Shown: positions 1-64,000 of the stretch, in pieces | Layout: every line of letters begins with the position of its first letter | Numbering within the stretch: the first letter of the stretch is position 1 | DNA from: Candidatus Cloacimonadota bacterium | GTDB taxonomy: Bacteria > Cloacimonadota > Cloacimonadia > JGIOTU-2 | DNA length: 64,000 nt | Direction of reading: 5' to 3' | Assembly (NCBI GenBank): GCA_016932035.1 | Contig: JAFGDR010000040.1 | Location: forward strand, 1-64,000 | Made by a program: the position numbers and the translations under genes | The notes under the pieces: model-generated | What the model saw: the letters and a program-made list of their open reading frames with translations, nothing else | Database searches by the model: none | Told to the model about the DNA's origin: nothing

Positions 1-1989
1 ACACTTGAAGGTCTTCCGCGTCACCCGGGCGTACATGCTGCAGGTGTAGTTATTGGACCTGACAAACTCACAAATCATATACCCCTTGCAATAAATCCTA
101 AAGATAAAACAGTCATCACACAGTATGATGGAAAATGTCTTGAGAAACTTGGTCTGCTCAAGATCGACTGTCTCGGATTGAAAAACCTTACAATCATTGA
201 AAGAGCGCTTCAACTCATCAAAGAGCATCATGGCATAGACCTTGAAATCGATGAGATCAATCTGCATGATACCGAAACATATAAACTTTTTCATACAGCC
301 GAAACTGATGGTGTGTTCCAGTTTGAAAGCTCCGGCATGAGAGGTATTCTTAAGCGGATCAAACCAAACTCTATCGAAGACCTTGCAATATGTAATGCCC
401 TCTATCGCCCCGGAACACTCGACAGTGGCATGCATGAGGTGTATATTCGCCGGAAAAATAATAAAGAAAAAGTCGATTATCTCGATCCGATGCTTGAAGA
501 TATCCTTCGTGCAACCTTTGGTGTGATCGTTTTCCAGGAGCAAGTCATTCAGATCGTGAACATCCTGGCAGGTTTCTCTTTAAGTGAAGCTGACATCCTT
601 CGTAAGGCAATGGGGAAAAAGGACAAGCCCCTCATGGATAAATACCGACCTCTCTTCATCGAAGGAGCAGTGAAAAACGGTATTTCAAGAGAGAAAGCGA
701 TACAGATATTTGACCGGATCGAGACCTTTGGTCGATATGGTTTCAACAAATCCCATAGTGTGGCGTACAGTATTATTGCTTACCAAACAGCATACCTTAA
801 GGTACATTACACTGCTGAATTCATGGCTGCTTTGATGACCGTTGAAAATGATACCGCAAAGATAGCTCGTATTATCGAAGTATGCCACAAGATGAATATC
901 GAAGTTCTCCATCCAAATGTGAATATCAGCGATTACAGTTTCACGGTAAAAGACGGGAAGATCATTTTTGGTTTGAAAGCGATCAAAAATCTCGGCGAGA
1001 ATGCTATTCGGGCGATCATCGAATCAAGAAAGAAAAATTCTTCGTTCAGTAATATCTTTGAATTGTGCGAAAAAGTTGATGCAAATCAGCTCAATAAAAC
1101 TGCGCTTGAAAGTCTTATAGGTGCGGGAGCACTTGATGAGCTCGAAGGAAACCGTGCTCGGCTTTATGCTTCTGTAGAGATCGCCCTGGAATATGGTTCT
1201 CAAAAATTCAGAGAACGCCAGAAAGGGCAATCCTCGCTCTTTGCTTCTATGAAGGTGCAGTCTCAGGACATCTATCCCCCCTTACCGACTGTGAAAGAAT
1301 GGGATTTCGGCAGGCGTCTCGATCTGGAAAAAGAACTTCTTGGATTTTATATCTCCGGACATCCTCTTACCGCATATGAAAAGGACATACAGACTCTGAC
1401 AAACTTGAACACAAAACAATATAAAAAATGTGTCAAAGCAAACAAACAAGATGAATTAAGAGGTCAAGATATCAGGATCATTGGCATCGTTGAAGAAGTC
1501 AAACTCATCAAAGATAAGAAAAAAAGGACTATGGGTTTTATCTCTTGTGAAGACTTGCATGGTAAGTTCGAAGTGGTTCTCTTCTCAAATGAATATGCAA
1601 AATTCGGAGATTTGCTTAGCGAAAAGGATATCATTTATATTATTGGAAAACTATCTAACAAATCCAGAGACAACCAGGATCGTCTCTCGATTGTTGCAGA
1701 TCAGATCATCCTCGAGGAAGACTGGAAGAAAGATATCTCAGGTGTGATCTCTTTTGAAATTGACGAAACCAATTACACTGAGAAGGATCTCAATCGCTTT
1801 GTTGAAGAACAGATACTTCAGCACCCGGGAAATTTCAGAGTGGTCTTTAATGTCCGCACAAAACTGTTTGGCACACTTAAGATTGAATCTCAGCGTTACA
1901 AAATGTTCCCGGATAAAAACCTTTACAAATATTTACAAAATAATGGGCATTTTATAGAAAACATGAAGGTGGTCTTTAATGAACAGTAA
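1..1989 (+). CDS. dnaE: DNA polymerase III alpha subunit, C-terminal part (5' end outside window)
   Basis: This is the replicative polymerase catalytic subunit. The frame is open from base 1, and the 662 visible residues are the C-terminal part of a protein usually about 1100-1200 residues long. The first residues match the palm region (LEGLPRHPGVHAAGVVI). Asp56 in LLKIDCLGLKNLT corresponds to the third catalytic aspartate of C-family polymerases. The fingers region follows (GVFQFESSGMRGILK, RKAMGKKD, FGRYGFNKSHSVAYS at roughly 90-250). After it come the helix-hairpin-helix region at about 310-380 and an OB-fold at about 490-570 (RIIGIVEEVKLI). A TTG at 178 inside the gene could be mistaken for a start. 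The stop overlaps the next gene by 11 nt, which suggests coupled translation. Identity is certain; only the N-terminal PHP domain is unseen. Confidence 0.97.
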   Translation, partial: TLEGLPRHPGVHAAGVVIGPDKLTNHIPLAINPKDKTVITQYDGKCLEKLGLLKIDCLGLKNLTIIERALQLIKEHHGIDLEIDEINLHDTETYKLFHTAETDGVFQFESSGMRGILKRIKPNSIEDLAICNALYRPGTLDSGMHEVYIRRKNNKEKVDYLDPMLEDILRATFGVIVFQEQVIQIVNILAGFSLSEADILRKAMGKKDKPLMDKYRPLFIEGAVKNGISREKAIQIFDRIETFGRYGFNKSHSVAYSIIAYQTAYLKVHYTAEFMAALMTVENDTAKIARIIEVCHKMNIEVLHPNVNISDYSFTVKDGKIIFGLKAIKNLGENAIRAIIESRKKNSSFSNIFELCEKVDANQLNKTALESLIGAGALDELEGNRARLYASVEIALEYGSQKFRERQKGQSSLFASMKVQSQDIYPPLPTVKEWDFGRRLDLEKELLGFYISGHPLTAYEKDIQTLTNLNTKQYKKCVKANKQDELRGQDIRIIGIVEEVKLIKDKKKRTMGFISCEDLHGKFEVVLFSNEYAKFGDLLSEKDIIYIIGKLSNKSRDNQDRLSIVADQIILEEDWKKDISGVISFEIDETNYTEKDLNRFVEEQILQHPGNFRVVFNVRTKLFGTLKIESQRYKMFPDKNLYKYLQNNGHFIENMKVVFNEQ

Positions 1990-3316
1990 AAATATTTTAC
2001 TTTTACTTTTTGTTCTATGCTTACCGGGACTTCTTGTTGCAGAATTGAATGTTTTTTTCGACTGCAATAGATTTCCTGCTGCAGGGGAAAATACGAATTT
2101 TGAAATAACATACAAGGTTTTCGATTCGGACCTTGATTTTGCTGCAAGAGATAATGTTCTCGCTGCTCAGCTTCTTGTTGATTTCAATATATATAACGCT
2201 TCTGGACAGGAACTGTATCATAAAGATTATATTCGACAAATAAATGTAGATCTGGATAAATCCTCGATCTATCATGGGGAGTTTTTTATTGATAAGATCA
2301 AAGTAACCGTCACACCGGGACTCTATACATTCTCTGTTGAAATTGAAGATCGGGTCAGCTCAGAGAATATTCAGTGGGAGAAAACCCTGAACACCCTCGA
2401 TTTCTCACATATGAATCTCAGTGATATTGAGATAAGCTCATTTCATCAGTCAGATACCACTTCCAGCTTCATGGATTTTAAACGTGGTGATATTCTGTTT
2501 CTTGTAAATCCCAACCACCTCTTCGATCCATCAAAAAACGAAGGCTTTTCCTATTATTTTGATATTTACAAAAATCCGGAGGATGTTACATCACTTTTGG
2601 AAGGTCACTGGGTCGTCAGCGTTCTCGATAAAGATCACATAGAGAACTTTCATAAAGAAAAGGAGTTCACTTCTATCTCATCCATTAAGTCTTTCTGGGA
2701 TTGGATACCCATTTCACAATGGGAACAGGGAACATACACATTTTCTGTTCTACTCTACACCGAAGAGAATAAAGAAAAACCAATTGCTTCCCGTGAAGAA
2801 TTGATATTTATTCATGAAGATGTTGAGAGCATCTCAAAAACTGAAATCGACAAAGAGTATCGTTATGCGAAGTATTTTCTTACTAATTATGAAGAACAGC
2901 TTTTTAACAGTCTCGATGATGAGGGGCGTGTTGAATTCCTCAGACGTTTCTGGGAACAGAATGATCCCAATCCTAAAACTGAGCAGAATGAATATAAAGA
3001 AGAGATCATCCAGCGGGTTAATTACACAAACAGAAATTTCTCACATTACGGCGAAGGATGGAACACGGACAGGGGTAGAATTTATATTCGTTTGGGAAAA
3101 CCGGAAGAAGTGATAGATAAAAGCTACGAATACGACGCAAAACCCTATATTATCTGGAAATATTATCTCGGTGGAAAACGCATCTACGTTTTTGTTGATT
3201 TTACAAAACTGGGCAATTATAAACTTGTGTACTCGGAGAATGACGAGATGGAGTTCAGCGATCCAAACTGGGAAGATTATTTAGGACCATATTTTGATGA
3301 GAATGAGCTGCAGTGA
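1979..3316 (+). CDS. GWxTD domain-containing secreted protein
   Basis: The protein has 445 residues with an N-terminal signal peptide (hydrophobic segment at about 5-20), so it is probably exported to the periplasm or outer membrane. The C-terminal third carries the family signature: GWNTD at residues 360-364, followed by RGRIYIRLGKPEEV and a tyrosine/tryptophan-rich end. GWxTD proteins are found mainly in the FCB and Acidobacteria groups and have no established function. The preceding 270 residues look like beta-rich domains. The start ATG lies inside the end of dnaE and has a GGTGG-type ribosome site just upstream. It ends exactly one base before the stop of the convergent yraN-like gene, with no room for a terminator. 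Family assignment is firm; function is unknown. Confidence 0.88.
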   Translation: MNSKNILLLLFVLCLPGLLVAELNVFFDCNRFPAAGENTNFEITYKVFDSDLDFAARDNVLAAQLLVDFNIYNASGQELYHKDYIRQINVDLDKSSIYHGEFFIDKIKVTVTPGLYTFSVEIEDRVSSENIQWEKTLNTLDFSHMNLSDIEISSFHQSDTTSSFMDFKRGDILFLVNPNHLFDPSKNEGFSYYFDIYKNPEDVTSLLEGHWVVSVLDKDHIENFHKEKEFTSISSIKSFWDWIPISQWEQGTYTFSVLLYTEENKEKPIASREELIFIHEDVESISKTEIDKEYRYAKYFLTNYEEQLFNSLDDEGRVEFLRRFWEQNDPNPKTEQNEYKEEIIQRVNYTNRNFSHYGEGWNTDRGRIYIRLGKPEEVIDKSYEYDAKPYIIWKYYLGGKRIYVFVDFTKLGNYKLVYSENDEMEFSDPNWEDYLGPYFDENELQ

Positions 3317-3682
3317 TCAGTAATCTTCTCCAAGAAATGCATTCTCGATGTGGCGTAATATATAATCCTTTGCATTTTTATCATAATCAAGTGTAATGAT
3401 ATCGAACCGGATTGGCATATCAATTTCTTTTTTTGCAAGGTAATGGTAAGCAGTTTTTATGATTTTCTGCCTTTTGCTTTCCGTTACTGCATCTAATGGT
3501 TCTCCAAAGGTATGTGATCTTCGGGCTTTAACTTCTACCAGGACAAGTTCATCATTTTTGCTGCAGATAATATCTATCTCTCCATAGGGTGAATGGTAAT
3601 TGCGCTCGATGATTGCATATCCTTTACTCGTAAGATGTTTCGCTGCCTGGTCTTCTCCAAAAGTTGCAAGGTTGATTTTCAT
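3317..3682 (-). CDS. YraN/UPF0102 family endonuclease-like protein
   Basis: This is a 121-residue protein, the normal length for the YraN family. It has the PD-(D/E)xK nuclease pattern: Glu10 near the N terminus, GEID at 34-37, and VEVK at 49-52. It is a predicted nuclease of the Holliday-junction-resolvase-like fold with no clear substrate. It is one of the few minus-strand genes here, divergent from priA with a 40-nt gap and convergent with the GWxTD gene. It is conserved among bacteria and usually lies near housekeeping genes such as rnhB. Confidence 0.9.
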   Translation of the reverse strand: MKINLATFGEDQAAKHLTSKGYAIIERNYHSPYGEIDIICSKNDELVLVEVKARRSHTFGEPLDAVTESKRQKIIKTAYHYLAKKEIDMPIRFDIITLDYDKNAKDYILRHIENAFLGEDY

Positions 3683-3722
3683 GTGTTAAAAGTGCAATGA
3701 TAAAATTTTATGTAAATAAATT

Positions 3723-6104
3723 ATGAAAACCTATATCGAAGTTGCCCTGCCCATCAATGTTCAGGATACATACACCTATTCCTGTCCAGCTAAGCTTAAG
3801 CCTATGATAGGGAAGCGCGTAATTGTTGATTTTAATTACCGGATCCAGACTGGTGTAATCGTTGCTCTTTTGAAACAGCCCACAATCGATACAGGTAAGA
3901 TCAAAGAAGTTCTTGAAGTGATCGACAAAAAACCTCTTGTTAATCACGAACTTCTAACCTTCGCTCAATGGATCGGAAGCTACTATCATTGCCCGATCGG
4001 TCTTGTTCTCAAAGCGATGCTTCCCGCAGGGATAAATGTTAATACGATCCAGATGATCCTCCTCAAAAAGAACAAAACCAAAGATCAGAATTACCAGACA
4101 GTACTTGCACATATCGAACATTGCGGGGGACAATGTTCAATCGATGAGTTGAAAAAACTAAAGATTTCTCCACTTTTCAAAACACTCCTCGAAATGGAGG
4201 ATTCGGGATTGATCGAGATCGAGCGTCAATACAAGAGGATTATACAAAAGAAGATCGTCAATTGCATCAAACTCACAAACAAGTCCAATGAAGAAACGCT
4301 AACAGAAAAACAGCAAGCTCTACTTGATTTTTTCCATGAGCAATCCGATCCGATCTATATGGCAGATATTTCAAAACTTTTTTCATATAGTATCATCAAT
4401 AAGCTTAAAGAGAAGCAATTGATTGAGATTTATAAAAAAGAAATACATCCTGATATTTTTTCAAACATTGTATCGCACGCTCCTCCAATATATGAACTTA
4501 CAGATGAACAGGCAGAGGTCCTTCATGCTCTAGAAAACCAGATAGAGAAGGAAACCTTCAGCACTTTTCTCCTTCATGGCGTGACATCCAGCGGAAAAAC
4601 AGAAGTGTATATTCGAGCTATGAAACGAGTTCTTTCCCTTGGGAAAACAGCGATCATTCTCATTCCTGAAATATCATTAACTCCCCAGACTGTTGAACGT
4701 TTTTACTCGCACTTTGGAGATATCATAGCTGTACTTCATAGCAAGCTGAGTGACAGGGAACGGCTACATTATTGGAATCTCCTTAAAAATGGAGAGAAAA
4801 AGATTGCAATCGGACCGAGAAGTGCACTCTTCGCTCCATTGGAAGAAATCGGGCTTATTATCGTTGACGAGGAGCATGAAAATACTTATAAACAGCATGA
4901 GCGTCCACCGCTATACAATGCACGGGACATGGCTGTGCTCAGGGGAAAACTCAATGATGCGGTTGTGCTTCTTGGAACTGCGACACCCTATCTCGAGTCA
5001 TTCTATAATTCAGAGAAAGAGAAATACACGCTTCTCACGATGAAGAACCGGGTAAAGGATCAGATACTTCCGAAAATCACGATAGTCGATATGCGTCAGA
5101 AAGAGGATCATACGGAAATCCTCTCAAAAATCCTCAAGGACAAGGTCGAAGATCGAATCAAGAAAAAGGAACAGATCCTTCTTTTTCAAAACCGTAGAGG
5201 ATATGCTTCGTATGTGCAATGCGTTAAATGCGGACATGTTATTCAGTGCCGTGACTGCAACATCAGCATGACCTATCATTCCAGAAACAAAAAGATAAAA
5301 TGCCATTACTGCGGTTATGAAAGAGCTTTGCCCCGCACATGCCCAGAATGCGGAGGCTATATTTTTAATTTTGGTTCACCCGGAACAGAAAAGATTGAGC
5401 AAAATCTTCAGTTCCTTTTTCCAACTGCACGAATTGCCCGGCTTGATACAGACACAACATCAAAAAAGGATACATTTCAAAATGTGTTTAATCAGGTTAG
5501 AAATGGTTACATCGATATTTTGCTGGGGACACAGATGATAATCAAAGGACTGGATTTCCCGAATATTACACTTGTGGGAATAATCTCGGCAGATGTGAAT
5601 CTCAACCTTCCTGATTTTAGGGCATCTGAGCGAAATTTTCAGCATATTATCCAGGTGGCAGGACGTGCAGGCAGGAGCGAAAAAGAAGGGGAGGTCATCA
5701 TTCAGACCTTCAATCCAAAGCATTACAGCATCCAACTTGCACAGCGGCAAAATTTTCAGGATTTTTATGAACATGAATTACTCCTCAGAAAGGAACTCCA
5801 CTATCCTCCTTATACAAAACTTGCCCGAATCCTATTTTCACTCAACAACGAAAAGCAACTCCAGTCGATCATGAATAAGGTCAAGGAGAAGATCGCAACA
5901 TTTCCTCAAAAAAAATCATTAATTATCCTTAATCCAACACCTGCACCAATCAGTAAAATACGAAAACAATACCGTTATCACATTTTACTCAAAGCTGGAA
6001 ATCAACTAAGAATCACACAATTTCTTGATTGGTTTAACAAAAATATTCGTATCCCTAAGTATGTCAAAATACAAATAGACATCGACCCCATTTCACTTTT
6101 ATAG
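3723..6104 (+). CDS. priA: Primosomal protein N' (PriA helicase)
   Basis: PriA is a superfamily 2 DNA helicase that reloads the replisome at collapsed forks. At 793 residues it is full length. The N-terminal 3' DNA-binding and winged-helix regions occupy about 1-250. Walker A GVTSSGKT is at about 286-293 and the DEEH box at 382-385. The insert between the helicase lobes carries the zinc-binding cysteine pairs from Cys500 on (CVKCGH, CRDC, CHYCG, CPECGG). Helicase motifs V and VI are visible (GTQMIIKGLDFPNITLVG, QVAGRAGRS). It is divergently placed next to the yraN-like gene. Nothing is missing or unusual. Confidence 0.97.
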   Translation: MKTYIEVALPINVQDTYTYSCPAKLKPMIGKRVIVDFNYRIQTGVIVALLKQPTIDTGKIKEVLEVIDKKPLVNHELLTFAQWIGSYYHCPIGLVLKAMLPAGINVNTIQMILLKKNKTKDQNYQTVLAHIEHCGGQCSIDELKKLKISPLFKTLLEMEDSGLIEIERQYKRIIQKKIVNCIKLTNKSNEETLTEKQQALLDFFHEQSDPIYMADISKLFSYSIINKLKEKQLIEIYKKEIHPDIFSNIVSHAPPIYELTDEQAEVLHALENQIEKETFSTFLLHGVTSSGKTEVYIRAMKRVLSLGKTAIILIPEISLTPQTVERFYSHFGDIIAVLHSKLSDRERLHYWNLLKNGEKKIAIGPRSALFAPLEEIGLIIVDEEHENTYKQHERPPLYNARDMAVLRGKLNDAVVLLGTATPYLESFYNSEKEKYTLLTMKNRVKDQILPKITIVDMRQKEDHTEILSKILKDKVEDRIKKKEQILLFQNRRGYASYVQCVKCGHVIQCRDCNISMTYHSRNKKIKCHYCGYERALPRTCPECGGYIFNFGSPGTEKIEQNLQFLFPTARIARLDTDTTSKKDTFQNVFNQVRNGYIDILLGTQMIIKGLDFPNITLVGIISADVNLNLPDFRASERNFQHIIQVAGRAGRSEKEGEVIIQTFNPKHYSIQLAQRQNFQDFYEHELLLRKELHYPPYTKLARILFSLNNEKQLQSIMNKVKEKIATFPQKKSLIILNPTPAPISKIRKQYRYHILLKAGNQLRITQFLDWFNKNIRIPKYVKIQIDIDPISLL

Positions 6105-6136
6105 AGGAAGTTAAATGCATTTCATAGCTGCAAATA

Positions 6137-6142
6137 TTGACA
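6137..6142 (+). promoter_or_regulatory. TTGACA box before the prenyl lipid operon
   Basis: TTGACA lies in the 113-nt gap after priA, 81 nt before the chosen start of the prenyl synthase. The longest reading frame would begin with this very TTG, which argues that the longer reading is spurious. No good -10 hexamer follows at 17 nt. Confidence 0.4.
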
Positions 6143-6217
6143 AGAATTTACATCAATTACAGGTTTACAAACGTTATCCCGATCAATCGGGAACGGAAAA
6201 CAGCCCCAGGAGGATTG

Positions 6218-7105
6218 TTGATTTTAGATAAATATTTTGAGAGTAGAAGAGATCTTATCAATAAAGCTCTGTCGAAATATCTCGATTCGGACAATACAAA
6301 ACCGGAGATAATTCATCGAGCAATGAGATATTCTGTTCTGGCAGGTGGCAAGCGTCTTCGTCCGATACTTATGCTGGCTACGTTTGAAATGCTTGTGAAC
6401 AAACGGGACAAACGGACGATCCAGCCGGTACTCCCAGTTGCTTGCGCAATAGAACTCCTCCACACTGCATCCCTCATTCATGATGATCTTCCATTCATTG
6501 ATAATGCTGACGAGCGACGAGGTAAACCAAGCTGTCATAAAAAATTCGGTAATGCCATTGCAATCCTTGCCGGTGATGCTTTGATGACAAAAGGTTTTGA
6601 AACAGCGTTAAAGCTTCGAAATAGCAAAAAAGCGATCCAGTGTCTTGAAGAACTGATCGAAGCAACATCAACCCGCGGGATGATCGGTGGGCAGGTCGTT
6701 GATATTACCGCTTCACAAAAAAGAGTGAAACTTCATATTCTCAGAGATATACATCTTAAAAAAACAGGTGCACTTCTCCGAGCTGCTGAACGATGTGCCT
6801 GTATACTGGCCGGTGCTAATGAACAGACGATCAATGCAATGAGTGATTTTGCGCTTAATATCGGTCTGGCATATCAGGTCATAGATGACATTCTCGATGA
6901 AGTCGGCGCTGACGATCTGCTTGAAAAAGAATCCGGCGAAGACCTGAGAAATGAAAAGGTCACATATCCAACACTTCTCGGCATTGAAGAGTCAAAGCGA
7001 CAAGCTCAAAAGCTCATCCATGACGCACAAAACATCATTAAATATATTCCAAACAACAGCGTTCTCCTGGAAATTGTAGAACGTATTAATGATCGTATTC
7101 CGTAG
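6218..7105 (+). CDS. Polyprenyl (probably geranylgeranyl) diphosphate synthase
   Basis: This trans-prenyltransferase of the IspA/CrtE family condenses IPP onto allylic diphosphates. It shows GGKRLRP, the first aspartate-rich motif DDLPFID at 89-95 (the bacterial DDx4D form), and the second aspartate motif IDDILDEVG. An upstream frame extension to 6137 would add residues that do not look like the family. AGGAGG at 6208-6213 immediately precedes TTG codons at 6215 and 6218, so I place the start at TTG 6218 (295 residues). The fifth residue before the first Asp motif is Ala, where E. coli FPP synthase has Tyr; a small residue there favours products longer than C15. Its place directly before UbiA and GGGP synthase points to GGPP as product. 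It overlaps the next start by one base. Confidence 0.9.
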   Translation: MILDKYFESRRDLINKALSKYLDSDNTKPEIIHRAMRYSVLAGGKRLRPILMLATFEMLVNKRDKRTIQPVLPVACAIELLHTASLIHDDLPFIDNADERRGKPSCHKKFGNAIAILAGDALMTKGFETALKLRNSKKAIQCLEELIEATSTRGMIGGQVVDITASQKRVKLHILRDIHLKKTGALLRAAERCACILAGANEQTINAMSDFALNIGLAYQVIDDILDEVGADDLLEKESGEDLRNEKVTYPTLLGIEESKRQAQKLIHDAQNIIKYIPNNSVLLEIVERINDRIP

Positions 7106-7941
7106 TGACACAACGTTTCCTGGCATATATACGAATTCTCAGACCACTGAATTTCCTCTTTGTTTTTATCGCTGTTCTTTTCGGGGTATATTATAAAATA
7201 CAAGCATTCCCGCTTCTCTATCCAGTCCTGGCAGCTTTAGCTGCAGCACTTATCTCCGGGGGCGGTTACGTTATTAATGACTACTACGATTACTCGATAG
7301 ATGTCATCAACCGTAATGAACGAGTACTTCCTTCCGGCTTGATATCAAAAATTGTGGCAAAATTTTATGCACTTTTACTTTTCACAGTGGGAATTCTAAT
7401 TTCAATTTTTATTCGTAATCCATGGATGATAGCACTAGCAATATTAAACACCCTTCTTCTTTATTTCTATGCGCTTAAAGGAAAACAACTTCATTTCTTT
7501 GGAAATTTACTTGTCGCCTTTATTACAGCATCAACCTTCATCTTTGGTAGTTTCATTACAGGTAATTTTAGTAATGCAATATTTGTAGCACTCTGTGCAT
7601 TCTTCTATACATTCATCCGTGAAATCGTTAAAGATATTGAAGACAAAGAAGGCGACAGTTCGACCGGATCGAAAACGCTGCCTCTTATCTGGGGAAACAA
7701 AAAAACTCTAATAGTTGCATTTTTAAGCTGGATTGGGTTGCTGGTGGTTATTATCTGGGCTTATCCTCGTTACTATACACTTACTTTTTTAATAATTATA
7801 TTGATTAGTATTGTTCTCTTACTTTTACTTGACATTGTGATTCTTTATATTACTCAAAATAAGAAGTTGATTAAATTTTCAGAAAGATATATGAAAATCC
7901 ATATGCTGATTTTTCTAGTAATTTTATGGGTGGCACAATGA
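7105..7941 (+). CDS. UbiA-family prenyltransferase, likely digeranylgeranylglyceryl phosphate synthase
   Basis: This integral membrane prenyltransferase has 278 residues and about nine hydrophobic segments. The first Asp-rich motif is NDYYDYSID at residues 58-66, followed by INRNERVLPSG, close to the DGGGP synthase pattern. The second is REIVKDIEDKEGD at 172-184. The start is GTG at 7105, overlapping the TAG of the previous gene (TAGTG). Its position between a prenyl diphosphate synthase and GGGP synthase suggests it adds the second geranylgeranyl chain to GGGP. UbiA members also act on quinones, haem and chlorophyll, and the assignment here rests on motif likeness and neighbours. The stop overlaps the next ATG (ATGA). 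Confidence 0.85.
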   Translation: MTQRFLAYIRILRPLNFLFVFIAVLFGVYYKIQAFPLLYPVLAALAAALISGGGYVINDYYDYSIDVINRNERVLPSGLISKIVAKFYALLLFTVGILISIFIRNPWMIALAILNTLLLYFYALKGKQLHFFGNLLVAFITASTFIFGSFITGNFSNAIFVALCAFFYTFIREIVKDIEDKEGDSSTGSKTLPLIWGNKKTLIVAFLSWIGLLVVIIWAYPRYYTLTFLIIILISIVLLLLLDIVILYITQNKKLIKFSERYMKIHMLIFLVILWVAQ

Positions 7942-8684
7942 AAGATAAAATCTTAAGTTTTTTAAATTCACGAGTTAATGCTGCAAAACCTGGCTTTTTA
8001 TGTCTTATCGATCCTGACAAACAACAACCTGACGAATCCGCGCAATTAGCTCTCAAATGCCAGGATAATGGTGTCGATGTAATTCTTGTTGGTGGCAGTT
8101 TGATGGTAAAGGATAATTTCAATGAAACCGTTAAAGTGATAAAAAACCAGGTATCGATACCTGTTCTTGTGTTCCCTGGTATTTTTAATTTTGTCTCCCC
8201 CTATGCGGATGCGATCCTTTTCCTGAGTATGATGAGTAGCAGAAATTCCCAGTTGCTTATCGGAGAACAGGTTCGAACAGCCCCACTCATTAAAAAGTAT
8301 GATGTCGAGGCGATCCCGACAGGTTATTTTCTTATTGAATCAGGCTCCCTCACATCTGTGCAATTCATGAGCAGCAGCTTGCCAATACCACGAACTAAAT
8401 TTGATATTGCAGTATCACATGCTCTTGCCGCACAATATCTTGGCATGAAGTTGATCTTCTTCGATGGAGGAAGTGGTGCAAAAAAATCTGTACCTGTCGA
8501 GATGATAAAACGAGTAAAAGAGAACATATCAATCCCGCTGATCATCGGTGGAGGGATCAGCACTCCTGAAGAAGCCCGAGAAAAAGTGGAAGCTGGTGCA
8601 AATTTTATCGTAATCGGAACTGCAATTGAAAACAACAACAAGACGAATCTTATTAAAGAATTTTCTGAAGCAATCCATTCATAG
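7938..8684 (+). CDS. Geranylgeranylglyceryl phosphate synthase (GGGPS/PcrB family)
   Basis: This TIM-barrel prenyltransferase makes the first ether bond between sn-glycerol-1-phosphate and a prenyl diphosphate. At 248 residues it has family length. It shows LIDPDKQ at 23-29, VGGSLMV, the prenyl-pocket helix SPYADAILFLSMMSSRN, EAIPTGYFLIE, and the phosphate-binding loops FFDGGSGAK, IIGGGIST and VIGTAIENN. I chose ATG 7938 (ATGA overlap with ubiA) over ATG 7926, because GGGTGG then sits at ribosome-site distance. Together with the two upstream genes it reconstitutes the archaeal ether-lipid core. A heptaprenyl-specific PcrB role, as in Firmicutes, is possible but is less favoured by the linked UbiA enzyme. 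Confidence 0.92.
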   Translation: MKDKILSFLNSRVNAAKPGFLCLIDPDKQQPDESAQLALKCQDNGVDVILVGGSLMVKDNFNETVKVIKNQVSIPVLVFPGIFNFVSPYADAILFLSMMSSRNSQLLIGEQVRTAPLIKKYDVEAIPTGYFLIESGSLTSVQFMSSSLPIPRTKFDIAVSHALAAQYLGMKLIFFDGGSGAKKSVPVEMIKRVKENISIPLIIGGGISTPEEAREKVEAGANFIVIGTAIENNNKTNLIKEFSEAIHS

Positions 8685-8689
8685 CTGAC

Positions 8690-9484
8690 ATGATTGATAT
8701 TCATACACACGTACTCCCGGGAATCGATGACGGAGCTCAAAACCTTGACGATACTCTAGAAATTTTAGAAGCACTCCAGGCACAAGGAGTTACAGAACTT
8801 GTCGCCACACCTCACATTATTACCGGAGTATATAATAATTCACGAACAATAATCGATCAAAAAATATCAGTTGTCAAACAACTCATCAAAGATAAGGAAT
8901 TCAAAATCAATATACATTCAGGGGCTGAACTCTATCTCGAACCGGATATTGTACAGAAAGTCAAAGATCAAAAACTAACTCTCGCGGCAAGTAATTATGT
9001 ATTGATCGAAACAGCTTTACAGCAATTCCCGGACAACTTTGAGGACATACTTTTTAATTTCCAGCAAGAGGGTTTTCGCCCTATTATAGCACACGCTGAG
9101 CGATTCAATCCGTTCATGGAAAATTTTGATTATTTGCTCCAGATTGTAAATAGAGATATTTATGTTCAAATGAATAGCGGTAGTATCCTCGGTGTGTATG
9201 GAAATGCGGTAAGAGATCTGGCACTCGCCATGTTACATAAAGGTTGTGTTCATGTTGTTGCATCAGATGTTCATGGTCTTAATAAACGTCCCATCCTAAT
9301 GAAAGATGCATTTGAATTTGTCGCCATGGAATTCTCGAATACATTAGCAGAAAACCTATTTTATAAGAATCCAAGGCGAATTCTTGATAATGAAGAGCTG
9401 ATACACAATTTTGATGGTTATTTTGATGAGAGAAAAAAACCCGGATCATTTAAAAGTAAACTTAAGTCTATCTTTCGAATATGA
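8690..9484 (+). CDS. PHP-domain phosphatase, CpsB/YwqE tyrosine-phosphatase-like
   Basis: This 264-residue metal-dependent phosphohydrolase has the PHP metal ligands MIDIHTHVLPGIDDG (His5, His7), VATPHI, a GAEL segment, IIAHAER and ASDVHG. CpsB/YwqE proteins dephosphorylate the tyrosine kinases that control exopolysaccharide export. No Wzc-like kinase is in the window, so the substrate here is open. It starts 5 nt after the GGGPS stop and is evidently co-transcribed with the lipid genes. The basic C-terminal tail (SFKSKLKSIFRI) is unremarkable. Confidence 0.85.
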   Translation: MIDIHTHVLPGIDDGAQNLDDTLEILEALQAQGVTELVATPHIITGVYNNSRTIIDQKISVVKQLIKDKEFKINIHSGAELYLEPDIVQKVKDQKLTLAASNYVLIETALQQFPDNFEDILFNFQQEGFRPIIAHAERFNPFMENFDYLLQIVNRDIYVQMNSGSILGVYGNAVRDLALAMLHKGCVHVVASDVHGLNKRPILMKDAFEFVAMEFSNTLAENLFYKNPRRILDNEELIHNFDGYFDERKKPGSFKSKLKSIFRI

Positions 9485-9503
9485 TTACTTGAATTAAAGT
9501 TGG

Positions 9504-10493
9504 TTGGAAGTGAACATTCTCATTACCGGTATCACGGGCTTCATAGGCGGAGAGCTTTGTAAGACACTATTAATCGAAAAATCGAACAAAATTACAACTC
9601 TAATGCGTTTGAATACAGCAATTGAAAGATTTGTTTTCTTTAAAAAGAATAATGTAAATTGCATCGAAGGAGATATTGCTGATAGAGATTTTATTCATTC
9701 TGTTTTCAAAAAGAAATTCGATGTTGTCTATCATATCGCCGCAATACGTGGTGGCAGAGATTTTTCCAAAAAAGAATATTATCGCTCAAATGTAGATGCT
9801 GCAGTTAATATTGCTGAAGAATGTCTTGAACATAATGTAAAGATGATCTTCTGCAGTTCGGTAGGAGTATTTGGGGCAATTCCAAAAGAGCTACCTCCCA
9901 CCGAAAATACAGTTCGCCAACAAGACAACTATTATCATTACACCAAGATTGAAGCAGAGAAAAAACTCAAAGAATTAGTTCCACAAGGATTGAATCTCGT
10001 GATAATCCGACCATCAATAACATATGGCATCGGCGACTATGGTTTTCCATTTACATTGATAAAACTCATCGATAAAGGCATGATGCTCCTCCCATCAAAG
10101 GATATCATGATCAACATGGCTGATGTATCAACCCTTATCCAGGCATTCATTTTAGCGGGAACTGCAAAAATCAAATCCGGCAGTGCATATAATATCGCAG
10201 ACAGACATCCAGTTTCTCTCAAAGGATTAACTCATTTTATTAATCATGAACTTAAGAATTCGGACTATCCCAAGTGGAAAAAGTTACCCAATTTTCTTTC
10301 AAAATTAGGACTTATCATCTTCTCAAAACTGATGAAAAATGAGCTCTGGACTGCACGGATCGAACTCATCTCAAAAAGCTGGTTCTATGATGTTACTCCA
10401 GCAATGAAAGATTTAAAAATCATACCACATGACACCGTCCCGGCATTCTCCTATGTGATTGATTGGTATAAACAGATAAAGGAGGAAAACTGA
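9504..10493 (+). CDS. NAD-dependent epimerase/dehydratase (extended SDR)
   Basis: The 329 residues carry an N-terminal Rossmann fold ILITGITGFIGG and the catalytic SSVGVFG and YHYTK (YxxxK) motifs of extended short-chain dehydrogenases. Members act on nucleotide sugars, sterols or polyketide-like lipids. The substrate cannot be read from sequence, but a lipid-linked or sugar-headgroup role would suit the surrounding genes. The start is TTG 9504 or GTG 9510; neither has an ideal ribosome site. It shares one base with the following methyltransferase ATG (TGATGG). Confidence 0.85.
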   Translation: MEVNILITGITGFIGGELCKTLLIEKSNKITTLMRLNTAIERFVFFKKNNVNCIEGDIADRDFIHSVFKKKFDVVYHIAAIRGGRDFSKKEYYRSNVDAAVNIAEECLEHNVKMIFCSSVGVFGAIPKELPPTENTVRQQDNYYHYTKIEAEKKLKELVPQGLNLVIIRPSITYGIGDYGFPFTLIKLIDKGMMLLPSKDIMINMADVSTLIQAFILAGTAKIKSGSAYNIADRHPVSLKGLTHFINHELKNSDYPKWKKLPNFLSKLGLIIFSKLMKNELWTARIELISKSWFYDVTPAMKDLKIIPHDTVPAFSYVIDWYKQIKEEN

Positions 10494-11356
10494 TGGCTAT
10501 TCCGATCCTCAAAACATGGAAAGAGTATTTTATAGATAAACCCGACGAGGGACTTGGTTCAAGTTATGAGCGAATTGTATTGAATAATAAATTAGATGAG
10601 GTAATTCACAATTACCAATGTCATAGAATACTCGAAGTTCCCACCTTTGGCTTCACTGGAACGTCCGGGATAAATTCAATGTATCTGGCAAAAAAGGGAA
10701 AAGAAGTCTATCTCATTGATAACAACAAAGAACGGATCGAACTGGTAAGAAGTGTCTGGAATAGAGTTGGAATACATGCTGATTTTTTATTCCAGGAAAA
10801 TTTTGAAAAGCTGGGATTTCTGGACAAAACCTTCGATCTTACGTGGAATTTTTCTGCTCTATGGTTTGTAAATGATCTTGAACAGTTTCTTGGAGGACTA
10901 ACCCGTGTAACCAAAAAAGTGATTTTTATCTGTGTGCCAAACAGGTCCGGTTTTGGATATCTGCAGCAAAAATACTCATCGCTTCATGAGCTTAAAAAAC
11001 ACCTGAAAGAGAAGAATATAATTCCAAAAAATATAATTTCTATCATGAAAAAACTCAATTGGAAGCTTGTTGAAAGAAATTATATTGATGCCCCGCCATG
11101 GCCTGATATAGGCATGAATAAAGAAAAATTTCTTGCATCATTACACTTGGGTTTCCTGCTAAAAAAGAAAGACAAATCAGAAGGTGATAAACTCTGTATT
11201 CTGGATTACTATGCAGGAAGAGATCCTGAATTTTCAGAACAAATGATGAAATATTACTGGTTTGAAAAGATTGCCCCTAAATTCATAAAATTTTTCTGGG
11301 CTCATCATAAATTCATGCTTTTTGTAGATGCGTCTAAAGAGACTATAAACAAATAA
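10493..11356 (+). CDS. Class I SAM-dependent methyltransferase-like protein
   Basis: The 287 residues include a methyltransferase core. Motif I is atypical (ILEVPTFGFTGTSG, with extra residues before the glycine turn), followed by an acidic strand end (VYLIDNNKERIE) and FDLTWNFSALWFV at the motif IV position. The C-terminal 120 residues contain amphipathic aromatic helices (KIAPKFIKFFWAHHKFMLF) that could contact the membrane. AGGAGG precedes the ATG. It is translationally linked to the epimerase before it and the flippase-like gene after it. A lipid or lipid-headgroup substrate is a guess from context only. Confidence 0.75.
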   Translation: MAIPILKTWKEYFIDKPDEGLGSSYERIVLNNKLDEVIHNYQCHRILEVPTFGFTGTSGINSMYLAKKGKEVYLIDNNKERIELVRSVWNRVGIHADFLFQENFEKLGFLDKTFDLTWNFSALWFVNDLEQFLGGLTRVTKKVIFICVPNRSGFGYLQQKYSSLHELKKHLKEKNIIPKNIISIMKKLNWKLVERNYIDAPPWPDIGMNKEKFLASLHLGFLLKKKDKSEGDKLCILDYYAGRDPEFSEQMMKYYWFEKIAPKFIKFFWAHHKFMLFVDASKETINK

Positions 11357-11365
11357 GTTCGAAAA

Positions 11366-12385
11366 ATGTCAGATAGAAAAAAGATCATAATCGGAATTCT
11401 CATTGGAATCGTTCTCATCATTGTTTGGATGCAGTTCATCAATATGGACGAGGTTCTTGGGTATCTTAAAAAACTTAATGTTCTCTATGTTCTGATCGCT
11501 TCTATCCTGTATCTGCTTTCCTATTTTATCCGCTCAGTACGCTGGAAACAAATCCTTAAGCCCGTTTGCAAACTTACAATCAAAGAAGTATATTTTAATT
11601 GGATGGCTGGCTTCTTTCTCAATTATTTGATACCCATCCGCGCAGGTGAATTCGCTAAGAGTTATTTTATTAAACGAACAAAAGGTATCCCGATATCAAA
11701 GAGTCTTCCATCAATTTTTATCGATAAAGTTTTTGATTCCATATCTATCTTCCTCGTCATCGGGCTTATTCCATTTCTGCATGTAAATATCTCGAAACCT
11801 TTGCTTATTTTGATCTTCCTGCTTATTGCTGTATTCATCATCGGTGCTGGTATCCTTGTAATATCGGCGATAAACAAACCACTTGTGGTAAAAATTCTAA
11901 CAAAATTCTTCTTTTTTATTCCCAAGAAATTTAAAACTAAATTCTTTGAGATTATTGAAATTTTCGTCGAAGGCGTCGGGCTTTTCAGACATCATACAAA
12001 TATCCTTCCGTCAGTAATTGTTTTAACCATCGTTGCAGTACTGATAGACAGTGTTTACTTTTTCTTTATTTTCCGCGCATTCGATCAACTTATTTCATTT
12101 CCGATCATCCTTTTTGGTTATACACTGATCTATCTTTCCTATATTCTTCCTACACCACCTGCACAGATAGGAAGTAATGAATTAATAATGGTTTTAATTT
12201 TTTCTGTGGGTCTTGGTTTGAATAAAGAAATGGTAAGCGCCGTCATGACATTTGCACATTTATTGACAGGAATTTTAATTGTTGTTGTTGGATTAATAAG
12301 TTTTAGTTATATCGGTGTGAACATTGCAGACACCTTCCGCGATGTGAACATCTCAGAAATGGAAGATGATTTTAAAGATACGTAA
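11366..12385 (+). CDS. Lysylphosphatidylglycerol synthase TM-region / UPF0104 family membrane protein
   Basis: This is a 339-residue protein with about eight membrane helices. Family signs are YFIRSVRWKQIL, the segment FFLNYLIPIRAGEFAKSYFIKR (quoted in part), and LPTPPAQIGSNE with a late GxxE. UPF0104 members include the flippase half of MprF and archaeal AglD-like proteins. No aminoacyl-transfer domain is attached here. In this operon, after ether-lipid and modification enzymes, a lipid-flipping or glycosyl-lipid role is the natural guess. It begins 9 nt after the methyltransferase and ends the block. Confidence 0.82.
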   Translation: MSDRKKIIIGILIGIVLIIVWMQFINMDEVLGYLKKLNVLYVLIASILYLLSYFIRSVRWKQILKPVCKLTIKEVYFNWMAGFFLNYLIPIRAGEFAKSYFIKRTKGIPISKSLPSIFIDKVFDSISIFLVIGLIPFLHVNISKPLLILIFLLIAVFIIGAGILVISAINKPLVVKILTKFFFFIPKKFKTKFFEIIEIFVEGVGLFRHHTNILPSVIVLTIVAVLIDSVYFFFIFRAFDQLISFPIILFGYTLIYLSYILPTPPAQIGSNELIMVLIFSVGLGLNKEMVSAVMTFAHLLTGILIVVVGLISFSYIGVNIADTFRDVNISEMEDDFKDT

Positions 12386-12414
12386 TTTTTCTTCATAAAC
12401 AAACTGGAGATTCT

Positions 12415-13524
12415 ATGAAAAATTTAGTTTTTTATGTCTTCCTGGGTATTTTGCTGACGAATGTGTCCCTTTTCGCTCAGGACATCTCCTTCACCGCGAA
12501 AGACAACCCTAACGATGATGGTGGAGCGATTATCCTGGAATGGGATGTTCCCCTTACCTATAATGAAATGGTAATTACCCGTAGTACGGATAATGAGAAT
12601 TTTATCGAGATCGCCGTGGTAACTCCTCTACTCAAAACCTACATCGATGATGAAAATATCGAGGACGGGCAGGAGTATTTCTATAGACTATCCCTTGTTG
12701 ATGCTGATGGAGAGAAGCAAAGTTTTGAAACGAATGCTCTATCATCTGCAGAGTGGTTCAACACGGACAAAATTTCTCTATTAATCATGGCAGTCCTTCT
12801 TGGAACAGCGATCACCTATTACATTTTTTCTGCACGAAAAGGAAAGCGGCTTTATATCAGAAAGATCAGCGGACTGGATACGATTGAAGAAGCGGTCGGT
12901 CGAGCCACGGAAATGGGCAAGCCACTTTTGTTTGTTCCAGGTATTATGGACCTCGATGATATGCAGACAATTGCAGGATTGAACATTCTCGGTCATCTCG
13001 CCCAGAAAGTTGCACAATACGATTCTACGATCCACGTGCCTGTATGCCGCTCGATGGTTCTTTCTACTGCAAAAGAGATCGTGAAAGAATCCTACCTTCG
13101 TGCCGGCAGACCCGATGCATTCAGACCGGACTCAGTATTCTATCTTACTGATGACCAGTTTGGATATGTTGCAGGTGTGGACGGTATCATCCTTCGCGAA
13201 AAACCTGCTGCAACTTTCTATCTTGGTGCATTTTACGCTGAATCACTTATTCTTGCAGAGACCGGTTTTGAGAGCGGTGCTATCCAGATCGCTGGTACTG
13301 CTATGCCCACCCAGATACCCTTCTTCGTAGCTGCCTGCGATTATACCTTAATAGGTGAAGAGCTTTTCGCTGCATCAGCATACCTTTCAAACGAACCAAA
13401 TCAGCTTGGTAGTCTTAAAGGTCAGGATGTTGGTAAGGCGATCATTATCATAACCCTTCTTGTCGGCGTCATACTCGAAATGTGCGGTGTACATTTCCTC
13501 AAAGACTTTCTGGCAACCCACTAA
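12415..13524 (+). CDS. DUF6754-like membrane protein with N-terminal fibronectin III domain
   Basis: The protein has 369 residues: a signal peptide at 1-21, a fibronectin type III-like domain at about 25-105 (IILEWDVPLTYNEMVITRS, YFYRLSLVDADG), one membrane helix at about 121-140, a cytosolic domain, and a C-terminal hydrophobic segment at about 340-362. The long middle part (KPLLFVPGIMDLDDMQTIAG, PVCRSMVLSTAKEIVKESY) looks like the DUF6754 family; I recall this from family likeness and have not searched it. The function is unknown. It is the first of four consecutive membrane-protein genes with 10-20 nt spacing or overlap, which should form one complex or pathway. Confidence 0.7.
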   Translation: MKNLVFYVFLGILLTNVSLFAQDISFTAKDNPNDDGGAIILEWDVPLTYNEMVITRSTDNENFIEIAVVTPLLKTYIDDENIEDGQEYFYRLSLVDADGEKQSFETNALSSAEWFNTDKISLLIMAVLLGTAITYYIFSARKGKRLYIRKISGLDTIEEAVGRATEMGKPLLFVPGIMDLDDMQTIAGLNILGHLAQKVAQYDSTIHVPVCRSMVLSTAKEIVKESYLRAGRPDAFRPDSVFYLTDDQFGYVAGVDGIILREKPAATFYLGAFYAESLILAETGFESGAIQIAGTAMPTQIPFFVAACDYTLIGEELFAASAYLSNEPNQLGSLKGQDVGKAIIIITLLVGVILEMCGVHFLKDFLATH

Positions 13525-13540
13525 CATATAAAGAGGACAC

Positions 13541-14236
13541 ATGAGACGACAAATTCCAATGATCATCACCTTTTTTGTTGGTGCTCTTATTATCGTATCA
13601 GAATTTATTCCCCATAGACCCTTTGGTAATCTTTCAACCAGTCTGGAAGGATGGTTTTTGATTATATCCGGATTTGCGATCATACTCGGGCAGCTGAGTT
13701 TGTTCAAAGTAAATATCATAAAGATCCACCGCAAAGCACCGAACTGGCCCTACTTCATTATTGCCCTTGTGAGTTTTTCTATTATGGTCATTTGCGGTAT
13801 CCTCTGGGGAACGCAACAGCAGCCGGGACTTCTTCAGACCAGCGATAAAATGCTGAATTTCTTCGGTATGAAGCCCTTTGACTACATCTTCAAATACATG
13901 TTCGAAAATCTCTCTGCTACGATGTTCTCGCTGCTTGCATTCTTCATGGCATCTGCATCCTACAGGGCATTTCGTGCACGAAGCCCGGAATCTACTTTGC
14001 TTTTGATAGCAGCAGTCCTTGTCATGCTTGGCAGAACAACGATAGGCAGCACCCTGACGGGCTGGATACCAGAATCTCTTGGATTTTTGCACTTGCCGAA
14101 TATTGCATCATTTATCATGAAATATCCGAACACTGCCGGTCAGCGAGCCATTATGATTTGCGCAGGTCTTGGGGTGATCGGCAGCTCTCTGCGGATCATA
14201 CTCGGGATCGAGCGTTCATATTTAGGGGGTAAATAA
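13541..14236 (+). CDS. Hypothetical polytopic membrane protein of the DUF6754 operon
   Basis: This 231-residue protein has about six predicted membrane helices (for example QIPMIITFFVGALIIVSEF, PYFIIALVSFSIMVICGIL, SATMFSLLAFFMASASY, LLLIAAVLVMLG). I recognise no enzymatic motif. A good GAGGA ribosome site precedes ATG 13541. Its stop and the next ATG share one base (TAATG). Its job is unknown; the spacing says it is made with the genes on both sides. Confidence 0.7.
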   Translation: MRRQIPMIITFFVGALIIVSEFIPHRPFGNLSTSLEGWFLIISGFAIILGQLSLFKVNIIKIHRKAPNWPYFIIALVSFSIMVICGILWGTQQQPGLLQTSDKMLNFFGMKPFDYIFKYMFENLSATMFSLLAFFMASASYRAFRARSPESTLLLIAAVLVMLGRTTIGSTLTGWIPESLGFLHLPNIASFIMKYPNTAGQRAIMICAGLGVIGSSLRIILGIERSYLGGK

Positions 14237-15081
14237 TGAAAATTTTTGAGAAATTTCTCCATATCGACAGACGAATTATTTTCCTGCTTATCCTCCTCGG
14301 CGTAGCCATTCCTCTTATCTGGACTCTCGGCTTCAATCTCGAAGTAACAGAAAACGTCCAAAGCGTTTACGATCTTCTCCAAAATCTCGAACCAGGTACA
14401 CGAATCCTTATCTCCTTCGATTATGACCCCTCGACAAAACCGGAGATCCAACCCATGGCAATCTCACTGATGCAGCAGGCATTCACACTTCGGCTCAGGA
14501 TCATTGCAACCGCACTCTGGCCTATGGGAGTTCAGATGTGCAACGAGGCGTATGAAACAGTTAGCGCTGAATATCCTGATGTAAAATATGGTATCGATTT
14601 TATTAATCTCGGCTACAAGTCCGGCGGCATGGTCACGATCAATCACATGGCAAAAGATTTTCGGAGCACCTTCCCTGCTGATGCAGGGGGAAATCCGATC
14701 GACGAATTCCCCATCATGAAGGGAATAAAAAATTTCGATAAGATCGGCTGCATGATCTCCCTTTCGGCTGGTGATCCGGGGTTGAAGCAATGGGTTATGA
14801 TCGTTCATGATACCTTTGGAAAACCGGTAGCCGGCGGCACTACTGCAGTACAGGCACCCACAATGCTGCCGTATGTGAATGAACAGCAGCAACTCGTTGG
14901 ATTACTTGGCGGATTAAAAGGTGCAGCAGAATATGAACTTCTTATAAACAAGCCCGGCTTTGCAACCAAAGGAATGGATGCGCAGTCCGTTGCACATCTC
15001 ATCATCATCCTGTTCATCCTGATCGGCAATATCGGCTATTTTGCCACCAGGAAACAAAAACCAAAACTGGAAGCTAAGTAG
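14236..15081 (+). CDS. Hypothetical bitopic membrane protein of the DUF6754 operon
   Basis: The 281 residues have one membrane helix at each end (IIFLLILLGVAIPLIWTLGF at about 14-33; LIIILFILIGNIGYFA at about 254-269) and a soluble domain between them. That domain has alternating strands and helices (GTRILISFDYDPST, RLRIIATALWPMGVQMC, KYGIDFINLGYKSGG, GCMISLSAGDPGLKQWVM), reminiscent of a periplasmic binding-protein-like alpha/beta fold, but I cannot name the family. It is an essential part of the four-gene block; the preceding stop overlaps its ATG. Confidence 0.7.
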   Translation: MKIFEKFLHIDRRIIFLLILLGVAIPLIWTLGFNLEVTENVQSVYDLLQNLEPGTRILISFDYDPSTKPEIQPMAISLMQQAFTLRLRIIATALWPMGVQMCNEAYETVSAEYPDVKYGIDFINLGYKSGGMVTINHMAKDFRSTFPADAGGNPIDEFPIMKGIKNFDKIGCMISLSAGDPGLKQWVMIVHDTFGKPVAGGTTAVQAPTMLPYVNEQQQLVGLLGGLKGAAEYELLINKPGFATKGMDAQSVAHLIIILFILIGNIGYFATRKQKPKLEAK

Positions 15082-15090
15082 GAGGACATC

Positions 15091-15732
15091 ATGGCAATAC
15101 TTATGGACAGAATCGGTATTTGGATCGGCGCTTTTCTTACCTTTGCTATCTTCAGCTTTTTATATAAGGACAATCCGTTTTATAAGATAGCGGAGCAGAT
15201 CTTCATCGGGATCTCTGCCGGTTATTGGTTTATATATACAATCTATAACATTCTCATGCCCAATCTTTTTATACCGGTTACGACAGATTTCACGCATAAT
15301 TTCATACTCCTCATTCCTGCATTTCTTGGTATTCTCATGCTCTGCCGTTTGATACCCACTATCGATTGGGTGAGTAGATATGCACTTGCTGTGGTTGTCG
15401 GAACAACTGCGGGTCTTTTCTTTAAGCGCTATCTCCAATCCGATGTGCTGAACCAGTTGACTGCAACCATGCTTAATCCCTTTGCTTCGAGCAACGCTGC
15501 GCAAATTATTGGTGAACTCATTTTGATAATCGGCACGATAACAGGTATCGTGTATTTCTTCTTCAGCAAAAAGCATGAAGGTGCGTTCGGGACAACTGCA
15601 CGGGTCGGTATTTACTTTCTTATGATAAGTTTCGGTGCTGCGTTCGGTTATACGGTGATGGCGCGTATCTCGCTTCTTATCGGACGTCTCAACTTCCTGC
15701 TTGGAGATTGGCTGGGAATTATTAAGCCGTAA
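15091..15732 (+). CDS. Hypothetical polytopic membrane protein of the DUF6754 operon
   Basis: The last of the four clustered membrane proteins has 213 residues with about six helices (IGAFLTFAIFSFLY, YWFIYTIYNILM, FILLIPAFLGILMLCRLI, IIGELILIIGTITGIVYFFF and others). A strong AGGAGG site lies 7 nt before the ATG. Its last codons (AAGCCG) are part of an inverted repeat with the following intergenic region. No family was recognised. Confidence 0.68.
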   Translation: MAILMDRIGIWIGAFLTFAIFSFLYKDNPFYKIAEQIFIGISAGYWFIYTIYNILMPNLFIPVTTDFTHNFILLIPAFLGILMLCRLIPTIDWVSRYALAVVVGTTAGLFFKRYLQSDVLNQLTATMLNPFASSNAAQIIGELILIIGTITGIVYFFFSKKHEGAFGTTARVGIYFLMISFGAAFGYTVMARISLLIGRLNFLLGDWLGIIKP

Positions 15733-15832
15733 TTCGTAGAGCGAGGAGTGATATAGGTAGGTCGTTCTGTTTTCGTCAATTTCATGTGTCTTTCGTGTTT
15801 TTCTCCTACCACGGCTTATAGAAAAGAAGCCG
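15723..15832 (+). other. Possible alternative RNA hairpins between the DUF6754 operon and the MoxR gene
   Basis: TAAGCCGT at 15723-15730, overlapping the end of the upstream gene, is perfectly complementary to ACGGCTTA at 15811-15818. That second arm can instead pair as CGGCTT 15812-15817 with AAGCCG 15827-15832, giving a short hairpin with a 9-nt loop. GGTAGG near 15755 also mirrors CCTACC just before the second arm. The two main pairings exclude each other. This could be a terminator or attenuator; the T-tract after the short hairpin is weak. Confidence 0.3.
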
Positions 15833-15857
15833 GGTAATTTATCTTTAGCATCCAATC

Positions 15858-15863
15858 TTGACA
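15858..15863 (+). promoter_or_regulatory. TTGACA box before the MoxR gene
   Basis: TTGACA within TCTTGACATC, 59 nt before ATG 15917. It suggests that the MoxR gene has its own promoter in addition to any read-through from the membrane-protein operon. Confidence 0.4.
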
Positions 15864-15916
15864 TCCCAACACACCACTTCTCAATCTATCTCAAAGTATA
15901 AGTTGAAGGATTGAAC

Positions 15917-16915
15917 ATGGATAAAATTGTCTCGGAAAGCGACGTAAAAACTATAGAAAACCTCTCTGAAACCAGAGCAAAGATAGTGAACGAAATCCAC
16001 AAAGTCATTGTGGGACAGGATAAGGTGATCGAATATTTCCTTATCTCTCTTTTTGCAAATGGACATTGCCTGCTGGTTGGTGTGCCCGGATTGGCAAAAA
16101 CACTTTTGATCAGCACTATTTCTCAAGTACTCGATCTGAAATTCAGCCGAATTCAGTTCACCCCTGACCTTATGCCGTCAGATATAACCGGCACAGACAT
16201 ACTCACTGAAGATAAGACAACCGGCAAGCGCGCTTTTCAGTTTATAAAAGGTCCGATCTTTGCAAATATCATCCTTGCTGACGAGATAAATAGAACTCCT
16301 CCCAAAACACAGTCTGCGCTTCTCGAAGCAATGCAGGAGAGAAAAGTTACTGCCGGCAACAATACGTTCCCGCTCGAACCACCTTTCTTCGTATTAGCAA
16401 CCCAAAATCCTATCGAGCAGGAAGGAACCTATCCCCTACCTGAAGCGCAACTCGACAGATTCATCTTTCATATCGATATAGATTATCCTTCCTATGAAGA
16501 GGAAAAGCAGATCGCCGAGATCACCACAAGCAGAGAATTTCAAAGTATTCAAAAAATAGTAAGCGGTGAAGAGATCATAAAACTGCAAAAGTTCATTTTT
16601 AAGGTTCCTGTTCCCGATCATATTCTCGATAGTGCTGTAAAACTCGCACGTCTTTCCCGTCCTAAATTCGAAGATGCCCCAGATTTCGTGAAAAATTGGG
16701 TGAACTGGGGTGCTGGACCACGGGCATCGCAATATCTCGTTCTTGCAGCAAAGACACGCGCTGCATTACATGGAAGGACCGTACCTTCAATGGAAGATAT
16801 CGAATTTGTAGCCACGCCAATTCTTCAACACAGAATTCTTCTGAACTTCGCAGCAGAAGCAGAGGGTATTACATCAAAGGAAGTCATACAGAAGCTGCTT
16901 GGATGTTTAAAATAG
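15917..16915 (+). CDS. MoxR-family AAA+ ATPase
   Basis: This chaperone-like ATPase has 332 residues. Walker A is VGVPGLAKT and Walker B is ILADEINRTPPKTQ, followed by LLEAMQER and sensor 1 TQNP. The C-terminal lid region (GPRASQYL) is complete. ATG 15917 is chosen over TTG 15911 because GAAGGA at 15905-15910 gives a 6-nt spacer. MoxR proteins usually sit beside DUF58 and von Willebrand A genes and help assemble or load metal proteins and surface complexes. None of those partners is here. The nearest candidate clients are the four membrane proteins upstream, an inference from position. Confidence 0.93.
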   Translation: MDKIVSESDVKTIENLSETRAKIVNEIHKVIVGQDKVIEYFLISLFANGHCLLVGVPGLAKTLLISTISQVLDLKFSRIQFTPDLMPSDITGTDILTEDKTTGKRAFQFIKGPIFANIILADEINRTPPKTQSALLEAMQERKVTAGNNTFPLEPPFFVLATQNPIEQEGTYPLPEAQLDRFIFHIDIDYPSYEEEKQIAEITTSREFQSIQKIVSGEEIIKLQKFIFKVPVPDHILDSAVKLARLSRPKFEDAPDFVKNWVNWGAGPRASQYLVLAAKTRAALHGRTVPSMEDIEFVATPILQHRILLNFAAEAEGITSKEVIQKLLGCLK

Positions 16916-16953
16916 AGTATCCATTTATTTTGGAATCTCTCTTTTTAGACATA

Positions 16954-16959
16954 TTGACC
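16954..16959 (+). promoter_or_regulatory. TTGACC box before the Ntn hydrolase gene
   Basis: TTGACC is located 58 nt before ATG 17012. No clear -10 hexamer follows; TAAAAT at 16964 is too close. Confidence 0.3.
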
Positions 16960-16978
16960 ATAGTAAAATGATAGAAAA

Positions 16979-17001
16979 TTCGGTGAACAAATTCAACCGA
17001 A
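16979..17001 (+). other. Small inverted repeat abutting a ribosome binding site
   Basis: TTCGGT at 16979-16984 pairs with ACCGAA at 16996-17001 (11-nt loop). The last base of the right arm is the first base of the AGGAG site for ATG 17012. A hairpin here could affect translation initiation, but six base pairs is a weak stem. Confidence 0.25.
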
Positions 17002-17011
17002 GGAGAAAGCA

Positions 17012-18133
17012 ATGAATTTAAACAGGAAAAAATTTATCACTGTAATTCTGGGATTTATGATTTTGTGTGGAAACATTTCAGTACCTGCTTTTGCATGCAC
17101 GGGAATTAGATTGACCGCAAACGATAAGGGAGTTGTATATGGTCGTACGATGGAGTGGGGAAAATTTGATTTGCAGTCACAAATCATGATCGTTCCAAAG
17201 GGTTATTTGTTCAAAGGTCTCACTCCAGACGGTAATAATGGTAAAAAGTGGAGTGCAAAGTATGGTTTCGTGGGACTTGATATGATGGGACAAAATTTTA
17301 TTGCAGACGGCATGAATGAAAAAGGTTTAGTTGCAGGATTATTCTATCATAATGGGTTTGCAAGCTATCCAACTTACAATAAAGACATGGCAGATATTAC
17401 TATCACAGCGGTGGACGTGACGAATTATATTCTTTCTCTATTTGCAACAATTGATGAAGTTCGTCAGGGAATGGAAAAAGTTCGAGTTGTTGCTGTTATT
17501 CAAGAGGAACTTGGTATTCCTATGTACGCTCATTGGATGGTTACGGATCCTGAAGGTAATTCCATAACTATCGAGTTCTGTGATGGTAACATGAAAATCT
17601 TTGATAATCCTCTCGGGGTAATTACAAATGATCCTACGTATGATTGGCATATGATGAATTTGCGAAATTATATCAACCTATCTCCAGTTTCATTCCCTAA
17701 TAAAAAAATTAATGATCTTGATTTTGCTCCGATGGGTGCAGGAAGCGGCATGATCGGCTTGCCTGGTGATAATACACCTCCTTCACGATTTGTACGTGCT
17801 GTTGCCTGGACGCAAACTGCCAGACCTACCGAAACATCAGAAGAAACAGTGTACGAAATATTTAGAATACTTGATAATTTTAATTTACCACTTGGTGCTG
17901 CAGAAGGTTCTGATAAGTCGAGTAACCTGCAAGGTATGCGCAGTTCAACGATTTGGACAACAGCGTGGGATCTATCAAACCATGTTCTCAATTATCATAC
18001 CCAGCATAATAGGCGGGTCCGAGCACTATTTCTTCACAAAATAGACTTCTCGGATATTGGAGATAGCATCATTCGCATTCCTCTTGATTATAACAAAAAA
18101 CAGGATATCCAAGATATTACTCCAACAAAATAG
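17012..18133 (+). CDS. Secreted linear-amide C-N hydrolase (choloylglycine hydrolase / penicillin V acylase family)
   Basis: This Ntn hydrolase has 373 residues. The signal peptide ends at Ala28, so Cys29 (FACTGIRLT) would become the N-terminal nucleophile after cleavage, as the family requires. Further family features are VYGRTMEWG, GMNEKGL, the NDPTYDWH segment and a late RTV-like core region. Members hydrolyse conjugated bile salts, penicillin V or N-acyl homoserine lactones. Substrate cannot be assigned, and a non-gut lifestyle would point to amide-linked lipids or signals. The gene stands alone, with its own TTGAC box and a strong AAGGAG site. Confidence 0.9.
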   Translation: MNLNRKKFITVILGFMILCGNISVPAFACTGIRLTANDKGVVYGRTMEWGKFDLQSQIMIVPKGYLFKGLTPDGNNGKKWSAKYGFVGLDMMGQNFIADGMNEKGLVAGLFYHNGFASYPTYNKDMADITITAVDVTNYILSLFATIDEVRQGMEKVRVVAVIQEELGIPMYAHWMVTDPEGNSITIEFCDGNMKIFDNPLGVITNDPTYDWHMMNLRNYINLSPVSFPNKKINDLDFAPMGAGSGMIGLPGDNTPPSRFVRAVAWTQTARPTETSEETVYEIFRILDNFNLPLGAAEGSDKSSNLQGMRSSTIWTTAWDLSNHVLNYHTQHNRRVRALFLHKIDFSDIGDSIIRIPLDYNKKQDIQDITPTK

Positions 18134-18202
18134 AACTAAATTTTGATATTTTTTGTTTGAGATTATTCAATTGATTCTTTGATGTCGATATTTTCAAAAT
18201 TC

Positions 18203-18208
18203 TTGACA
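18203..18208 (+). promoter_or_regulatory. TTGACA box before the Cache lipoprotein gene
   Basis: TTGACA in ATTCTTGACAGA, 55 nt before ATG 18258, in a 124-nt gap otherwise rich in A and T with no other recognisable signal. Confidence 0.4.
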
Positions 18209-18257
18209 GATTTTCACGAATCGAGTCCCTGCAATTACTACACTTAATGGAGTTTAC

Positions 18258-19145
18258 ATGATTAAGATTTTCAATAGTAATTCTACTGTGCTCCTCATTT
18301 CACTCCTTTTACTACTTTCGTGCACAAGCACTCCTTCACAATATGATTACAAAGATACCGAGAATCTTGTTAACTTTGTGAACAGAGCCGTTGATCTCAT
18401 TGAAGAATACGGCGAGGAAGGATTTCAGCAATTCAGGATCAAAGGCAGCGAATGGGATCACGGTGATCTCTATGTTTTTGTATGGGGTTTGGATGGTATG
18501 AGATATGTTTATCCTCCCGATCCTTCAGGAGAGGGAAAGAATATGCTTGATCTCAAAGACATCAACAACAAACCCATTGGAAAATTATTTGTCGAAGCAG
18601 TAACAGGTAAATCTGGTGAGGGGTGGGTACACTATCAATGGCCCAAACCTGACAGCGACAAACCAATTTGGAAAAGCACTTTTCTGAAAAAAGCCGTTTC
18701 ACCATCAGGCAATGAATATCTTATTGGAAGCGGATTGTATGAAATGCCGATTGATAAAGCATTTGTAGTCTATAATGTTAATCAGGCAGCTGAACTCCTG
18801 CAAGAAAAAGGTATAGCAGCATTAGAAGAACTACGAAGTATTTCAGGACCTTACAGGTTCATGGATTGTTATATCTTTATAAAAGATATGCAGGGTAACG
18901 AAATATTCAATGCAGCATTCCCCGAATTAGAAGGAACGAATATCATGGAACTCCGCGATGCGGATGATCAGTTCTTTGTTAAAGATGAAATCAAAATTTT
19001 ACAAAATCGAGACTATTGCTGGAATGACTATATGTGGCCAAAACCAGGACAGACAGAACCATCTCTTAAGAGAGTTTTTGTTAAAAAAGCACTGGTAGAT
19101 GGAGAAACTCTTGTTGTTGGCTGTGGTTATTATCCGCCCGAATAA
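18258..19145 (+). CDS. Lipoprotein with two tandem Cache-type sensor domains
   Basis: The 295 residues begin with a lipoprotein signal (LLLLLSC, lipidated Cys22). Two copies of a single-Cache (sCache_2-like) unit follow, at about 35-160 and 175-295. Each has a hydrophobic strand with aromatic residues (LYVFVWGLDG; CYIFIKDMQG), the G-N-M-x-L-x-D turn, a WPKP loop (YQWPKPDSDK; YMWPKPGQTE) and a closing GSGLY/GCGYY strand. Cache domains bind small ligands for receptors, yet this protein has no membrane-crossing output. It likely hands its ligand or signal to a partner. The next genes, a membrane-anchored sensor and a GGDEF protein 7 and 36 nt further on, are the candidates. Confidence 0.8.
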   Translation: MIKIFNSNSTVLLISLLLLLSCTSTPSQYDYKDTENLVNFVNRAVDLIEEYGEEGFQQFRIKGSEWDHGDLYVFVWGLDGMRYVYPPDPSGEGKNMLDLKDINNKPIGKLFVEAVTGKSGEGWVHYQWPKPDSDKPIWKSTFLKKAVSPSGNEYLIGSGLYEMPIDKAFVVYNVNQAAELLQEKGIAALEELRSISGPYRFMDCYIFIKDMQGNEIFNAAFPELEGTNIMELRDADDQFFVKDEIKILQNRDYCWNDYMWPKPGQTEPSLKRVFVKKALVDGETLVVGCGYYPPE

Positions 19146-19151
19146 GATACC

Positions 19152-20408
19152 ATGAAAAAGATTATTCCCGTCATTGTTGTACTCATTATAATTGCTGTTT
19201 CGATTATAATCCTGAGAAAAGTATTACGTCCAGGGGAAGGCATGACCCCTTCAGAAAAAGCTCGTTCGATCGTACTGAACAAGATAAAGGAGAACGTTCA
19301 AGACGCTCTCGATTCAGCAGATAGGGATTTCTCAGCTTCAGCACAAGAAATCGCTAAACAGGGTGTTGCAAGCGAAACAACTCGTGCAATATTGAATAAG
19401 CTTGTAGAAAGCCATCCGTTTATTGTTGACTGCTGTATTGTAGACACAACTGGTATTATGATCATTGTAGAACCGGAAAATTTCAAATCCTTTGAAGGAT
19501 CGGACATTCATGACCAGGAACAGGTTCAAAAGGTTCAGCAGACACATCTACCCGTCATGAGCAAGGCATTTAATGCTGTTGAGGGTTTTCAGGCTGTCGA
19601 TATTGAATATCCGATCATGTCAAGCGGACGGGATTTCATCGGCTCGCTCAGCATGCTCATCCGCCCTGATTCAATGCTCGTGGATATCATAAAACCCATA
19701 ATAAAAGGAGTACCGGTAAATGTTTGGGTAATGCAAAAAGATGGTGTGATCCTTTACGACCGAAATAAAGAAGAGATCGGCAGAAATCTTTTTAGTGATG
19801 ACATGTATAAACCTTATGGAAATTTACGAGCCCTTGGACACGAAATTATCGAAAACGAAACCGGCATTGGCTCATATACGTTCCTGTCTGACACTATGAA
19901 AGAAGCAGTCGAAAAGCAGTGTTTCTGGGAGACAACTGGGCTTTATGACATGCAATGGAAACTTGTTCTCACATCTCAACTTTCCGGAGCTGAAGCTCTT
20001 AAAGGTTCGAAGGAGTCCATTCGATATATTCAGAAAAAACTTCGTGAATTCCTTCAGCGCGATGACCTTCACGCGGCACTTCTTACACAGAATGACGACA
20101 AGATCAAAGAATGTTTCCGGAATTTTTATGATGATTATCCATATATATACAGCATCCAATGGACTGATACATCAATGGTTGGACGATTCGGTATTCCTCC
20201 CGAACATTCGCTAACGAATTATAACTACCGGGAAAGCAGAGAGGGATTCGACGAACGAAATGAAGCTTTTATGGAATTAGTCGAGAATCAAGAACCTGTT
20301 GTGGTTGAAAAAGACCTGCTTGAGGGAGATCGTGCAATTTTCATCATCGAACCTGTCATGTATGAAGAAATATATCTTGGAATAATTTACATTATGATCT
20401 TGAAATGA
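19152..20408 (+). CDS. Membrane-anchored periplasmic double-Cache sensor protein without output domain
   Basis: The protein has 418 residues with a single N-terminal membrane helix (about 4-22) and a long extracytoplasmic region. The first half, at about 40-290, looks like a PDC/dCache domain: a long helix, VDCCIVDTTGIMIIVEP, YPIMSSGRDFIGSLSMLI, VWVMQKDGVILYD, IGSYTF and QWKLVLTSQ. The second half contains a further sensor-like unit (YIYSIQWTDTSMVGRFG ... IIEPVMYEEIYLGIIYIM). There is no HAMP, kinase or other cytosolic domain. It lies 6 nt after the Cache lipoprotein and 36 nt before a receiver-GGDEF gene. This suggests a split sensory system in which periplasmic sensor parts are separate proteins. 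Confidence 0.7.
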   Translation: MKKIIPVIVVLIIIAVSIIILRKVLRPGEGMTPSEKARSIVLNKIKENVQDALDSADRDFSASAQEIAKQGVASETTRAILNKLVESHPFIVDCCIVDTTGIMIIVEPENFKSFEGSDIHDQEQVQKVQQTHLPVMSKAFNAVEGFQAVDIEYPIMSSGRDFIGSLSMLIRPDSMLVDIIKPIIKGVPVNVWVMQKDGVILYDRNKEEIGRNLFSDDMYKPYGNLRALGHEIIENETGIGSYTFLSDTMKEAVEKQCFWETTGLYDMQWKLVLTSQLSGAEALKGSKESIRYIQKKLREFLQRDDLHAALLTQNDDKIKECFRNFYDDYPYIYSIQWTDTSMVGRFGIPPEHSLTNYNYRESREGFDERNEAFMELVENQEPVVVEKDLLEGDRAIFIIEPVMYEEIYLGIIYIMILK

Positions 20409-20444
20409 ACGTACCAACATTTCTCGAACCAGTAAAGAGTTGAT

Positions 20445-22985
20445 ATGGCGAAAACAAGCGTGCTCATAGTAGAGGATGAGATAATTGTTGCAAAAAATAC
20501 CGAGGTAATGCTTCGCAGTCTTGATTATAATATCATAGACATTTGCCCTTCTGGTGAAAAAGCAATCAAGACAACTGTGGAAAAACATCCTGATCTTATA
20601 CTCATGGATATAGTCCTTGCCGGTAAGATTGATGGCATTGAAGCAGCGCGACAGATCCTCGAAGAGGTTGATGTTCCGATCATCTTCACGACGTCATATT
20701 CTGATGATGAAACGCTGAAGCGCGCAAAAGAGACCACTCCGTATGGGTATATTATCAAGCCATTTCAAAAAAAGGAATTATTGGCAAGCATCGAGATTGC
20801 GATCGAACGCCATACACTCGAACAGATAAACCGCCAGAATGAACAACTGCTGCAGACAACGCTCCAGAGTATCAGTGACGGTATTATCACAACAGATAAA
20901 AAGGGAAATGTTCTTTATATAAATAATATTGGAGAAAGCATTACCGGATGGTCTACTCAAGAGGTTATAGGCAAGCCCTTAAAAGAAGTCTTCAAGTTTT
21001 CAGGTGCTGATAAAATTAAAGATCTATGCAAAATAATTGATAATCCTTCACGAATAAAAGAAATTGTTAAGATCCCATCAGCAACGCTTATTGACAACAA
21101 GGAATTATCTAAAATAATCGAGGGAAGTATATCTCCAATTATTGGCAAAACAGGTAAGATATCCGGTTTTGTTTTTGTTTTTCGGGACATCACCGTGCTC
21201 AATAAAGCGCAACGGATTCAAAATACACTGTATAACATTTCAAATGCCGTTAATTCTACAAATAATATCCAGGAACTGTTTGAATCAATTCAAGAATATC
21301 TCGGTGAAATCATCGACACGAAGAATTTTTATGTGGCTCTGTATGATAAGAAAAACGATACGATCTCTCTTCCTTATATCATCGATCAGGAAGATAAGTT
21401 CACAACGTTCCCTGCAGGTAAGACACTTACAGGATATGTAATTAAGGATAATAAATCCATGCTTGTTGACCAGGAATTGAACAAAGAGATGACAAAGAAA
21501 GGTTTGATAGAAAGTATCGGTTCACCATCAAAGATCTGGCTCGGGGTGCCGTTGCGCATAGAGAAAGAAGTTATCGGTGTTGTTGCAGTACAAAGTTATG
21601 ATGATGAAAATCTTTATACAAAAGACGATCTGGAAATTCTGGAGTTCGTTTCAGAGCAGATGGCAATAGCTATTTCCCATAAACGTGTCGAGGATGCACA
21701 GCGAGTTGAGAGAGCTTATTTTGAGCAGCTTTTTGAGAATGCTCCAGAGGCTATTGTGCTCATCGATAATGAAAGCAGAATTCTACGAATGAATGAGGAA
21801 TTTACCAGAACTTTTGGATATACAATTGAGGAAGCACAAAATAAAAAGATCGATGAACTTCTTACTCGCGGCGAATATGGAAAAGAGGCAAAAAAGGTCA
21901 CAGGAAAAATCGCGAAAGGAGAAACGGTTGCCCTCGAAAGTGTGCGCTGGCACAAGAACGGTACGCCGGTCGATGTTTCTATCCTTGGTACACCAATTAT
22001 TTTTGGGGGAGGTCAGCTGGCAGTTTATGGGATATACCGTGATATTTCAGACAAAAAAGCAGCCCAAGAAGCACTGAAAAAAAGTGAAGAACGGTATCGA
22101 GAACTCATCGAAAATGTACATGACATAATTTATAGATTCGATCTGGAGGGAGTAATAACGTATATCAACACTGTTGGAGAAAAAATATTTGGGATGCCGT
22201 CAGATGAAATAGTAGGAAAAAGAACTCTCGATATTGTGCAGCCGGAGAACCGAACTGCCTTAAAACATTTCTTCCAGAGACAGTACTTAAAGAAAACGCA
22301 GAATACGTATCATGAATTTGAGATTATTAAGAAAAACAATGAAAAAACATGGCTTGGACAGAATACTTCTTTGCTTTTAGAAAATGATAAGATTATTGGT
22401 TTCCAGGCAATCGCACGCGATATAACCAGCAGAAAAAAAGCAGAAGAAGAAATCCGTGAAGCAAACAAGAAACTCGAGCTCCTTTCACGAACCGATCCCC
22501 TTACGCAACTTTCTAACCGCAGGGATGTTATTGAGAAGATCAGGTATGAAAAAAGACGATACGGCAGAAGTGAACAGTCCTTCACAATAATGATCTGTGA
22601 TATTGATGATTTTAAAGTCATAAACGATACGTTTGGACATGATGCGGGAGATGAAGTTCTAAAAACCCTTGCAAATATAATGTGCATGAATGTCCGCAAA
22701 CAGGATACTGTTGCCCGTTGGGGTGGCGAAGAATTCCTGCTGCTGCTTCCTCAAACAGAGGCAGCAGGCGGCTTGGTCCTTGCGGAAAAGATCAGGTCAC
22801 GGATAAAGTCAAAAGAATTCAAATTCCTTGGAAAGAGTATCCATATTACGATAACAATCGGCTTAAGCGTCTATCATGAAAACAGATCAATAGAGGACAC
22901 CATTAACCAGGCAGATCAGGCACTTTACATGGGTAAAAAACTTGGAAAAGATTGCGTGAAGTGCGAAACAGATCTTGTGAAATAA
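20445..22985 (+). CDS. Response regulator with PAS-GAF-PAS-PAS and diguanylate cyclase (GGDEF) domains
   Basis: This cytosolic signalling protein has 846 residues. The receiver (1-125) has acidic Asp11/Glu12, phospho-acceptor Asp55 (LMDIVL) and the Lys of IIKPF. Then follow PAS (about 135-260), GAF (about 270-425), PAS (about 435-550), PAS (about 560-675) and GGDEF (about 690-845). The GGDEF active site is intact (RWGGEEF). An RKQD inhibitory site lies exactly five residues before it, so feedback-inhibited c-di-GMP synthesis is expected. It has no membrane segment. The likely phosphodonor is the HisKA_2 kinase at 24723, two genes downstream. The NCS2 permease follows 10 nt later. Confidence 0.92.
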   Translation: MAKTSVLIVEDEIIVAKNTEVMLRSLDYNIIDICPSGEKAIKTTVEKHPDLILMDIVLAGKIDGIEAARQILEEVDVPIIFTTSYSDDETLKRAKETTPYGYIIKPFQKKELLASIEIAIERHTLEQINRQNEQLLQTTLQSISDGIITTDKKGNVLYINNIGESITGWSTQEVIGKPLKEVFKFSGADKIKDLCKIIDNPSRIKEIVKIPSATLIDNKELSKIIEGSISPIIGKTGKISGFVFVFRDITVLNKAQRIQNTLYNISNAVNSTNNIQELFESIQEYLGEIIDTKNFYVALYDKKNDTISLPYIIDQEDKFTTFPAGKTLTGYVIKDNKSMLVDQELNKEMTKKGLIESIGSPSKIWLGVPLRIEKEVIGVVAVQSYDDENLYTKDDLEILEFVSEQMAIAISHKRVEDAQRVERAYFEQLFENAPEAIVLIDNESRILRMNEEFTRTFGYTIEEAQNKKIDELLTRGEYGKEAKKVTGKIAKGETVALESVRWHKNGTPVDVSILGTPIIFGGGQLAVYGIYRDISDKKAAQEALKKSEERYRELIENVHDIIYRFDLEGVITYINTVGEKIFGMPSDEIVGKRTLDIVQPENRTALKHFFQRQYLKKTQNTYHEFEIIKKNNEKTWLGQNTSLLLENDKIIGFQAIARDITSRKKAEEEIREANKKLELLSRTDPLTQLSNRRDVIEKIRYEKRRYGRSEQSFTIMICDIDDFKVINDTFGHDAGDEVLKTLANIMCMNVRKQDTVARWGGEEFLLLLPQTEAAGGLVLAEKIRSRIKSKEFKFLGKSIHITITIGLSVYHENRSIEDTINQADQALYMGKKLGKDCVKCETDLVK

Positions 22986-22995
22986 AGAGGAACGC

Positions 22996-24711
22996 ATGAT
23001 AAAAAAACCTGATAATCTTATCTATGGCGTAAATGAAAAGCCACCACCTTTTACTACATTATTTCTGGGTTTGCAACATGTTTTTGTCATCTTTATCGCG
23101 ATGATCTTTCCTGTTATGATCGTCAGACATCTCGGTGCTGAGATCGATCCACGCACAGCAAGTGGCTTTGTGAGTATTACGATGATATGCAGCGGCATTG
23201 TGACCATATTACAGGCATTGAAGAAGGGACCGGTTGGATCAGGATATCTCTGTCCTTCAGTGTGTGGGCCATCATATATGCAAGCATCATTTATGGCAAT
23301 TTCTGGTGGAGGACTGCCACTCCTGTTCGGCATGACAGGGTTTGTTGGTATTGTTGAGTCGATCTTCTCACGGGTAATGCATAAACTCAGAGTTTTATTC
23401 CCCACCGAGGTAACGGGTACAATCGTTGCAATGGTCGGTGTTACGATCATACCTTTGGCAATCAAGAGTTTTGTTGGTTTGAGTGAAACTGATACCATTG
23501 TTACTACACCTGAAATCATTGTAGGTATTACAACGCTTCTTTTGATGATCGGACTCAATGTATTCAGCAAGGGCAAACTCCGTCTCTACAGTGCATTGAT
23601 CGGGATGGCTTCAGGATATGTTCTCGCTTATGTATTTGGACTCTTTACACCGGCAGATTTTCAAAAAATTCACCAGTCAAAGCTCGTTAACTTTCCTTAC
23701 CTTAAAGATCTCACGTGGGCATTTGATCCGAGAATGATTATACCTTTTACCATAGCTGCTCTATGCTCTGCCCTCAAGACGGTCGGTGACCTGACTACAT
23801 GCCAGAAGATAAATGATGCAAACTGGAAACGTCCTGAGATGAAATCCATTTCCAAAGGCATTCTTGCAGATGGTTTAGGTGGAGTACTCCCCGGAATCTT
23901 AGGAGGTTTCGGTCAATCAACTTCATCGACCAATGTTGGATTATCGATTGCAACCGGTGCTACCAGCCGGGTAATTGCTTACAGCACTGGTATCATACTC
24001 ATTTTTCTGGGCTTCTTACCCAAACTTGCAAATATTTTTATAATCATGCCCAAACCAGTAATGGGAGCAACTCTCATCTATGCGATCGGCTTTATGATCA
24101 TCTCAGGATTCCAGATAGTGATGAGCCGAATGCTCGACTCCCGAAAAATATTTGTTGTGGGAATATCTCTCATTTTCGGCCTGAGTGCAGATATGATCCC
24201 ATTGGCATATAAAGATGTACATTCCTGGCTCAGCCCGATATTTCATTCTTCACTTTCTTTCGGAGCAGTCACCGCAGTTGTACTGAATCTTCTTATGAGG
24301 ATAGGAATAAAGAAAAAGGTCTCAATTGCTCTTACCGCCGGCAAGGAATCTTCAGATAAAATTTATGCATTCATGCAGAAAGCTGGCAGTTCATGGGGAG
24401 CACGACCAAATGTTATTTTTAAAGCAATCACAGTAATGAATGAGTTTATGGAATCCGCACCTGAACTCGGGTTAACCTCGCAAGATGTTATTATGAATGT
24501 AAGTTTCGATGAATTTAACCTGGATGTAACTATAGAATATGCCGGAAAACAAATGCTCTTCCCTGCAAAGAGACCTTCGAAAGAGATATTAATGACCCAG
24601 GAAAATGCAGCAATTGAGCTGGCAGGATATCTGATTGCAACAAATGCAGATTCCACTCATTCAAAAATTGAAAAAGGACATGTTTACCTAACATTCCACT
24701 TTGAACATTAA
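22996..24711 (+). CDS. NCS2-family nucleobase permease with an extra C-terminal domain
   Basis: This is a uracil/xanthine-type (NCS2) transporter with about 12-14 membrane segments over residues 20-440. Family signs include GPVGSGYLCPSVCGPSY, VTGTIVAMVGVTIIPLAIK and the region GGFGQSTSSTNVGLSIATG (QSTSSTN motif). At 571 residues it is about 120 longer than usual. The extra C-terminal part (about 450-571) is soluble and resembles a degenerate RsbW/HATPase-type fold: a helix with NEFMESAPELGL, alternating strands VIMNVSFDEFNLDVTIEY, and a final helix-strand-strand ENAAIELAGYLIATNA ... VYLTFHFEH. ATP-binding glycines are not obvious. Lying between a receiver-GGDEF gene and a HisKA_2 kinase gene, it may act as a transporter-coupled sensor. 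The permease call is firm; the tail call is tentative. Confidence 0.88.
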   Translation: MIKKPDNLIYGVNEKPPPFTTLFLGLQHVFVIFIAMIFPVMIVRHLGAEIDPRTASGFVSITMICSGIVTILQALKKGPVGSGYLCPSVCGPSYMQASFMAISGGGLPLLFGMTGFVGIVESIFSRVMHKLRVLFPTEVTGTIVAMVGVTIIPLAIKSFVGLSETDTIVTTPEIIVGITTLLLMIGLNVFSKGKLRLYSALIGMASGYVLAYVFGLFTPADFQKIHQSKLVNFPYLKDLTWAFDPRMIIPFTIAALCSALKTVGDLTTCQKINDANWKRPEMKSISKGILADGLGGVLPGILGGFGQSTSSTNVGLSIATGATSRVIAYSTGIILIFLGFLPKLANIFIIMPKPVMGATLIYAIGFMIISGFQIVMSRMLDSRKIFVVGISLIFGLSADMIPLAYKDVHSWLSPIFHSSLSFGAVTAVVLNLLMRIGIKKKVSIALTAGKESSDKIYAFMQKAGSSWGARPNVIFKAITVMNEFMESAPELGLTSQDVIMNVSFDEFNLDVTIEYAGKQMLFPAKRPSKEILMTQENAAIELAGYLIATNADSTHSKIEKGHVYLTFHFEH

Positions 24712-24722
24712 CTATAAATCCT

Positions 24723-27359
24723 ATGAAGAAAAAAGCCCGAAGCGTATCGACCCTCTTTATCCTTAGCATGGTTGTGGTCACCACCCTCTCTGTTACAATG
24801 CTTGGATATTATCTTATCACACAGGAATATACACAGTTCTCTGAATCGAATACCAAGATCCGTGATGAATTTATTAACACCAACAAACAGATCATTAAAT
24901 ATGAAGTTCAAAGCTCCGTTAATTATATAAATTTCCGCATCAAGGAATCGAGGAATGAGTTGAAATCCCATATCAAGGAACAACTCTATCAAGGATATCA
25001 AATACTTGAGTATCTTTATGATGAATATAAATTTACGATGCCGGAATCCGAACTTAAAGAACTGCTCATCTCGGTATTGCGCCCATTTAAGTATAATACC
25101 GGGCGAGGATATTACTCGGTTACAACCGGAGATGGGAAGGCATTACTCCTACAGTCCGACATGGCTAACAATCCACTTGAAGCAGAAGGTATCAATCGGC
25201 TAAATCAAAAGGATGTTAAGGGTTTTTATTTTGTGAGGGAGTTCATCAAGGTTGCTAAAAATCAAAATGAAGGATTTGTTGAATATTACCGCATAATTCC
25301 TAATGATCCGTCTCGAAAACCATATCTCAAAGTATCATTTGTGAGATACTTTGAGCCTTTTGATTGGATCATCGCTACCGGTGATTATCTTGAAAGTTAC
25401 ATGGACGAATTGAAGTATTCAATAATCGAACATCTGGCTAATATTAGATTTGGTGATGATGGATATATTTTCGGGGTTACATATGATGGAGAATCCTTGT
25501 TTTCTAATGGAAAGATCACACTTGGCTCTGATAATATCTGGGATTTAACCGATCCGGCAGGTGTGAAGATCATACAGGAGGAAAAGAGAATAATCGATAC
25601 AGAAGGTGAGGGTTATCTGGAGTATCAGTGGAATAAGCTCGAAGATGAAAATCTTTATCCCAAAATATCATATATAACAGGAATCCCCCAGTGGAAATGG
25701 ATCATCGGAGCGGGGATATATCTCGACAATATTGAATCGCTTATTGCTCAGGAAAAATTGATCCTGAGACAACGCATCAACAACCACATCATGAAACTGG
25801 TTGCACTCCTTGCCTTTATCATTGTAATCATAGCTAATACTTCGATCTACGTTACGGTAAGACTCAAAAGGAATTTTAAGACGTTTATGTCTTTCTTCCA
25901 GAAAGCAGAGAACGAGAATGTTCAGATAGAGCCGGAGCAAGTGCACTTCTCCGAATTTCAATCTATTGCTCATTCTGCAAACAGCCTCATAGCAAAAAGA
26001 ACACAGGCAGAAGAGAATCTTCGTTTGTTCAGGGAAGTATTCTATTACTCTACAGACGGTATTGAGATCATCAAACCTGACTTTACATTCTACGAGCAAA
26101 ATCCAACACACAGAAAGCTTTTTGGATACTCAAACGAAGACCTCGCAGGAAAGACCCCTGCCGTCTATATGGGCGATGACAATTTTCATGAGATGAAAGA
26201 TGCACTTCTCGAATATGAATTCTATCGTGCAGAGACCTATATGAGAACGTCAGACAATCGGGAAGTATTCATCGATATGTCTTCATTCCCTATTTTTGAT
26301 AAAGATGGAAATGTGCTTTTTTATGTAGCAATACAAAGAGACAATACTGAACAAAAAGCAATTTTCAATGAACTGCAGAAGAGTGAAGAGAAATACCGCA
26401 ATCTTATTGAGACGATGGAGGAGGGTATGATGCTAGTTGATGCTGACGAGAATATCCTCTTTGCTAACCAGGCAACAGGCATAATATTTGATATTCCCTA
26501 CGAAGAATTGATTGGGACCAATCTTAAAAATGTCACCTTGAAAGATGACATTGAACACCTCTTATTTCAAACACAGAGAAGAAAAGAGGGAATAAGAGAT
26601 AGATATGAGATTCGCTGCCAGACGTATACGGGGGCAATAAAATTTCTTCTTGTTAATGCACGTCCAATTTTCGAAGAAGATGAATATGCTGGTTCATTCT
26701 CAGTCTTTACTGACATTACCGACATCAAGAAATCTCAGCATGAACTTGAGAAATCCCTGGCAGAAAAAGTTGTTATGCTGCAGGAAATCCACCATCGCGT
26801 AAAAAACAACATGCAGATCATCATCAGCTTGCTGCACCTTCAGTCAATGTACATCGAAGATGAAGAAATCGTTAGCCGATTCAAGGTGATTGAGAATCGA
26901 ATTCGTTCCATGGCTATCATTCATGAAAAACTATATGAATCAGAGAATTTTGTAGATATCGACTTCGGTGAATATATTGAAGAGCTTTTTAGAACACTGT
27001 TCAATTCAACCGGGCTTGCTGATGAAAAAATACAATGTAAACTCGAGATCGAACCAATTACACTCGATCTTAACCAGGCCGTACCCTGCGGATTGCTCTG
27101 TAACGAGTTGCTGACCAATATTTTTAAACATGCCTTCCCCGGGAATATGACCGGTACGGTTCGTATTTCAATGAAGAAAACCAAGGATGGCAAAAACAAA
27201 CTCACGATCGAGGATGATGGTGTGGGATTCACAGAAAAACTCGAAGAAGCGGGACAATCATCGTTGGGACTCCAGCTTATCCAGGACCTTGTCACACAAC
27301 TTGGCGGTACATTGAGTCTTAATAAAAACAAAGGAACATCATACACGATTATTTTTTGA
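24723..27359 (+). CDS. Sensor histidine kinase: double Cache, PAS-PAS, HisKA_2, HATPase
   Basis: The 878-residue membrane kinase has TM1 at about 8-28, a periplasmic region at about 35-350 with two sCache_2-like units (GYYSVTTGDGKALLLQ ... FDWIIATGDYLE; GYIFGVTYDGESLF ... QWKWIIGAGIYLD), and TM2 at about 362-382. Two cytosolic PAS domains follow at about 430-550 and 555-670. HisKA_2 has EIHHRVKNNMQ with the phospho-accepting His at 690-691. The HATPase has CNELLTNIFKHAF, IEDDGVGF and SLGLQLIQDL. All catalytic boxes are intact. HisKA_2 kinases often pair with stand-alone or distant receivers; the receiver-GGDEF protein two genes upstream is the natural partner. Confidence 0.93.
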   Translation: MKKKARSVSTLFILSMVVVTTLSVTMLGYYLITQEYTQFSESNTKIRDEFINTNKQIIKYEVQSSVNYINFRIKESRNELKSHIKEQLYQGYQILEYLYDEYKFTMPESELKELLISVLRPFKYNTGRGYYSVTTGDGKALLLQSDMANNPLEAEGINRLNQKDVKGFYFVREFIKVAKNQNEGFVEYYRIIPNDPSRKPYLKVSFVRYFEPFDWIIATGDYLESYMDELKYSIIEHLANIRFGDDGYIFGVTYDGESLFSNGKITLGSDNIWDLTDPAGVKIIQEEKRIIDTEGEGYLEYQWNKLEDENLYPKISYITGIPQWKWIIGAGIYLDNIESLIAQEKLILRQRINNHIMKLVALLAFIIVIIANTSIYVTVRLKRNFKTFMSFFQKAENENVQIEPEQVHFSEFQSIAHSANSLIAKRTQAEENLRLFREVFYYSTDGIEIIKPDFTFYEQNPTHRKLFGYSNEDLAGKTPAVYMGDDNFHEMKDALLEYEFYRAETYMRTSDNREVFIDMSSFPIFDKDGNVLFYVAIQRDNTEQKAIFNELQKSEEKYRNLIETMEEGMMLVDADENILFANQATGIIFDIPYEELIGTNLKNVTLKDDIEHLLFQTQRRKEGIRDRYEIRCQTYTGAIKFLLVNARPIFEEDEYAGSFSVFTDITDIKKSQHELEKSLAEKVVMLQEIHHRVKNNMQIIISLLHLQSMYIEDEEIVSRFKVIENRIRSMAIIHEKLYESENFVDIDFGEYIEELFRTLFNSTGLADEKIQCKLEIEPITLDLNQAVPCGLLCNELLTNIFKHAFPGNMTGTVRISMKKTKDGKNKLTIEDDGVGFTEKLEEAGQSSLGLQLIQDLVTQLGGTLSLNKNKGTSYTIIF

Positions 27360-27419
27360 TATTTGAGATAGATAAGATTTTAATAAGTTTCGGCTTTGTC
27401 GGTGCGGGTTAGGAGTAGC

Positions 27420-30050
27420 GTGTTAAAAAATTTTCAATATCGGGGAAACTACCTAAACTTCAATGTAATAAAACATTTCATTGAGGGGAACCACAAGAAA
27501 AACAACTGTACGCTGCCTGGATTCCTGCCTGTCGAAATAGATTATGAACTCACCAATGGAGAGAAGGGAACATTCCAACTGCCGCCGCGTGAGAGTATTT
27601 ATTTTTCGATGAATCCACGGACAAAAAGAAAAAAAATCCTCGAAACTATTATTGAAGCCCGAAAGAATACAGTAAAAGCAAATGAACTAACTTCAGATAT
27701 TGAAGATTTCATTCATAAAGAAGTTCTTGAACTTCAGCAGATGACCTTTGTTGAAAACGAATATGTCATCCCCTCATGTTCTTCACAGATGTATGATATC
27801 GACCTGATCAGCCACAAAGGAAATAATCTTCTTCATCTTATTCAGGAAGGATATCCCGTTCCGGATTTTTGTATTCTCAGCTCAAAAACATATTTTGAAT
27901 CCCCGGAAAAAAGAGAAAAGTACATCTTTGATGCGATCACAAATCTTGAGCACATGATATCTCAGAAATTTGGCTCAGAAGAAAGTCCGCTCATTATTGC
28001 TATGCGTTCGGCAATGCCTTCATATATCCCTGGTTTAATGCCTACATTTCTTAATGTTGGTGTTACGCCTGAGAATTATAGTGGTCTTTGTAATATTCTT
28101 GGAGAATCGGTTGCAAAAAGGATCTACTTGAGCAACCTGCGAACCCTGGAATTAAACCTTTTCGGAAAGTATGAACTGGAAGAGAGCATTGGAAGCGAGG
28201 GTATCGATGAAGAGATTGAATTTCATTATAATCTGATAGCTCTCCAGGATGAGCATCTCCTTCATGATGCTTTTTACCAGGTTTGTTTCTTTCTTAAGAG
28301 AGCTTATCACTATTTTAAAAGCAATCAGGATCTTCTGCACACATTTGTTTTAAAAGGTGAGAAGTATCCGTCTATAATCCTGCAAAAAATGGTCTGGACT
28401 GTTAGAGGGAATAAATCCTATCCTGGAGTTATCTACAGCCGCCATGCGCGAACAGGTCTTGGCATTCAGGTCGAGAGTCTCCCAAATATTTTTGGTGAAG
28501 AAATCATGACCGGTCTTATTGAAACAGAAGATAATGAGTTTTTCGATCGTCCTTCGATTAAAGAAAAATTTCCGGCAGTCTATCATTTTGAACCGCTTCT
28601 AAGAGAGCTTGAAAAAAAGATGCGTTCACCTGTTACAGTCGAATTCGCAGCCGAATCATATGGAAATGCATTTCTCTTTGCCATTTTACAACTCAATGCA
28701 TCTGAACTTACAGGAAGAGCAACACTACTATCCTCAATAGATCTCTATAAGCACAATATTATCGATGCCGAACGCGTTGTTGAGCTTATAAAACCCTATC
28801 ATCTCACACAAATTTTCTCTGACAGAATTGACGATCCATCATTTAAAACGCTTAAATTTTTCTGCAATGGTGTATCAATCCTACCACGAACTGCAGTTTC
28901 AGCACGCGCATATTTCTCTGCTGCAAAAGCTTTTGAAGCAAAGAAACGTGGTGAAAAAGTCTGTATTTGCCAGGAAAGCTTTGTCCCTGCAGATACTCTC
29001 GTTATGGCAGAAGTCGACGCAATAATCAGCCTGACCCCTGCAGCAATCCATGTTGTTACTGCTTGTCGTGGTTACGGAGTACCTGCATTCCTGAATCTTG
29101 AAAAATTCGGTGTAAGGCTCGAAAGAAACACATTAATAAATCAGGAAGGGATGGCAATATCTGAAGGTGATTGGATTACAATCTCAAGTAAGAGACAAAA
29201 AATTTTTATTGGTAAGGCAAAATTCACTCCGGCACGGTTCCAGAGATATCTCGATGGTGAAAAACTGGAAATGAAAATAAAAGAAAAGCGGGTTTTCACC
29301 AACATGGCTAAAGCTTTCAAGGTATATAATCAAATTATAGAAAATTTACAAGTCGAAAAGATCGTAAAGCTTGATGAAATAGCAAAACTTGTTCGAACCA
29401 GTCTCTCGAAAGAACCTGAAAAAGCTGAAAATTTCATGAACACATGGTTCGATTCAAATCAGGACATTTATATCGACCAGCTTTTGCAAAGTGAACTTGG
29501 CAGTCACCAGGATCAGCATAAACTCTATCAATTACTATCTTTAGATAGAAAGATTTTACTGTTTAAAAACATTATCCCAATCTGTCAGAAAAAAAACATT
29601 AAAGGATATACAGCCGGCTCGTTTATGCTTGGCAGGTTCCTTTGTCTCGAACATCCCGTTGCATTCTGGAAAGCATTTCCCGAAGGTATGATCTCATTTA
29701 TGTTGAATGAATATGTGCTGTTTGAAAAATATACAAACGTTCTTAATAAGGTTGGTGAGCGGGAGGTAAACCGTGCTCGAAAGCAAATATTGCGGGATGG
29801 TCTGGGTCAAATCAAACTGAAAATCGGTAATGCGATGATCTTTATTACCCTCAAACTCGTCCATAAAAATTTTGATGCAATAAAAAAAGCCCATCCTGAT
29901 AACACTGACGAAGACACCCTTTATTTGATCGAAATGCTCAGGAAACCGTATGGTTATTTCTTTAATTATCGTGTTCGATGGTCAGTCTCACGGCTGGAAG
30001 AAATTTGTGAAAGGGAACATGTTCCTCTCCCGGGTGAAAACGAAGTATAA
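27420..30050 (+). CDS. Pyruvate phosphate dikinase-like protein lacking the PEP-binding barrel
   Basis: The protein has 876 residues from GTG 27420, chosen because AGGAG at 27411-27415 precedes it; a longer frame from TTG 27396 has no site. The middle resembles the PPDK ATP-grasp region: IIAMRSAMPSYIPGLMPTFLNVG (quoted in part), PGVIYSRHARTG and LFAILQLNASELTGRA. It then has the mobile phosphohistidine domain, with HVVTACRGYGVPAF aligning to the PPDK HAAVVARGMGKPCV stretch, so the catalytic His is kept (His544). The remaining 330 residues are helical and do not resemble the PEP/pyruvate TIM barrel. An ordinary PPDK reaction is therefore unlikely. It follows the HisKA_2 kinase by 60 nt and may be a phosphotransfer or regulatory relative. 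Confidence 0.75.
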   Translation: MLKNFQYRGNYLNFNVIKHFIEGNHKKNNCTLPGFLPVEIDYELTNGEKGTFQLPPRESIYFSMNPRTKRKKILETIIEARKNTVKANELTSDIEDFIHKEVLELQQMTFVENEYVIPSCSSQMYDIDLISHKGNNLLHLIQEGYPVPDFCILSSKTYFESPEKREKYIFDAITNLEHMISQKFGSEESPLIIAMRSAMPSYIPGLMPTFLNVGVTPENYSGLCNILGESVAKRIYLSNLRTLELNLFGKYELEESIGSEGIDEEIEFHYNLIALQDEHLLHDAFYQVCFFLKRAYHYFKSNQDLLHTFVLKGEKYPSIILQKMVWTVRGNKSYPGVIYSRHARTGLGIQVESLPNIFGEEIMTGLIETEDNEFFDRPSIKEKFPAVYHFEPLLRELEKKMRSPVTVEFAAESYGNAFLFAILQLNASELTGRATLLSSIDLYKHNIIDAERVVELIKPYHLTQIFSDRIDDPSFKTLKFFCNGVSILPRTAVSARAYFSAAKAFEAKKRGEKVCICQESFVPADTLVMAEVDAIISLTPAAIHVVTACRGYGVPAFLNLEKFGVRLERNTLINQEGMAISEGDWITISSKRQKIFIGKAKFTPARFQRYLDGEKLEMKIKEKRVFTNMAKAFKVYNQIIENLQVEKIVKLDEIAKLVRTSLSKEPEKAENFMNTWFDSNQDIYIDQLLQSELGSHQDQHKLYQLLSLDRKILLFKNIIPICQKKNIKGYTAGSFMLGRFLCLEHPVAFWKAFPEGMISFMLNEYVLFEKYTNVLNKVGEREVNRARKQILRDGLGQIKLKIGNAMIFITLKLVHKNFDAIKKAHPDNTDEDTLYLIEMLRKPYGYFFNYRVRWSVSRLEEICEREHVPLPGENEV

Positions 30051-30078
30051 TATGCTTCTTTTGCAACCAAGCTTTATC

Positions 30079-30084
30079 TTGACA
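30079..30084 (+). promoter_or_regulatory. TTGACA box before the beta-helix protein gene
   Basis: TTGACA in TATCTTGACAGT, 59 nt before ATG 30138. TAGTGA and TGATTA follow at 14-17 nt as poor -10 candidates. Confidence 0.42.
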
Positions 30085-30137
30085 GTATTAAACATTATTA
30101 GTGATTAATTATTGAAAATAACTAGTAGGAGTATACT

Positions 30138-31640
30138 ATGACTAAAAAGAAATTATTTTTTGTCGTTTGGATTTTTGGAATTTTACTATTTTCAAGTATG
30201 GCTATGTGTGATACCAATGTTTCCGGTAATCAGTCCGGCACATGGACATTGGCAGGTAGTCCGTATAATATTGTTGGGGATATAACAATCCCGGCAGGCA
30301 ACTCTCTTATTATCGAGCCAGGTGTTCACGTTAAAGCGCAAGGTGTCTATAGAATCACAGCCGAAGGATTTATCACTGCTCAGGGCACTGTAACGGATTC
30401 GATCAAATTCTACGGACAGGGCAGAACAACATGGGAAGGTATTAGACTTGAGGATGAGGTGAATCAAAGCTCCTTTTTATATTGCAGGATATCGAATACA
30501 GACGGTACTAACGGGTATGGTATCCACTCGGTCAATGCACCAGTTCTTATCCAATATTGCTATTTTGATGATCATAGAAAAGCGATACATTTCTCAGCCA
30601 TGGGAGATGCAAATCCTTCGAATATGGAAATTTCCTATTCATATATAACTACTTGCGAGCAATGCGGTATCCTTGTTACTGAAAACTCAAATGCACTTGT
30701 CGATAACTGTGAAATCACTGCCTGCGGACAGGGAGCTTCTTACTGGCCGGGAATACAGCTCGCGATCCAGACTTCTACCGGAGAATGTAATCCTACGATT
30801 ACAAATAACAACATCCACCATAATGATAAACAGGGAATCACACTTGCTAATATTTATAACTACGGTGAAGTTGCACCTCATGTTGAGAATAATACAATTA
30901 TTTATAATCTTACCGGTGTTTACCTATACAACGGACAGGGTTATTACAAGGGTAACACAATCTGTCATAACTATGTATTAGGAAATCCAAATTCTGGTGC
31001 TGGCGTCATGCTTTACGGATCAGGTGCGAACGGCACCTTTGTTCAGAACGAAGTAGCTTTTAATTTCTGTGGATTTTATTGTGTCAATGATGCAACCTCC
31101 AATCTGGGTGATCTTGGAAACCTGAATGTGGATGATGACGGTGAAAATAATATCCATGATAATGTCGATGAACTTGGAACGGCATACAGCGTGTATAACG
31201 GGTCTTCCCAGGACATGAAAGCAGAAAATAATTACTGGGATAGCGAAAATTATACAGAAATAGCCGAAACCATCATCGATGGAAATGACAATCCAGCATA
31301 TGGTATCGTTGACTTCGACCCTATCCACCCAGGAGTGTCTATAGATCCGGGCATCGATGAAAGCACCGCCTTATCATCTAACTACCCTAATCCGTTTAAA
31401 CATTCGACTCGTTTTATGTATACGCTTACTCAGCCGGCAGAAGTTGAAATTACAATCTATAATTTAAAGGGACAGATAGTGAATACCCTACAGAATTCAC
31501 ATAATGAGAGTGGTACATATTCTTTGCTTTGGGATGGTCTGGATGACAGAAATCATACGCTTCAATCAGGCATCTATCTGTTTGATATAAAGATTAATGG
31601 AAAAGTAGTTCACATTGAGAAGTGCGTATTGATTAAGTAG
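30138..31640 (+). CDS. Secreted right-handed beta-helix protein with FlgD-like C-terminal sorting domain
   Basis: The 500 residues have a signal peptide at about 1-24, then a pectate-lyase-like parallel beta-helix built of short Asn/Ile-rich coils (about 40-390: NPTITNNNIHHNDKQGITLAN, quoted in part, VENNTIIYNLTGVYLYNG). The end is a FlgD-Ig-like domain at about 410-500: SSNYPNPFKHSTRFMYTL, VEITIYNLKGQIV, LLWDGLDDRN, LQSGIYLFDIKING. That ending is the usual type IX-style C-terminal sorting domain of FCB bacteria, so the protein is probably displayed on or released from the cell surface. No catalytic residues could be identified. The gene is monocistronic. Confidence 0.88.
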   Translation: MTKKKLFFVVWIFGILLFSSMAMCDTNVSGNQSGTWTLAGSPYNIVGDITIPAGNSLIIEPGVHVKAQGVYRITAEGFITAQGTVTDSIKFYGQGRTTWEGIRLEDEVNQSSFLYCRISNTDGTNGYGIHSVNAPVLIQYCYFDDHRKAIHFSAMGDANPSNMEISYSYITTCEQCGILVTENSNALVDNCEITACGQGASYWPGIQLAIQTSTGECNPTITNNNIHHNDKQGITLANIYNYGEVAPHVENNTIIYNLTGVYLYNGQGYYKGNTICHNYVLGNPNSGAGVMLYGSGANGTFVQNEVAFNFCGFYCVNDATSNLGDLGNLNVDDDGENNIHDNVDELGTAYSVYNGSSQDMKAENNYWDSENYTEIAETIIDGNDNPAYGIVDFDPIHPGVSIDPGIDESTALSSNYPNPFKHSTRFMYTLTQPAEVEITIYNLKGQIVNTLQNSHNESGTYSLLWDGLDDRNHTLQSGIYLFDIKINGKVVHIEKCVLIK

Positions 31641-31689
31641 CTAAATCCTTTTTGATACATTAGTCCAACTTAACTGCTGAACTCTCGGT

Positions 31690-31875
31690 TTACTCTGATT
31701 TGATTTTCGAGGTGCGTAAATATTCTTCGAGCATGATCCGTATATCTGGGGGGATTTCTCCTCTTTTTGTATAGCTATCTCGTGCCATACGTTCGATGTC
31801 TTCGTCGGTAAGGTTCAATTCACTTATTGGTTTTCCACCAAGTCTTCGAGTTAGTTCATCTCTTTCTTTGCCCAT
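31690..31875 (-). CDS. Small hypothetical protein (61 residues)
   Basis: This small, charged, mostly helical protein has the core GKPISELNLTDEDIERMARDS followed by RGEIPPDIRIMLEEYL. ATG 31875 has GAGG five bases upstream, so it is preferred over GTG 31881. The minus-strand TTGACA box at 31913-31918 supports real expression. The size and IPPDIRxMLEEYLR ending are reminiscent of antitoxin-like or DNA-binding small proteins, but I do not recognise a family and there is no toxin next to it. It is convergent with the beta-helix gene. Confidence 0.55.
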   Translation of the reverse strand: MGKERDELTRRLGGKPISELNLTDEDIERMARDSYTKRGEIPPDIRIMLEEYLRTSKIKSE

Positions 31876-31912
31876 CGACACCTCACGTGTTCAATCTACA
31901 TTCAATATTATC

Positions 31913-31918
31913 TGTCAA
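31913..31918 (-). promoter_or_regulatory. Minus-strand TTGACA box for the small protein gene
   Basis: Reads TTGACA on the minus strand (TGTCAA on plus), 43 nt before ATG 31875. It is back to back with the plus-strand box at 31930. Confidence 0.4.
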
Positions 31919-31929
31919 TATAATTATTC

Positions 31930-31935
31930 TTGACA
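31930..31935 (+). promoter_or_regulatory. TTGACA box before the first PP2C phosphatase operon
   Basis: TTGACA in ATTCTTGACATC, 76 nt before ATG 32006. It is the only recognisable upstream signal for the 32006-38106 gene run. Confidence 0.42.
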
Positions 31936-32005
31936 TCGAAGGATACAGATAAACGAAGATATTAAATATAAACAGTTAACACAAAGTCTGAGGATTGCAT
32001 AAAGC

Positions 32006-34072
32006 ATGAAAGTACCGATACGCCCTCTTTCCTTCACAACCAAGATGCTTATTCTAATCCTCATTATATTGGTTTTCACGACATTGTCATTTATGCTTCT
32101 AACTCAAAATGAAGTTAACAAAGTCATGTGGAACACCATTTCCTCCTCAATTCGCGATATGAGAACGCTCATCTCTCTTTTTGTCGAGAATGAGTACCGT
32201 GGTCTCATGTTTCATAAAAAATACGCACTCAACAAATATAAAGACCAGTTGAAGAACGTGACGGGAATTGTCACCTCAAATATTGAATACTATTACTCAT
32301 TATATAAAAAAGGACTTCTGTCCGAAAATGATGCTAAATCCTTTGCTCTGGACATGGTCGAAAATCTTCGATACGGAAATAACGACTATTTCTATATCTA
32401 TGATGCCAACCTTGTTGCAGTCTCTCATCCTGATACTGACATTCGTGGAAAAAATATGACTGAATATCAGGACGTCAAAGGCAACTTCCCGCTCAAAATG
32501 ATCAAAAATAAGATAATAGAGAAGGGGCAAGGATTTGAATCTTTCTGGCATATGCACCTTGATGAGACCAAACCTGTAGAAAAACTCACCTATAACTACT
32601 ATTTCAAACCATGGGATTGGATAATTGGGACAGGTGTGTATATTGACGATATCGACAAAGATACTGAAACCAAGCTTGTCGAGATGGTAAGTGAGTTAAG
32701 GAAGATCTTTTCTAAGATTCGGATCGGCAGGAACGGTTATTTTTTCATTTTTGACAACAATCACGTTATCCTCGTTCATCCCACGATGGAAGGTGTCGAT
32801 TTTGCTGATGTCGATGTTCCAGGATTAGGTATTGAACACTGGTATAATCTTGTATATGCATCGAAAACCCCCGATCAAGCTTACACATATTTGTGGGACA
32901 AACCTGATGATGAAGGGGCATTCAAGTATAAGAAAAGAGCATATGTAGATTTCTTCGAACCTCTGGACTGGTATGTAGTTTCTGCACTCTATGAAGATGA
33001 GATGAAAGAACCGTCTCGGAGAATTTTCCAAAAAGAATTATTCATCGCACTTGCCGCACTGCTGATAGCAAGTTTAATTACTGTTTTTGCAATTCGTCGT
33101 TTCACAAAACCAGTAAAAATCCTAACAGATCATGCTCGAAAACTCACAGAGAATAACTTCCAGGCAGAAAAGTCAGATGAACTCGCCCACCTGACAGAAT
33201 TTTCACATGATGAAATGGGTGCTCTTGCTCAAACATTCATTAACATGGAGCACACACTGAAGGATTACATCACAAATCTCAAAGCCACGACGGCTGAAAA
33301 AGAAAAGATACAGAGTGAACTTCGCATTGCACATGACATCCAGATGAGTATGATCCCGAAGCAATTCCCGGCATTTCCTGACCGGGAGGAGATTGAAATT
33401 TATGCTTTTATCGAGCCTGCAAAAGAGGTCGGAGGAGATCTATATGATTTCTTTTTCATCGATCAAGACCACCTTTGTTTTCTCATTGGAGACGTCTCAG
33501 ACAAAGGTGTGCCTGCTGCTCTTTTTATGGCTCGCAGTTTGAGCATGATACGTTCTACAGTTCGTTTGATGAATAAAGCCAGTAATGAGATTCCCCTTCC
33601 ATCGGATGTTATATCGGAAGTCAACAACGAGCTATATCAAAATAATCAACATTGCATGTTTTTAACGATACTGCTCGGAATCTTGGATGTTAAGAGCGGC
33701 AATGTTAAGTTAACCAATGCTGGTCATAATCATCCCTATTTGATAAAAGAAAAAAGCATCGCACCGATTTTACTTCCAACAAGTCCTCCTCTCGGGATAC
33801 ATCCCAAAACCAAATATCAAACAGAGCAGATCACTCTTGAACATTTTCAAAGTATATTTTTATACACTGATGGAATTACCGAGGCAGTAAATGAAAACGA
33901 CGTGCTTTTTGGAGAAGAAAAATTAGAAAAAACTTTACGAATTATACCAGACGCAGAACCAATTCAAGTTATCAAATCTATAACAAAAGAGGTTCATGAG
34001 TTTGCAGCCAACAAACCGCAGTTTGACGATATCACGATGCTTGATATCAGATTTCTGGGCAAACAAATATAG
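32006..34072 (+). CDS. RsbU-type PP2C (SpoIIE) phosphatase with double Cache sensor and HAMP
   Basis: This membrane receptor phosphatase has 688 residues. TM1 is at about 13-34. Two periplasmic Cache units lie at about 60-340 (DYFYIYDANLVAVSHPD ... PWDWIIGTGVYID; GYFFIFDNNHVILVHPT ... PLDWYVVSALYED). TM2 is at about 346-366, with HAMP at about 368-425. A coiled linker ELRIAHDIQMSMIPKQFP leads to the PP2C domain at about 455-685, whose metal ligands are intact (GGDLYDFF, IGDVSDKGVPAALFMA, LYTDGITEA, QFDDITM). Such phosphatases dephosphorylate STAS antagonists to start a partner switch. A STAS gene follows 8 nt downstream. Confidence 0.93.
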   Translation: MKVPIRPLSFTTKMLILILIILVFTTLSFMLLTQNEVNKVMWNTISSSIRDMRTLISLFVENEYRGLMFHKKYALNKYKDQLKNVTGIVTSNIEYYYSLYKKGLLSENDAKSFALDMVENLRYGNNDYFYIYDANLVAVSHPDTDIRGKNMTEYQDVKGNFPLKMIKNKIIEKGQGFESFWHMHLDETKPVEKLTYNYYFKPWDWIIGTGVYIDDIDKDTETKLVEMVSELRKIFSKIRIGRNGYFFIFDNNHVILVHPTMEGVDFADVDVPGLGIEHWYNLVYASKTPDQAYTYLWDKPDDEGAFKYKKRAYVDFFEPLDWYVVSALYEDEMKEPSRRIFQKELFIALAALLIASLITVFAIRRFTKPVKILTDHARKLTENNFQAEKSDELAHLTEFSHDEMGALAQTFINMEHTLKDYITNLKATTAEKEKIQSELRIAHDIQMSMIPKQFPAFPDREEIEIYAFIEPAKEVGGDLYDFFFIDQDHLCFLIGDVSDKGVPAALFMARSLSMIRSTVRLMNKASNEIPLPSDVISEVNNELYQNNQHCMFLTILLGILDVKSGNVKLTNAGHNHPYLIKEKSIAPILLPTSPPLGIHPKTKYQTEQITLEHFQSIFLYTDGITEAVNENDVLFGEEKLEKTLRIIPDAEPIQVIKSITKEVHEFAANKPQFDDITMLDIRFLGKQI

Positions 34073-34080
34073 GAAATACA

Positions 34081-34413
34081 ATGCATATCACAACAAGTAA
34101 AGAGAAAAACATTAGGATAATCGGGATCGATGGGAAGGTTGATTCATTCACTTCAAAAGATTTTCAGGACTCACTAATACGTCATATTATTGATGGGGAA
34201 AAATTGATTCTTGTTGATTGTTCGAAACTTGAATACATAAGCAGTTCAGGCATCCGCGCTTTCTACTTTGCTTTGCGGGAATTGAACGATCACGGAACGA
34301 TTGCAGTCTGCTCTGCAAATGAGAATGTTCTTCACACCCTCGAAATTGTTGATTTCTTCTCTGATTTTCCCATATATAGCACTATCGACGAAGCAATAGA
34401 AAATTTATCTTAG
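34081..34413 (+). CDS. STAS-domain anti-sigma factor antagonist
   Basis: The 110 residues form a single SpoIIAA/RsbV-like STAS domain. LEYISSSGIRAFYFAL holds the serine that is phosphorylated in this family. It is the expected substrate of the adjacent PP2C phosphatase and would bind an RsbW-type kinase when dephosphorylated. The only such kinase in the window is at 44721. No sigma factor gene is nearby. The following binding-protein gene starts 26 nt later. Confidence 0.92.
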   Translation: MHITTSKEKNIRIIGIDGKVDSFTSKDFQDSLIRHIIDGEKLILVDCSKLEYISSSGIRAFYFALRELNDHGTIAVCSANENVLHTLEIVDFFSDFPIYSTIDEAIENLS

Positions 34414-34439
34414 AACAATTAAATATATTGGGAGATATC

Positions 34440-35642
34440 ATGAAAAAAATCTTCATTATTAGTTTTGTTCTACTTATTATTATCATCTCCGGTTGCACAT
34501 CAAAAAAAGAGATTACCATCGCAGCACTTCTTTCACTTACAGGCGATCTTTCGTCCTCCGGTTTAAGTGCACAGGCAGCTTGCGAAATAGCTGAACGAGA
34601 TATCAATTCATACCTGACTTGTATTGGCAAACCATACAGTTTTCACATAGAATTTGAGGATACACAAACTGATCCCATCGTTGCACTTCGAAAAGCGAGA
34701 CTAATGCATTCCAAAGGAATCAAGACGATCATCGGCGTGCAGTCGAGTTCAGAACTGGCAAACATAATGCCATTTGCTGATAAAAACAGGCTGGTTGTTA
34801 TAAGCACGGAAAGTACTGCACCTGCTCTTGCTATTGAAGATGACTTTATTTTCAGGCTTGTTCCGGACGATACTCAGCAGGCAAAGGCAATTGTTCAGTT
34901 ACTTGAAATCCTGAATTACAAAGTAATTATTCCATTTTTTAGAAATGACTCATGGGGAATTGGATTAATGGACGGTATAAAGCAAGAGTTAAAGAATTCG
35001 TCGATTCAACTCCTCGACGGAATTGCTTTCGATCCTCTTACAAAAGATTTTCAGGAAGATCTAACAGAATTAAGCATCATTCTAAAGTCCACCGTTAAAA
35101 CTCATGATCCTGAAGAATGCTGTGTGTACTTTCTTGCTTTTGAAGAATCTGCTCTAATTTTTGAATCACTTCATAATTATCCTACATGTACATCTGTTCG
35201 GTGGTTTGGCAGTGACGGTACAGCACGAAACGAAGGATTAAGAACAAATGAACAAGCTGCTCAAACAGCAATTAACGTACAATTCATCAATCCTATGTAC
35301 AGCCCTGAGAAAACAGAAAAAGCACTATTTCTGGATCTTCAACTCACCAAGAAATACAATCTAACACCTTCATCGTATACATCAGCAGCATATGATGCCT
35401 GCTGGCTTGCGGCACTTTCTCACATCGTAACCAAAAACGGAGATTCAGAAGAGATAGCTAAGGCATTTATTCATACTGCGAATGCATATTATGGTTGTAC
35501 GGGCTGGACTGTTTTAAATAAAACGGGTGACAGGAAAGATGGCAACTATGATTTTTGGGAAATAGAGAATAAGAACGGTTCATATGAATGGACAAGCACA
35601 ATGACATTCATAGGAAATAATCATACGATCAACACACCATAG
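34440..35642 (+). CDS. LivK-type periplasmic ligand-binding lipoprotein (orphan)
   Basis: The 400 residues begin at ATG 34440, which has GGGAG at proper spacing; a TTG at 34428 overlaps that site and is rejected. The lipobox is IIIISGC with Cys19. The mature part matches the branched-chain amino acid/amide receptor family: ITIAALLSLTGDLSSSG, ALRKARLMHSKGIKTIIGVQ (quoted in part) and YDACWLAALS near the end. No LivHMGF permease or ATPase gene is present. It lies between a STAS gene and a 5TM-LYT membrane protein gene, which suggests that it presents a ligand to the sensory proteins and does not feed a transporter. Confidence 0.88.
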   Translation: MKKIFIISFVLLIIIISGCTSKKEITIAALLSLTGDLSSSGLSAQAACEIAERDINSYLTCIGKPYSFHIEFEDTQTDPIVALRKARLMHSKGIKTIIGVQSSSELANIMPFADKNRLVVISTESTAPALAIEDDFIFRLVPDDTQQAKAIVQLLEILNYKVIIPFFRNDSWGIGLMDGIKQELKNSSIQLLDGIAFDPLTKDFQEDLTELSIILKSTVKTHDPEECCVYFLAFEESALIFESLHNYPTCTSVRWFGSDGTARNEGLRTNEQAAQTAINVQFINPMYSPEKTEKALFLDLQLTKKYNLTPSSYTSAAYDACWLAALSHIVTKNGDSEEIAKAFIHTANAYYGCTGWTVLNKTGDRKDGNYDFWEIENKNGSYEWTSTMTFIGNNHTINTP

Positions 35643-35654
35643 AAAGGAAATGTA

Positions 35655-36326
35655 ATGAAAAAAAAGCTCCTTTTGATTCTATTCATTCTTATTATGTGCA
35701 CAACAACCCTTAGCGCAGCACCGGTTAAAAGTCTCGTTATTCTTAAATCGGTATTCAGCTTGCTTCAGGAAAGTCTACTTATTATGTTTGTATTTTTCCT
35801 GTTCAGTAAAAGCGATACTTTTAAAAGAATATTTGCAAATGATTCTTCACCTTGGGACATAACAAAAACGATCATTCTGTTTACGCTGATCGGTATTTAC
35901 GGAACCACCCTTGGCATACCTGTTGTCGGTGCTATCTCGAATATTCGAGATACTGCTCCTTTTATCGCAGGGTTCATCGGGGGACCGATTGTCGGTATTA
36001 TAACAGGTTTTCTTGCGGGTCTTCATCGTTTCCTTCTCGGTGGATTTACACAAATCCCCTGCTCACTGGCAACACTTCTTGCCGGCTTGCTCGCAGGTCT
36101 TGTATCCCGATCATTCAAAAAATCTCTCTCATACTGGCTTGCAGTGACTGTAACCGCATGCCTTGAACTATTCCACATGATACTCATTCTGCTGCTATCA
36201 AAACCATATGCTCAATCGATCGCACTCGTCAAAGAGATCATCCTGCCTATGGTGCTTGGTAACTCGATCGGTATCTTTATTTTTGTTTACATTCTCCGTC
36301 ATGTAATAAAACCACACGATAAATAA
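35655..36326 (+). CDS. Stand-alone 5TM-LYT (LytS-type) membrane sensor domain protein
   Basis: The protein has 223 residues, with a short N-terminal hydrophobic segment that may be a signal peptide followed by about five to six membrane helices. The 5TMR-LYT signature is clear: GAISNIRDTAPFIAGFIGGP, GFLAGLHRFLLGGFTQIPC and SLATLLAGLLAGLV. In LytS and similar receptors this module is joined to GAF, kinase or cyclase domains; here nothing follows it. It is closely related in pattern to the N-terminal half of the phosphatase at 43364. It sits between two orphan binding-protein genes and may be their membrane partner. Confidence 0.85.
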   Translation: MKKKLLLILFILIMCTTTLSAAPVKSLVILKSVFSLLQESLLIMFVFFLFSKSDTFKRIFANDSSPWDITKTIILFTLIGIYGTTLGIPVVGAISNIRDTAPFIAGFIGGPIVGIITGFLAGLHRFLLGGFTQIPCSLATLLAGLLAGLVSRSFKKSLSYWLAVTVTACLELFHMILILLLSKPYAQSIALVKEIILPMVLGNSIGIFIFVYILRHVIKPHDK

Positions 36327-36336
36327 GAAGGTCACG

Positions 36337-37317
36337 ATGAAAAAATTAGTTTTTGCACTATTGTCGATTGTCCTTCTATTGAGCTGCACACAAACAAAGA
36401 TAGAATTCCCTGATGAACTTGTCATCGGATCAGGTCCATCCGGAGGTACGTGGTTTACCTTCGGAAAACTTCTTGAACAACTCTATTCAGAAAAGCTGAC
36501 AAAAACTGTTTCGGTTCCAGGGGGTGGTGTCGAAAATGTTGTTAATCTTAACGAAAACGATATCGATCTTGGATTTTCTACAGCAGTTCTCGGAAAAGCT
36601 GCCGTAGATGGCATGCCCCCTTTTGAGACACCTCAAATCAATGTGTCCTGCATCGGCAATCTTTATAATCAATATCTCTATTGTGTTGTTCGAACCGATT
36701 ATGCTTATCAAAACCAACTCAGCGTACTTGATGACATCTTCTCGAAGAAACTGCCTGTAAAACTCGGCGTGTTGAGTAAGGGCACAGTAAGTGAATATGT
36801 AACAAAAAATATTCTTTTGCAACTCGATTCATCATATGAGAAGATCTTAAATTTGGGTGGAAAAGTGGAGTTTGACACCTATACAACAGGCTCTATCCAT
36901 CTTGTTGAAGGAGCGATAGATGTATTTATTTTTATGGCTTCATCACCTGCGGATATTGTTATCGATTTGGAAAACGAGATACACATTTCACTCCTTCCAT
37001 GCTCAAAAGAACTTATTGATTCTATGCACCGTGAAATTGGAACAACGAGCCATGAAATAAAAAAACATTCGTACAAATCTCTATTTCATGACATCCATGT
37101 CATAGGAGATTATACAGTCCTTCTTGTTCGTAATTCTCTATCAAACGAAGTCGTGACAGCCCTTGCGAAAACTATGTTCAAAAATACAAAATATCTCTCA
37201 AGTACAGAAAAGGTTATCGACCAGATAGAAGCCAAGAATGCGTTCTCTGATACCGGTTTCCCACTTCATCCCGGAGCAGAGCAGTATTATAAAGATTGCG
37301 GTTTATGGGAGGATTAG
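36337..37317 (+). CDS. TAXI-family TRAP solute-binding lipoprotein (orphan)
   Basis: The 326 residues carry a lipobox (LLLSC, Cys17) and the TAXI family N-terminal pattern VIGSGPSGGTWFTFG, then SVPGGGVENVVNLNENDIDLG and a C-terminal helix with HPGAEQYYKD. TAXI proteins normally feed glutamate-like ligands to a fused DctQM TRAP permease. No TRAP membrane gene is in the window. It starts 10 nt after the 5TM-LYT gene, so a sensory pairing is the better explanation. Family assignment is firm; ligand is unknown. Confidence 0.9.
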   Translation: MKKLVFALLSIVLLLSCTQTKIEFPDELVIGSGPSGGTWFTFGKLLEQLYSEKLTKTVSVPGGGVENVVNLNENDIDLGFSTAVLGKAAVDGMPPFETPQINVSCIGNLYNQYLYCVVRTDYAYQNQLSVLDDIFSKKLPVKLGVLSKGTVSEYVTKNILLQLDSSYEKILNLGGKVEFDTYTTGSIHLVEGAIDVFIFMASSPADIVIDLENEIHISLLPCSKELIDSMHREIGTTSHEIKKHSYKSLFHDIHVIGDYTVLLVRNSLSNEVVTALAKTMFKNTKYLSSTEKVIDQIEAKNAFSDTGFPLHPGAEQYYKDCGLWED

Positions 37318-37326
37318 GAATCGTAG

Positions 37327-38106
37327 ATGGATGACTTCACAAATCCTGTGATCGAGCTTCTTGTGAAGCACAGATCAATTCGTAAATTTAAGGAAAAAGA
37401 TATTCCTCAAGCAATGATCAATACCATTGTCCGATCAGGTCAACAGGCAGCATTTGCCTTCCAGGCGTACAGCGTACTTCTCTCAAAAAATAAGAAGAAA
37501 AATCCTTTTCATGCACCGCTCTATTTTATCCCTTGTTTAGATCTTCACAAGATTGAGAAAATCATGGAAACACGGAAATGGAAGATAGTATTGAATGACC
37601 TGTATTGTCTTCTGCTTGGTCTTCAGGATGCTGCGTATATGGCACAAAATATGGTCATCGCTGCTGAAAGTCTTGGACTCGGTACATGCTATATCGGGGC
37701 AGTACCTTATTATGCAGATAAGATTGCCGAACAGTTCGATCTCCCCAAGAAAGTATTTCCTCTCGTTGGAATCGCAATCGGTTATCCTGCAGAAGATCCA
37801 CCCACACGACCACGCTATCCTTTATCATTCTCACTCTTTGAAGACAATTATCCGGAACTTGATGAAAGCGCAATCGAGAATGCTAAAAAAGTTATGGATG
37901 AAGGATATCTGTCGCAGGATTATTATAAACAACTAAACGCGAAGATAAGCTTAACAGGTGGCCGGAAAGAAACATTCGATTACGATACGTATAGCTGGAC
38001 AGAGCATATCAGCAGAAAATTAGGTCAATGGGATCCGTCGCCAGATAAACTGCTTGAACAATTCAGAAAACGTGGTTTCGATTTCTCCAGTTCCGATAAA
38101 AAATGA
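37327..38106 (+). CDS. Nitroreductase-family flavoprotein
   Basis: The 259 residues have the FMN-dependent nitroreductase pattern: an N-terminal HRSIRKFKEKDIP, then QDAAYMAQNMVIAAESLGLG and TCYIGAVPYYADK, and VGIAIGYPAEDPPTRPR. It matches NfsA/FRP-like enzymes in length, with a C-terminal extension. The substrate is unknown. It lies 9 nt after the TAXI gene and closes this transcription unit. Its role in the sensory cluster is unclear and it may be just co-transcribed. Confidence 0.92.
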   Translation: MDDFTNPVIELLVKHRSIRKFKEKDIPQAMINTIVRSGQQAAFAFQAYSVLLSKNKKKNPFHAPLYFIPCLDLHKIEKIMETRKWKIVLNDLYCLLLGLQDAAYMAQNMVIAAESLGLGTCYIGAVPYYADKIAEQFDLPKKVFPLVGIAIGYPAEDPPTRPRYPLSFSLFEDNYPELDESAIENAKKVMDEGYLSQDYYKQLNAKISLTGGRKETFDYDTYSWTEHISRKLGQWDPSPDKLLEQFRKRGFDFSSSDKK

Positions 38107-38146
38107 GAAATGCTATTTTACTTTTTTCTTGTATGCATTAATAACA

Positions 38147-38152
38147 TTGACG
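38147..38152 (+). promoter_or_regulatory. TTGACG box before the PIN-like gene
   Basis: TTGACG is 62 nt before ATG 38209, with TAGGAT after a 16-nt spacer as a fair -10 candidate. It lies between two copies of TTGTATGCAT (38129-38138 and 38175-38184). Confidence 0.42.
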
Positions 38153-38208
38153 AGAAAATAAGATTTCTTAGGATTTGTATGCATGCGAAATAATGCCGGA
38201 GCCAAGTC

Positions 38209-39297
38209 ATGAGAAATGCCTTTGTTGGTTATTATAAACCTACAGATATCGAACTGACAAGATTATGGGAAAACAGCATCTTTGTGCTCGATGCAAATGT
38301 GCTGCTCAATCTTTATCGCTATTCGGCAGAGACCAACACAGAAATCCTCAACACCTTCAACCAGATGGGTGACCGCATCTGGATCCCCTACCAGGCAGCA
38401 TTGGAATATCATCAGCGTCGCCTGCAAGTTATTGAACACCAGGAAGATTCCTATATCGATCTCCAAAAATTTCTTAAAGAAATCCAGGACGAATTGAAAA
38501 ACAGACTTCTCTCTGATGACCACTCATTTCTCGCAGACCAGCTTATCGACAAGGTTGTGAAGATATTCAAAGACCTTGAAACAAAGCTTCATGAAAGGAA
38601 AGAGGAGTACCTTTCCCTCTTTGAAAATGATAAACTTCAGGAAGCCATTGCAAATCTTATGGAAAGAAAGGTTGGGAATGATTTTCCAAAAAATCGTCTT
38701 GAAGAAATATATAAAGAAGGCGAGGAGCGTTACGAGGACGAAATTCCTCCTGGTTTTCATGACAAAGATGCCAAACGTGATATCAATAAATATCGCGATT
38801 TGATTATCTGGTATCAAACGATAGATCATGCAAAGGCAACCTACAAACCGGTGATCATGCTGACCGATGAGAAGACCGATGACTGGTGGCTGAAATTCAA
38901 AGGAGAAATTATTGGACCGCGTCCCGAGCTTGTTCATGAAATGCGCAATAAAGCAAATGTTTCTTTCTATATGTACCGTATCGATCCTTTCATGGAAAAT
39001 GCTCAGAAATATCTCGATGTCTCTATCAAAAGAGAAGCTATCGACGAAGTTCAAAAATTCCGCCTTCGCGATGATCAGCGCTTAGAAAGCAAGGATGAAT
39101 TTACCAAAGCGCTGCGCTTCCAGAGAGAAGCAGTTGCAAAACTATCCGAAGAACTGCAGGAACTTGCTAATCAGACAGAAATATTTAATGTACTCGATAT
39201 TTCCAAAGCACTGAAACAATACAGCCATCGCCAGAAATCACGTCTTGAAAAAGCAGCTGAAGATGTTCCTTCTGAGGATTCCGACAAAAACAAATAA
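38209..39297 (+). CDS. PIN-like domain protein (PIN_8-type)
   Basis: The 362 residues begin with a PIN-nuclease-like strand SIFVLDANVLLNLYR (Asp28), then IWIPYQAALEYHQRR. A long charged helical insert occupies about 75-190. The remaining acidic core positions are in KRDINKYRDLIIWYQ and VIMLTDEKTDDWWLKFKGE. The C terminus is a coiled-coil-rich tail (about 280-362). This arrangement matches the large PIN-like proteins often seen in accessory or defence regions, predicted to be RNases. No antitoxin partner was recognised. The gene has its own upstream TTGACG box. Confidence 0.8.
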   Translation: MRNAFVGYYKPTDIELTRLWENSIFVLDANVLLNLYRYSAETNTEILNTFNQMGDRIWIPYQAALEYHQRRLQVIEHQEDSYIDLQKFLKEIQDELKNRLLSDDHSFLADQLIDKVVKIFKDLETKLHERKEEYLSLFENDKLQEAIANLMERKVGNDFPKNRLEEIYKEGEERYEDEIPPGFHDKDAKRDINKYRDLIIWYQTIDHAKATYKPVIMLTDEKTDDWWLKFKGEIIGPRPELVHEMRNKANVSFYMYRIDPFMENAQKYLDVSIKREAIDEVQKFRLRDDQRLESKDEFTKALRFQREAVAKLSEELQELANQTEIFNVLDISKALKQYSHRQKSRLEKAAEDVPSEDSDKNK

Positions 39298-39337
39298 GTT
39301 TGCTCCGAATAAAACAAAAATCAATAATAGGGATGTT

Positions 39338-40324
39338 ATGAAAAAAAGAATACCTATTATCGTTATACTTTGCATGATTATTCTCTGCAGTCAGGTTCTT
39401 CAGGCGCAGAGTAATGATGCAATTTCTCTCATGGTACAATGGTTTCCACAGGCACAATTTGCAGGATATATCGTTGCACACGAAAAGGGCTTTTATAACC
39501 AAGCAGACATCGATGCAATAATACTTTTTTCTGATGGGACTGACAGTCCACTTCAGGAAGTACTCGACGAACGTATAGAATTCTGTACAGGCTGGCTATC
39601 GCAGGCGATCATGCTTCGTTCAGAAAACGAACCGATCCTTAACATCTGCCAGATGCTTCAGAAATCCTCATTAATGCTTATTGCCAAAAAAGAAAGCGGC
39701 ATCGAAACTGCTCAGGACTTCGAAGGTAAGGTCGTCAGCAACTGGGGAGGAGACTTCTCAATTCAGCCCATTGCATTTTTCCAGAAACAGAACATAGAAC
39801 CAACTGTTATTCCTCAATCCTTCCGAATCGATGGATTTCTTGTTGGAGCTATCGATATTACGTCTGCCATGTATTATAATGAATATCACAAGATAATGCA
39901 GGCAGGTATCGATGAAGACGAACTTGTGACTTTCTTTTTTACTGATTACGATCTGAACTTTCCGGAGGATGGTATCTATTGCAGAGAAGAGATATATCAT
40001 AGCAATCCCGACTTGTGTAAGCGCTTTGTCGATGCAAGTCTGAAGGGTTGGGCGTATGCCTTTGAACATAAAGAAGAGAGTCTTGATCTTGTTATGAAAT
40101 ACTGCAGAGAATACCACATGCAGACAAATCGGTCTCATCAAAGATGGATGCTGAATGCTATCGAAACTGCCATGACCTACCAGGTCGGTGACGATCTCGT
40201 CAACTGGGGTGTCCTAAAAAAGGATGATTATTACACCGTAGCAGAGGAACTCCTTCATCAAGGACTTATTACAACGATCCCTTCCTACACAGAATTTTAT
40301 AAGGATGTCGCACATGAAAGATGA
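39338..40324 (+). CDS. NMT1/THI5-like periplasmic binding protein (orphan)
   Basis: The 328 residues begin at ATG 39338 with a signal peptide ending at VLQAQS; an upstream in-frame ATG at 39245 lies inside the PIN gene and is rejected. SLMVQWFPQAQFAGYIVAHE is the classic SsuA/THI5/NMT1 start, followed by GFYNQADIDAIIL and FCTGWLSQAIM. Such proteins bind pyrimidine precursors, sulfonates or similar compounds for ABC transporters. There is no permease or ATPase gene here. Its stop overlaps the start of a Cache-HAMP-PP2C phosphatase by 11 nt, so the two are almost certainly translated together and probably work together. Confidence 0.9.
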   Translation: MKKRIPIIVILCMIILCSQVLQAQSNDAISLMVQWFPQAQFAGYIVAHEKGFYNQADIDAIILFSDGTDSPLQEVLDERIEFCTGWLSQAIMLRSENEPILNICQMLQKSSLMLIAKKESGIETAQDFEGKVVSNWGGDFSIQPIAFFQKQNIEPTVIPQSFRIDGFLVGAIDITSAMYYNEYHKIMQAGIDEDELVTFFFTDYDLNFPEDGIYCREEIYHSNPDLCKRFVDASLKGWAYAFEHKEESLDLVMKYCREYHMQTNRSHQRWMLNAIETAMTYQVGDDLVNWGVLKKDDYYTVAEELLHQGLITTIPSYTEFYKDVAHER

Positions 40325-42233
40325 AAAAGTAAAAGTCAGGCGTCCTTTAGTACAAAAACTCCTCCTCTGGATTGGTGTTCCGCTTCTGCTGATCTATACT
40401 GTTGTCATTCTCTTTACCTATTTCTGGAGTGGTGACAATGCACTCAGACAGATGAAGGAATATCTTTTTGAGTTAACCTCACATCACGCCTGTATGCTGG
40501 ACGGCAATTTTATAAAGGTTTCGGGATCATCGATCGGTATTGCTGATGCAATCGATGAACTGTCAATACCATCATCGGAAGAACTCTATGCGCTGATGGC
40601 AAAGAAATTACAGGAAAATCCTAATATTTACGGCATGGCAACAGCATTCGAACCCTCTGCATATCCCCATAAAAAACTATTTTCCCCCTATGTACATCGT
40701 GATCAGGAGACTTTTACCTATCTCGATCTTGCAGATAATATGGATTATACACTTCAGGACTGGTTCATGATACCAAAACTACTTGGCACATCGTACTGGG
40801 GAGAACCCTATTTTGATGAAGGCGGTGCAAATATTCTGATGGCAACCTATTCACAGCCAATCTATAAAAATGATGCTTTTATTGGTGTCTCAACTGCTGA
40901 TATCTCACTGGAAGATCTTGAACAGGAAATGAATAATATCCGTATCATGGCTGGTTACACGTTTATCATTACTCGAACAGGGACATTTATTTACCACCCC
41001 ATAAAAGAATACATGATGAATGAAAGTATTTTCAGTCTAGCTGAAGAAGACGATCAACCCGATCTCCGCGAAATCGGTAAAAAAATGATCGCAGGAGAGC
41101 AGGGCATTACAACATTCAAAGATTTCAATTCCGGTGATAAAAAATGGCTGGTTTACTCACCAATCCCTGATTGTAATTGGAGCTTTGCAGCAGTTATTCC
41201 TGACAAAGAAATCATGAAAACCGTCAACTCAATGGTGATCAAACAGATCGGGATCTTGGTGATCGGTCTCCTCATTATTCTTCTTGTGGTTATCTGGGCT
41301 GCATTCGGCATTACTAACCCAATCAAACGCCTGCTCGGTTTTGCAAATAAGATAGCACAGGGAAATCTCGATGAGAAGATCACTGGTATTCGCGGACATG
41401 ACGAAATTCACGAACTCGTTAAAGCATTTAACAAGATGACGTATGATCTTAAACACTATATTACAGACCTGACTGCAGCTACCAAAGCAAAAGAGTCAGT
41501 TGAAAGTGAACTTCGAATTGCACGCCAGATACAAGAGTCACTCCTTCCCCGTATTTTCCCTCCATTCCCGGATGTGGAACAATTTGATCTGTATGCAAAA
41601 AATATTCCCGCTAAAGAGGTTGCTGGTGACTTCTTCGATTTCTTTATGCTTGATAAAGATCATATTGCAGTCATAATTGCAGATGTTTCGGGTAAAGGCA
41701 TTTCTGCTGGACTATTCATGGCAGTCACACGAACACTTTTAAAAACTGTATGTGTTCAGGACATCTCACCAAAGCAAGCGATTGAAAAAGCGAATTTTGT
41801 ACTCTGCCAGGACAATGATGCCTGCATGTTCACGACCCTGTTCCTTGCGATCTACAACATCCGAACAGGTAGTATGAAATGGACCAATGCAGGTCACGAC
41901 GAACCGATTATCATCACCGAGGACGGCTCTCATAGAATACTTAAGACCTTTAAAGATATTGCTCTCGGAATCAGTGAATTCCATGAATATCATGAAGGTG
42001 AAGCACAGCTTGAGGTCGGTGAGGTTATGGTTCTATATACAGATGGAGTTCTTGAGGCAACCTCCCCGGAGAAAGAGCTTTATGGTGAAGATAGGTTTAT
42101 TAAAATCTTGTCCAAGAATGCCAATAAATCTATAGTTGACATCATCGATGTCGTCACTGCTGATCTTGAAGGTTTCCAGAAAGAAAATCAATTTGACGAC
42201 ATAACGATATTACTTTTAAAAAGAGAAAAATAA
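40314..42233 (+). CDS. RsbU-type PP2C phosphatase with Cache sensor and HAMP
   Basis: This 639-residue membrane phosphatase starts at ATG 40314; AAGGA at 40301-40305 is correctly spaced for it but overlaps the alternative ATG 40305. TM1 is at about 14-36. The periplasmic dCache region is at about 40-300 (NIYGMATAFEPSAYP, QDWFMIPKLLGTSYWGEPYF, VSTADISLEDLE, YTFIITRTGTFIYHP). TM2 is at about 305-328, with HAMP (ITNPIKRLLGFANKIAQGN) after it. The linker SELRIARQIQESLLPRIFPP leads to PP2C with AGDFFDFF, IADVSGKGISAGLFMA, LYTDGVLEA and QFDDITI. It differs in sensor type from the phosphatase at 32006. It is coupled to an NMT1-like binding protein upstream and a family 3 binding protein downstream. 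Confidence 0.93.
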   Translation: MKDEKVKVRRPLVQKLLLWIGVPLLLIYTVVILFTYFWSGDNALRQMKEYLFELTSHHACMLDGNFIKVSGSSIGIADAIDELSIPSSEELYALMAKKLQENPNIYGMATAFEPSAYPHKKLFSPYVHRDQETFTYLDLADNMDYTLQDWFMIPKLLGTSYWGEPYFDEGGANILMATYSQPIYKNDAFIGVSTADISLEDLEQEMNNIRIMAGYTFIITRTGTFIYHPIKEYMMNESIFSLAEEDDQPDLREIGKKMIAGEQGITTFKDFNSGDKKWLVYSPIPDCNWSFAAVIPDKEIMKTVNSMVIKQIGILVIGLLIILLVVIWAAFGITNPIKRLLGFANKIAQGNLDEKITGIRGHDEIHELVKAFNKMTYDLKHYITDLTAATKAKESVESELRIARQIQESLLPRIFPPFPDVEQFDLYAKNIPAKEVAGDFFDFFMLDKDHIAVIIADVSGKGISAGLFMAVTRTLLKTVCVQDISPKQAIEKANFVLCQDNDACMFTTLFLAIYNIRTGSMKWTNAGHDEPIIITEDGSHRILKTFKDIALGISEFHEYHEGEAQLEVGEVMVLYTDGVLEATSPEKELYGEDRFIKILSKNANKSIVDIIDVVTADLEGFQKENQFDDITILLLKREK

Positions 42234-42248
42234 TTTGGAGAACTTAAT

Positions 42249-43037
42249 ATGAAATTCAAATCAATTCTCATCCTCCTGCTGGTCGTGTTTGTTTGCTTCA
42301 CTATATCACTATCTGCAAAAGCGAGGGGAATTGTCTTTGCATTTGATAAGACACATGCCCCATTCTCTTTTGTCGAAAATGGCGAACCTGTCGGTTTCGA
42401 TCTCGACCTGCTCTTTCCGATGTTTGAGGGTACAAAATATGGTTTTGCCCCTACAGAATTCAAATGGAACGATGCACTTATCTCGCTAAAAAAAGGTGTT
42501 AAGGTCGACATGATGTCTCAGATGGATAAAACACCCGAGAGAGAAGTGCTCTATGATTTTACTGATGAACCTTATTTGATCGATGAAGTGCGCATCTTCA
42601 CAAAGGATGATTCAATTTACAATTTTGATGACCTGAACGGTAAAAAAGTTGCAGTTCAAAAAGGAAGCTATTACGAGGAGATACTTTCTCAAAATGAGAA
42701 AATCACCATCCTTGCAACAGAATCGGAATACGATGCCCTCGATGCATTGAACAATGATCTTGTCGATGCATTTGTCGGACCCTTTAGTGTAGCGATGTAT
42801 ATCATCACGAGTAACAACTACGTTGACATAATATATGCAAAAGAATCGCTTGAAACAAGTTACATGTATTTTGTTGTGGACAAGCATGATAACGAGCTTC
42901 TGAAATTCCTCAATGAAGGAATGAAAGCACTCAGAGAAAATGGTACATATGAAGCCGTTCACGAGAAATGGTTTGGTAATACTCAACAAGAAGAACCAGG
43001 TTGCGAGCATCCCTGTGAACATCCCTGTAATAAATAA
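42249..43037 (+). CDS. Family 3 (amino-acid-type) periplasmic binding protein with Cys-His tail (orphan)
   Basis: The 262 residues have a signal peptide (about 1-24) and then the family 3 pattern: IVFAFDKTHAPFSFVENGEP, VGFDLDLLFPM, MMSQMDKTPEREVLYDFT, LNGKKVAVQKGSYYEE and a final GTYEAVHEKWFG. After the normal end there is an added tail GCEHPCEHPCNK. It derives from a 12-bp tandem repeat and could bind a metal or form disulfides. No ABC permease or ATPase is present. It sits 15 nt after one PP2C phosphatase and just before a cupin and a second PP2C phosphatase. Ligand is unknown. Confidence 0.9.
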   Translation: MKFKSILILLLVVFVCFTISLSAKARGIVFAFDKTHAPFSFVENGEPVGFDLDLLFPMFEGTKYGFAPTEFKWNDALISLKKGVKVDMMSQMDKTPEREVLYDFTDEPYLIDEVRIFTKDDSIYNFDDLNGKKVAVQKGSYYEEILSQNEKITILATESEYDALDALNNDLVDAFVGPFSVAMYIITSNNYVDIIYAKESLETSYMYFVVDKHDNELLKFLNEGMKALRENGTYEAVHEKWFGNTQQEEPGCEHPCEHPCNK

Positions 43038-43362
43038 TCTTTTTGAAAAGTTCCCATCTAACCTTGAAGAGGAATCTTTCGAGGTTTTTCTGAATAATGA
43101 GCACTTTCGTCTTAAGAGAATCGTATCTGAAGGTCACACAACACCGGAAGGAACATGGCTCTGTGAAGATTCCGACGAGTGGGTGATCCTTCTGAAAGGC
43201 TCCGCTAAATTGATGTTTCAGGATGATCGTGTTATAAAAGAGATGAATCCCGGAGATTACTGCATCATACCTGCGGGTTTAAAGCATCGAGTAGAATGGA
43301 CAGATCCTGCAAAAAAAACAGTGTGGCTTGCCCTACATTACGATACAGGTAAAAAGGATTAA
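43015..43362 (+). CDS. Small cupin-domain protein
   Basis: About 115 residues form a single cupin barrel: TPEGTWLCEDSDEWVILLKG, MNPGDYCIIPAGLKHRVEWT. The motif has E and H positions but is not a perfect metal site. The frame is open further upstream inside the binding-protein gene. I place the start at GTG 43015, where homology to cupins begins, overlapping the previous stop by 23 nt; the ribosome site is weak, so the start is uncertain. It is one base from the following phosphatase gene and would be translated with it. It may sense a ligand or be an enzyme. Confidence 0.75.
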   Translation: MNIPVINNLFEKFPSNLEEESFEVFLNNEHFRLKRIVSEGHTTPEGTWLCEDSDEWVILLKGSAKLMFQDDRVIKEMNPGDYCIIPAGLKHRVEWTDPAKKTVWLALHYDTGKKD

Positions 43363-43363
43363 T

Positions 43364-44713
43364 ATGACAATTCTATCGCTTATCAATCACATGGCACTCC
43401 TAATCGTTATTGCGTATGTGCTTACCAGAACAAAGCTCTATTCTCAGGTTATAATAGAGAAGAATATTAACATTAAAAACGGCATTCTTCTTGTTCTCAT
43501 TTTTGGGCTCTTCTCAATTTACGGCACGATCAGCGGCATTCAAATATTTGATGCCACAGCGAACATTCGCGATCTTGGACCTGCTATTGCTGGATTGATT
43601 GCTGGTCCGGTGGTCGGATTTGGTGCTGGCCTTATTGGAGCTGTACACAGATTTTTCCGGGGTGGCGTAACCTGTGTACCGTGCTCCGTTGCAACTCTTT
43701 TTGCAGGAATTTTAGGCGGTATCGTTTTTCTTATACGCAAGAAAAAGATTGTAACAATCGTTGGTGGAGTTATCTTTGCAATCTGTATTGAAATCCTGCA
43801 TATGCTGATAGCTTATTTATGGAGTCTTCATACAGGTGAGGTTGCTGCGACAGTCGCGATTATAAAAAAAGCAATAATTCCGATGATCATCACCAATAGT
43901 ATTGGTATCGCGATCTTTATTTTTATCGCTCGCAATCTAGTAAAAGAACGGAGAATCGAATCGGAAAAGACAAAAATCGAGCATGATCTTCATATTGCTC
44001 ATGACATACAGATGGGTATCATTCCAAAAATTTTTCCCCCTTTCCCGGAACGTCCCGAGTTCGATCTTTTTGCTGTTATCGAGCCGGCAAAGCAGGTTGG
44101 AGGTGATCTGTATGATTTCTTCTTTTTGGATGACGACCACCTCTGTTTCTGCGTGGGAGATGTTTCTGGTAAAGGTGTTCCGGCATCGCTGTTCATGGCA
44201 GTTTCCAAAACACTGATCAAAGCCCATGCTCAGTCCGGCATGAATTCAGCTGAAATCCTCTTTCAGGTGAATAACATGCTCTGCGAGGAAAACGAATCAA
44301 GCATGTTCGTTACAGTCTTTCTCGGTATCCTCGATATTAAAACAGGTGACATCACCTACACGAATGCCGGGCATAACATCCCATATCTTATCCATGAAGA
44401 TGGATCAATCACCAAAATTCCTAACACAAAAGGAATTGCACTCGGAGTTTTGGACGACTTCCAATTTGAACATAAATCAACTCATCTAAACAAGAACGAC
44501 CAGATGTTTATTTTTACAGATGGAGTAAATGAAGCAACCAATGAGCACGATGATCAGTTTACCCTTGAGCGACTTGAAAAAGATCTCTCAAAATGTAATG
44601 CGTGCAAACCAAAAGAGACAAGTATGCATATTATTGACAAAGTGTATGCATTCCAGGGAAATGCTGTTCAATTCGACGACATAACTATCCTCGTTCTTCA
44701 TTACAGGATATGA
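43364..44713 (+). CDS. PP2C (SpoIIE) phosphatase with 5TM-LYT membrane sensor
   Basis: The 449 residues begin at ATG 43364 (AAGGA just upstream), not at 43328 inside the cupin gene. The N-terminal 5TM-LYT module (about 1-195) has GISGIQIFDATANIRD (short form), LGPAIAGLIAGPVVGFGAGLIGAVHRFFRG (quoted in two parts) and TCVPCSVATLFAGILGG. The linker HDLHIAHDIQMGIIPKIFPP leads to the PP2C domain at about 225-449 with GGDLYDFFF, VGDVSGKGVPASLFMA, IFTDGVNEA and QFDDITI. 5TM-LYT is normally found with histidine kinases or GGDEF; its fusion to PP2C is less common. The RsbW-type kinase gene follows 7 nt later. Confidence 0.93.
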   Translation: MTILSLINHMALLIVIAYVLTRTKLYSQVIIEKNINIKNGILLVLIFGLFSIYGTISGIQIFDATANIRDLGPAIAGLIAGPVVGFGAGLIGAVHRFFRGGVTCVPCSVATLFAGILGGIVFLIRKKKIVTIVGGVIFAICIEILHMLIAYLWSLHTGEVAATVAIIKKAIIPMIITNSIGIAIFIFIARNLVKERRIESEKTKIEHDLHIAHDIQMGIIPKIFPPFPERPEFDLFAVIEPAKQVGGDLYDFFFLDDDHLCFCVGDVSGKGVPASLFMAVSKTLIKAHAQSGMNSAEILFQVNNMLCEENESSMFVTVFLGILDIKTGDITYTNAGHNIPYLIHEDGSITKIPNTKGIALGVLDDFQFEHKSTHLNKNDQMFIFTDGVNEATNEHDDQFTLERLEKDLSKCNACKPKETSMHIIDKVYAFQGNAVQFDDITILVLHYRI

Positions 44714-44720
44714 GGTATAT

Positions 44721-45146
44721 ATGGAATCATTAATTGTAAAAATAAAAAATTCGTTGCCGGAAATTGCACGGGTGACCGAAGAATTTGAAAACTTCGCAGA
44801 AGAGAAAGAACTGTCCCAGCGCATCGTGTATGACGTATCGCTCTGCCTTGATGAACTGATTACGAACATCGTATCCTATGGGTTTCATGACAAAAAAGTG
44901 CATACGATCGAGATACAGTTCCACCTTAAGGAGAAAGAAATAAAACTTGTTTTCATCGATGATGGTTTCCCCTTTGATCCTGTGCAAAAAGAAGATCCCG
45001 AGCACCTTCAGCATTCCGTGGAAGAAAGACCTATTGGCGGACTCGGCATATATCTCGTAAAAAAACTCATGGATATCGTAAAATATCGTCGTGTGGAAGA
45101 TAAAAATATCTTAACATTGACAAAATTCTTGAAAAAATCGAACTAA
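44721..45146 (+). CDS. RsbW-type serine kinase / anti-sigma factor (HATPase)
   Basis: This single GHKL ATPase domain of 141 residues has the N box LDELITNIVSYG, G1 FIDDGFPFDP and G2 GGLGIYLVKKLMD. RsbW-like proteins phosphorylate STAS antagonists and hold a target, usually a sigma factor, inactive. It is the only such kinase for two STAS genes and three PP2C phosphatases in this window, so it may be the hub of the switch. No sigma factor gene is near, so the final target is unknown. Confidence 0.93.
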   Translation: MESLIVKIKNSLPEIARVTEEFENFAEEKELSQRIVYDVSLCLDELITNIVSYGFHDKKVHTIEIQFHLKEKEIKLVFIDDGFPFDPVQKEDPEHLQHSVEERPIGGLGIYLVKKLMDIVKYRRVEDKNILTLTKFLKKSN

Positions 45147-45186
45147 AGGAAATTAAAGAATTTCTAATCCATACATGGAGGATTAC

Positions 45187-45522
45187 ATGGAAATTAAGCA
45201 AGATAAACATGAAGACATCGCTGTCATCGATCTCATCGGTCGCCTTGACGCGAACACTTCAGGTGAACTTGAAAGCGTACTTATTCCCATGATAGACAGA
45301 GGAGAGAAAAAGATCGTTCTCGATTTTTCCTCTCTGGAATATATCAGCAGTGCTGGTTTGCGCCTGCTTCTCCTTGCTGCAAAAAAGTTGCGTAACAACA
45401 AAGGTGAGATCGTTCTCAGCAGCATGAAAGATTTTATTAAAGAGATCTTTGAAATTTCAGGTTTTACCCCAATTTTTACGATCGTTGATACAAAGGAAGA
45501 AGCGCTGGAAAAACTTCAATAA
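45187..45522 (+). CDS. STAS-domain anti-sigma factor antagonist
   Basis: The 111 residues form an RsbV/SpoIIAA-like domain: HEDIAVIDLIGRLDANTSGE, LDFSSLEYISSAGLRLLLLA (phosphorylatable Ser in ISSAG) and FEISGFTPIFTI. I chose ATG 45187 because GGAGG at 45178-45182 is correctly spaced for it and would lie inside the frame from ATG 45175. It ends the sensory array and is followed by a hairpin terminator. Confidence 0.93.
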   Translation: MEIKQDKHEDIAVIDLIGRLDANTSGELESVLIPMIDRGEKKIVLDFSSLEYISSAGLRLLLLAAKKLRNNKGEIVLSSMKDFIKEIFEISGFTPIFTIVDTKEEALEKLQ

Positions 45523-45545
45523 TTCCACATTAATCATTTATTATC

Positions 45546-45574
45546 GGGACTTTTTTATTCAGATAAAGAGTCCC
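45546..45574 (+). terminator. Hairpin terminator at the end of the sensory array
   Basis: GGGACTTTTT (45546-45555) pairs with AAAGAGTCCC (45565-45574) over ten base pairs with one G-T pair and a 9-nt loop, followed by TTTG. It lies between two convergent genes. The T-tract is short, so efficiency is uncertain. Confidence 0.6.
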
Positions 45575-45586
45575 TTTGTATTATAG

Positions 45587-46336
45587 TTAAATCTTATATG
45601 TCTTCCCAATCCGGGCAATCGATATGTCGCCATCAAATTCCTGAGCAATATACTCTATGATCGGGTAATCTTCTGTGTGAGGGTAAAGGTGCGTAAGGAC
45701 AACTTCTTTCACTTTCGATTTTTGCAAAATTCTCTCAATGAGCTTTGGATTGAGATGTATCCCGGTTTCAAGGTTCTGTGGAAAAGAGCACTCGAGAACT
45801 GCCAAGTCTGCATTCTTACATAAAGTAACAATATTATCATTATAACCGGTATCTCCCGAAATACACACGACCTTTTTATGGTATGTGAATCGAAAACCGA
45901 TGCTGTTATCAGTATGAAAAGTTTGAAGTGTTTGTATATTGATGTCTCCGTAGTCGAATTCATTGTTACCCATCTCCCTGACAATGACATCGAAAGAGGT
46001 CTCCAGTGTTCCTTCATAGAGATGTTTCAGGTTTTCATAGAATTCAGAAAATCCAATTGGCGCGATCACTACCAGCTCTTTTTTCCGCTTACAATCAGGA
46101 TCATGATTCAGAGCAAAAAGCAGTGCGCCGAAATCATTTACATGATCAAGATGAAGATGCGACAAACAGACTGCATCGATTTCGCGGTAATCATAACCGG
46201 TCTTTGGTATTGTATGCAGAACACCGGTTCCGCAATCAACGAGTAATAATCTATCTCCGATTTCAAGTAATCCGCCAGATGAATTTTTCTTCGGATCGGG
46301 AACACATGAACCAGATCCTAAAACTGTATATTTCAT
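45587..46336 (-). CDS. MBL-fold metallo-hydrolase (RNase Z-like)
   Basis: The 249 residues begin at the minus-strand ATG 46336, preceded by AGAGGTG. The in-frame ATG at 46414 would add an unrelated leader. It has GSGSCVPDPKKNSSGG, CLSHLHLDHVNDFGALLF (the HxHxDH zinc motif), CISGDTGYNDNI and VLTHLYPHTED. It belongs to the RNase Z/ElaC-like branch, which includes tRNA 3' processing enzymes and phosphodiesterases; the exact substrate is unclear. It is transcribed against the sensory cluster. Confidence 0.88.
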   Translation of the reverse strand: MKYTVLGSGSCVPDPKKNSSGGLLEIGDRLLLVDCGTGVLHTIPKTGYDYREIDAVCLSHLHLDHVNDFGALLFALNHDPDCKRKKELVVIAPIGFSEFYENLKHLYEGTLETSFDVIVREMGNNEFDYGDINIQTLQTFHTDNSIGFRFTYHKKVVCISGDTGYNDNIVTLCKNADLAVLECSFPQNLETGIHLNPKLIERILQKSKVKEVVLTHLYPHTEDYPIIEYIAQEFDGDISIARIGKTYKI

Positions 46337-46386
46337 GAACACCTCTTGATATAACTTCTTGCTATGATTTTGTAATAAAAAATTAT

Positions 46387-46392
46387 AGGCAA
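46387..46392 (-). promoter_or_regulatory. Minus-strand TTGCCT box before the MBL hydrolase gene
   Basis: TTGCCT on the minus strand, 56 nt before ATG 46336, inside a 16-nt sequence (TATAGGCAAGATTTAT on plus) found again before the RqcH-like gene at 63849-63864. It is probably a variant -35 element. Confidence 0.3.
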
Positions 46393-46448
46393 GATTTATA
46401 GAACAAATCCTCAAATTTATCCAAAATGCCTATCAAAAACGTAATTTA

Positions 46449-46454
46449 TTGACG
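46449..46454 (+). promoter_or_regulatory. TTGACG box before the secreted hypothetical protein
   Basis: TTGACG, 74 nt before ATG 46523, in the divergent region shared with the MBL hydrolase gene. Confidence 0.35.
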
Positions 46455-46522
46455 AAAATCATCAAACTATTGTGAAATAAATGCTTATGAAACACAAGAA
46501 TAAATTGAACATGAGGAGAATA

Positions 46523-47467
46523 ATGAAAAAGAAATGTATAATTTTGCTCACTACGATTACGCTGTTCTTTAGTTTGACCACAATACTCTTAGCCGAAAAT
46601 ATGGAATTAGATAAAGAATATGATCTTGGTGGTGAACTCATTCGTGAAGATCAATATTACATTATGGAATCCCGGCTTATGGAGTATGCGCTGGACGGAA
46701 CACGTATTGGAACGGATGTTTTCCGATTATACCTGATGTGTACTCCGCTGAAAGACGAAAATGAGTTCCAATATACCTGTAAAAAATTTATAGCTCGGTT
46801 TTGTGATGAAGAAGAGGTCGGAGTTCCTGTACTCACAAACTGGTCATATATTTTCAAAGAAAACATCGACGAGGAGGGACAAGTATTCGGTATCGATCAT
46901 GGCAAATTCGAGAATCTAACCAACTCAAACGGTAACCTCATACCACCTGACAAATCATATCATGTGTATAATACGTTCATAGATTTTCATTCTTTCTGCG
47001 ATGTTTTCGCAGCACCAACCCCGGAAGGAAATGGCATTCAAGACCTGACAAATATAGGACAGAAGATCGTGCATGCTGCTGCAAATTCGGAGCCGCCAAC
47101 AAACCTCGGAAGCAATATTGCTGAAGGATCATATTTCAGAAATGGTGAGATAACGCTCGAATTCAAAGGACTCAGCACATTCAATGGTAAGACATGCGCA
47201 CTTATCGGGTATGATTCTGGCGAAAGCTCCTTTAAAATGATTTCTCAACCAGCACCAAATTTTGACATTGTAACAACAGGAAGTTCTCACTATATGGGTG
47301 ATATTTATAAAGATCTGGAATCCAACTGGGTACAGAAAGTAACGCTCACCGAATTTGTTGTTAGTGAAACCACGCTGCCCGTAGCTCCGAATATAATAAA
47401 TTCCATCAATGAGAGAGATATTCTTATCAGGAGTGTCAGCCAAGAGGAATTCATGAAAATGAACTAA
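46523..47467 (+). CDS. Hypothetical secreted protein
   Basis: The 314 residues begin at ATG 46523, preceded by GAGGAG. A clear signal peptide follows (CIILLTTITLFFSLTTILLA). The mature part is beta-rich, with repeated aromatic-Asp strands (FRLYLMCTPLKDENEF, ITLEFKGLSTFNGKTCALI, HYMGDIYKDLESNWVQKVTL). The last strands resemble the lipoprotein-localisation or DUF-type beta folds of cell-envelope proteins. I recognise no family. It is not closely linked to the next genes. Confidence 0.7.
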   Translation: MKKKCIILLTTITLFFSLTTILLAENMELDKEYDLGGELIREDQYYIMESRLMEYALDGTRIGTDVFRLYLMCTPLKDENEFQYTCKKFIARFCDEEEVGVPVLTNWSYIFKENIDEEGQVFGIDHGKFENLTNSNGNLIPPDKSYHVYNTFIDFHSFCDVFAAPTPEGNGIQDLTNIGQKIVHAAANSEPPTNLGSNIAEGSYFRNGEITLEFKGLSTFNGKTCALIGYDSGESSFKMISQPAPNFDIVTTGSSHYMGDIYKDLESNWVQKVTLTEFVVSETTLPVAPNIINSINERDILIRSVSQEEFMKMN

Positions 47468-47520
47468 CCACCGGATAACCTTTATCACTTATAGAAGTAA
47501 AAAACAAAAAGGAGATAACT

Positions 47521-47718
47521 ATGCCAGTACTTACGTTCGAAGGACCGATCATAAAAGACATAGATGTTAAACGAAAACTCGCTCAAAACCTTACCACTGT
47601 TCTCTCTGATACATTCCCGAATATCCCGAAGGACGCATTCATTGTTCAGATAAAAGAAAATGCACCGGAAAATATCGGCGTTGGGGGCAGCTTATTGGCT
47701 GACCGCTGGAAAAGCTGA
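47521..47718 (+). CDS. 4-oxalocrotonate tautomerase-like protein
   Basis: This 65-residue protein is the right length for the tautomerase superfamily. Met-Pro at the start would leave the catalytic Pro1 after Met removal. The pattern PVLTFEGPIIKDIDVKRKLA followed by IPKDAFIVQIKENAPENIGV fits the 4-OT family; the C-terminal GGSLLADR is typical. The substrate is unknown. AAGGAG is at the correct distance. Confidence 0.85.
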   Translation: MPVLTFEGPIIKDIDVKRKLAQNLTTVLSDTFPNIPKDAFIVQIKENAPENIGVGGSLLADRWKS

Positions 47719-47744
47719 GTTCTCTTAGCTATTTTAAATTACCA

Positions 47745-48332
47745 ATGAGCATAATCATCGAATCAAAGTCCATTAAACGTCTCAAGGAATACAGCATGAT
47801 CCCGATCCGTTTTGTGGTGCGGAGTATCTATGAAGTGCACGGAGATGACCCTGCAACCGCTCTACTCATTGAAAAACCAGTTCCCGAACCATGGATCAAA
47901 GATTATGATGCAATAAAAGGTGAGGAGCCAGTGCATTGGGCTAAATTGTGGGATATTTCCAACTGGGGAATGCTTGTGGCGCAATTAAACAAACCCTGGA
48001 TCGGTGGGTGCGTGCTTGCCTATAATACCGATGGGGTGTATAAACTAGAAGGACGTGACGATATAACTGTTCTCTGGGATTTGCGAGTCCATCCTGATTT
48101 CCGCAGGCAGGGAATTGGGAAAAAGCTACTTGCATCCGCATGTGAATGGGCAAAGAAAAGAAACTGCACAGAACTCAAAATTGAAACACAAAGCATAAAT
48201 GTGCCTGCATGTAAATTCTACCAGAAGCAGGGCTGCCGGCTGGACAGTATAAACCGAAATGCGTACAAAAATTTTCCCAATGAGATCGAGTTGATGTGGA
48301 GTGTGAGGTTTAATAACATAAAAATTTCCTAA
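47745..48332 (+). CDS. GNAT-family N-acetyltransferase
   Basis: The 195 residues show the acetyl-CoA-binding motif VHPDFRRQGIGKKLLASACE (R/Q-x-x-G-x-G), then ELKIETQSINVPACKFYQKQ (motif B) near the end. The first 80 residues form the variable acceptor side. The acceptor substrate is unknown. It starts 26 nt after the tautomerase and is probably co-transcribed with it. Confidence 0.9.
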   Translation: MSIIIESKSIKRLKEYSMIPIRFVVRSIYEVHGDDPATALLIEKPVPEPWIKDYDAIKGEEPVHWAKLWDISNWGMLVAQLNKPWIGGCVLAYNTDGVYKLEGRDDITVLWDLRVHPDFRRQGIGKKLLASACEWAKKRNCTELKIETQSINVPACKFYQKQGCRLDSINRNAYKNFPNEIELMWSVRFNNIKIS

Positions 48333-48379
48333 GATAAATCATTTTTTTTATATTAGTTTTTACATTTTTCCCAAATAAA

Positions 48380-48385
48380 TTGACA
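48380..48385 (+). promoter_or_regulatory. TTGACA box before the slipin gene
   Basis: TTGACA in AAATTGACAACC, 59 nt before ATG 48439. TATTTC follows after 19 nt. Confidence 0.4.
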
Positions 48386-48438
48386 ACCCATCCCCTCTTA
48401 TTGCTATTTCCAGTAAAGCTCAAAAACAGGAGGTTTGC

Positions 48439-49185
48439 ATGCAAACAATTATCATTATAGTTGTGCTCGGGCTTATATTATTGTTCAAGTCTATTCGTGT
48501 GGTCCGCGAATACGAGCGCGGTGTGGTTTTCCGTCTTGGGCGACTGCTTCGGGCAAAAGGTCCCGGTATTTTCCTGCTCATTCCCTTTATCGACCGCATG
48601 GTCAAGGTTGAGCTGCGTACCGTTACCATGGACGTACCGCCGCAGGACATCATCACGCGTGATAATGTACCGGTCAAGGTGAATGCAGTGGTCTATTTCC
48701 GCGTCATCAATCCAGAAGATGCAGTGGTCAAGATCGAGAACTACATACAGGCAACATCACAGATCGCGCAGACAACCCTGAGGAATATCCTCGGTAAGTC
48801 CGAACTGGACGAGCTTCTTTCCGAGCGTGAGAAGATCAGCCAGGAACTTCAGCAGGTCATCGACGAGCAGACCGATCCGTGGGGTATTAAGGTGAGTGTG
48901 GTCGAAGTTAAAGATGTTGAACTTCCCTCCACCATGCAGCGCGCAATGGCACGCCAGGCAGAAGCAGAGCGAGAACGCCGTGCTAAGGTCATTCATGCAG
49001 AAGGTGAATTGCAGGCATCAAAGAAACTGTCACAGGCAGCAGATGTCCTTTCGAAAAATCCTGCATCGATCCAGCTTCGTTATCTTCAAACCCTCAACGA
49101 GATCTCAGCAGAGAAGAATTCCACAATCGTATTCCCGCTGCCCATCGACATCATGAAAGCGCTGACGGAAAAACTCAGCAAATAA
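48439..49185 (+). CDS. SPFH/band 7 membrane protein (slipin)
   Basis: The 248-residue stomatin/prohibitin-like scaffold has an N-terminal membrane helix (about 3-16) and then [39 protein letters not shown] and [20 protein letters not shown]. This is the classic slipin sequence. Slipins usually occur beside an NfeD protease-partner gene; none is seen in this window. AGGAGG precedes the ATG. Confidence 0.95.
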
Positions 49186-49255
49186 CAATAAAATATTTCA
49201 GAAGGAGTGTTCTCGTTATGAAGGGCACTACTTTCTTTGTATTGCAGGATAACCT

Positions 49256-50170
49256 ATGAAAGATAATATTTGCGTTCCCCTCGATGTGCCCCCGGAAGCA
49301 AAAGGCACGTATATTTTCAATTTCCAGGAGATCACCAGAAAGAGCGGTCGGCTCATGCTCTTTGCAGGAGACCAGAAGATCGAGCATCTCAACGATGACT
49401 TTTATGGTGACGGAATTCCAAAGGAAGACGGTGATCCGGAGCATCTTTTCCGGATAGCTGCGCAGTCCCCAATCGGCGCATTTGCAACGCAGCTGGGGCT
49501 TATCTCAAAGTATGGAGATAATTACCGTAATATTCCCTATGTGGTCAAACTGAACTCAAAATCAAACCTCGTTAAAACCTCGCAGGCAGATCCGTACAGC
49601 GGCATGATCGCTTCGGTCGAGGATGTGATTGCATTCAAAAAGATTGCAGACCTGAAAATACTCGGCGTTGGTTACACGATCTATCTCGGTAGTGAATACG
49701 AGAACCTGATGCTGAAGCATGCAGCACAGATCATACGTAATGCACACAAACAAGGACTGATAGTCATCTTATGGATTTATCCCCGCGGAAAAGCAGTTAC
49801 AAACGAAAGAGATCCTCATCTCATCGCAGGTGCAACGGGTGTTGCTGCATGTCTCGGAGCTGATTTTGTAAAAGTTAATTATCCTGATTCGTACAATGCA
49901 AAAGAGGATTTCAAAGAAGCAATCCGTGCAGCAGGCAGGACCGGTGTGATATGTGCTGGCGGTTCGTCGGTCGATGTCGGTGAATTTCTCAAACGGCTTT
50001 ATGACCAGATACAGGCAGGTGCAGTGGGAAATGCAACTGGACGAAACATCCATCAGAAAACACTGCCGGAAGCGGTGCGCTTGTGCAAAGCCATCTATTC
50101 AATTACGGTTGAAGGAAAATGCCCGGAAGAAGCGATCAGCATCTATAAAGGGAACGACTACGTGCCGTAG
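49256..50170 (+). CDS. fbaB: Class I fructose-bisphosphate aldolase, DhnA/FbaB type
   Basis: This Schiff-base aldolase of the archaeal/bacterial DhnA family has 304 residues. It shows LMLFAGDQKIEHLNDDF near the start, GVGYTIYLGSEYENLML, IVILWIYPRGKAV, the catalytic Lys206 in GADFVKVNYPD, and the phosphate-binding GVICAGGSSVDVGEFL and GNATGRNIHQK. It splits fructose 1,6-bisphosphate, or catalyses the reverse in gluconeogenesis, in the cytosol. It is the likely glycolytic aldolase of the organism and lies upstream of gpmA. Confidence 0.9.
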   Translation: MKDNICVPLDVPPEAKGTYIFNFQEITRKSGRLMLFAGDQKIEHLNDDFYGDGIPKEDGDPEHLFRIAAQSPIGAFATQLGLISKYGDNYRNIPYVVKLNSKSNLVKTSQADPYSGMIASVEDVIAFKKIADLKILGVGYTIYLGSEYENLMLKHAAQIIRNAHKQGLIVILWIYPRGKAVTNERDPHLIAGATGVAACLGADFVKVNYPDSYNAKEDFKEAIRAAGRTGVICAGGSSVDVGEFLKRLYDQIQAGAVGNATGRNIHQKTLPEAVRLCKAIYSITVEGKCPEEAISIYKGNDYVP

Positions 50171-50237
50171 ATTTAAAAAATAGATTAAGAGTAACCGGAA
50201 TTATTGTCATTAAATTTTGAACGATGATGTGTAAGTT

Positions 50238-50243
50238 TTGACA
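50238..50243 (+). promoter_or_regulatory. TTGACA box before gpmA
   Basis: TTGACA, 89 nt before ATG 50327, in a 156-nt AT-rich gap. TAAAAT follows after only 14 nt. The gap holds no other recognisable feature apart from a weak ATTCAT/ATGAAT inverted repeat close to the gene. Confidence 0.35.
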
Positions 50244-50326
50244 TTTTATTTGTAATTTAAAATTAGGGTTTTGAAATTATCATAATATGTTATTCATAAA
50301 AATAATGAATCCAAGAGGTTGTTTAC

Positions 50327-51073
50327 ATGTATAAATTAGTATTACTTCGTCACGGCGAAAGCATCTGGAACAAGGAAAATAAGTTCACCGGATGGACTGA
50401 TGTTGATCTATCTGAAAAAGGAATCCAGGAAGCTTATGAATCTGCATCTGCACTCCAGGAAAAGGGCTTTACCTTTGATATTGCATTTACATCGGTCTTA
50501 AAGCGAGCTATCAGAACCCTGTGGATCGTGATGGATGACATGGACATGATGTGGCTTCCCGTTGAGCGTTCCTGGCGATTGAACGAACGTCATTATGGCG
50601 CTCTACAGGGCTTGAATAAAAAGGAAACTGCGGACAAATATGGCGAGAAGCAGGTGCTTATCTGGCGCAGAAGTTATGATACTCGTCCACCTGCTCTGAC
50701 CGAGAACGATCCGCGCTATCCGGGCAACGAACCGATGTATGCCCATGTGCCGAAAAAAGACCTTCCATTTACAGAATGCCTTAAAGATACGGTGGCTCGA
50801 TTTCTTCCCTATTGGAAAGAGACGATTGTCCCTATGATCAGGCAAAAGCAGAAAGTTATCATCGTTGCGCACGGAAATAGTCTGCGTGCTTTGGTGAAAT
50901 ATTTGGACAAAATTTCAGATGAAGAGATCGTTGGTCTCAATATTCCCACCGGTATTCCGCTCGTGTATGAACTTGATGATGCCCTGAATCCACTCGACCA
51001 CTACTATCTTGGTGATCAGGAAAAGGTGCAGCAGGCGATCGACTCGGTAAAAAATCAAATAAGGAAAAAGTAA
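50327..51073 (+). CDS. gpmA: 2,3-bisphosphoglycerate-dependent phosphoglycerate mutase
   Basis: The 248 residues are family length. [12 protein letters not shown] holds the phospho-His (His9), followed by [15 protein letters not shown], the region [20 protein letters not shown] (Glu and Tyr of the site) and [17 protein letters not shown] with the second active His. It interconverts 3- and 2-phosphoglycerate in glycolysis. Its stop overlaps the metG start (TAATG), so the two genes are translated together. Confidence 0.97.
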
Positions 51074-53094
51074 TGAATAAAGAGAAATATTTAGTAACAA
51101 GCGCACTTCCCTATGCCAATGGACATCTCCATATCGGGCATGTGGCAGGTGCATATCTTCCGGCAGATATCTTTGTGAGATTCCAAAGACTTCTCGGGAA
51201 TGACATTATTTATATATGCGGTTCGGACGAGAACGGTGCACCCATCTCGATCAAAGCTGAAGCTGAAGGCAAAACACCCCGGGAGATCGTTGATTTTTAT
51301 CATGACAGCATAACTAAGAGTTTCAAAGATCTTGAGATCGAATTTGATAATTTTTCAGGTACTGCTCGTTCTGTGCATACAGAAATCTCACAGAATTTTT
51401 TTCTGGCTCTCTATAATAAAGGTTTTGTCACAGAAAAAACCACACAGCAACTTTATTGTGAGCATGACAAACGATTCCTTGCAGACAGATACATCGAAGG
51501 CACCTGTCCATACTGTGGAGCTGAAGGTGCTCGTGGCGACCAATGTGATGGGTGCGGAAAGCTGATCGATGCAACAAAGTTGATCGACCCGAAATGCAAG
51601 ATATGCGGAAATACTCCCGTAATTAGAGAAACAACTAATTGGTATCTTGAGCTGCCAAAATTCGAGAAACCACTTCGTGAATGGCTGGAAACAAAGAAAT
51701 CCTACTGGAAAGAGAATGTCCTCAACTTCATACTCAGCTGGCTTGACGAAGGGCTCATCGACAGGTCCATTACACGCGATCTCAACTGGGGTATTCCGGT
51801 TCCTCTCGAAGGAGCAGAAGGCAAAGTCCTTTATGTGTGGTTTGATGCGCCAATAGGATATATTTCCTCAACGGTGGAGTGGGCAGAAAAGCTCGGAACG
51901 CCTGAACGCTGGAAAGACTATTGGCTCGATCCCGACACAAAACTCATCCATTTTATCGGAAAGGATAATATCCCGTTCCATACGATCACATGGCCCTCTG
52001 TGCTTATGGAGCAGGACGAGGAATTTGTCCTCCCCTATGATGTTCCCGCCAATGAATATCTCAATATAAAAGGTCAGAAGACATCGACCAGCAGAAATTA
52101 TGCAATATGGGTTAAAGATGTAGTAAGAGATTTCAATCCTGAATTTTTACGATATTATCTTGCTGCAATTGCTCCCGAGACCAAGGACAGTGATTTTTCA
52201 TGGGAAGATTTCCAGGCAAAGATCAATAATGAACTGGCAAATATCCTCGGTAATCTTGCAAACCGTGTCTTTACATTTGTTAATAAATATTTCGATGGAA
52301 ACATACAAAGACCGGAAAATCTTTCTGAACTATCAAAAAACACTCTGGATGAAGCACACAAACTCATCGTTGACGTCAAAGACTCTTACGAGAATTACAG
52401 AGTTCGCAAAGCTGTGAAACTAATCTTAGATATTGCTCGTTCAGGTAATAAATTTTTTGATGAGACGAGTCCATGGAAAGCAGTGAAAGAGAATAAGCAA
52501 CAGGCTGCTGAAACGCTGTATGTTTGTACAGAACTACTTCGCATCATATCGATCATCCTATCACCGGTGCTTCCAAAGAGCATGCGAGAACTCAGAACGA
52601 TGCTAAACTTGGATCAACCGCTTAAATGGGATAGTGTCAATACTCCTCTTATTAAAACAAAACTCGGTGAAATACAACGATTATTCAGAAAGATCACCGA
52701 TAAGGAAGTAAAGCATCAAAATGAACTGCTCGAAATACAGTCCGGATCAGCACCAGTACTCAAACATAAGCCGGAAATCGAGTATGATGACTTTGCTAAG
52801 ATCGAGCTTCGTGTCGTTAAAGTAATCGCTGCAGAGTCTATCCCAAAAGCAAATAAGCTGCTCAAATTGCAAGTCGAATGCGCTGGCGAGAAACGGCAGG
52901 TTGTTGCCGGTTTATCTCAGTATTACAAGCCAGAAGATCTCGTGGGCAAACAGATCGTTCTTCTAATGAACCTGAAGCCGCGCAACCTCATGGGCTTGGA
53001 ATCGAATGGTATGATCCTCGCTGCAAATTCTGAAGATGGCGTAGCACTTGTAGTACCCGATAAAAAAGTACCGGAAGGAAGTGACGTGCTGTGA
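51073..53094 (+). CDS. metG: Methionyl-tRNA synthetase with C-terminal tRNA-binding domain
   Basis: The 673 residues are full length. HIGH is HLHIGH at about 18-23. Zinc-binding cysteine pairs occur at about 140-180 (CPYCGAEGARGDQCDGCG, CKICGN). The second signature is KTSTS (GQKTSTSRNYAIW) in place of KMSKS, a variant known from several bacterial lineages. The anticodon-binding helical domain is at about 380-550 and an EMAPII/Trbp111-like tRNA-binding OB-fold at about 570-673 (KIELRVVKVIAAESIPKANK). It charges tRNA-Met in the cytosol. It shares 4 nt with the next gene. Confidence 0.97.
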   Translation: MNKEKYLVTSALPYANGHLHIGHVAGAYLPADIFVRFQRLLGNDIIYICGSDENGAPISIKAEAEGKTPREIVDFYHDSITKSFKDLEIEFDNFSGTARSVHTEISQNFFLALYNKGFVTEKTTQQLYCEHDKRFLADRYIEGTCPYCGAEGARGDQCDGCGKLIDATKLIDPKCKICGNTPVIRETTNWYLELPKFEKPLREWLETKKSYWKENVLNFILSWLDEGLIDRSITRDLNWGIPVPLEGAEGKVLYVWFDAPIGYISSTVEWAEKLGTPERWKDYWLDPDTKLIHFIGKDNIPFHTITWPSVLMEQDEEFVLPYDVPANEYLNIKGQKTSTSRNYAIWVKDVVRDFNPEFLRYYLAAIAPETKDSDFSWEDFQAKINNELANILGNLANRVFTFVNKYFDGNIQRPENLSELSKNTLDEAHKLIVDVKDSYENYRVRKAVKLILDIARSGNKFFDETSPWKAVKENKQQAAETLYVCTELLRIISIILSPVLPKSMRELRTMLNLDQPLKWDSVNTPLIKTKLGEIQRLFRKITDKEVKHQNELLEIQSGSAPVLKHKPEIEYDDFAKIELRVVKVIAAESIPKANKLLKLQVECAGEKRQVVAGLSQYYKPEDLVGKQIVLLMNLKPRNLMGLESNGMILAANSEDGVALVVPDKKVPEGSDVL

Positions 53095-54632
53095 GAACAT
53101 TCCTTGCTTTAGTTATTTGTATTTTTGCAATAACAGCTTTAGACGCAGCAGAGATTGTAAATGATATGCTGTATGTTGATGTTGAAATCCTTCCCAATGC
53201 TAACACAATCGACCTTTCATCTTCAGGTACGATTACTATAACAGAGGAAGATTCCCCTTTCCAGCTCGAGTTCTCAAACACATCGCTATCCATACAAATA
53301 CCTGATGGGATCGAGATCGTTCCTTTCTGGAAAGTTGGCATCAAGAAATTCACATCAAAAAAAGATGCCGAATCCTTTATTATCACGTTCCCGGAATGTT
53401 ATGTGCAGGAACTCCCTGCAATCTCTTTTGATGGGAAGCGTTTTTCAATAGAAGAAGAGTATGCAGTTTACTTAAATACATCGTTCGGATCTTATGAAGA
53501 GGCAAAACTGAACACTGAACTTGGCTCTTGGGTCGAGGAAGATTACGAATATTCATACAGTGACCTTTTAATCTATGATATCGAACAACAAAAGGATTAT
53601 TACCTTCGAGCGCCAATCTGCATAAAAAGCACATCTCACATCATCGTGGACAATGTTCCCCGATCAAACTTCTGGAATCCACAGGAGTATGTAACACGGG
53701 AATATGAATCCGACCTGCGCGTCATGATCAATCAGATCGGTAAGATGAACCTTATCGCACATGTGGATTTCGAGAACTATGTTGCAGGTGTTATTCCGAA
53801 TGAGATCGGTACAGATTCTCCAATGGAAGCAATGAAAGCGCAGGCAGTAGCAGCCAGATCAGAAGCACTATCAAAAGTACTCAATGGCGTTCATAAGGAT
53901 GACGGCTTCGACCTTTGTGCGAGTGTCCACTGCCAGGTTTTTTCCGGCATTACAGACATCAATGCAGTCACCGAAAGTGCTGTTGAAAACACGCGCGGTG
54001 TTGTTGGAATCTATAAGGACAAGATCATAAATGCGGTGTATTCCACGAGCTGCGGCGGAAAAACAGAAACCAGCTCCAATGCATGGAACGGAAAAGAAGT
54101 GCCCTATCTCACAAGTATTTATGACGGCAATGGTTCATGCTCGTACGATCTAACAAAAAAATATTATGCTGAAAAGTGGATAACGGAATCTCAGCCTGTT
54201 TTCTGCAATACCGACAATGAATCCGGATGGGTGAAGAACACCTATTCATGGCAGAAAAAATATACAATTAGTGAATTCGAACAGATACTGAATGGCAAAG
54301 CAAAATTCGGAACATATGAAGGATATGAAGTTTTGCAACGTGGTGAATCCGGTCGTATCATAAAATTGAAACTCATCGGTTCCAAAGGAGAACTCCTGCT
54401 TGAGAACGAGCTTCTCATTCGTCAAACACTCGGCGGTCTGCGCTCATCACTTTTTTATATTTCAAAAGATTCGAATCATATAATTATCACTGGCAGGGGA
54501 AGCGGACACGGCGTTGGCATGTGCCAGATGGGTGCTATAACAATGGCAAAGGATGGAACCTCATACGAGCAGATATTGAAGCACTACTTTAAGGGGATCG
54601 ACCTCAGGAAGATTGGGTATACTGATAGATAG
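53091..54632 (+). CDS. Secreted SpoIID/LytB-domain protein
   Basis: The 513 residues start at GTG 53091 (overlap GTGA with metG). A signal peptide is at about 1-19. The N-terminal half contains a SPOR-like alpha/beta unit (KVGIKKFTSKKDAESFIITF). The SpoIID domain is at about 205-500: AHVDFENYVAGVIPNEIG with the catalytic Glu, AMKAQAVAARSEAL, STSCGGKTETSSNAWNG and the C-terminal GRGSGHGVGMCQMGA. SpoIID-type enzymes are lytic transglycosylases acting on denuded peptidoglycan. In this non-spore-forming context a cell-wall remodelling role in the periplasm is expected. Confidence 0.92.
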   Translation: MRTFLALVICIFAITALDAAEIVNDMLYVDVEILPNANTIDLSSSGTITITEEDSPFQLEFSNTSLSIQIPDGIEIVPFWKVGIKKFTSKKDAESFIITFPECYVQELPAISFDGKRFSIEEEYAVYLNTSFGSYEEAKLNTELGSWVEEDYEYSYSDLLIYDIEQQKDYYLRAPICIKSTSHIIVDNVPRSNFWNPQEYVTREYESDLRVMINQIGKMNLIAHVDFENYVAGVIPNEIGTDSPMEAMKAQAVAARSEALSKVLNGVHKDDGFDLCASVHCQVFSGITDINAVTESAVENTRGVVGIYKDKIINAVYSTSCGGKTETSSNAWNGKEVPYLTSIYDGNGSCSYDLTKKYYAEKWITESQPVFCNTDNESGWVKNTYSWQKKYTISEFEQILNGKAKFGTYEGYEVLQRGESGRIIKLKLIGSKGELLLENELLIRQTLGGLRSSLFYISKDSNHIIITGRGSGHGVGMCQMGAITMAKDGTSYEQILKHYFKGIDLRKIGYTDR

Positions 54633-54643
54633 GATTGAAAAAT

Positions 54644-54672
54644 TTGACAAACCGTCTCATTTTTGGTACAGT
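54644..54672 (+). promoter_or_regulatory. Promoter of the HEPN/nucleotidyltransferase pair
   Basis: TTGACA at 54644-54649 and TACAGT at 54667-54672 are separated by exactly 17 nt. This is the best-formed promoter in the window. It places the transcription start about 15 nt before ATG 54696, giving a very short leader. Confidence 0.55.
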
Positions 54673-54695
54673 TGTCTCAAATTCGGAACGGCGCT

Positions 54696-55271
54696 ATGGA
54701 ACTACATATTACAGAAAATCATTTAAAAATTTTAACCTTATTCACAAATGGATATTCCCGTGAATACTATATTCGTGAAGTTTACAATAAATTGAACTTG
54801 GGTTTGCAAACAGCCCAAAGAATATTGGACGATCTTGAGGAGAAGGGAATATTATCTTCAGAAATTAAAGGAAATATTCGTAATTTTAAACTCCAAAATA
54901 ACCAAATCGCACGTGATTATATAACATTAACTGAGCAATATAAAAAAATCATATTCTTCCGAGATTATCCAATCATCTCACAAGTAGTTGAGAAAATTAT
55001 ACCCTTTGTAAATGGAATCAGTATGGTATTCGGAAGTTATGCCAAAGGAAATGCAAATGAAGATTCAGATCTTGATATTTGTGTGATCGGAGAATGTAAC
55101 AAATCTGAAATAAACAATATTTCAAGCAGATATAATATCTCTACAAGCATATTTCACTATCCATATGAAATATTTGAAAAAGAATATCTAAAGGATCATT
55201 TATTAAGAGAAGTTATTCAAGACCATATTATAATCACACAACCCGATCAATTCGTTAGGAGGATTTTATGA
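54696..55271 (+). CDS. Nucleotidyltransferase (MNT) antitoxin with N-terminal winged helix
   Basis: The 191 residues start at ATG 54696; an upstream TTG frame lies in the promoter. The first 75 residues form a winged helix-turn-helix (ENHLKILTLFTNGYSREYYI, LGLQTAQRILDDLEEKGIL). A minimal nucleotidyltransferase follows: MVFGSYAKGNANEDSDLDIC has the GSYAKG and SDLD catalytic patterns. In the HEPN-MNT systems the MNT protein neutralises the HEPN toxin by AMPylation. The next gene, overlapping by 4 nt, encodes the HEPN protein. The added DNA-binding domain suggests autoregulation. Confidence 0.88.
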   Translation: MELHITENHLKILTLFTNGYSREYYIREVYNKLNLGLQTAQRILDDLEEKGILSSEIKGNIRNFKLQNNQIARDYITLTEQYKKIIFFRDYPIISQVVEKIIPFVNGISMVFGSYAKGNANEDSDLDICVIGECNKSEINNISSRYNISTSIFHYPYEIFEKEYLKDHLLREVIQDHIIITQPDQFVRRIL

Positions 55272-55735
55272 ATGAGCTTAAGTGGTGTTTAAAGCAAAAG
55301 AGAGGACTAAAACTTATAGAATCAAATTCAAATCTTGCTGAAGCTTATCTGAAAAAAGCTGAAGAAGCAATGGCAACAATGAATGAAATCAGTGATTCCA
55401 GTTGGAAAATATCCACAGCATATTATGCAATGTACTTTTCACTGTATTCATTGCTGCAAAAAATCGGTATTAAATCAGAAATTCACAAATGTACGATTTT
55501 ATTTGCCCAATCTTACCTTTCAGATTATTTCTCCGATGAAGAGTTACAATTTCTTGAACAAGCGATGGAGCAAAGAGTCGAAAATCAATATTATACAAAT
55601 GTTCATACTAATCGAGAATTTTATCATAAAGTTGTTAAAGAAGTTCCAAAATTCTATGTAAAATGCAAAAACCTTATTAGCTGTTTGACATATAAAGAAA
55701 TACAGCATATTAGGAACCTTCTAAATAAAAATTAG
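55268..55735 (+). CDS. HEPN-domain protein, probable toxin partner of the MNT
   Basis: The protein has 155 residues, all helical. The N-terminal part (AEAYLKKAEEAMATMNEISDS, then WKISTAYYAMYFSLYSLLQK) is the HEPN pattern of a four-helix bundle. The usual R-x4-6-H RNase motif is not obvious; at its place it reads RVENQYYTN, similar to the subset of HEPN proteins with R-x-x-x-D/Q-Y. Activity as an RNase is therefore uncertain. It overlaps the MNT gene by 4 nt (ATGA), the normal layout of this two-gene module. Confidence 0.8.
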   Translation: MNELKWCLKQKRGLKLIESNSNLAEAYLKKAEEAMATMNEISDSSWKISTAYYAMYFSLYSLLQKIGIKSEIHKCTILFAQSYLSDYFSDEELQFLEQAMEQRVENQYYTNVHTNREFYHKVVKEVPKFYVKCKNLISCLTYKEIQHIRNLLNKN

Positions 55736-55793
55736 TCTTTCTTTATTTAATGATAAATTTCAAAAATATAAATACAATTCTTTTAGCTAAGTT

Positions 55794-55799
55794 TTGACT
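55794..55799 (+). promoter_or_regulatory. TTGACT box before miaB
   Basis: TTGACT, 52 nt before ATG 55846, in a 110-nt AT-rich gap. The spacing equals that of the HEPN pair promoter. Confidence 0.35.
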
Positions 55800-55845
55800 T
55801 TATTAGTCAATGATCAAATCATTATTATGTTTTAAAACTCAACAC

Positions 55846-57153
55846 ATGAAATCCTATTCCTTCCACATCAAAACATACGGCTGCCAGATGAATGTTGCAG
55901 ACAGCGAACTCGTTGCTGGCATTCTGTCAAATGCAGGATATATTCAAACTGATACAATAGAACAAGCGGATATTATATTGTTCAACAGTTGCACGGTTAG
56001 ACAGCATGCTGAAGACCGGGTTCTTGGGAGAATCACAACCGAAGCAAGGAGAAAGGAGGACAATCCCAACATGCTCATCGGTCTTATCGGATGTGTTGCT
56101 CAAAGAAAATGTGAACAACTACTCGAAGAAATAGACAGTCTTGATTTCGTGGTAGGAACCGATCAATATCGGCAACTTCCTGATATAATTTCTTCGTGCT
56201 TAAAGGATAAAAAACCTCTTTTCGCAGATGTTCAAAACAACATTGAAAACTATGAAAATATTTATCCGGTCAGAAACAGGGGTGTTAATGCTTTTGTTAC
56301 GATCATGCGAGGATGTAATAATTTCTGCTCCTATTGCATCGTGCCCTATGTGCGCGGAAGAGAACGCTCACGTGATCATACCGAAATTTTTAATGAAATT
56401 GAAAAAGCAGGCATGGACGGTTTTAAGGATATCACGCTTCTTGGTCAGAATGTAAATTCCTATGACGACGGCATACTTACCTTTCCAGAACTCTTACAGC
56501 AGGCATCACACATAGGATCGATCGAGCGTCTGCGTTTTGTCACTTCACATCCTAAAGATCTTTCCGATAAAGTCATCGACGTCATGGCACAGGAACCAAA
56601 ACTGTGTGAGCATCTCCACCTACCCATGCAGTCCGGATCAGATAGAATCCTTCAAAAAATGAACAGAAATTATACGGCTGAGAAATATCTCGAGATAATC
56701 AACAAACTCAGAAATGCAATGCCGCAAATTGCACTTACCACAGATGTGATGGTCGGTTTTCCCGGTGAGACTGAAGAGGAATTCTTACACACTTATAATC
56801 TCATGAAAGAAATCCGGTTCGACTATGCCTTCATGTTCAAATACTCTCCTCGCGATGGGACTGAAGCAGCAGGATATCAGGATCAAATCCCAGAAGAAAT
56901 CCGCCTCGAACGCCTTCAAAAACTCATCGATCAGCAGGAAATCATTACCTTTGAAAAATACCAGGAACAAATCGGCAGAACGGTCGAAGTGTATGTGGAA
57001 CAGGTTAGTAAAAAAAGTGACAAGGAACTTTCAGGGAGAACGCTCGATAATAAAATTGCTGTATTTCAAGGTGGAAAAAACCTCATAAGTAGCTTTGTTA
57101 AGATCAAAATAGTTGACGCAACAGGATGGACACTCAAAGGAAAACAAATCTAA
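55846..57153 (+). CDS. miaB: tRNA-2-methylthio-N6-dimethylallyladenosine synthase
   Basis: MiaB is a radical-SAM methylthiotransferase that modifies A37 of tRNAs. From ATG 55846 it has 435 residues; an in-frame ATG at 55810 would add 12 residues, and neither start has a clear ribosome site. The N-terminal UPF0004 domain contains the three cluster-binding Cys (KTYGCQMNVADSE, NSCTVRQHAEDRV, LIGCVAQRK). The radical SAM motif is CNNFCSYCIVPYVRGRERS, followed by LLGQNVNSYDDG. The C-terminal TRAM domain is at about 375-435. All key residues are present. Confidence 0.97.
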   Translation: MKSYSFHIKTYGCQMNVADSELVAGILSNAGYIQTDTIEQADIILFNSCTVRQHAEDRVLGRITTEARRKEDNPNMLIGLIGCVAQRKCEQLLEEIDSLDFVVGTDQYRQLPDIISSCLKDKKPLFADVQNNIENYENIYPVRNRGVNAFVTIMRGCNNFCSYCIVPYVRGRERSRDHTEIFNEIEKAGMDGFKDITLLGQNVNSYDDGILTFPELLQQASHIGSIERLRFVTSHPKDLSDKVIDVMAQEPKLCEHLHLPMQSGSDRILQKMNRNYTAEKYLEIINKLRNAMPQIALTTDVMVGFPGETEEEFLHTYNLMKEIRFDYAFMFKYSPRDGTEAAGYQDQIPEEIRLERLQKLIDQQEIITFEKYQEQIGRTVEVYVEQVSKKSDKELSGRTLDNKIAVFQGGKNLISSFVKIKIVDATGWTLKGKQI

Positions 57154-57165
57154 CTTGCAAGGAGT

Positions 57166-58269
57166 ATGATGGAAGAAGTTGAAGTCTTAATAATCGGTGC
57201 CGGGATTGTTGGACTGGCTATTGCAGAACGCCTTTCAAAAACCTTCGATTGCGTTATCGTGGCAGAAAAGGAAGATTCTTTCGGAAGGCATACATCGAGC
57301 AGGAACAGTGAAGTGATACATTCGGGGATCTACTACCCAAAAAACTCTCTTAAAGCAAAGCTCTGTGTTAAGGGTAATGATATGCTCTATGACTTTATGC
57401 AGAAGCATGATGTACATCATAGAAAGTGCGGAAAACTACTTATTGCCGCAAAAGAACAGGAAATCCCGATCCTGGAGGAATTGCTCCAGAACGGGACGAA
57501 CAATGGTGTTCAGGGATTGGAAATCTATTCTCAAGAACAAGTGAAAGAGATTGAGCCGCTGTTCAAAACAATGGGTGCACTCTGGGTTCCTTCCACAGGT
57601 ATTATGGACACTCACAATGTCATGAAAAAGCTCGAATTTCTTGCTGAGGAGAACGGTGCCATGGTATCCTACAACACAGAAGCAGTTGGCATAGAAAAAG
57701 TTGATGACAGCTATATTGTCACCTTTAAAGACGGCTTCCAGGTCAAATCTCCTATTGTGATAAATTCTGCAGGATTATGGTCGGATAAAGTGTCCGGTAT
57801 GGTTGGCATACACCCGGAAAAACATAACTACAAAATTCATCTCTGCAAAGGTGAATACTACAAAACTACCAAGTATAATAATATCGAACACCTGGTCTAT
57901 CCTGTTCCTGATCCGACAGGTATCTCTCTTGGAATTCATATTAGAATAAATTTGAATGGTGAACTATCGTTCGGTCCTAATGCATATTATGTTGATGAGC
58001 TAGAATACAGTATGGATGAAACCTATCACAGACTATTCCATGAATCCGTCTCAGAATACCTCGACATCGAATTTGATGAAATGTGGCAGGATGATGCAGG
58101 CATTCGACCCAAGCTGCAGGGAAAAGGAGAGGGATTCCGGGATTTTGTTATCGAAAATGAAAAAGATAAAGGTTTTCCCAATTTCATAAATTTAATCGGT
58201 ATCGAGTCTCCCGGACTTACCTGTTGTCTTGCAATAGCTGAATTTGTTGAGAATCTTATCGAACATTGA
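57166..58269 (+). CDS. lhgO: FAD-dependent oxidoreductase, L-2-hydroxyglutarate oxidase family
   Basis: This DAO-family flavoprotein has 367 residues. It shows VLIIGAGIVGLAIAERLS with the dinucleotide-binding glycines, HTSSRNSEVIHSGIYYP, LWVPSTGIMDTHNVMKKLEF and a late IRPKLQGKGEGFRDFVI. This pattern matches the LhgO-like family that oxidises L-2-hydroxyglutarate and passes electrons to quinone. It follows miaB by 12 nt. The start is ATG 57166 or 57169, both close to AAGGAG. A related role in reducing or oxidising another substrate cannot be excluded. Confidence 0.87.
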   Translation: MMEEVEVLIIGAGIVGLAIAERLSKTFDCVIVAEKEDSFGRHTSSRNSEVIHSGIYYPKNSLKAKLCVKGNDMLYDFMQKHDVHHRKCGKLLIAAKEQEIPILEELLQNGTNNGVQGLEIYSQEQVKEIEPLFKTMGALWVPSTGIMDTHNVMKKLEFLAEENGAMVSYNTEAVGIEKVDDSYIVTFKDGFQVKSPIVINSAGLWSDKVSGMVGIHPEKHNYKIHLCKGEYYKTTKYNNIEHLVYPVPDPTGISLGIHIRINLNGELSFGPNAYYVDELEYSMDETYHRLFHESVSEYLDIEFDEMWQDDAGIRPKLQGKGEGFRDFVIENEKDKGFPNFINLIGIESPGLTCCLAIAEFVENLIEH

Positions 58270-58290
58270 TCAATATATAACATATAAATA

Positions 58291-58296
58291 TTGACA
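58291..58296 (+). promoter_or_regulatory. TTGACA box before the TPR protein operon
   Basis: TTGACA in ATATTGACATAC, 52 nt before ATG 58343; no good -10 sequence is seen at 17 nt. Confidence 0.4.
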
Positions 58297-58342
58297 TACT
58301 TCATAGGTATAGCACGCTCTTTTTTACTAGATCGGGGGTACA

Positions 58343-60220
58343 ATGAAGAGAATAATAGTATTATTTGTAATGGTTTTATTTGTTTCAGTAAGTCTGTGTG
58401 CACAAAACGTGACACTGCTCTTTAAGGAAAAAAAGACCTTCTCCAAAGAAAAAGTGTTATCAATCTCTCTTTGTGATCAAAATGGAAATGAGCCTGTTAC
58501 AGAAGAAGAATTTATTCAGTCAGATATGCTGTATTTTGCATATAAACCAATTGGAGAATGGGAGTTCAAAGAAAAAGACCTTGATGAAGATGTAGCCACG
58601 ATTTACATCAAGCAGCAAGGTGTTAGGATCGATCAGCAGGAAATTAATGCTCAAACCTTTGATGGAAAAATAAATCAGGTTATTACGGCATATCCGAAGA
58701 GGAACTTCAATCTTGCAGAACCTTTCTCTTTCCACAACGAACTGACCAACTCACAGCCAATGATCCTGCCAGAAAAATTCTGGATTGATTACGATGCTTT
58801 CCGTAATGCCTATACAAAAGGCGCTGATCTTGCAGATCAAGAACAATACCTTGAATCCTTCTCTGCACTTACGTGCTTCCTCAGTAATACACCTGAGGTC
58901 GAAGGTTTATCATTTCATAGACTCACCCTTCAATTGGTAACTAACGATGTTAGGATACTCATAAATGAGACTCAATCAGAATTCAATATTCTCAAGCTCG
59001 AACTTATAAAATCTCTTAATGAGACAACATTGGGGCAGCTCGATGATCTGTATTCACAAGCACTTACGCTTCAAGATAGCTTTTCTGTCTATTTTGATTA
59101 CATGAATAATGCGGAGAGTAATAACCTTCACAATAAACTCGATACTCTCGTGCAGGAATCCGGAGATTTACTTCAGCAATATACTGATGAATTCAAGCTT
59201 CAAAAGTTAACGATCTTTGAAAAAGGGCATTATTCCGACAACCGATTTGCGTATTACATCGATCTGCTTAGCAGAATGCTTTGCTACTCTGACAGCATTC
59301 ACATGATAGACAGTTTGCATCCGATGAACATCGAAACAGTGAACAACTTTCCGGAACAGAAAAATCGTCTTGAACTTCTGGAATGGCTTGATGACTTTCT
59401 TGCAGGCATCACTCTTATCAACCGTTCCATCGAGCGGGATCAATGTGTGCTGTGTGACTCTGCAATGATGAACCTTAAGGCTCAGCTCTTAATTGAGAAG
59501 CAGCCATATTATGAGATCGTCACCGCATTCAACGAACTTGGTTCACAAGAAAGGGATGCTTTTGCTCAAAACATTTCTGCAGCCTGCGTAAAATGCACAG
59601 ACGAAGAACTCCTCGATCTTCTCGAGCTTCAGTATCTGTCATGGCTTGCGACGAATTCCAATATATCGGAAACTGTTCTTTCTGCAATAAATAACGGTCT
59701 CGAATATGAGAAAGCAGGTAATATCGTAGATGCAGAGCAGCAGTTCACCAAAGCAACATTGCTTGCAAGTAATTATGCACCTCCACAATTCTATCTTGGG
59801 AGGATCTACCATCAAAAAGATGAAAAATATACTGCTGAAATATACTTCCAAAGAGCGCTGGAAATTTCTCCAACATATATCTCACCCATGAAATATATGA
59901 TCGATTTTCTTATTGAGGACGGCAGTTATCAGGAAGCGCTGGATCAGGTGAATACAGCACTCGAATCAAATCCGATCTGGTTTTTCCATTACCTTAAAGC
60001 CCTCGCTCTTTACCATCTTGGGCAATATGCTGAAGCTGGCAACGTGTTGAATGAAGCAATCCGGATCAATGGCTTCGACTTTGATGAATATATTCTTCTC
60101 GGTGATATATATAAAGGACAGGAGAACATTGACCGTGCCAAAGAAGCGTATAGCAATGCAGGTAAGATCGATCCTACCAATAAAATCTTTACAGAACGGA
60201 TGGCTTCATTAAAGAAGTGA
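58343..60220 (+). CDS. Secreted or periplasmic TPR-repeat protein
   Basis: The 625 residues have a signal peptide at about 1-20. The middle part (about 150-430) is helical with no clear family. At about 455-620 there are four to five tetratricopeptide repeats (GNIVDAEQQFTKATLLASNY, YTAEIYFQRALEISPTYI, GSYQEALDQVNTALESNP, GQYAEAGNVLNEAIRINGF, IDRAKEAYSNAGKIDPTN). It is probably a scaffold for envelope proteins. The TerB-like gene starts 1 nt after its stop, so the four genes 58343-62116 form an operon. Confidence 0.85.
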   Translation: MKRIIVLFVMVLFVSVSLCAQNVTLLFKEKKTFSKEKVLSISLCDQNGNEPVTEEEFIQSDMLYFAYKPIGEWEFKEKDLDEDVATIYIKQQGVRIDQQEINAQTFDGKINQVITAYPKRNFNLAEPFSFHNELTNSQPMILPEKFWIDYDAFRNAYTKGADLADQEQYLESFSALTCFLSNTPEVEGLSFHRLTLQLVTNDVRILINETQSEFNILKLELIKSLNETTLGQLDDLYSQALTLQDSFSVYFDYMNNAESNNLHNKLDTLVQESGDLLQQYTDEFKLQKLTIFEKGHYSDNRFAYYIDLLSRMLCYSDSIHMIDSLHPMNIETVNNFPEQKNRLELLEWLDDFLAGITLINRSIERDQCVLCDSAMMNLKAQLLIEKQPYYEIVTAFNELGSQERDAFAQNISAACVKCTDEELLDLLELQYLSWLATNSNISETVLSAINNGLEYEKAGNIVDAEQQFTKATLLASNYAPPQFYLGRIYHQKDEKYTAEIYFQRALEISPTYISPMKYMIDFLIEDGSYQEALDQVNTALESNPIWFFHYLKALALYHLGQYAEAGNVLNEAIRINGFDFDEYILLGDIYKGQENIDRAKEAYSNAGKIDPTNKIFTERMASLKK

Positions 60221-60221
60221 T

Positions 60222-60674
60222 ATGTTTAATTTCAAAAATTTGTTCCAGGCTTCAGAACCTGAAACTCAACTTGAAAACAGCTCTTCGGAGAAACGATTGC
60301 AGATTGCAACCTGTGCATTATTTCTTGAAATTGCACAGAGTGACGAACACTTTTCCGAGCTCGAACACAGCACAATTATCGATATTCTAAAACAAGAATT
60401 TTCTCTTTCGGAAGATGAGGTGCAATCTCTCATCAAAAGCACCGAACATGAACTGGATGAGAGTATCGATCTATGGCAGTTCACCAATTTGATAAATCAG
60501 AATTTCTCTGATGAGGATAAGATCAAAGTAATGGAGAATATCTGGAGAATCATTTATGCCGATCAAAAGCTCGATGCACAGGAAGACTATCTTGCCCACA
60601 AGATCGCAAACCTTCTCAGATTATCACATAATATATTAATTGATACAAAATTAAAGGTGAAAAAACATGAATAA
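60222..60674 (+). CDS. TerB-family (tellurite resistance protein B-like) protein
   Basis: The 150 residues are all helical. ATCALFLEIAQSDEHFSELE and IMENIWRIIYADQKLDAQED-like text (here VMENIWRIIYADQKLDAQED) are the TerB hallmarks, with acidic residues that may bind divalent metal. There is no other ter gene, so it is not a tellurite cluster. It overlaps the HD gene by 8 nt. Confidence 0.87.
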   Translation: MFNFKNLFQASEPETQLENSSSEKRLQIATCALFLEIAQSDEHFSELEHSTIIDILKQEFSLSEDEVQSLIKSTEHELDESIDLWQFTNLINQNFSDEDKIKVMENIWRIIYADQKLDAQEDYLAHKIANLLRLSHNILIDTKLKVKKHE

Positions 60675-61209
60675 TGAGATAAAAGAACTCTGGCCTGAAC
60701 TCAACTGGATCGAAAATGAAGACCTGCAAGAAAAAGTGGCTGCTACGTGGGAACTTGCGTTTTCAAAAAGTGTTCTCACTCCTGAAGATCTTCAGAGAAT
60801 CCCATTTACTCTTCTTGTTGAAGATTGCAAGGTAAATTTTATGGCGCACAAACGCGCTGTTGTGCATGTTGCGTATGAATCAGCAAAGATCATGCAAAAA
60901 TTCTTTGGTGATGAACTTCCGATCGATCTCGATGTTGTTGTTGCAGGAGCTATTCTTGCTGATGTGGGCAAATTGCTTGAGTATGAAAAAGACGGTGATT
61001 CGATCAAATTCAGCAAATCAGGTCAGCTCCTTCGTCATGCCTTTACCGGTGTTGCACTGGCTCATGCATGTGGCGTGCCGGATGAAGTATGCCATGTGAT
61101 CGCTGTGCATTCAAAAGAGGGAGATGGCTTCCGTCGAACCACTGAAGGACTCATCATCCATCATGCTGATTTCATGACCTATTTACCATTTAAAAATCTT
61201 ATAAAATAA
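60667..61209 (+). CDS. HD-like phosphohydrolase domain protein with altered HD motif
   Basis: The 180 residues are an HD-superfamily helical fold. His61 and His67 (MAHKRAVVHVA) precede GAILADVGKLLEY. The position of the normal His-Asp pair reads Ala98-Asp99 in place of His-Asp. Later His residues remain (LLRHAF, VIAVHSKEGDG, IIHHADFMTY). It could have a different metal site or be a binding protein. It is co-transcribed with TerB-like and universal stress genes. Confidence 0.8.
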   Translation: MNNEIKELWPELNWIENEDLQEKVAATWELAFSKSVLTPEDLQRIPFTLLVEDCKVNFMAHKRAVVHVAYESAKIMQKFFGDELPIDLDVVVAGAILADVGKLLEYEKDGDSIKFSKSGQLLRHAFTGVALAHACGVPDEVCHVIAVHSKEGDGFRRTTEGLIIHHADFMTYLPFKNLIK

Positions 61210-61222
61210 CGGAGAGACTTCT

Positions 61223-62116
61223 ATGAAAAAAATAATTGTGCCAGTCGATTTTTCTGAAAATACAGAATGTGCATGTGACTATGCACTGAAATTCGCCGCA
61301 AAAGAAGAAACCGAGATACTGCTCTTTCATGCGTATATGTATCCTATCGCAACCGCAGATATGACGGACGATGTGGTAGACAGCTCAACGCTGATCACAC
61401 CTGAAATTATGGACAGTATAGAACAAGCAGCACACGCAGGCATGAAACGCTTAAAAGACAAGCTCGATAAAAAAATTAAGGAGGAAAAGGTTTCGACCAT
61501 CAAGCTGAAAACAAAAGTTACCAATGGAATGGTCGAATATGAAATCCTCGATGGATGTGATACATACAATCCCGATCTCGTTATTATGAGTTCCTCCGGT
61601 CAGGGTCACACTTCAGGAAAATTGCTGGGAAGCATTGCACTCAAGATACTCGAACATGCTGCAATTCCTGTCATGACAATTCCTGATGGTACAAAGTTCA
61701 AAAAGATCCGTAATGTCCTGTATATCACTGATTTTGATGAATCGGATATCACTGCCATAGAAAGTCTTCTCAGCATTCTCGATCCCTTCAAGGTCAAAAT
61801 ACACTGCCTGCATGTCGAGCATTCAAAAAAGGATATGCTGGACAATATGCTTATGGATTATCTCAAGAAACATTTCGAGAATGAGTTCAAAAAAGAAGTG
61901 ATGTTCTTCGAGATCGTACAGGACAAGGATGTCTCAAAAGCAGTTGAAGAGTACATCAAAGAGAAAGATATTGATCTTGTTGGGCTCCTGCATCACAAGC
62001 GGGGATTGCTTTCCAAGATATTCCATCCAAGCATGACCAAAAAGATCTTCTATCAAACCGGTCTGCCCATCCTCACTTTTCATGATACCGCAGAAGAGGA
62101 TGATTCGATAGAATAG
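61223..62116 (+). CDS. Tandem universal stress protein (UspA) domains
   Basis: The 297 residues hold two Usp domains. The first (1-150) has KKIIVPVDFSENTECACDYA and the ATP-binding SSSGQGHTSGKLLGSIALKI, followed by PVMTIP. The second (about 155-290) is more diverged: VLYITDFDESDITAIESLLS, and GLLHHKRGLLSKIFHPSMTK in place of the G-2x-G-9x-G nucleotide loop. It is typical of the tandem Usp type. Its stop is one base before the convergent RqcH-like gene stop. Confidence 0.93.
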   Translation: MKKIIVPVDFSENTECACDYALKFAAKEETEILLFHAYMYPIATADMTDDVVDSSTLITPEIMDSIEQAAHAGMKRLKDKLDKKIKEEKVSTIKLKTKVTNGMVEYEILDGCDTYNPDLVIMSSSGQGHTSGKLLGSIALKILEHAAIPVMTIPDGTKFKKIRNVLYITDFDESDITAIESLLSILDPFKVKIHCLHVEHSKKDMLDNMLMDYLKKHFENEFKKEVMFFEIVQDKDVSKAVEEYIKEKDIDLVGLLHHKRGLLSKIFHPSMTKKIFYQTGLPILTFHDTAEEDDSIE

Positions 62117-62117
62117 T

Positions 62118-63773
62118 TCAGAATTTTAATGTTCTTGGATGGATGGGATCCACGAACACTGTTTTCTGATTTTTATAAACCACAAACCCGGGAGCGCTTT
62201 TCCTAGGTTTTGTTACATACCGAACTTTTGTAAAATCCACCGGAACTTTTGTCGAATGTTTTGCCTTGCTGTAATATGCTGCGATACCTGCTGCAACTTC
62301 TCTCACCTTCTCAGGCAAGTGATCGAGTTTCGATGGATTCTTTACAATGACATGTGAACCGTGATAAACCCTCGTATGGAAAAACCAGTCGTCGGGCTTT
62401 GCATAATGCGTTGTTAATTCATCATTCTCTTTATTTGATCGTCCGGTAAGGATCTCCCAATTTTTCCCTTCTGCTGAAATAGTAAATCGTCTGAATGGAA
62501 GAGTTGTTTTATCTTTAGGCACAGTATCTTTTTTCCCAACAAATCCTTTGAGACTATTCACATCCTCGAATGATCTGATGTCAGAGATTTCCTTTTCAAG
62601 TTGAGTTATTTTTTTCTGATTGTTTGTAATATTTCTACTGAGTTTCTCTTTGCCGGATACTGCTTTCTTGTACTTCTTGAAATAGAATTCCATATTCTGC
62701 TGTGGGCTTTTATCTGCCTGCAGAGGAATTATAATACTAGGATTTTCACTCTCAAAATAATCAATGACTTCGACTTCATCAATTCCTTCTTTGATCGCAT
62801 GCAGATTGATCTTTAACAACTCGCCTAATTTCTGCCAGTGTGATGCATCCTCAAGTTCTGTCATATCCTTTTTTTGTTGAGCAAGCGTTTTGAGTAACTT
62901 CTTTTTCTTTCGCTCCAGTTCATGCAGGATTTTCTCTTTAGTTTGATGAAGTTGCGATTGAACGATCTCGTTTTTGAAGTAATACTCATAAGCACTATTT
63001 ACCGATTCCATCTCAAGGCAGTCTTCACAATTGAATACGTTGAAGTATTTGCCTTTGGGATCATAATATAATTTGTTTGATGCAGACCATCTCTCGCACG
63101 TTGAGCGAATGATATTTATGAATTCCCACATTTCTTCAGTACGCATCTCAGGCTTAAAAAAATTCTTGAGAAATTTTGGTGTATTGCTGAATTGCGTTAT
63201 AAAATCTTTCCATAAAACGGGCAATGTATTTGGATATAGCTCAAAGTACATTTCTCTACTCACAGCAAAAATATACGGTTTTTCAGCTGCTGGAGGTGGC
63301 GTATATGAAATTCCAGGATACAATTGCCGGTATGCGCTATCCGAGATATGGACTCTTCGATGGCAATCAAGAATAACATCCTCACCTTTTTCCTCTCGTG
63401 TGAGTATCAGGTTTTCATAGCGTGGGATTAACTCTAAAATAAGTTTGTAATATGAGGTTTCTCCATAAAAGGATTCTTTTTCAAATGCGAGAACAAGCAC
63501 CTTGTCGTTTTTCTGCAATTCAATACCCATTATCGTACTTTTTAAGAGGTGTTTTCTCAGCAACAATGAAAGGTGATTATCAGTCCAATCATTATCATCG
63601 ATATTTTTCGACAGAAAGCAAAGTGGGTTTTTACCATTAAGCGAGATGACAAATTGTATAGATGCAAGATCGAGAACATACGTCGTATCATGGAAATACA
63701 CTTCTTTTACATCCCTTTTTGTAAAGTGGATCTTATTTTCTTTTTGCCATAAATCAAGAAACGTATATTCCAT
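62118..63773 (-). CDS. rqcH: RqcH/NFACT-family ribosome quality control protein
   Basis: The 551 residues have an NFACT-N fibronectin-binding-like domain at the start (VYFHDTTYVLDLASIQFVIS), a coiled-coil middle (about 290-420; LHELERKKKKLLKTLAQQKK), and a C-terminal NFACT-R domain with DDWFFHTRVYHGSHVIVKNP. This is the bacterial homologue of Rqc2/NEMF. It binds stalled 50S subunits and adds alanine tails to the stalled chain. The D-DW and GSHV motifs are intact. It is on the minus strand with its own upstream region. Confidence 0.92.
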   Translation of the reverse strand: MEYTFLDLWQKENKIHFTKRDVKEVYFHDTTYVLDLASIQFVISLNGKNPLCFLSKNIDDNDWTDNHLSLLLRKHLLKSTIMGIELQKNDKVLVLAFEKESFYGETSYYKLILELIPRYENLILTREEKGEDVILDCHRRVHISDSAYRQLYPGISYTPPPAAEKPYIFAVSREMYFELYPNTLPVLWKDFITQFSNTPKFLKNFFKPEMRTEEMWEFINIIRSTCERWSASNKLYYDPKGKYFNVFNCEDCLEMESVNSAYEYYFKNEIVQSQLHQTKEKILHELERKKKKLLKTLAQQKKDMTELEDASHWQKLGELLKINLHAIKEGIDEVEVIDYFESENPSIIIPLQADKSPQQNMEFYFKKYKKAVSGKEKLSRNITNNQKKITQLEKEISDIRSFEDVNSLKGFVGKKDTVPKDKTTLPFRRFTISAEGKNWEILTGRSNKENDELTTHYAKPDDWFFHTRVYHGSHVIVKNPSKLDHLPEKVREVAAGIAAYYSKAKHSTKVPVDFTKVRYVTKPRKSAPGFVVYKNQKTVFVDPIHPRTLKF

Positions 63774-63850
63774 ATTTCAACCTGAATCTTTTAACAAAAT
63801 ATTATGTGATTAATCTCACATATTGTCACCAAGGAATTTATTGTGAATAT

Positions 63851-63856
63851 AGGCAA
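63851..63856 (-). promoter_or_regulatory. Minus-strand TTGCCT box before the RqcH-like gene
   Basis: TTGCCT on the minus strand, 83 nt before ATG 63773, within the same 16-nt sequence seen upstream of the MBL hydrolase gene. The 227-nt end region has no other signals besides the plus-strand box at 63932. Confidence 0.3.
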
Positions 63857-63931
63857 GATTTATCATATCTGCTTCATTCAACATTGCGGGAATAGTAAAC
63901 GGAAATTCAACAAAAATATTTCGATTTCTAC

Positions 63932-63937
63932 TTGACA
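63932..63937 (+). promoter_or_regulatory. TTGACA box near the window end
   Basis: TTGACA in TACTTGACAGCT, 49 nt before an ATG at 63981. Confidence 0.4.
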
Positions 63938-63980
63938 GCTTTTCTATCCTTGCAAAGAAGCACCTTTTAAGTGGTTATTT

Positions 63981-64000
63981 ATGAAATTCTTTGTATATTT
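63981..64000 (+). CDS. Possible gene start, cut by the window end
   Basis: ATG 63981 is followed by codons for MKFFVY, the look of a signal peptide start. A TTGACA box is at the usual distance and a weak AAGTGG ribosome site is upstream. Only six codons are visible, so no product can be named. Confidence 0.35.

Follow-up and report, generated by a model that had tools for sequence, protein, structure and literature searches.

A conserved four-gene membrane cassette of Cloacimonadota and its predicted coupling to a GlmL-like ATPase

Four membrane-protein genes stand head to tail on the same strand of the stretch of Candidatus Cloacimonadota DNA analysed here (64,000 nucleotides; hereafter the window), separated by gaps of 16, -1 and 9 nt (Table 1). 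They are labelled g1 to g4 in their order from 12415 to 15732. A first-pass annotation, made from the letters alone, had described four consecutive membrane genes spaced by -1 to 16 nt, and the coordinates and gaps of the open reading frames agree with this. The conserved cassette is bounded by g1 and g4, since the genes on either side are not conserved alongside it. Upstream, the LPG_synthase_TM-like gene is encoded on the other strand in congeners (L034, L037, L060); downstream, the MoxR gene was found only in loci L033, L036 and L066, so that both were rejected as members. A promoter scan gave no excess over shuffles, and the sites predicted by a terminator scan fall mostly within genes and are uninformative. 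Further along the window, the product of positions 17012-18133 is a member of the choloylglycine-hydrolase family (PF02275, 232 bits). It has an apparent signal peptide and scores under the equivalog cut-offs for bile-salt hydrolase and penicillin V amidase.

Table 1. Genes of the membrane cassette in the window and the predicted features of their products.
Gene	Coordinates	Strand	Length	Predicted features
g1	12415..13524	+	369 aa	signal peptide, FN3, TM, DUF6754, C-terminal TM
g2	13541..14236	+	231 aa	six TM, N-in/C-in
g3	14236..15081	+	281 aa	TM, extracytoplasmic alpha/beta (Rossmann-like) domain, TM
g4	15091..15732	+	213 aa	six TM

The first protein, g1, had been called DUF6754-like, and its match to that family (PF20539) reaches 411 bits against a cut-off of 27 and covers profile positions 2-256 of 257. 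The fibronectin III (FN3) domain proposed for the same protein lies beyond Pfam detection, no FN3 profile being matched, and is recovered by structure instead: Foldseek gives a probability of 1.00 to many FN3 structures (e.g., 3mpc, 1oww, 7jgu). Hydropathy over alignments of 63 and 8 sequences places transmembrane (TM) helices at about residues 120-138 and 343-361, in addition to the signal peptide. Because the stretch ARKGKRLYIRK directly follows the first of these helices, the positive-inside rule assigns the DUF6754 domain to the cytosol, and by the same rule the FN3 domain of g1 and the alpha/beta domain of g3 are predicted to lie outside. The size of the g1 ectodomain differs between modules, with next to nothing at one extreme and about 800 residues at the other. 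Near-invariant charged residues are found at R149, R261, E276, E282, E316 and D338, and C308 is the only conserved cysteine in the invariant lists of g1-g4 and of fa, a soluble partner described below. The DUF6754 half of the g1 structure model reached a pLDDT of only 30-40 because just eight sequences were usable, and no fold is claimed for it.

For the remaining proteins the picture comes mainly from profile hydropathy. Both g2 (46 homologues aligned) and g4 (55 homologues) have six TM segments, as the first-pass annotation had proposed; its term "bitopic" for g1 and g3 needs a slight correction, as each has two TM segments. A positive-inside bias accompanies the helices of g2, which has the conserved C-terminal motif GIERSYLGG. 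The orientation of g4, with the consensus motifs SFLYKDNPFYKFAEH and FGASFGYTVMARISLLIGR, is ambiguous. In g3, TM segments at about residues 14-32 and 251-269 flank the alpha/beta domain, and the second carries conserved Q/S/H/N residues in an alignment of 58 homologues. The AF2 model of g3 (mean pLDDT 68.5, pTM 0.65) gave only generic, partial Rossmann-like matches in the PDB, none at E<=0.001. Conserved polar residues lie within or beside TM segments at Q250, H254 and N265 of g3 and at N28, E35, R192 and R199 of g4. No Pfam or NCBIfam family above cut-off, no PADLOC family and no PDB sequence match was found for g2, g3 or g4, in line with the earlier statement that the four have no known function. 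A known transporter, channel or secretion system was likewise considered for all four and set aside, as none has a significant Pfam, NCBIfam or PDB profile match and the profile searches place none of them among known transporters. Nor do the proteins appear to be duplicates of one another, with hhalign probabilities of 2% for g1/g3 and 1% for g2/g4.

Gene neighbourhoods were read from the sequence stretches around each locus. The order g1-g2-g3-g4 is kept in the 103 intact cassettes recovered, which come from dozens of bacterial families, a recurrence well beyond what chance would give. Of 125 Cloacimonadota genomes, 122 have DUF6754. In a second phylum, the one around a Zixibacteria record, every one of the 133 genomes has it, mostly in three to six copies; many of these copies lie about 3.5 kb apart, as would be expected for tandem cassettes. 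Among 262 other bacterial genomes, g1 was detected in 69, from 54 families, and g4 in 71, of which 68 also have g1 (72 genomes have either). A 0.9-Mb genome that is 98% complete (G454) still has the system, and none of the control model genomes has it. Exceptions to the order are a solo g1 (L106), a g1 accompanied by fa with g2-g4 not adjacent (L111) and a locus with no recognised g4 (L132), and in several Cloacimonadota loci a third, long g1 follows a second cassette. At L151:3263-8237, four g3-like genes surround a single g1, g2 and g4, an expansion of the alpha/beta subunit alone. The window's genome itself has a second complete cassette on another contig (G000:C23:54987-60001), whose g1 is of the long form (934 aa). 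It is flanked by metallopeptidase-like (M23), isopropylmalate-dehydratase small-subunit-like and ApbE-like genes, all named by eye (L003, which is G000:C23, at 3120-4346, 4435-4959 and 10045-11097).

The four genes also diverge together. Distance-matrix correlations are 0.78-0.83 for all six gene pairs, and they fall to means of 0.63-0.69 when paralogous cassettes are exchanged within 21 multi-cassette genomes or loci; for each of the six pairs, none of 1000 swaps reached the observed correlation. As swapping always lowered the correlation, g1-g4 can be said to evolve as one unit. A mobile element or anti-phage defence system was considered as well and rejected: PADLOC gave no match, g1 is unmatched in phage and plasmid collections, and the near-universal presence within two phyla contradicts the patchy distribution of defence systems.

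Which soluble proteins accompany this unit became evident from clustering the neighbours of distant loci. One recurrent group dominates, upstream on the same strand, and consists of two families, fb and fa. The commonest full string is fd-fc-fb-fa-g1-g2-g3-g4, complete or nearly so in many distant loci of many phyla. About 600 aa long, fb belongs to the MutL/GlmL-like family of ASKHA ATPases (PF13941, 420-434 bits), with the ASKHA motifs DCGSTTTKAI and VDIGGATTDVFS conserved. The fa protein (about 375 aa) consists of a barrel-sandwich domain, a conserved middle domain and a KOW-like C-terminal region weakly similar to Spt5/NusG KOW. The two remaining families are smaller: fc, which precedes fb, has some 75 conserved residues, and fd, of about 150 aa, has a soluble part after its hydrophobic N-terminal stretch. 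In three genomes (G515, G269, G053) the fb frame carries one in-frame stop codon, perhaps through sequencing error or gene decay.

Outside Cloacimonadota, fa is present in 64 of the 262 genomes, all of which have g1, and in none of the 193 genomes without g1 (Fisher p about 1e-55, a value that ignores phylogeny and comes from a sample with mostly one or two genomes per family). The long type of fb occurs in 60 of the 262 genomes, 59 with g1 and the remaining one with g4. Eight genomes with g1 or g4 have no detected fa or fb (G287, G315, G334, G474, G512, G344, G350, G488), perhaps through incompleteness or divergence. Often fa and fb lie on a different contig or elsewhere in the genome, and the window's genome is a case in point, where fc, fb and fa form an operon at C23:72685-76089, 13 kb past the second cassette. 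In the single-contig Cloacimonadota genome G001 (2,246,820 bases) a cassette is found near 1385280-1388602, and fb and fa are paired at 684080-687064. A divergent fusion of fb and fa (967 aa) is encoded in the window's genome at C23:30984-33887 (L145:4985-7888), and another, with a zinc ribbon, at L048:2706-5879; both are distinct from the standard genes for fb and fa. Such fusions support fb and fa acting together. Copy numbers differ between the two halves: where both are present (64 genomes), the average is 1.9 copies for g1 and 1.1 for fa, and 27 of the 32 genomes having several g1 genes plus fa have a single fa. It therefore seems that a single cytosolic unit is shared by several membrane modules.

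Taken at the level of sequence, g1-g4 are probably the membrane-embedded module of a conserved, multi-subunit, ATP-driven envelope system, fd-fc-fb-fa-g1-g2-g3-g4. The first-pass annotation had read the four proteins as one envelope complex. Their order, co-occurrence and co-divergence uphold a conserved unit, and the four products would physically form one complex; the reading was incomplete in that g1-g4 are only the membrane half of a system of seven to eight genes. As its motifs and family suggest, fb would hydrolyse ATP in the cytosol, with fa as the adaptor that couples it to the strongly conserved cytosolic DUF6754 face of g1. The resulting conformational change would be passed on to the polytopic subunits (g2, g4) and to the parts outside the cytoplasm, namely the alpha/beta domain of g3 and the ectodomain of g1. 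One soluble fb-fa unit would serve the several alternative membrane cassettes of a cell, and specificity would be set by the variable, FN3-bearing ectodomain of g1. The output may be the movement of a substrate across the inner membrane or its extraction from it. Translocation is the first guess given the conserved polar residues within and beside the TM segments of g3 and g4, and it stays a tentative guess because no substrate-binding or channel family was recognised in g1-g4; the rest of the model is independent of what the output is.

Other readings of the same genes have to be weighed against this one. The similarity of fb to PF13941 MutL (420 bits), together with matches under cut-off to GlmL-family NCBIfam models, raises the idea of a GlmL-like reactivase of a cobalamin mutase, with the membrane proteins belonging to B12-dependent amino-acid or propionate metabolism (e.g., cobamide handling). 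Methylmalonyl-CoA mutase is indeed found in 19 of 24 tested system-bearing genomes, and the second cassette of the window's genome lies about 5 kb from mutase genes (C23:48504-50435), which were identified by mutase and B12-binding profile matches. However, fb scores below every GlmL-family cut-off (163 against 204, 216.9 against 475 and 199.3 against 600 bits), and PF01642, the family by which mutases were sought here and outside which the glutamate mutase and aminomutase families fall, is missing from five of the 24, two of them scored 100% complete (G261, G386). In addition, G408 has no B12-binding domain at the Pfam cut-off, and mutase genes were not seen recurring beside cassettes. With all GlmL cut-offs missed and five genomes lacking methylmalonyl-CoA mutase, the one mutase family surveyed, such a role seems improbable. 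Just as fb recalls GlmL, fa recalls subunits of Rnf and Nqr, in the sub-threshold similarity of its sequence to RnfC_N (E 7e-5 to 0.03) and NQRA_N. A redox complex that translocates ions, a distant analogue of Rnf/Nqr with fa in the role of RnfC/NqrA, would also fit a subunit pattern resembling that of Rnf, namely a pair of six-TM proteins and a further protein with an extracytoplasmic domain, and the ApbE-like gene after the second cassette of the window's genome. Yet the best score of fa against RnfC_N (23.1 bits, for the fusion form) falls short of the cut-off of 25.6, no RnfA/D/E/G-type or Nqr membrane-subunit family in Pfam or NCBIfam was matched by g1-g4, and an ApbE neighbour is seen in just four long-type Cloacimonadota loci. 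Rnf has no place for an ASKHA ATPase, and the invariant lists of fa and g1-g4 hold no conserved cysteine cluster, C308 of g1 standing alone. Since neither the Rnf membrane subunits nor the metal ligands were found, we regard a redox pump of this kind as unlikely.

The nucleotide-binding fold of fb could also serve as a switch and not as a motor. On this reading fb would be a nucleotide-switched scaffold of the FtsA or PilM kind, within a scaffolding or signalling complex that works in envelope assembly or division. This would agree with the weak matches (E 0.007 to 1) of fb to the profiles MreB-like_C and FtsA, with near-universality in two phyla and retention in the 0.9-Mb genome, as for a core envelope function, and with variable FN3 ectodomains suited to binding envelope polymers. 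These FtsA and MreB-like matches are far under cut-off, however, and the conserved residues in or near the TM segments of g3 and g4 suggest more than scaffolding, so that we consider this reading rather unlikely. Finally, the four might be independent membrane genes that merely travel together. The solo g1 genes (L106, and the third g1 after a second cassette in several Cloacimonadota) and the extra g3 copies of L151 would fit, but the invariant order, the co-divergence and the co-occurrence (as of g1 with g4 across genomes) contradict independence, which is strongly disfavoured and scarcely credible. An envelope system with g1-g4 as its membrane module remains the preferred reading.

How this system relates to what has been described is best seen from its parts. 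DUF6754 (PF20539), of which g1 is a full-strength member, is given by Pfam only as a domain of unknown function, and its partners g2-g4 and fa have no model. The ASKHA core of fb is that of GlmL/MutL, the glutamate mutase accessory ATPase (PF13941; NF040745, TIGR01319). In contrast to GlmL, fb has an extra C-terminal domain, scores below the subfamily and equivalog cut-offs and has its linkage with a membrane cassette instead of mutase genes. The barrel-sandwich domain of fa is similar, at sub-threshold level, to the N-terminal barrel-sandwich hybrid domain of RnfC/NqrA, but the Fe-S or NADH module of those proteins is absent and its place is taken by the middle domain and the weakly KOW-like C-terminal region. 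No open-access paper in PubMed Central, to which the search was confined with subscription journals outside it, names DUF6754, PF20539 or PF13941, and none was found in the open literature searched that describes GlmL-like proteins with membrane partners. DUF6754 and MutL are already-named families; no description of the cassette, of fa, fc, fd and g2-g4 or of the whole system seems to exist in the open literature. No membrane system of such a composition is known, and fold-level kinship with a known system may exist, the DUF6754 domain, g2, g4 and fa being the parts with no usable structure model. With confidence that stops somewhat short of even, we propose an undescribed class of bacterial membrane machine, driven by a single GlmL-type ASKHA ATPase that, paired with its adaptor in the cytosol, serves several interchangeable membrane modules of four proteins each; it would be core to at least two phyla and is found in about a quarter of the other bacterial genomes sampled.

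Absence from the control model genomes may explain why a system of this breadth was missed, and fb is likely annotated as a mutase accessory protein, which would mislead. The set of six to eight genes has no assigned function and no solved homologue. Given the conserved gene order, the near-universal presence in two phyla, the retention in a 0.9-Mb genome and the occurrence in 54 further families, it looks like a core cell function, and naming the partners, above all the GlmL-like ATPase fb, makes that function directly testable.
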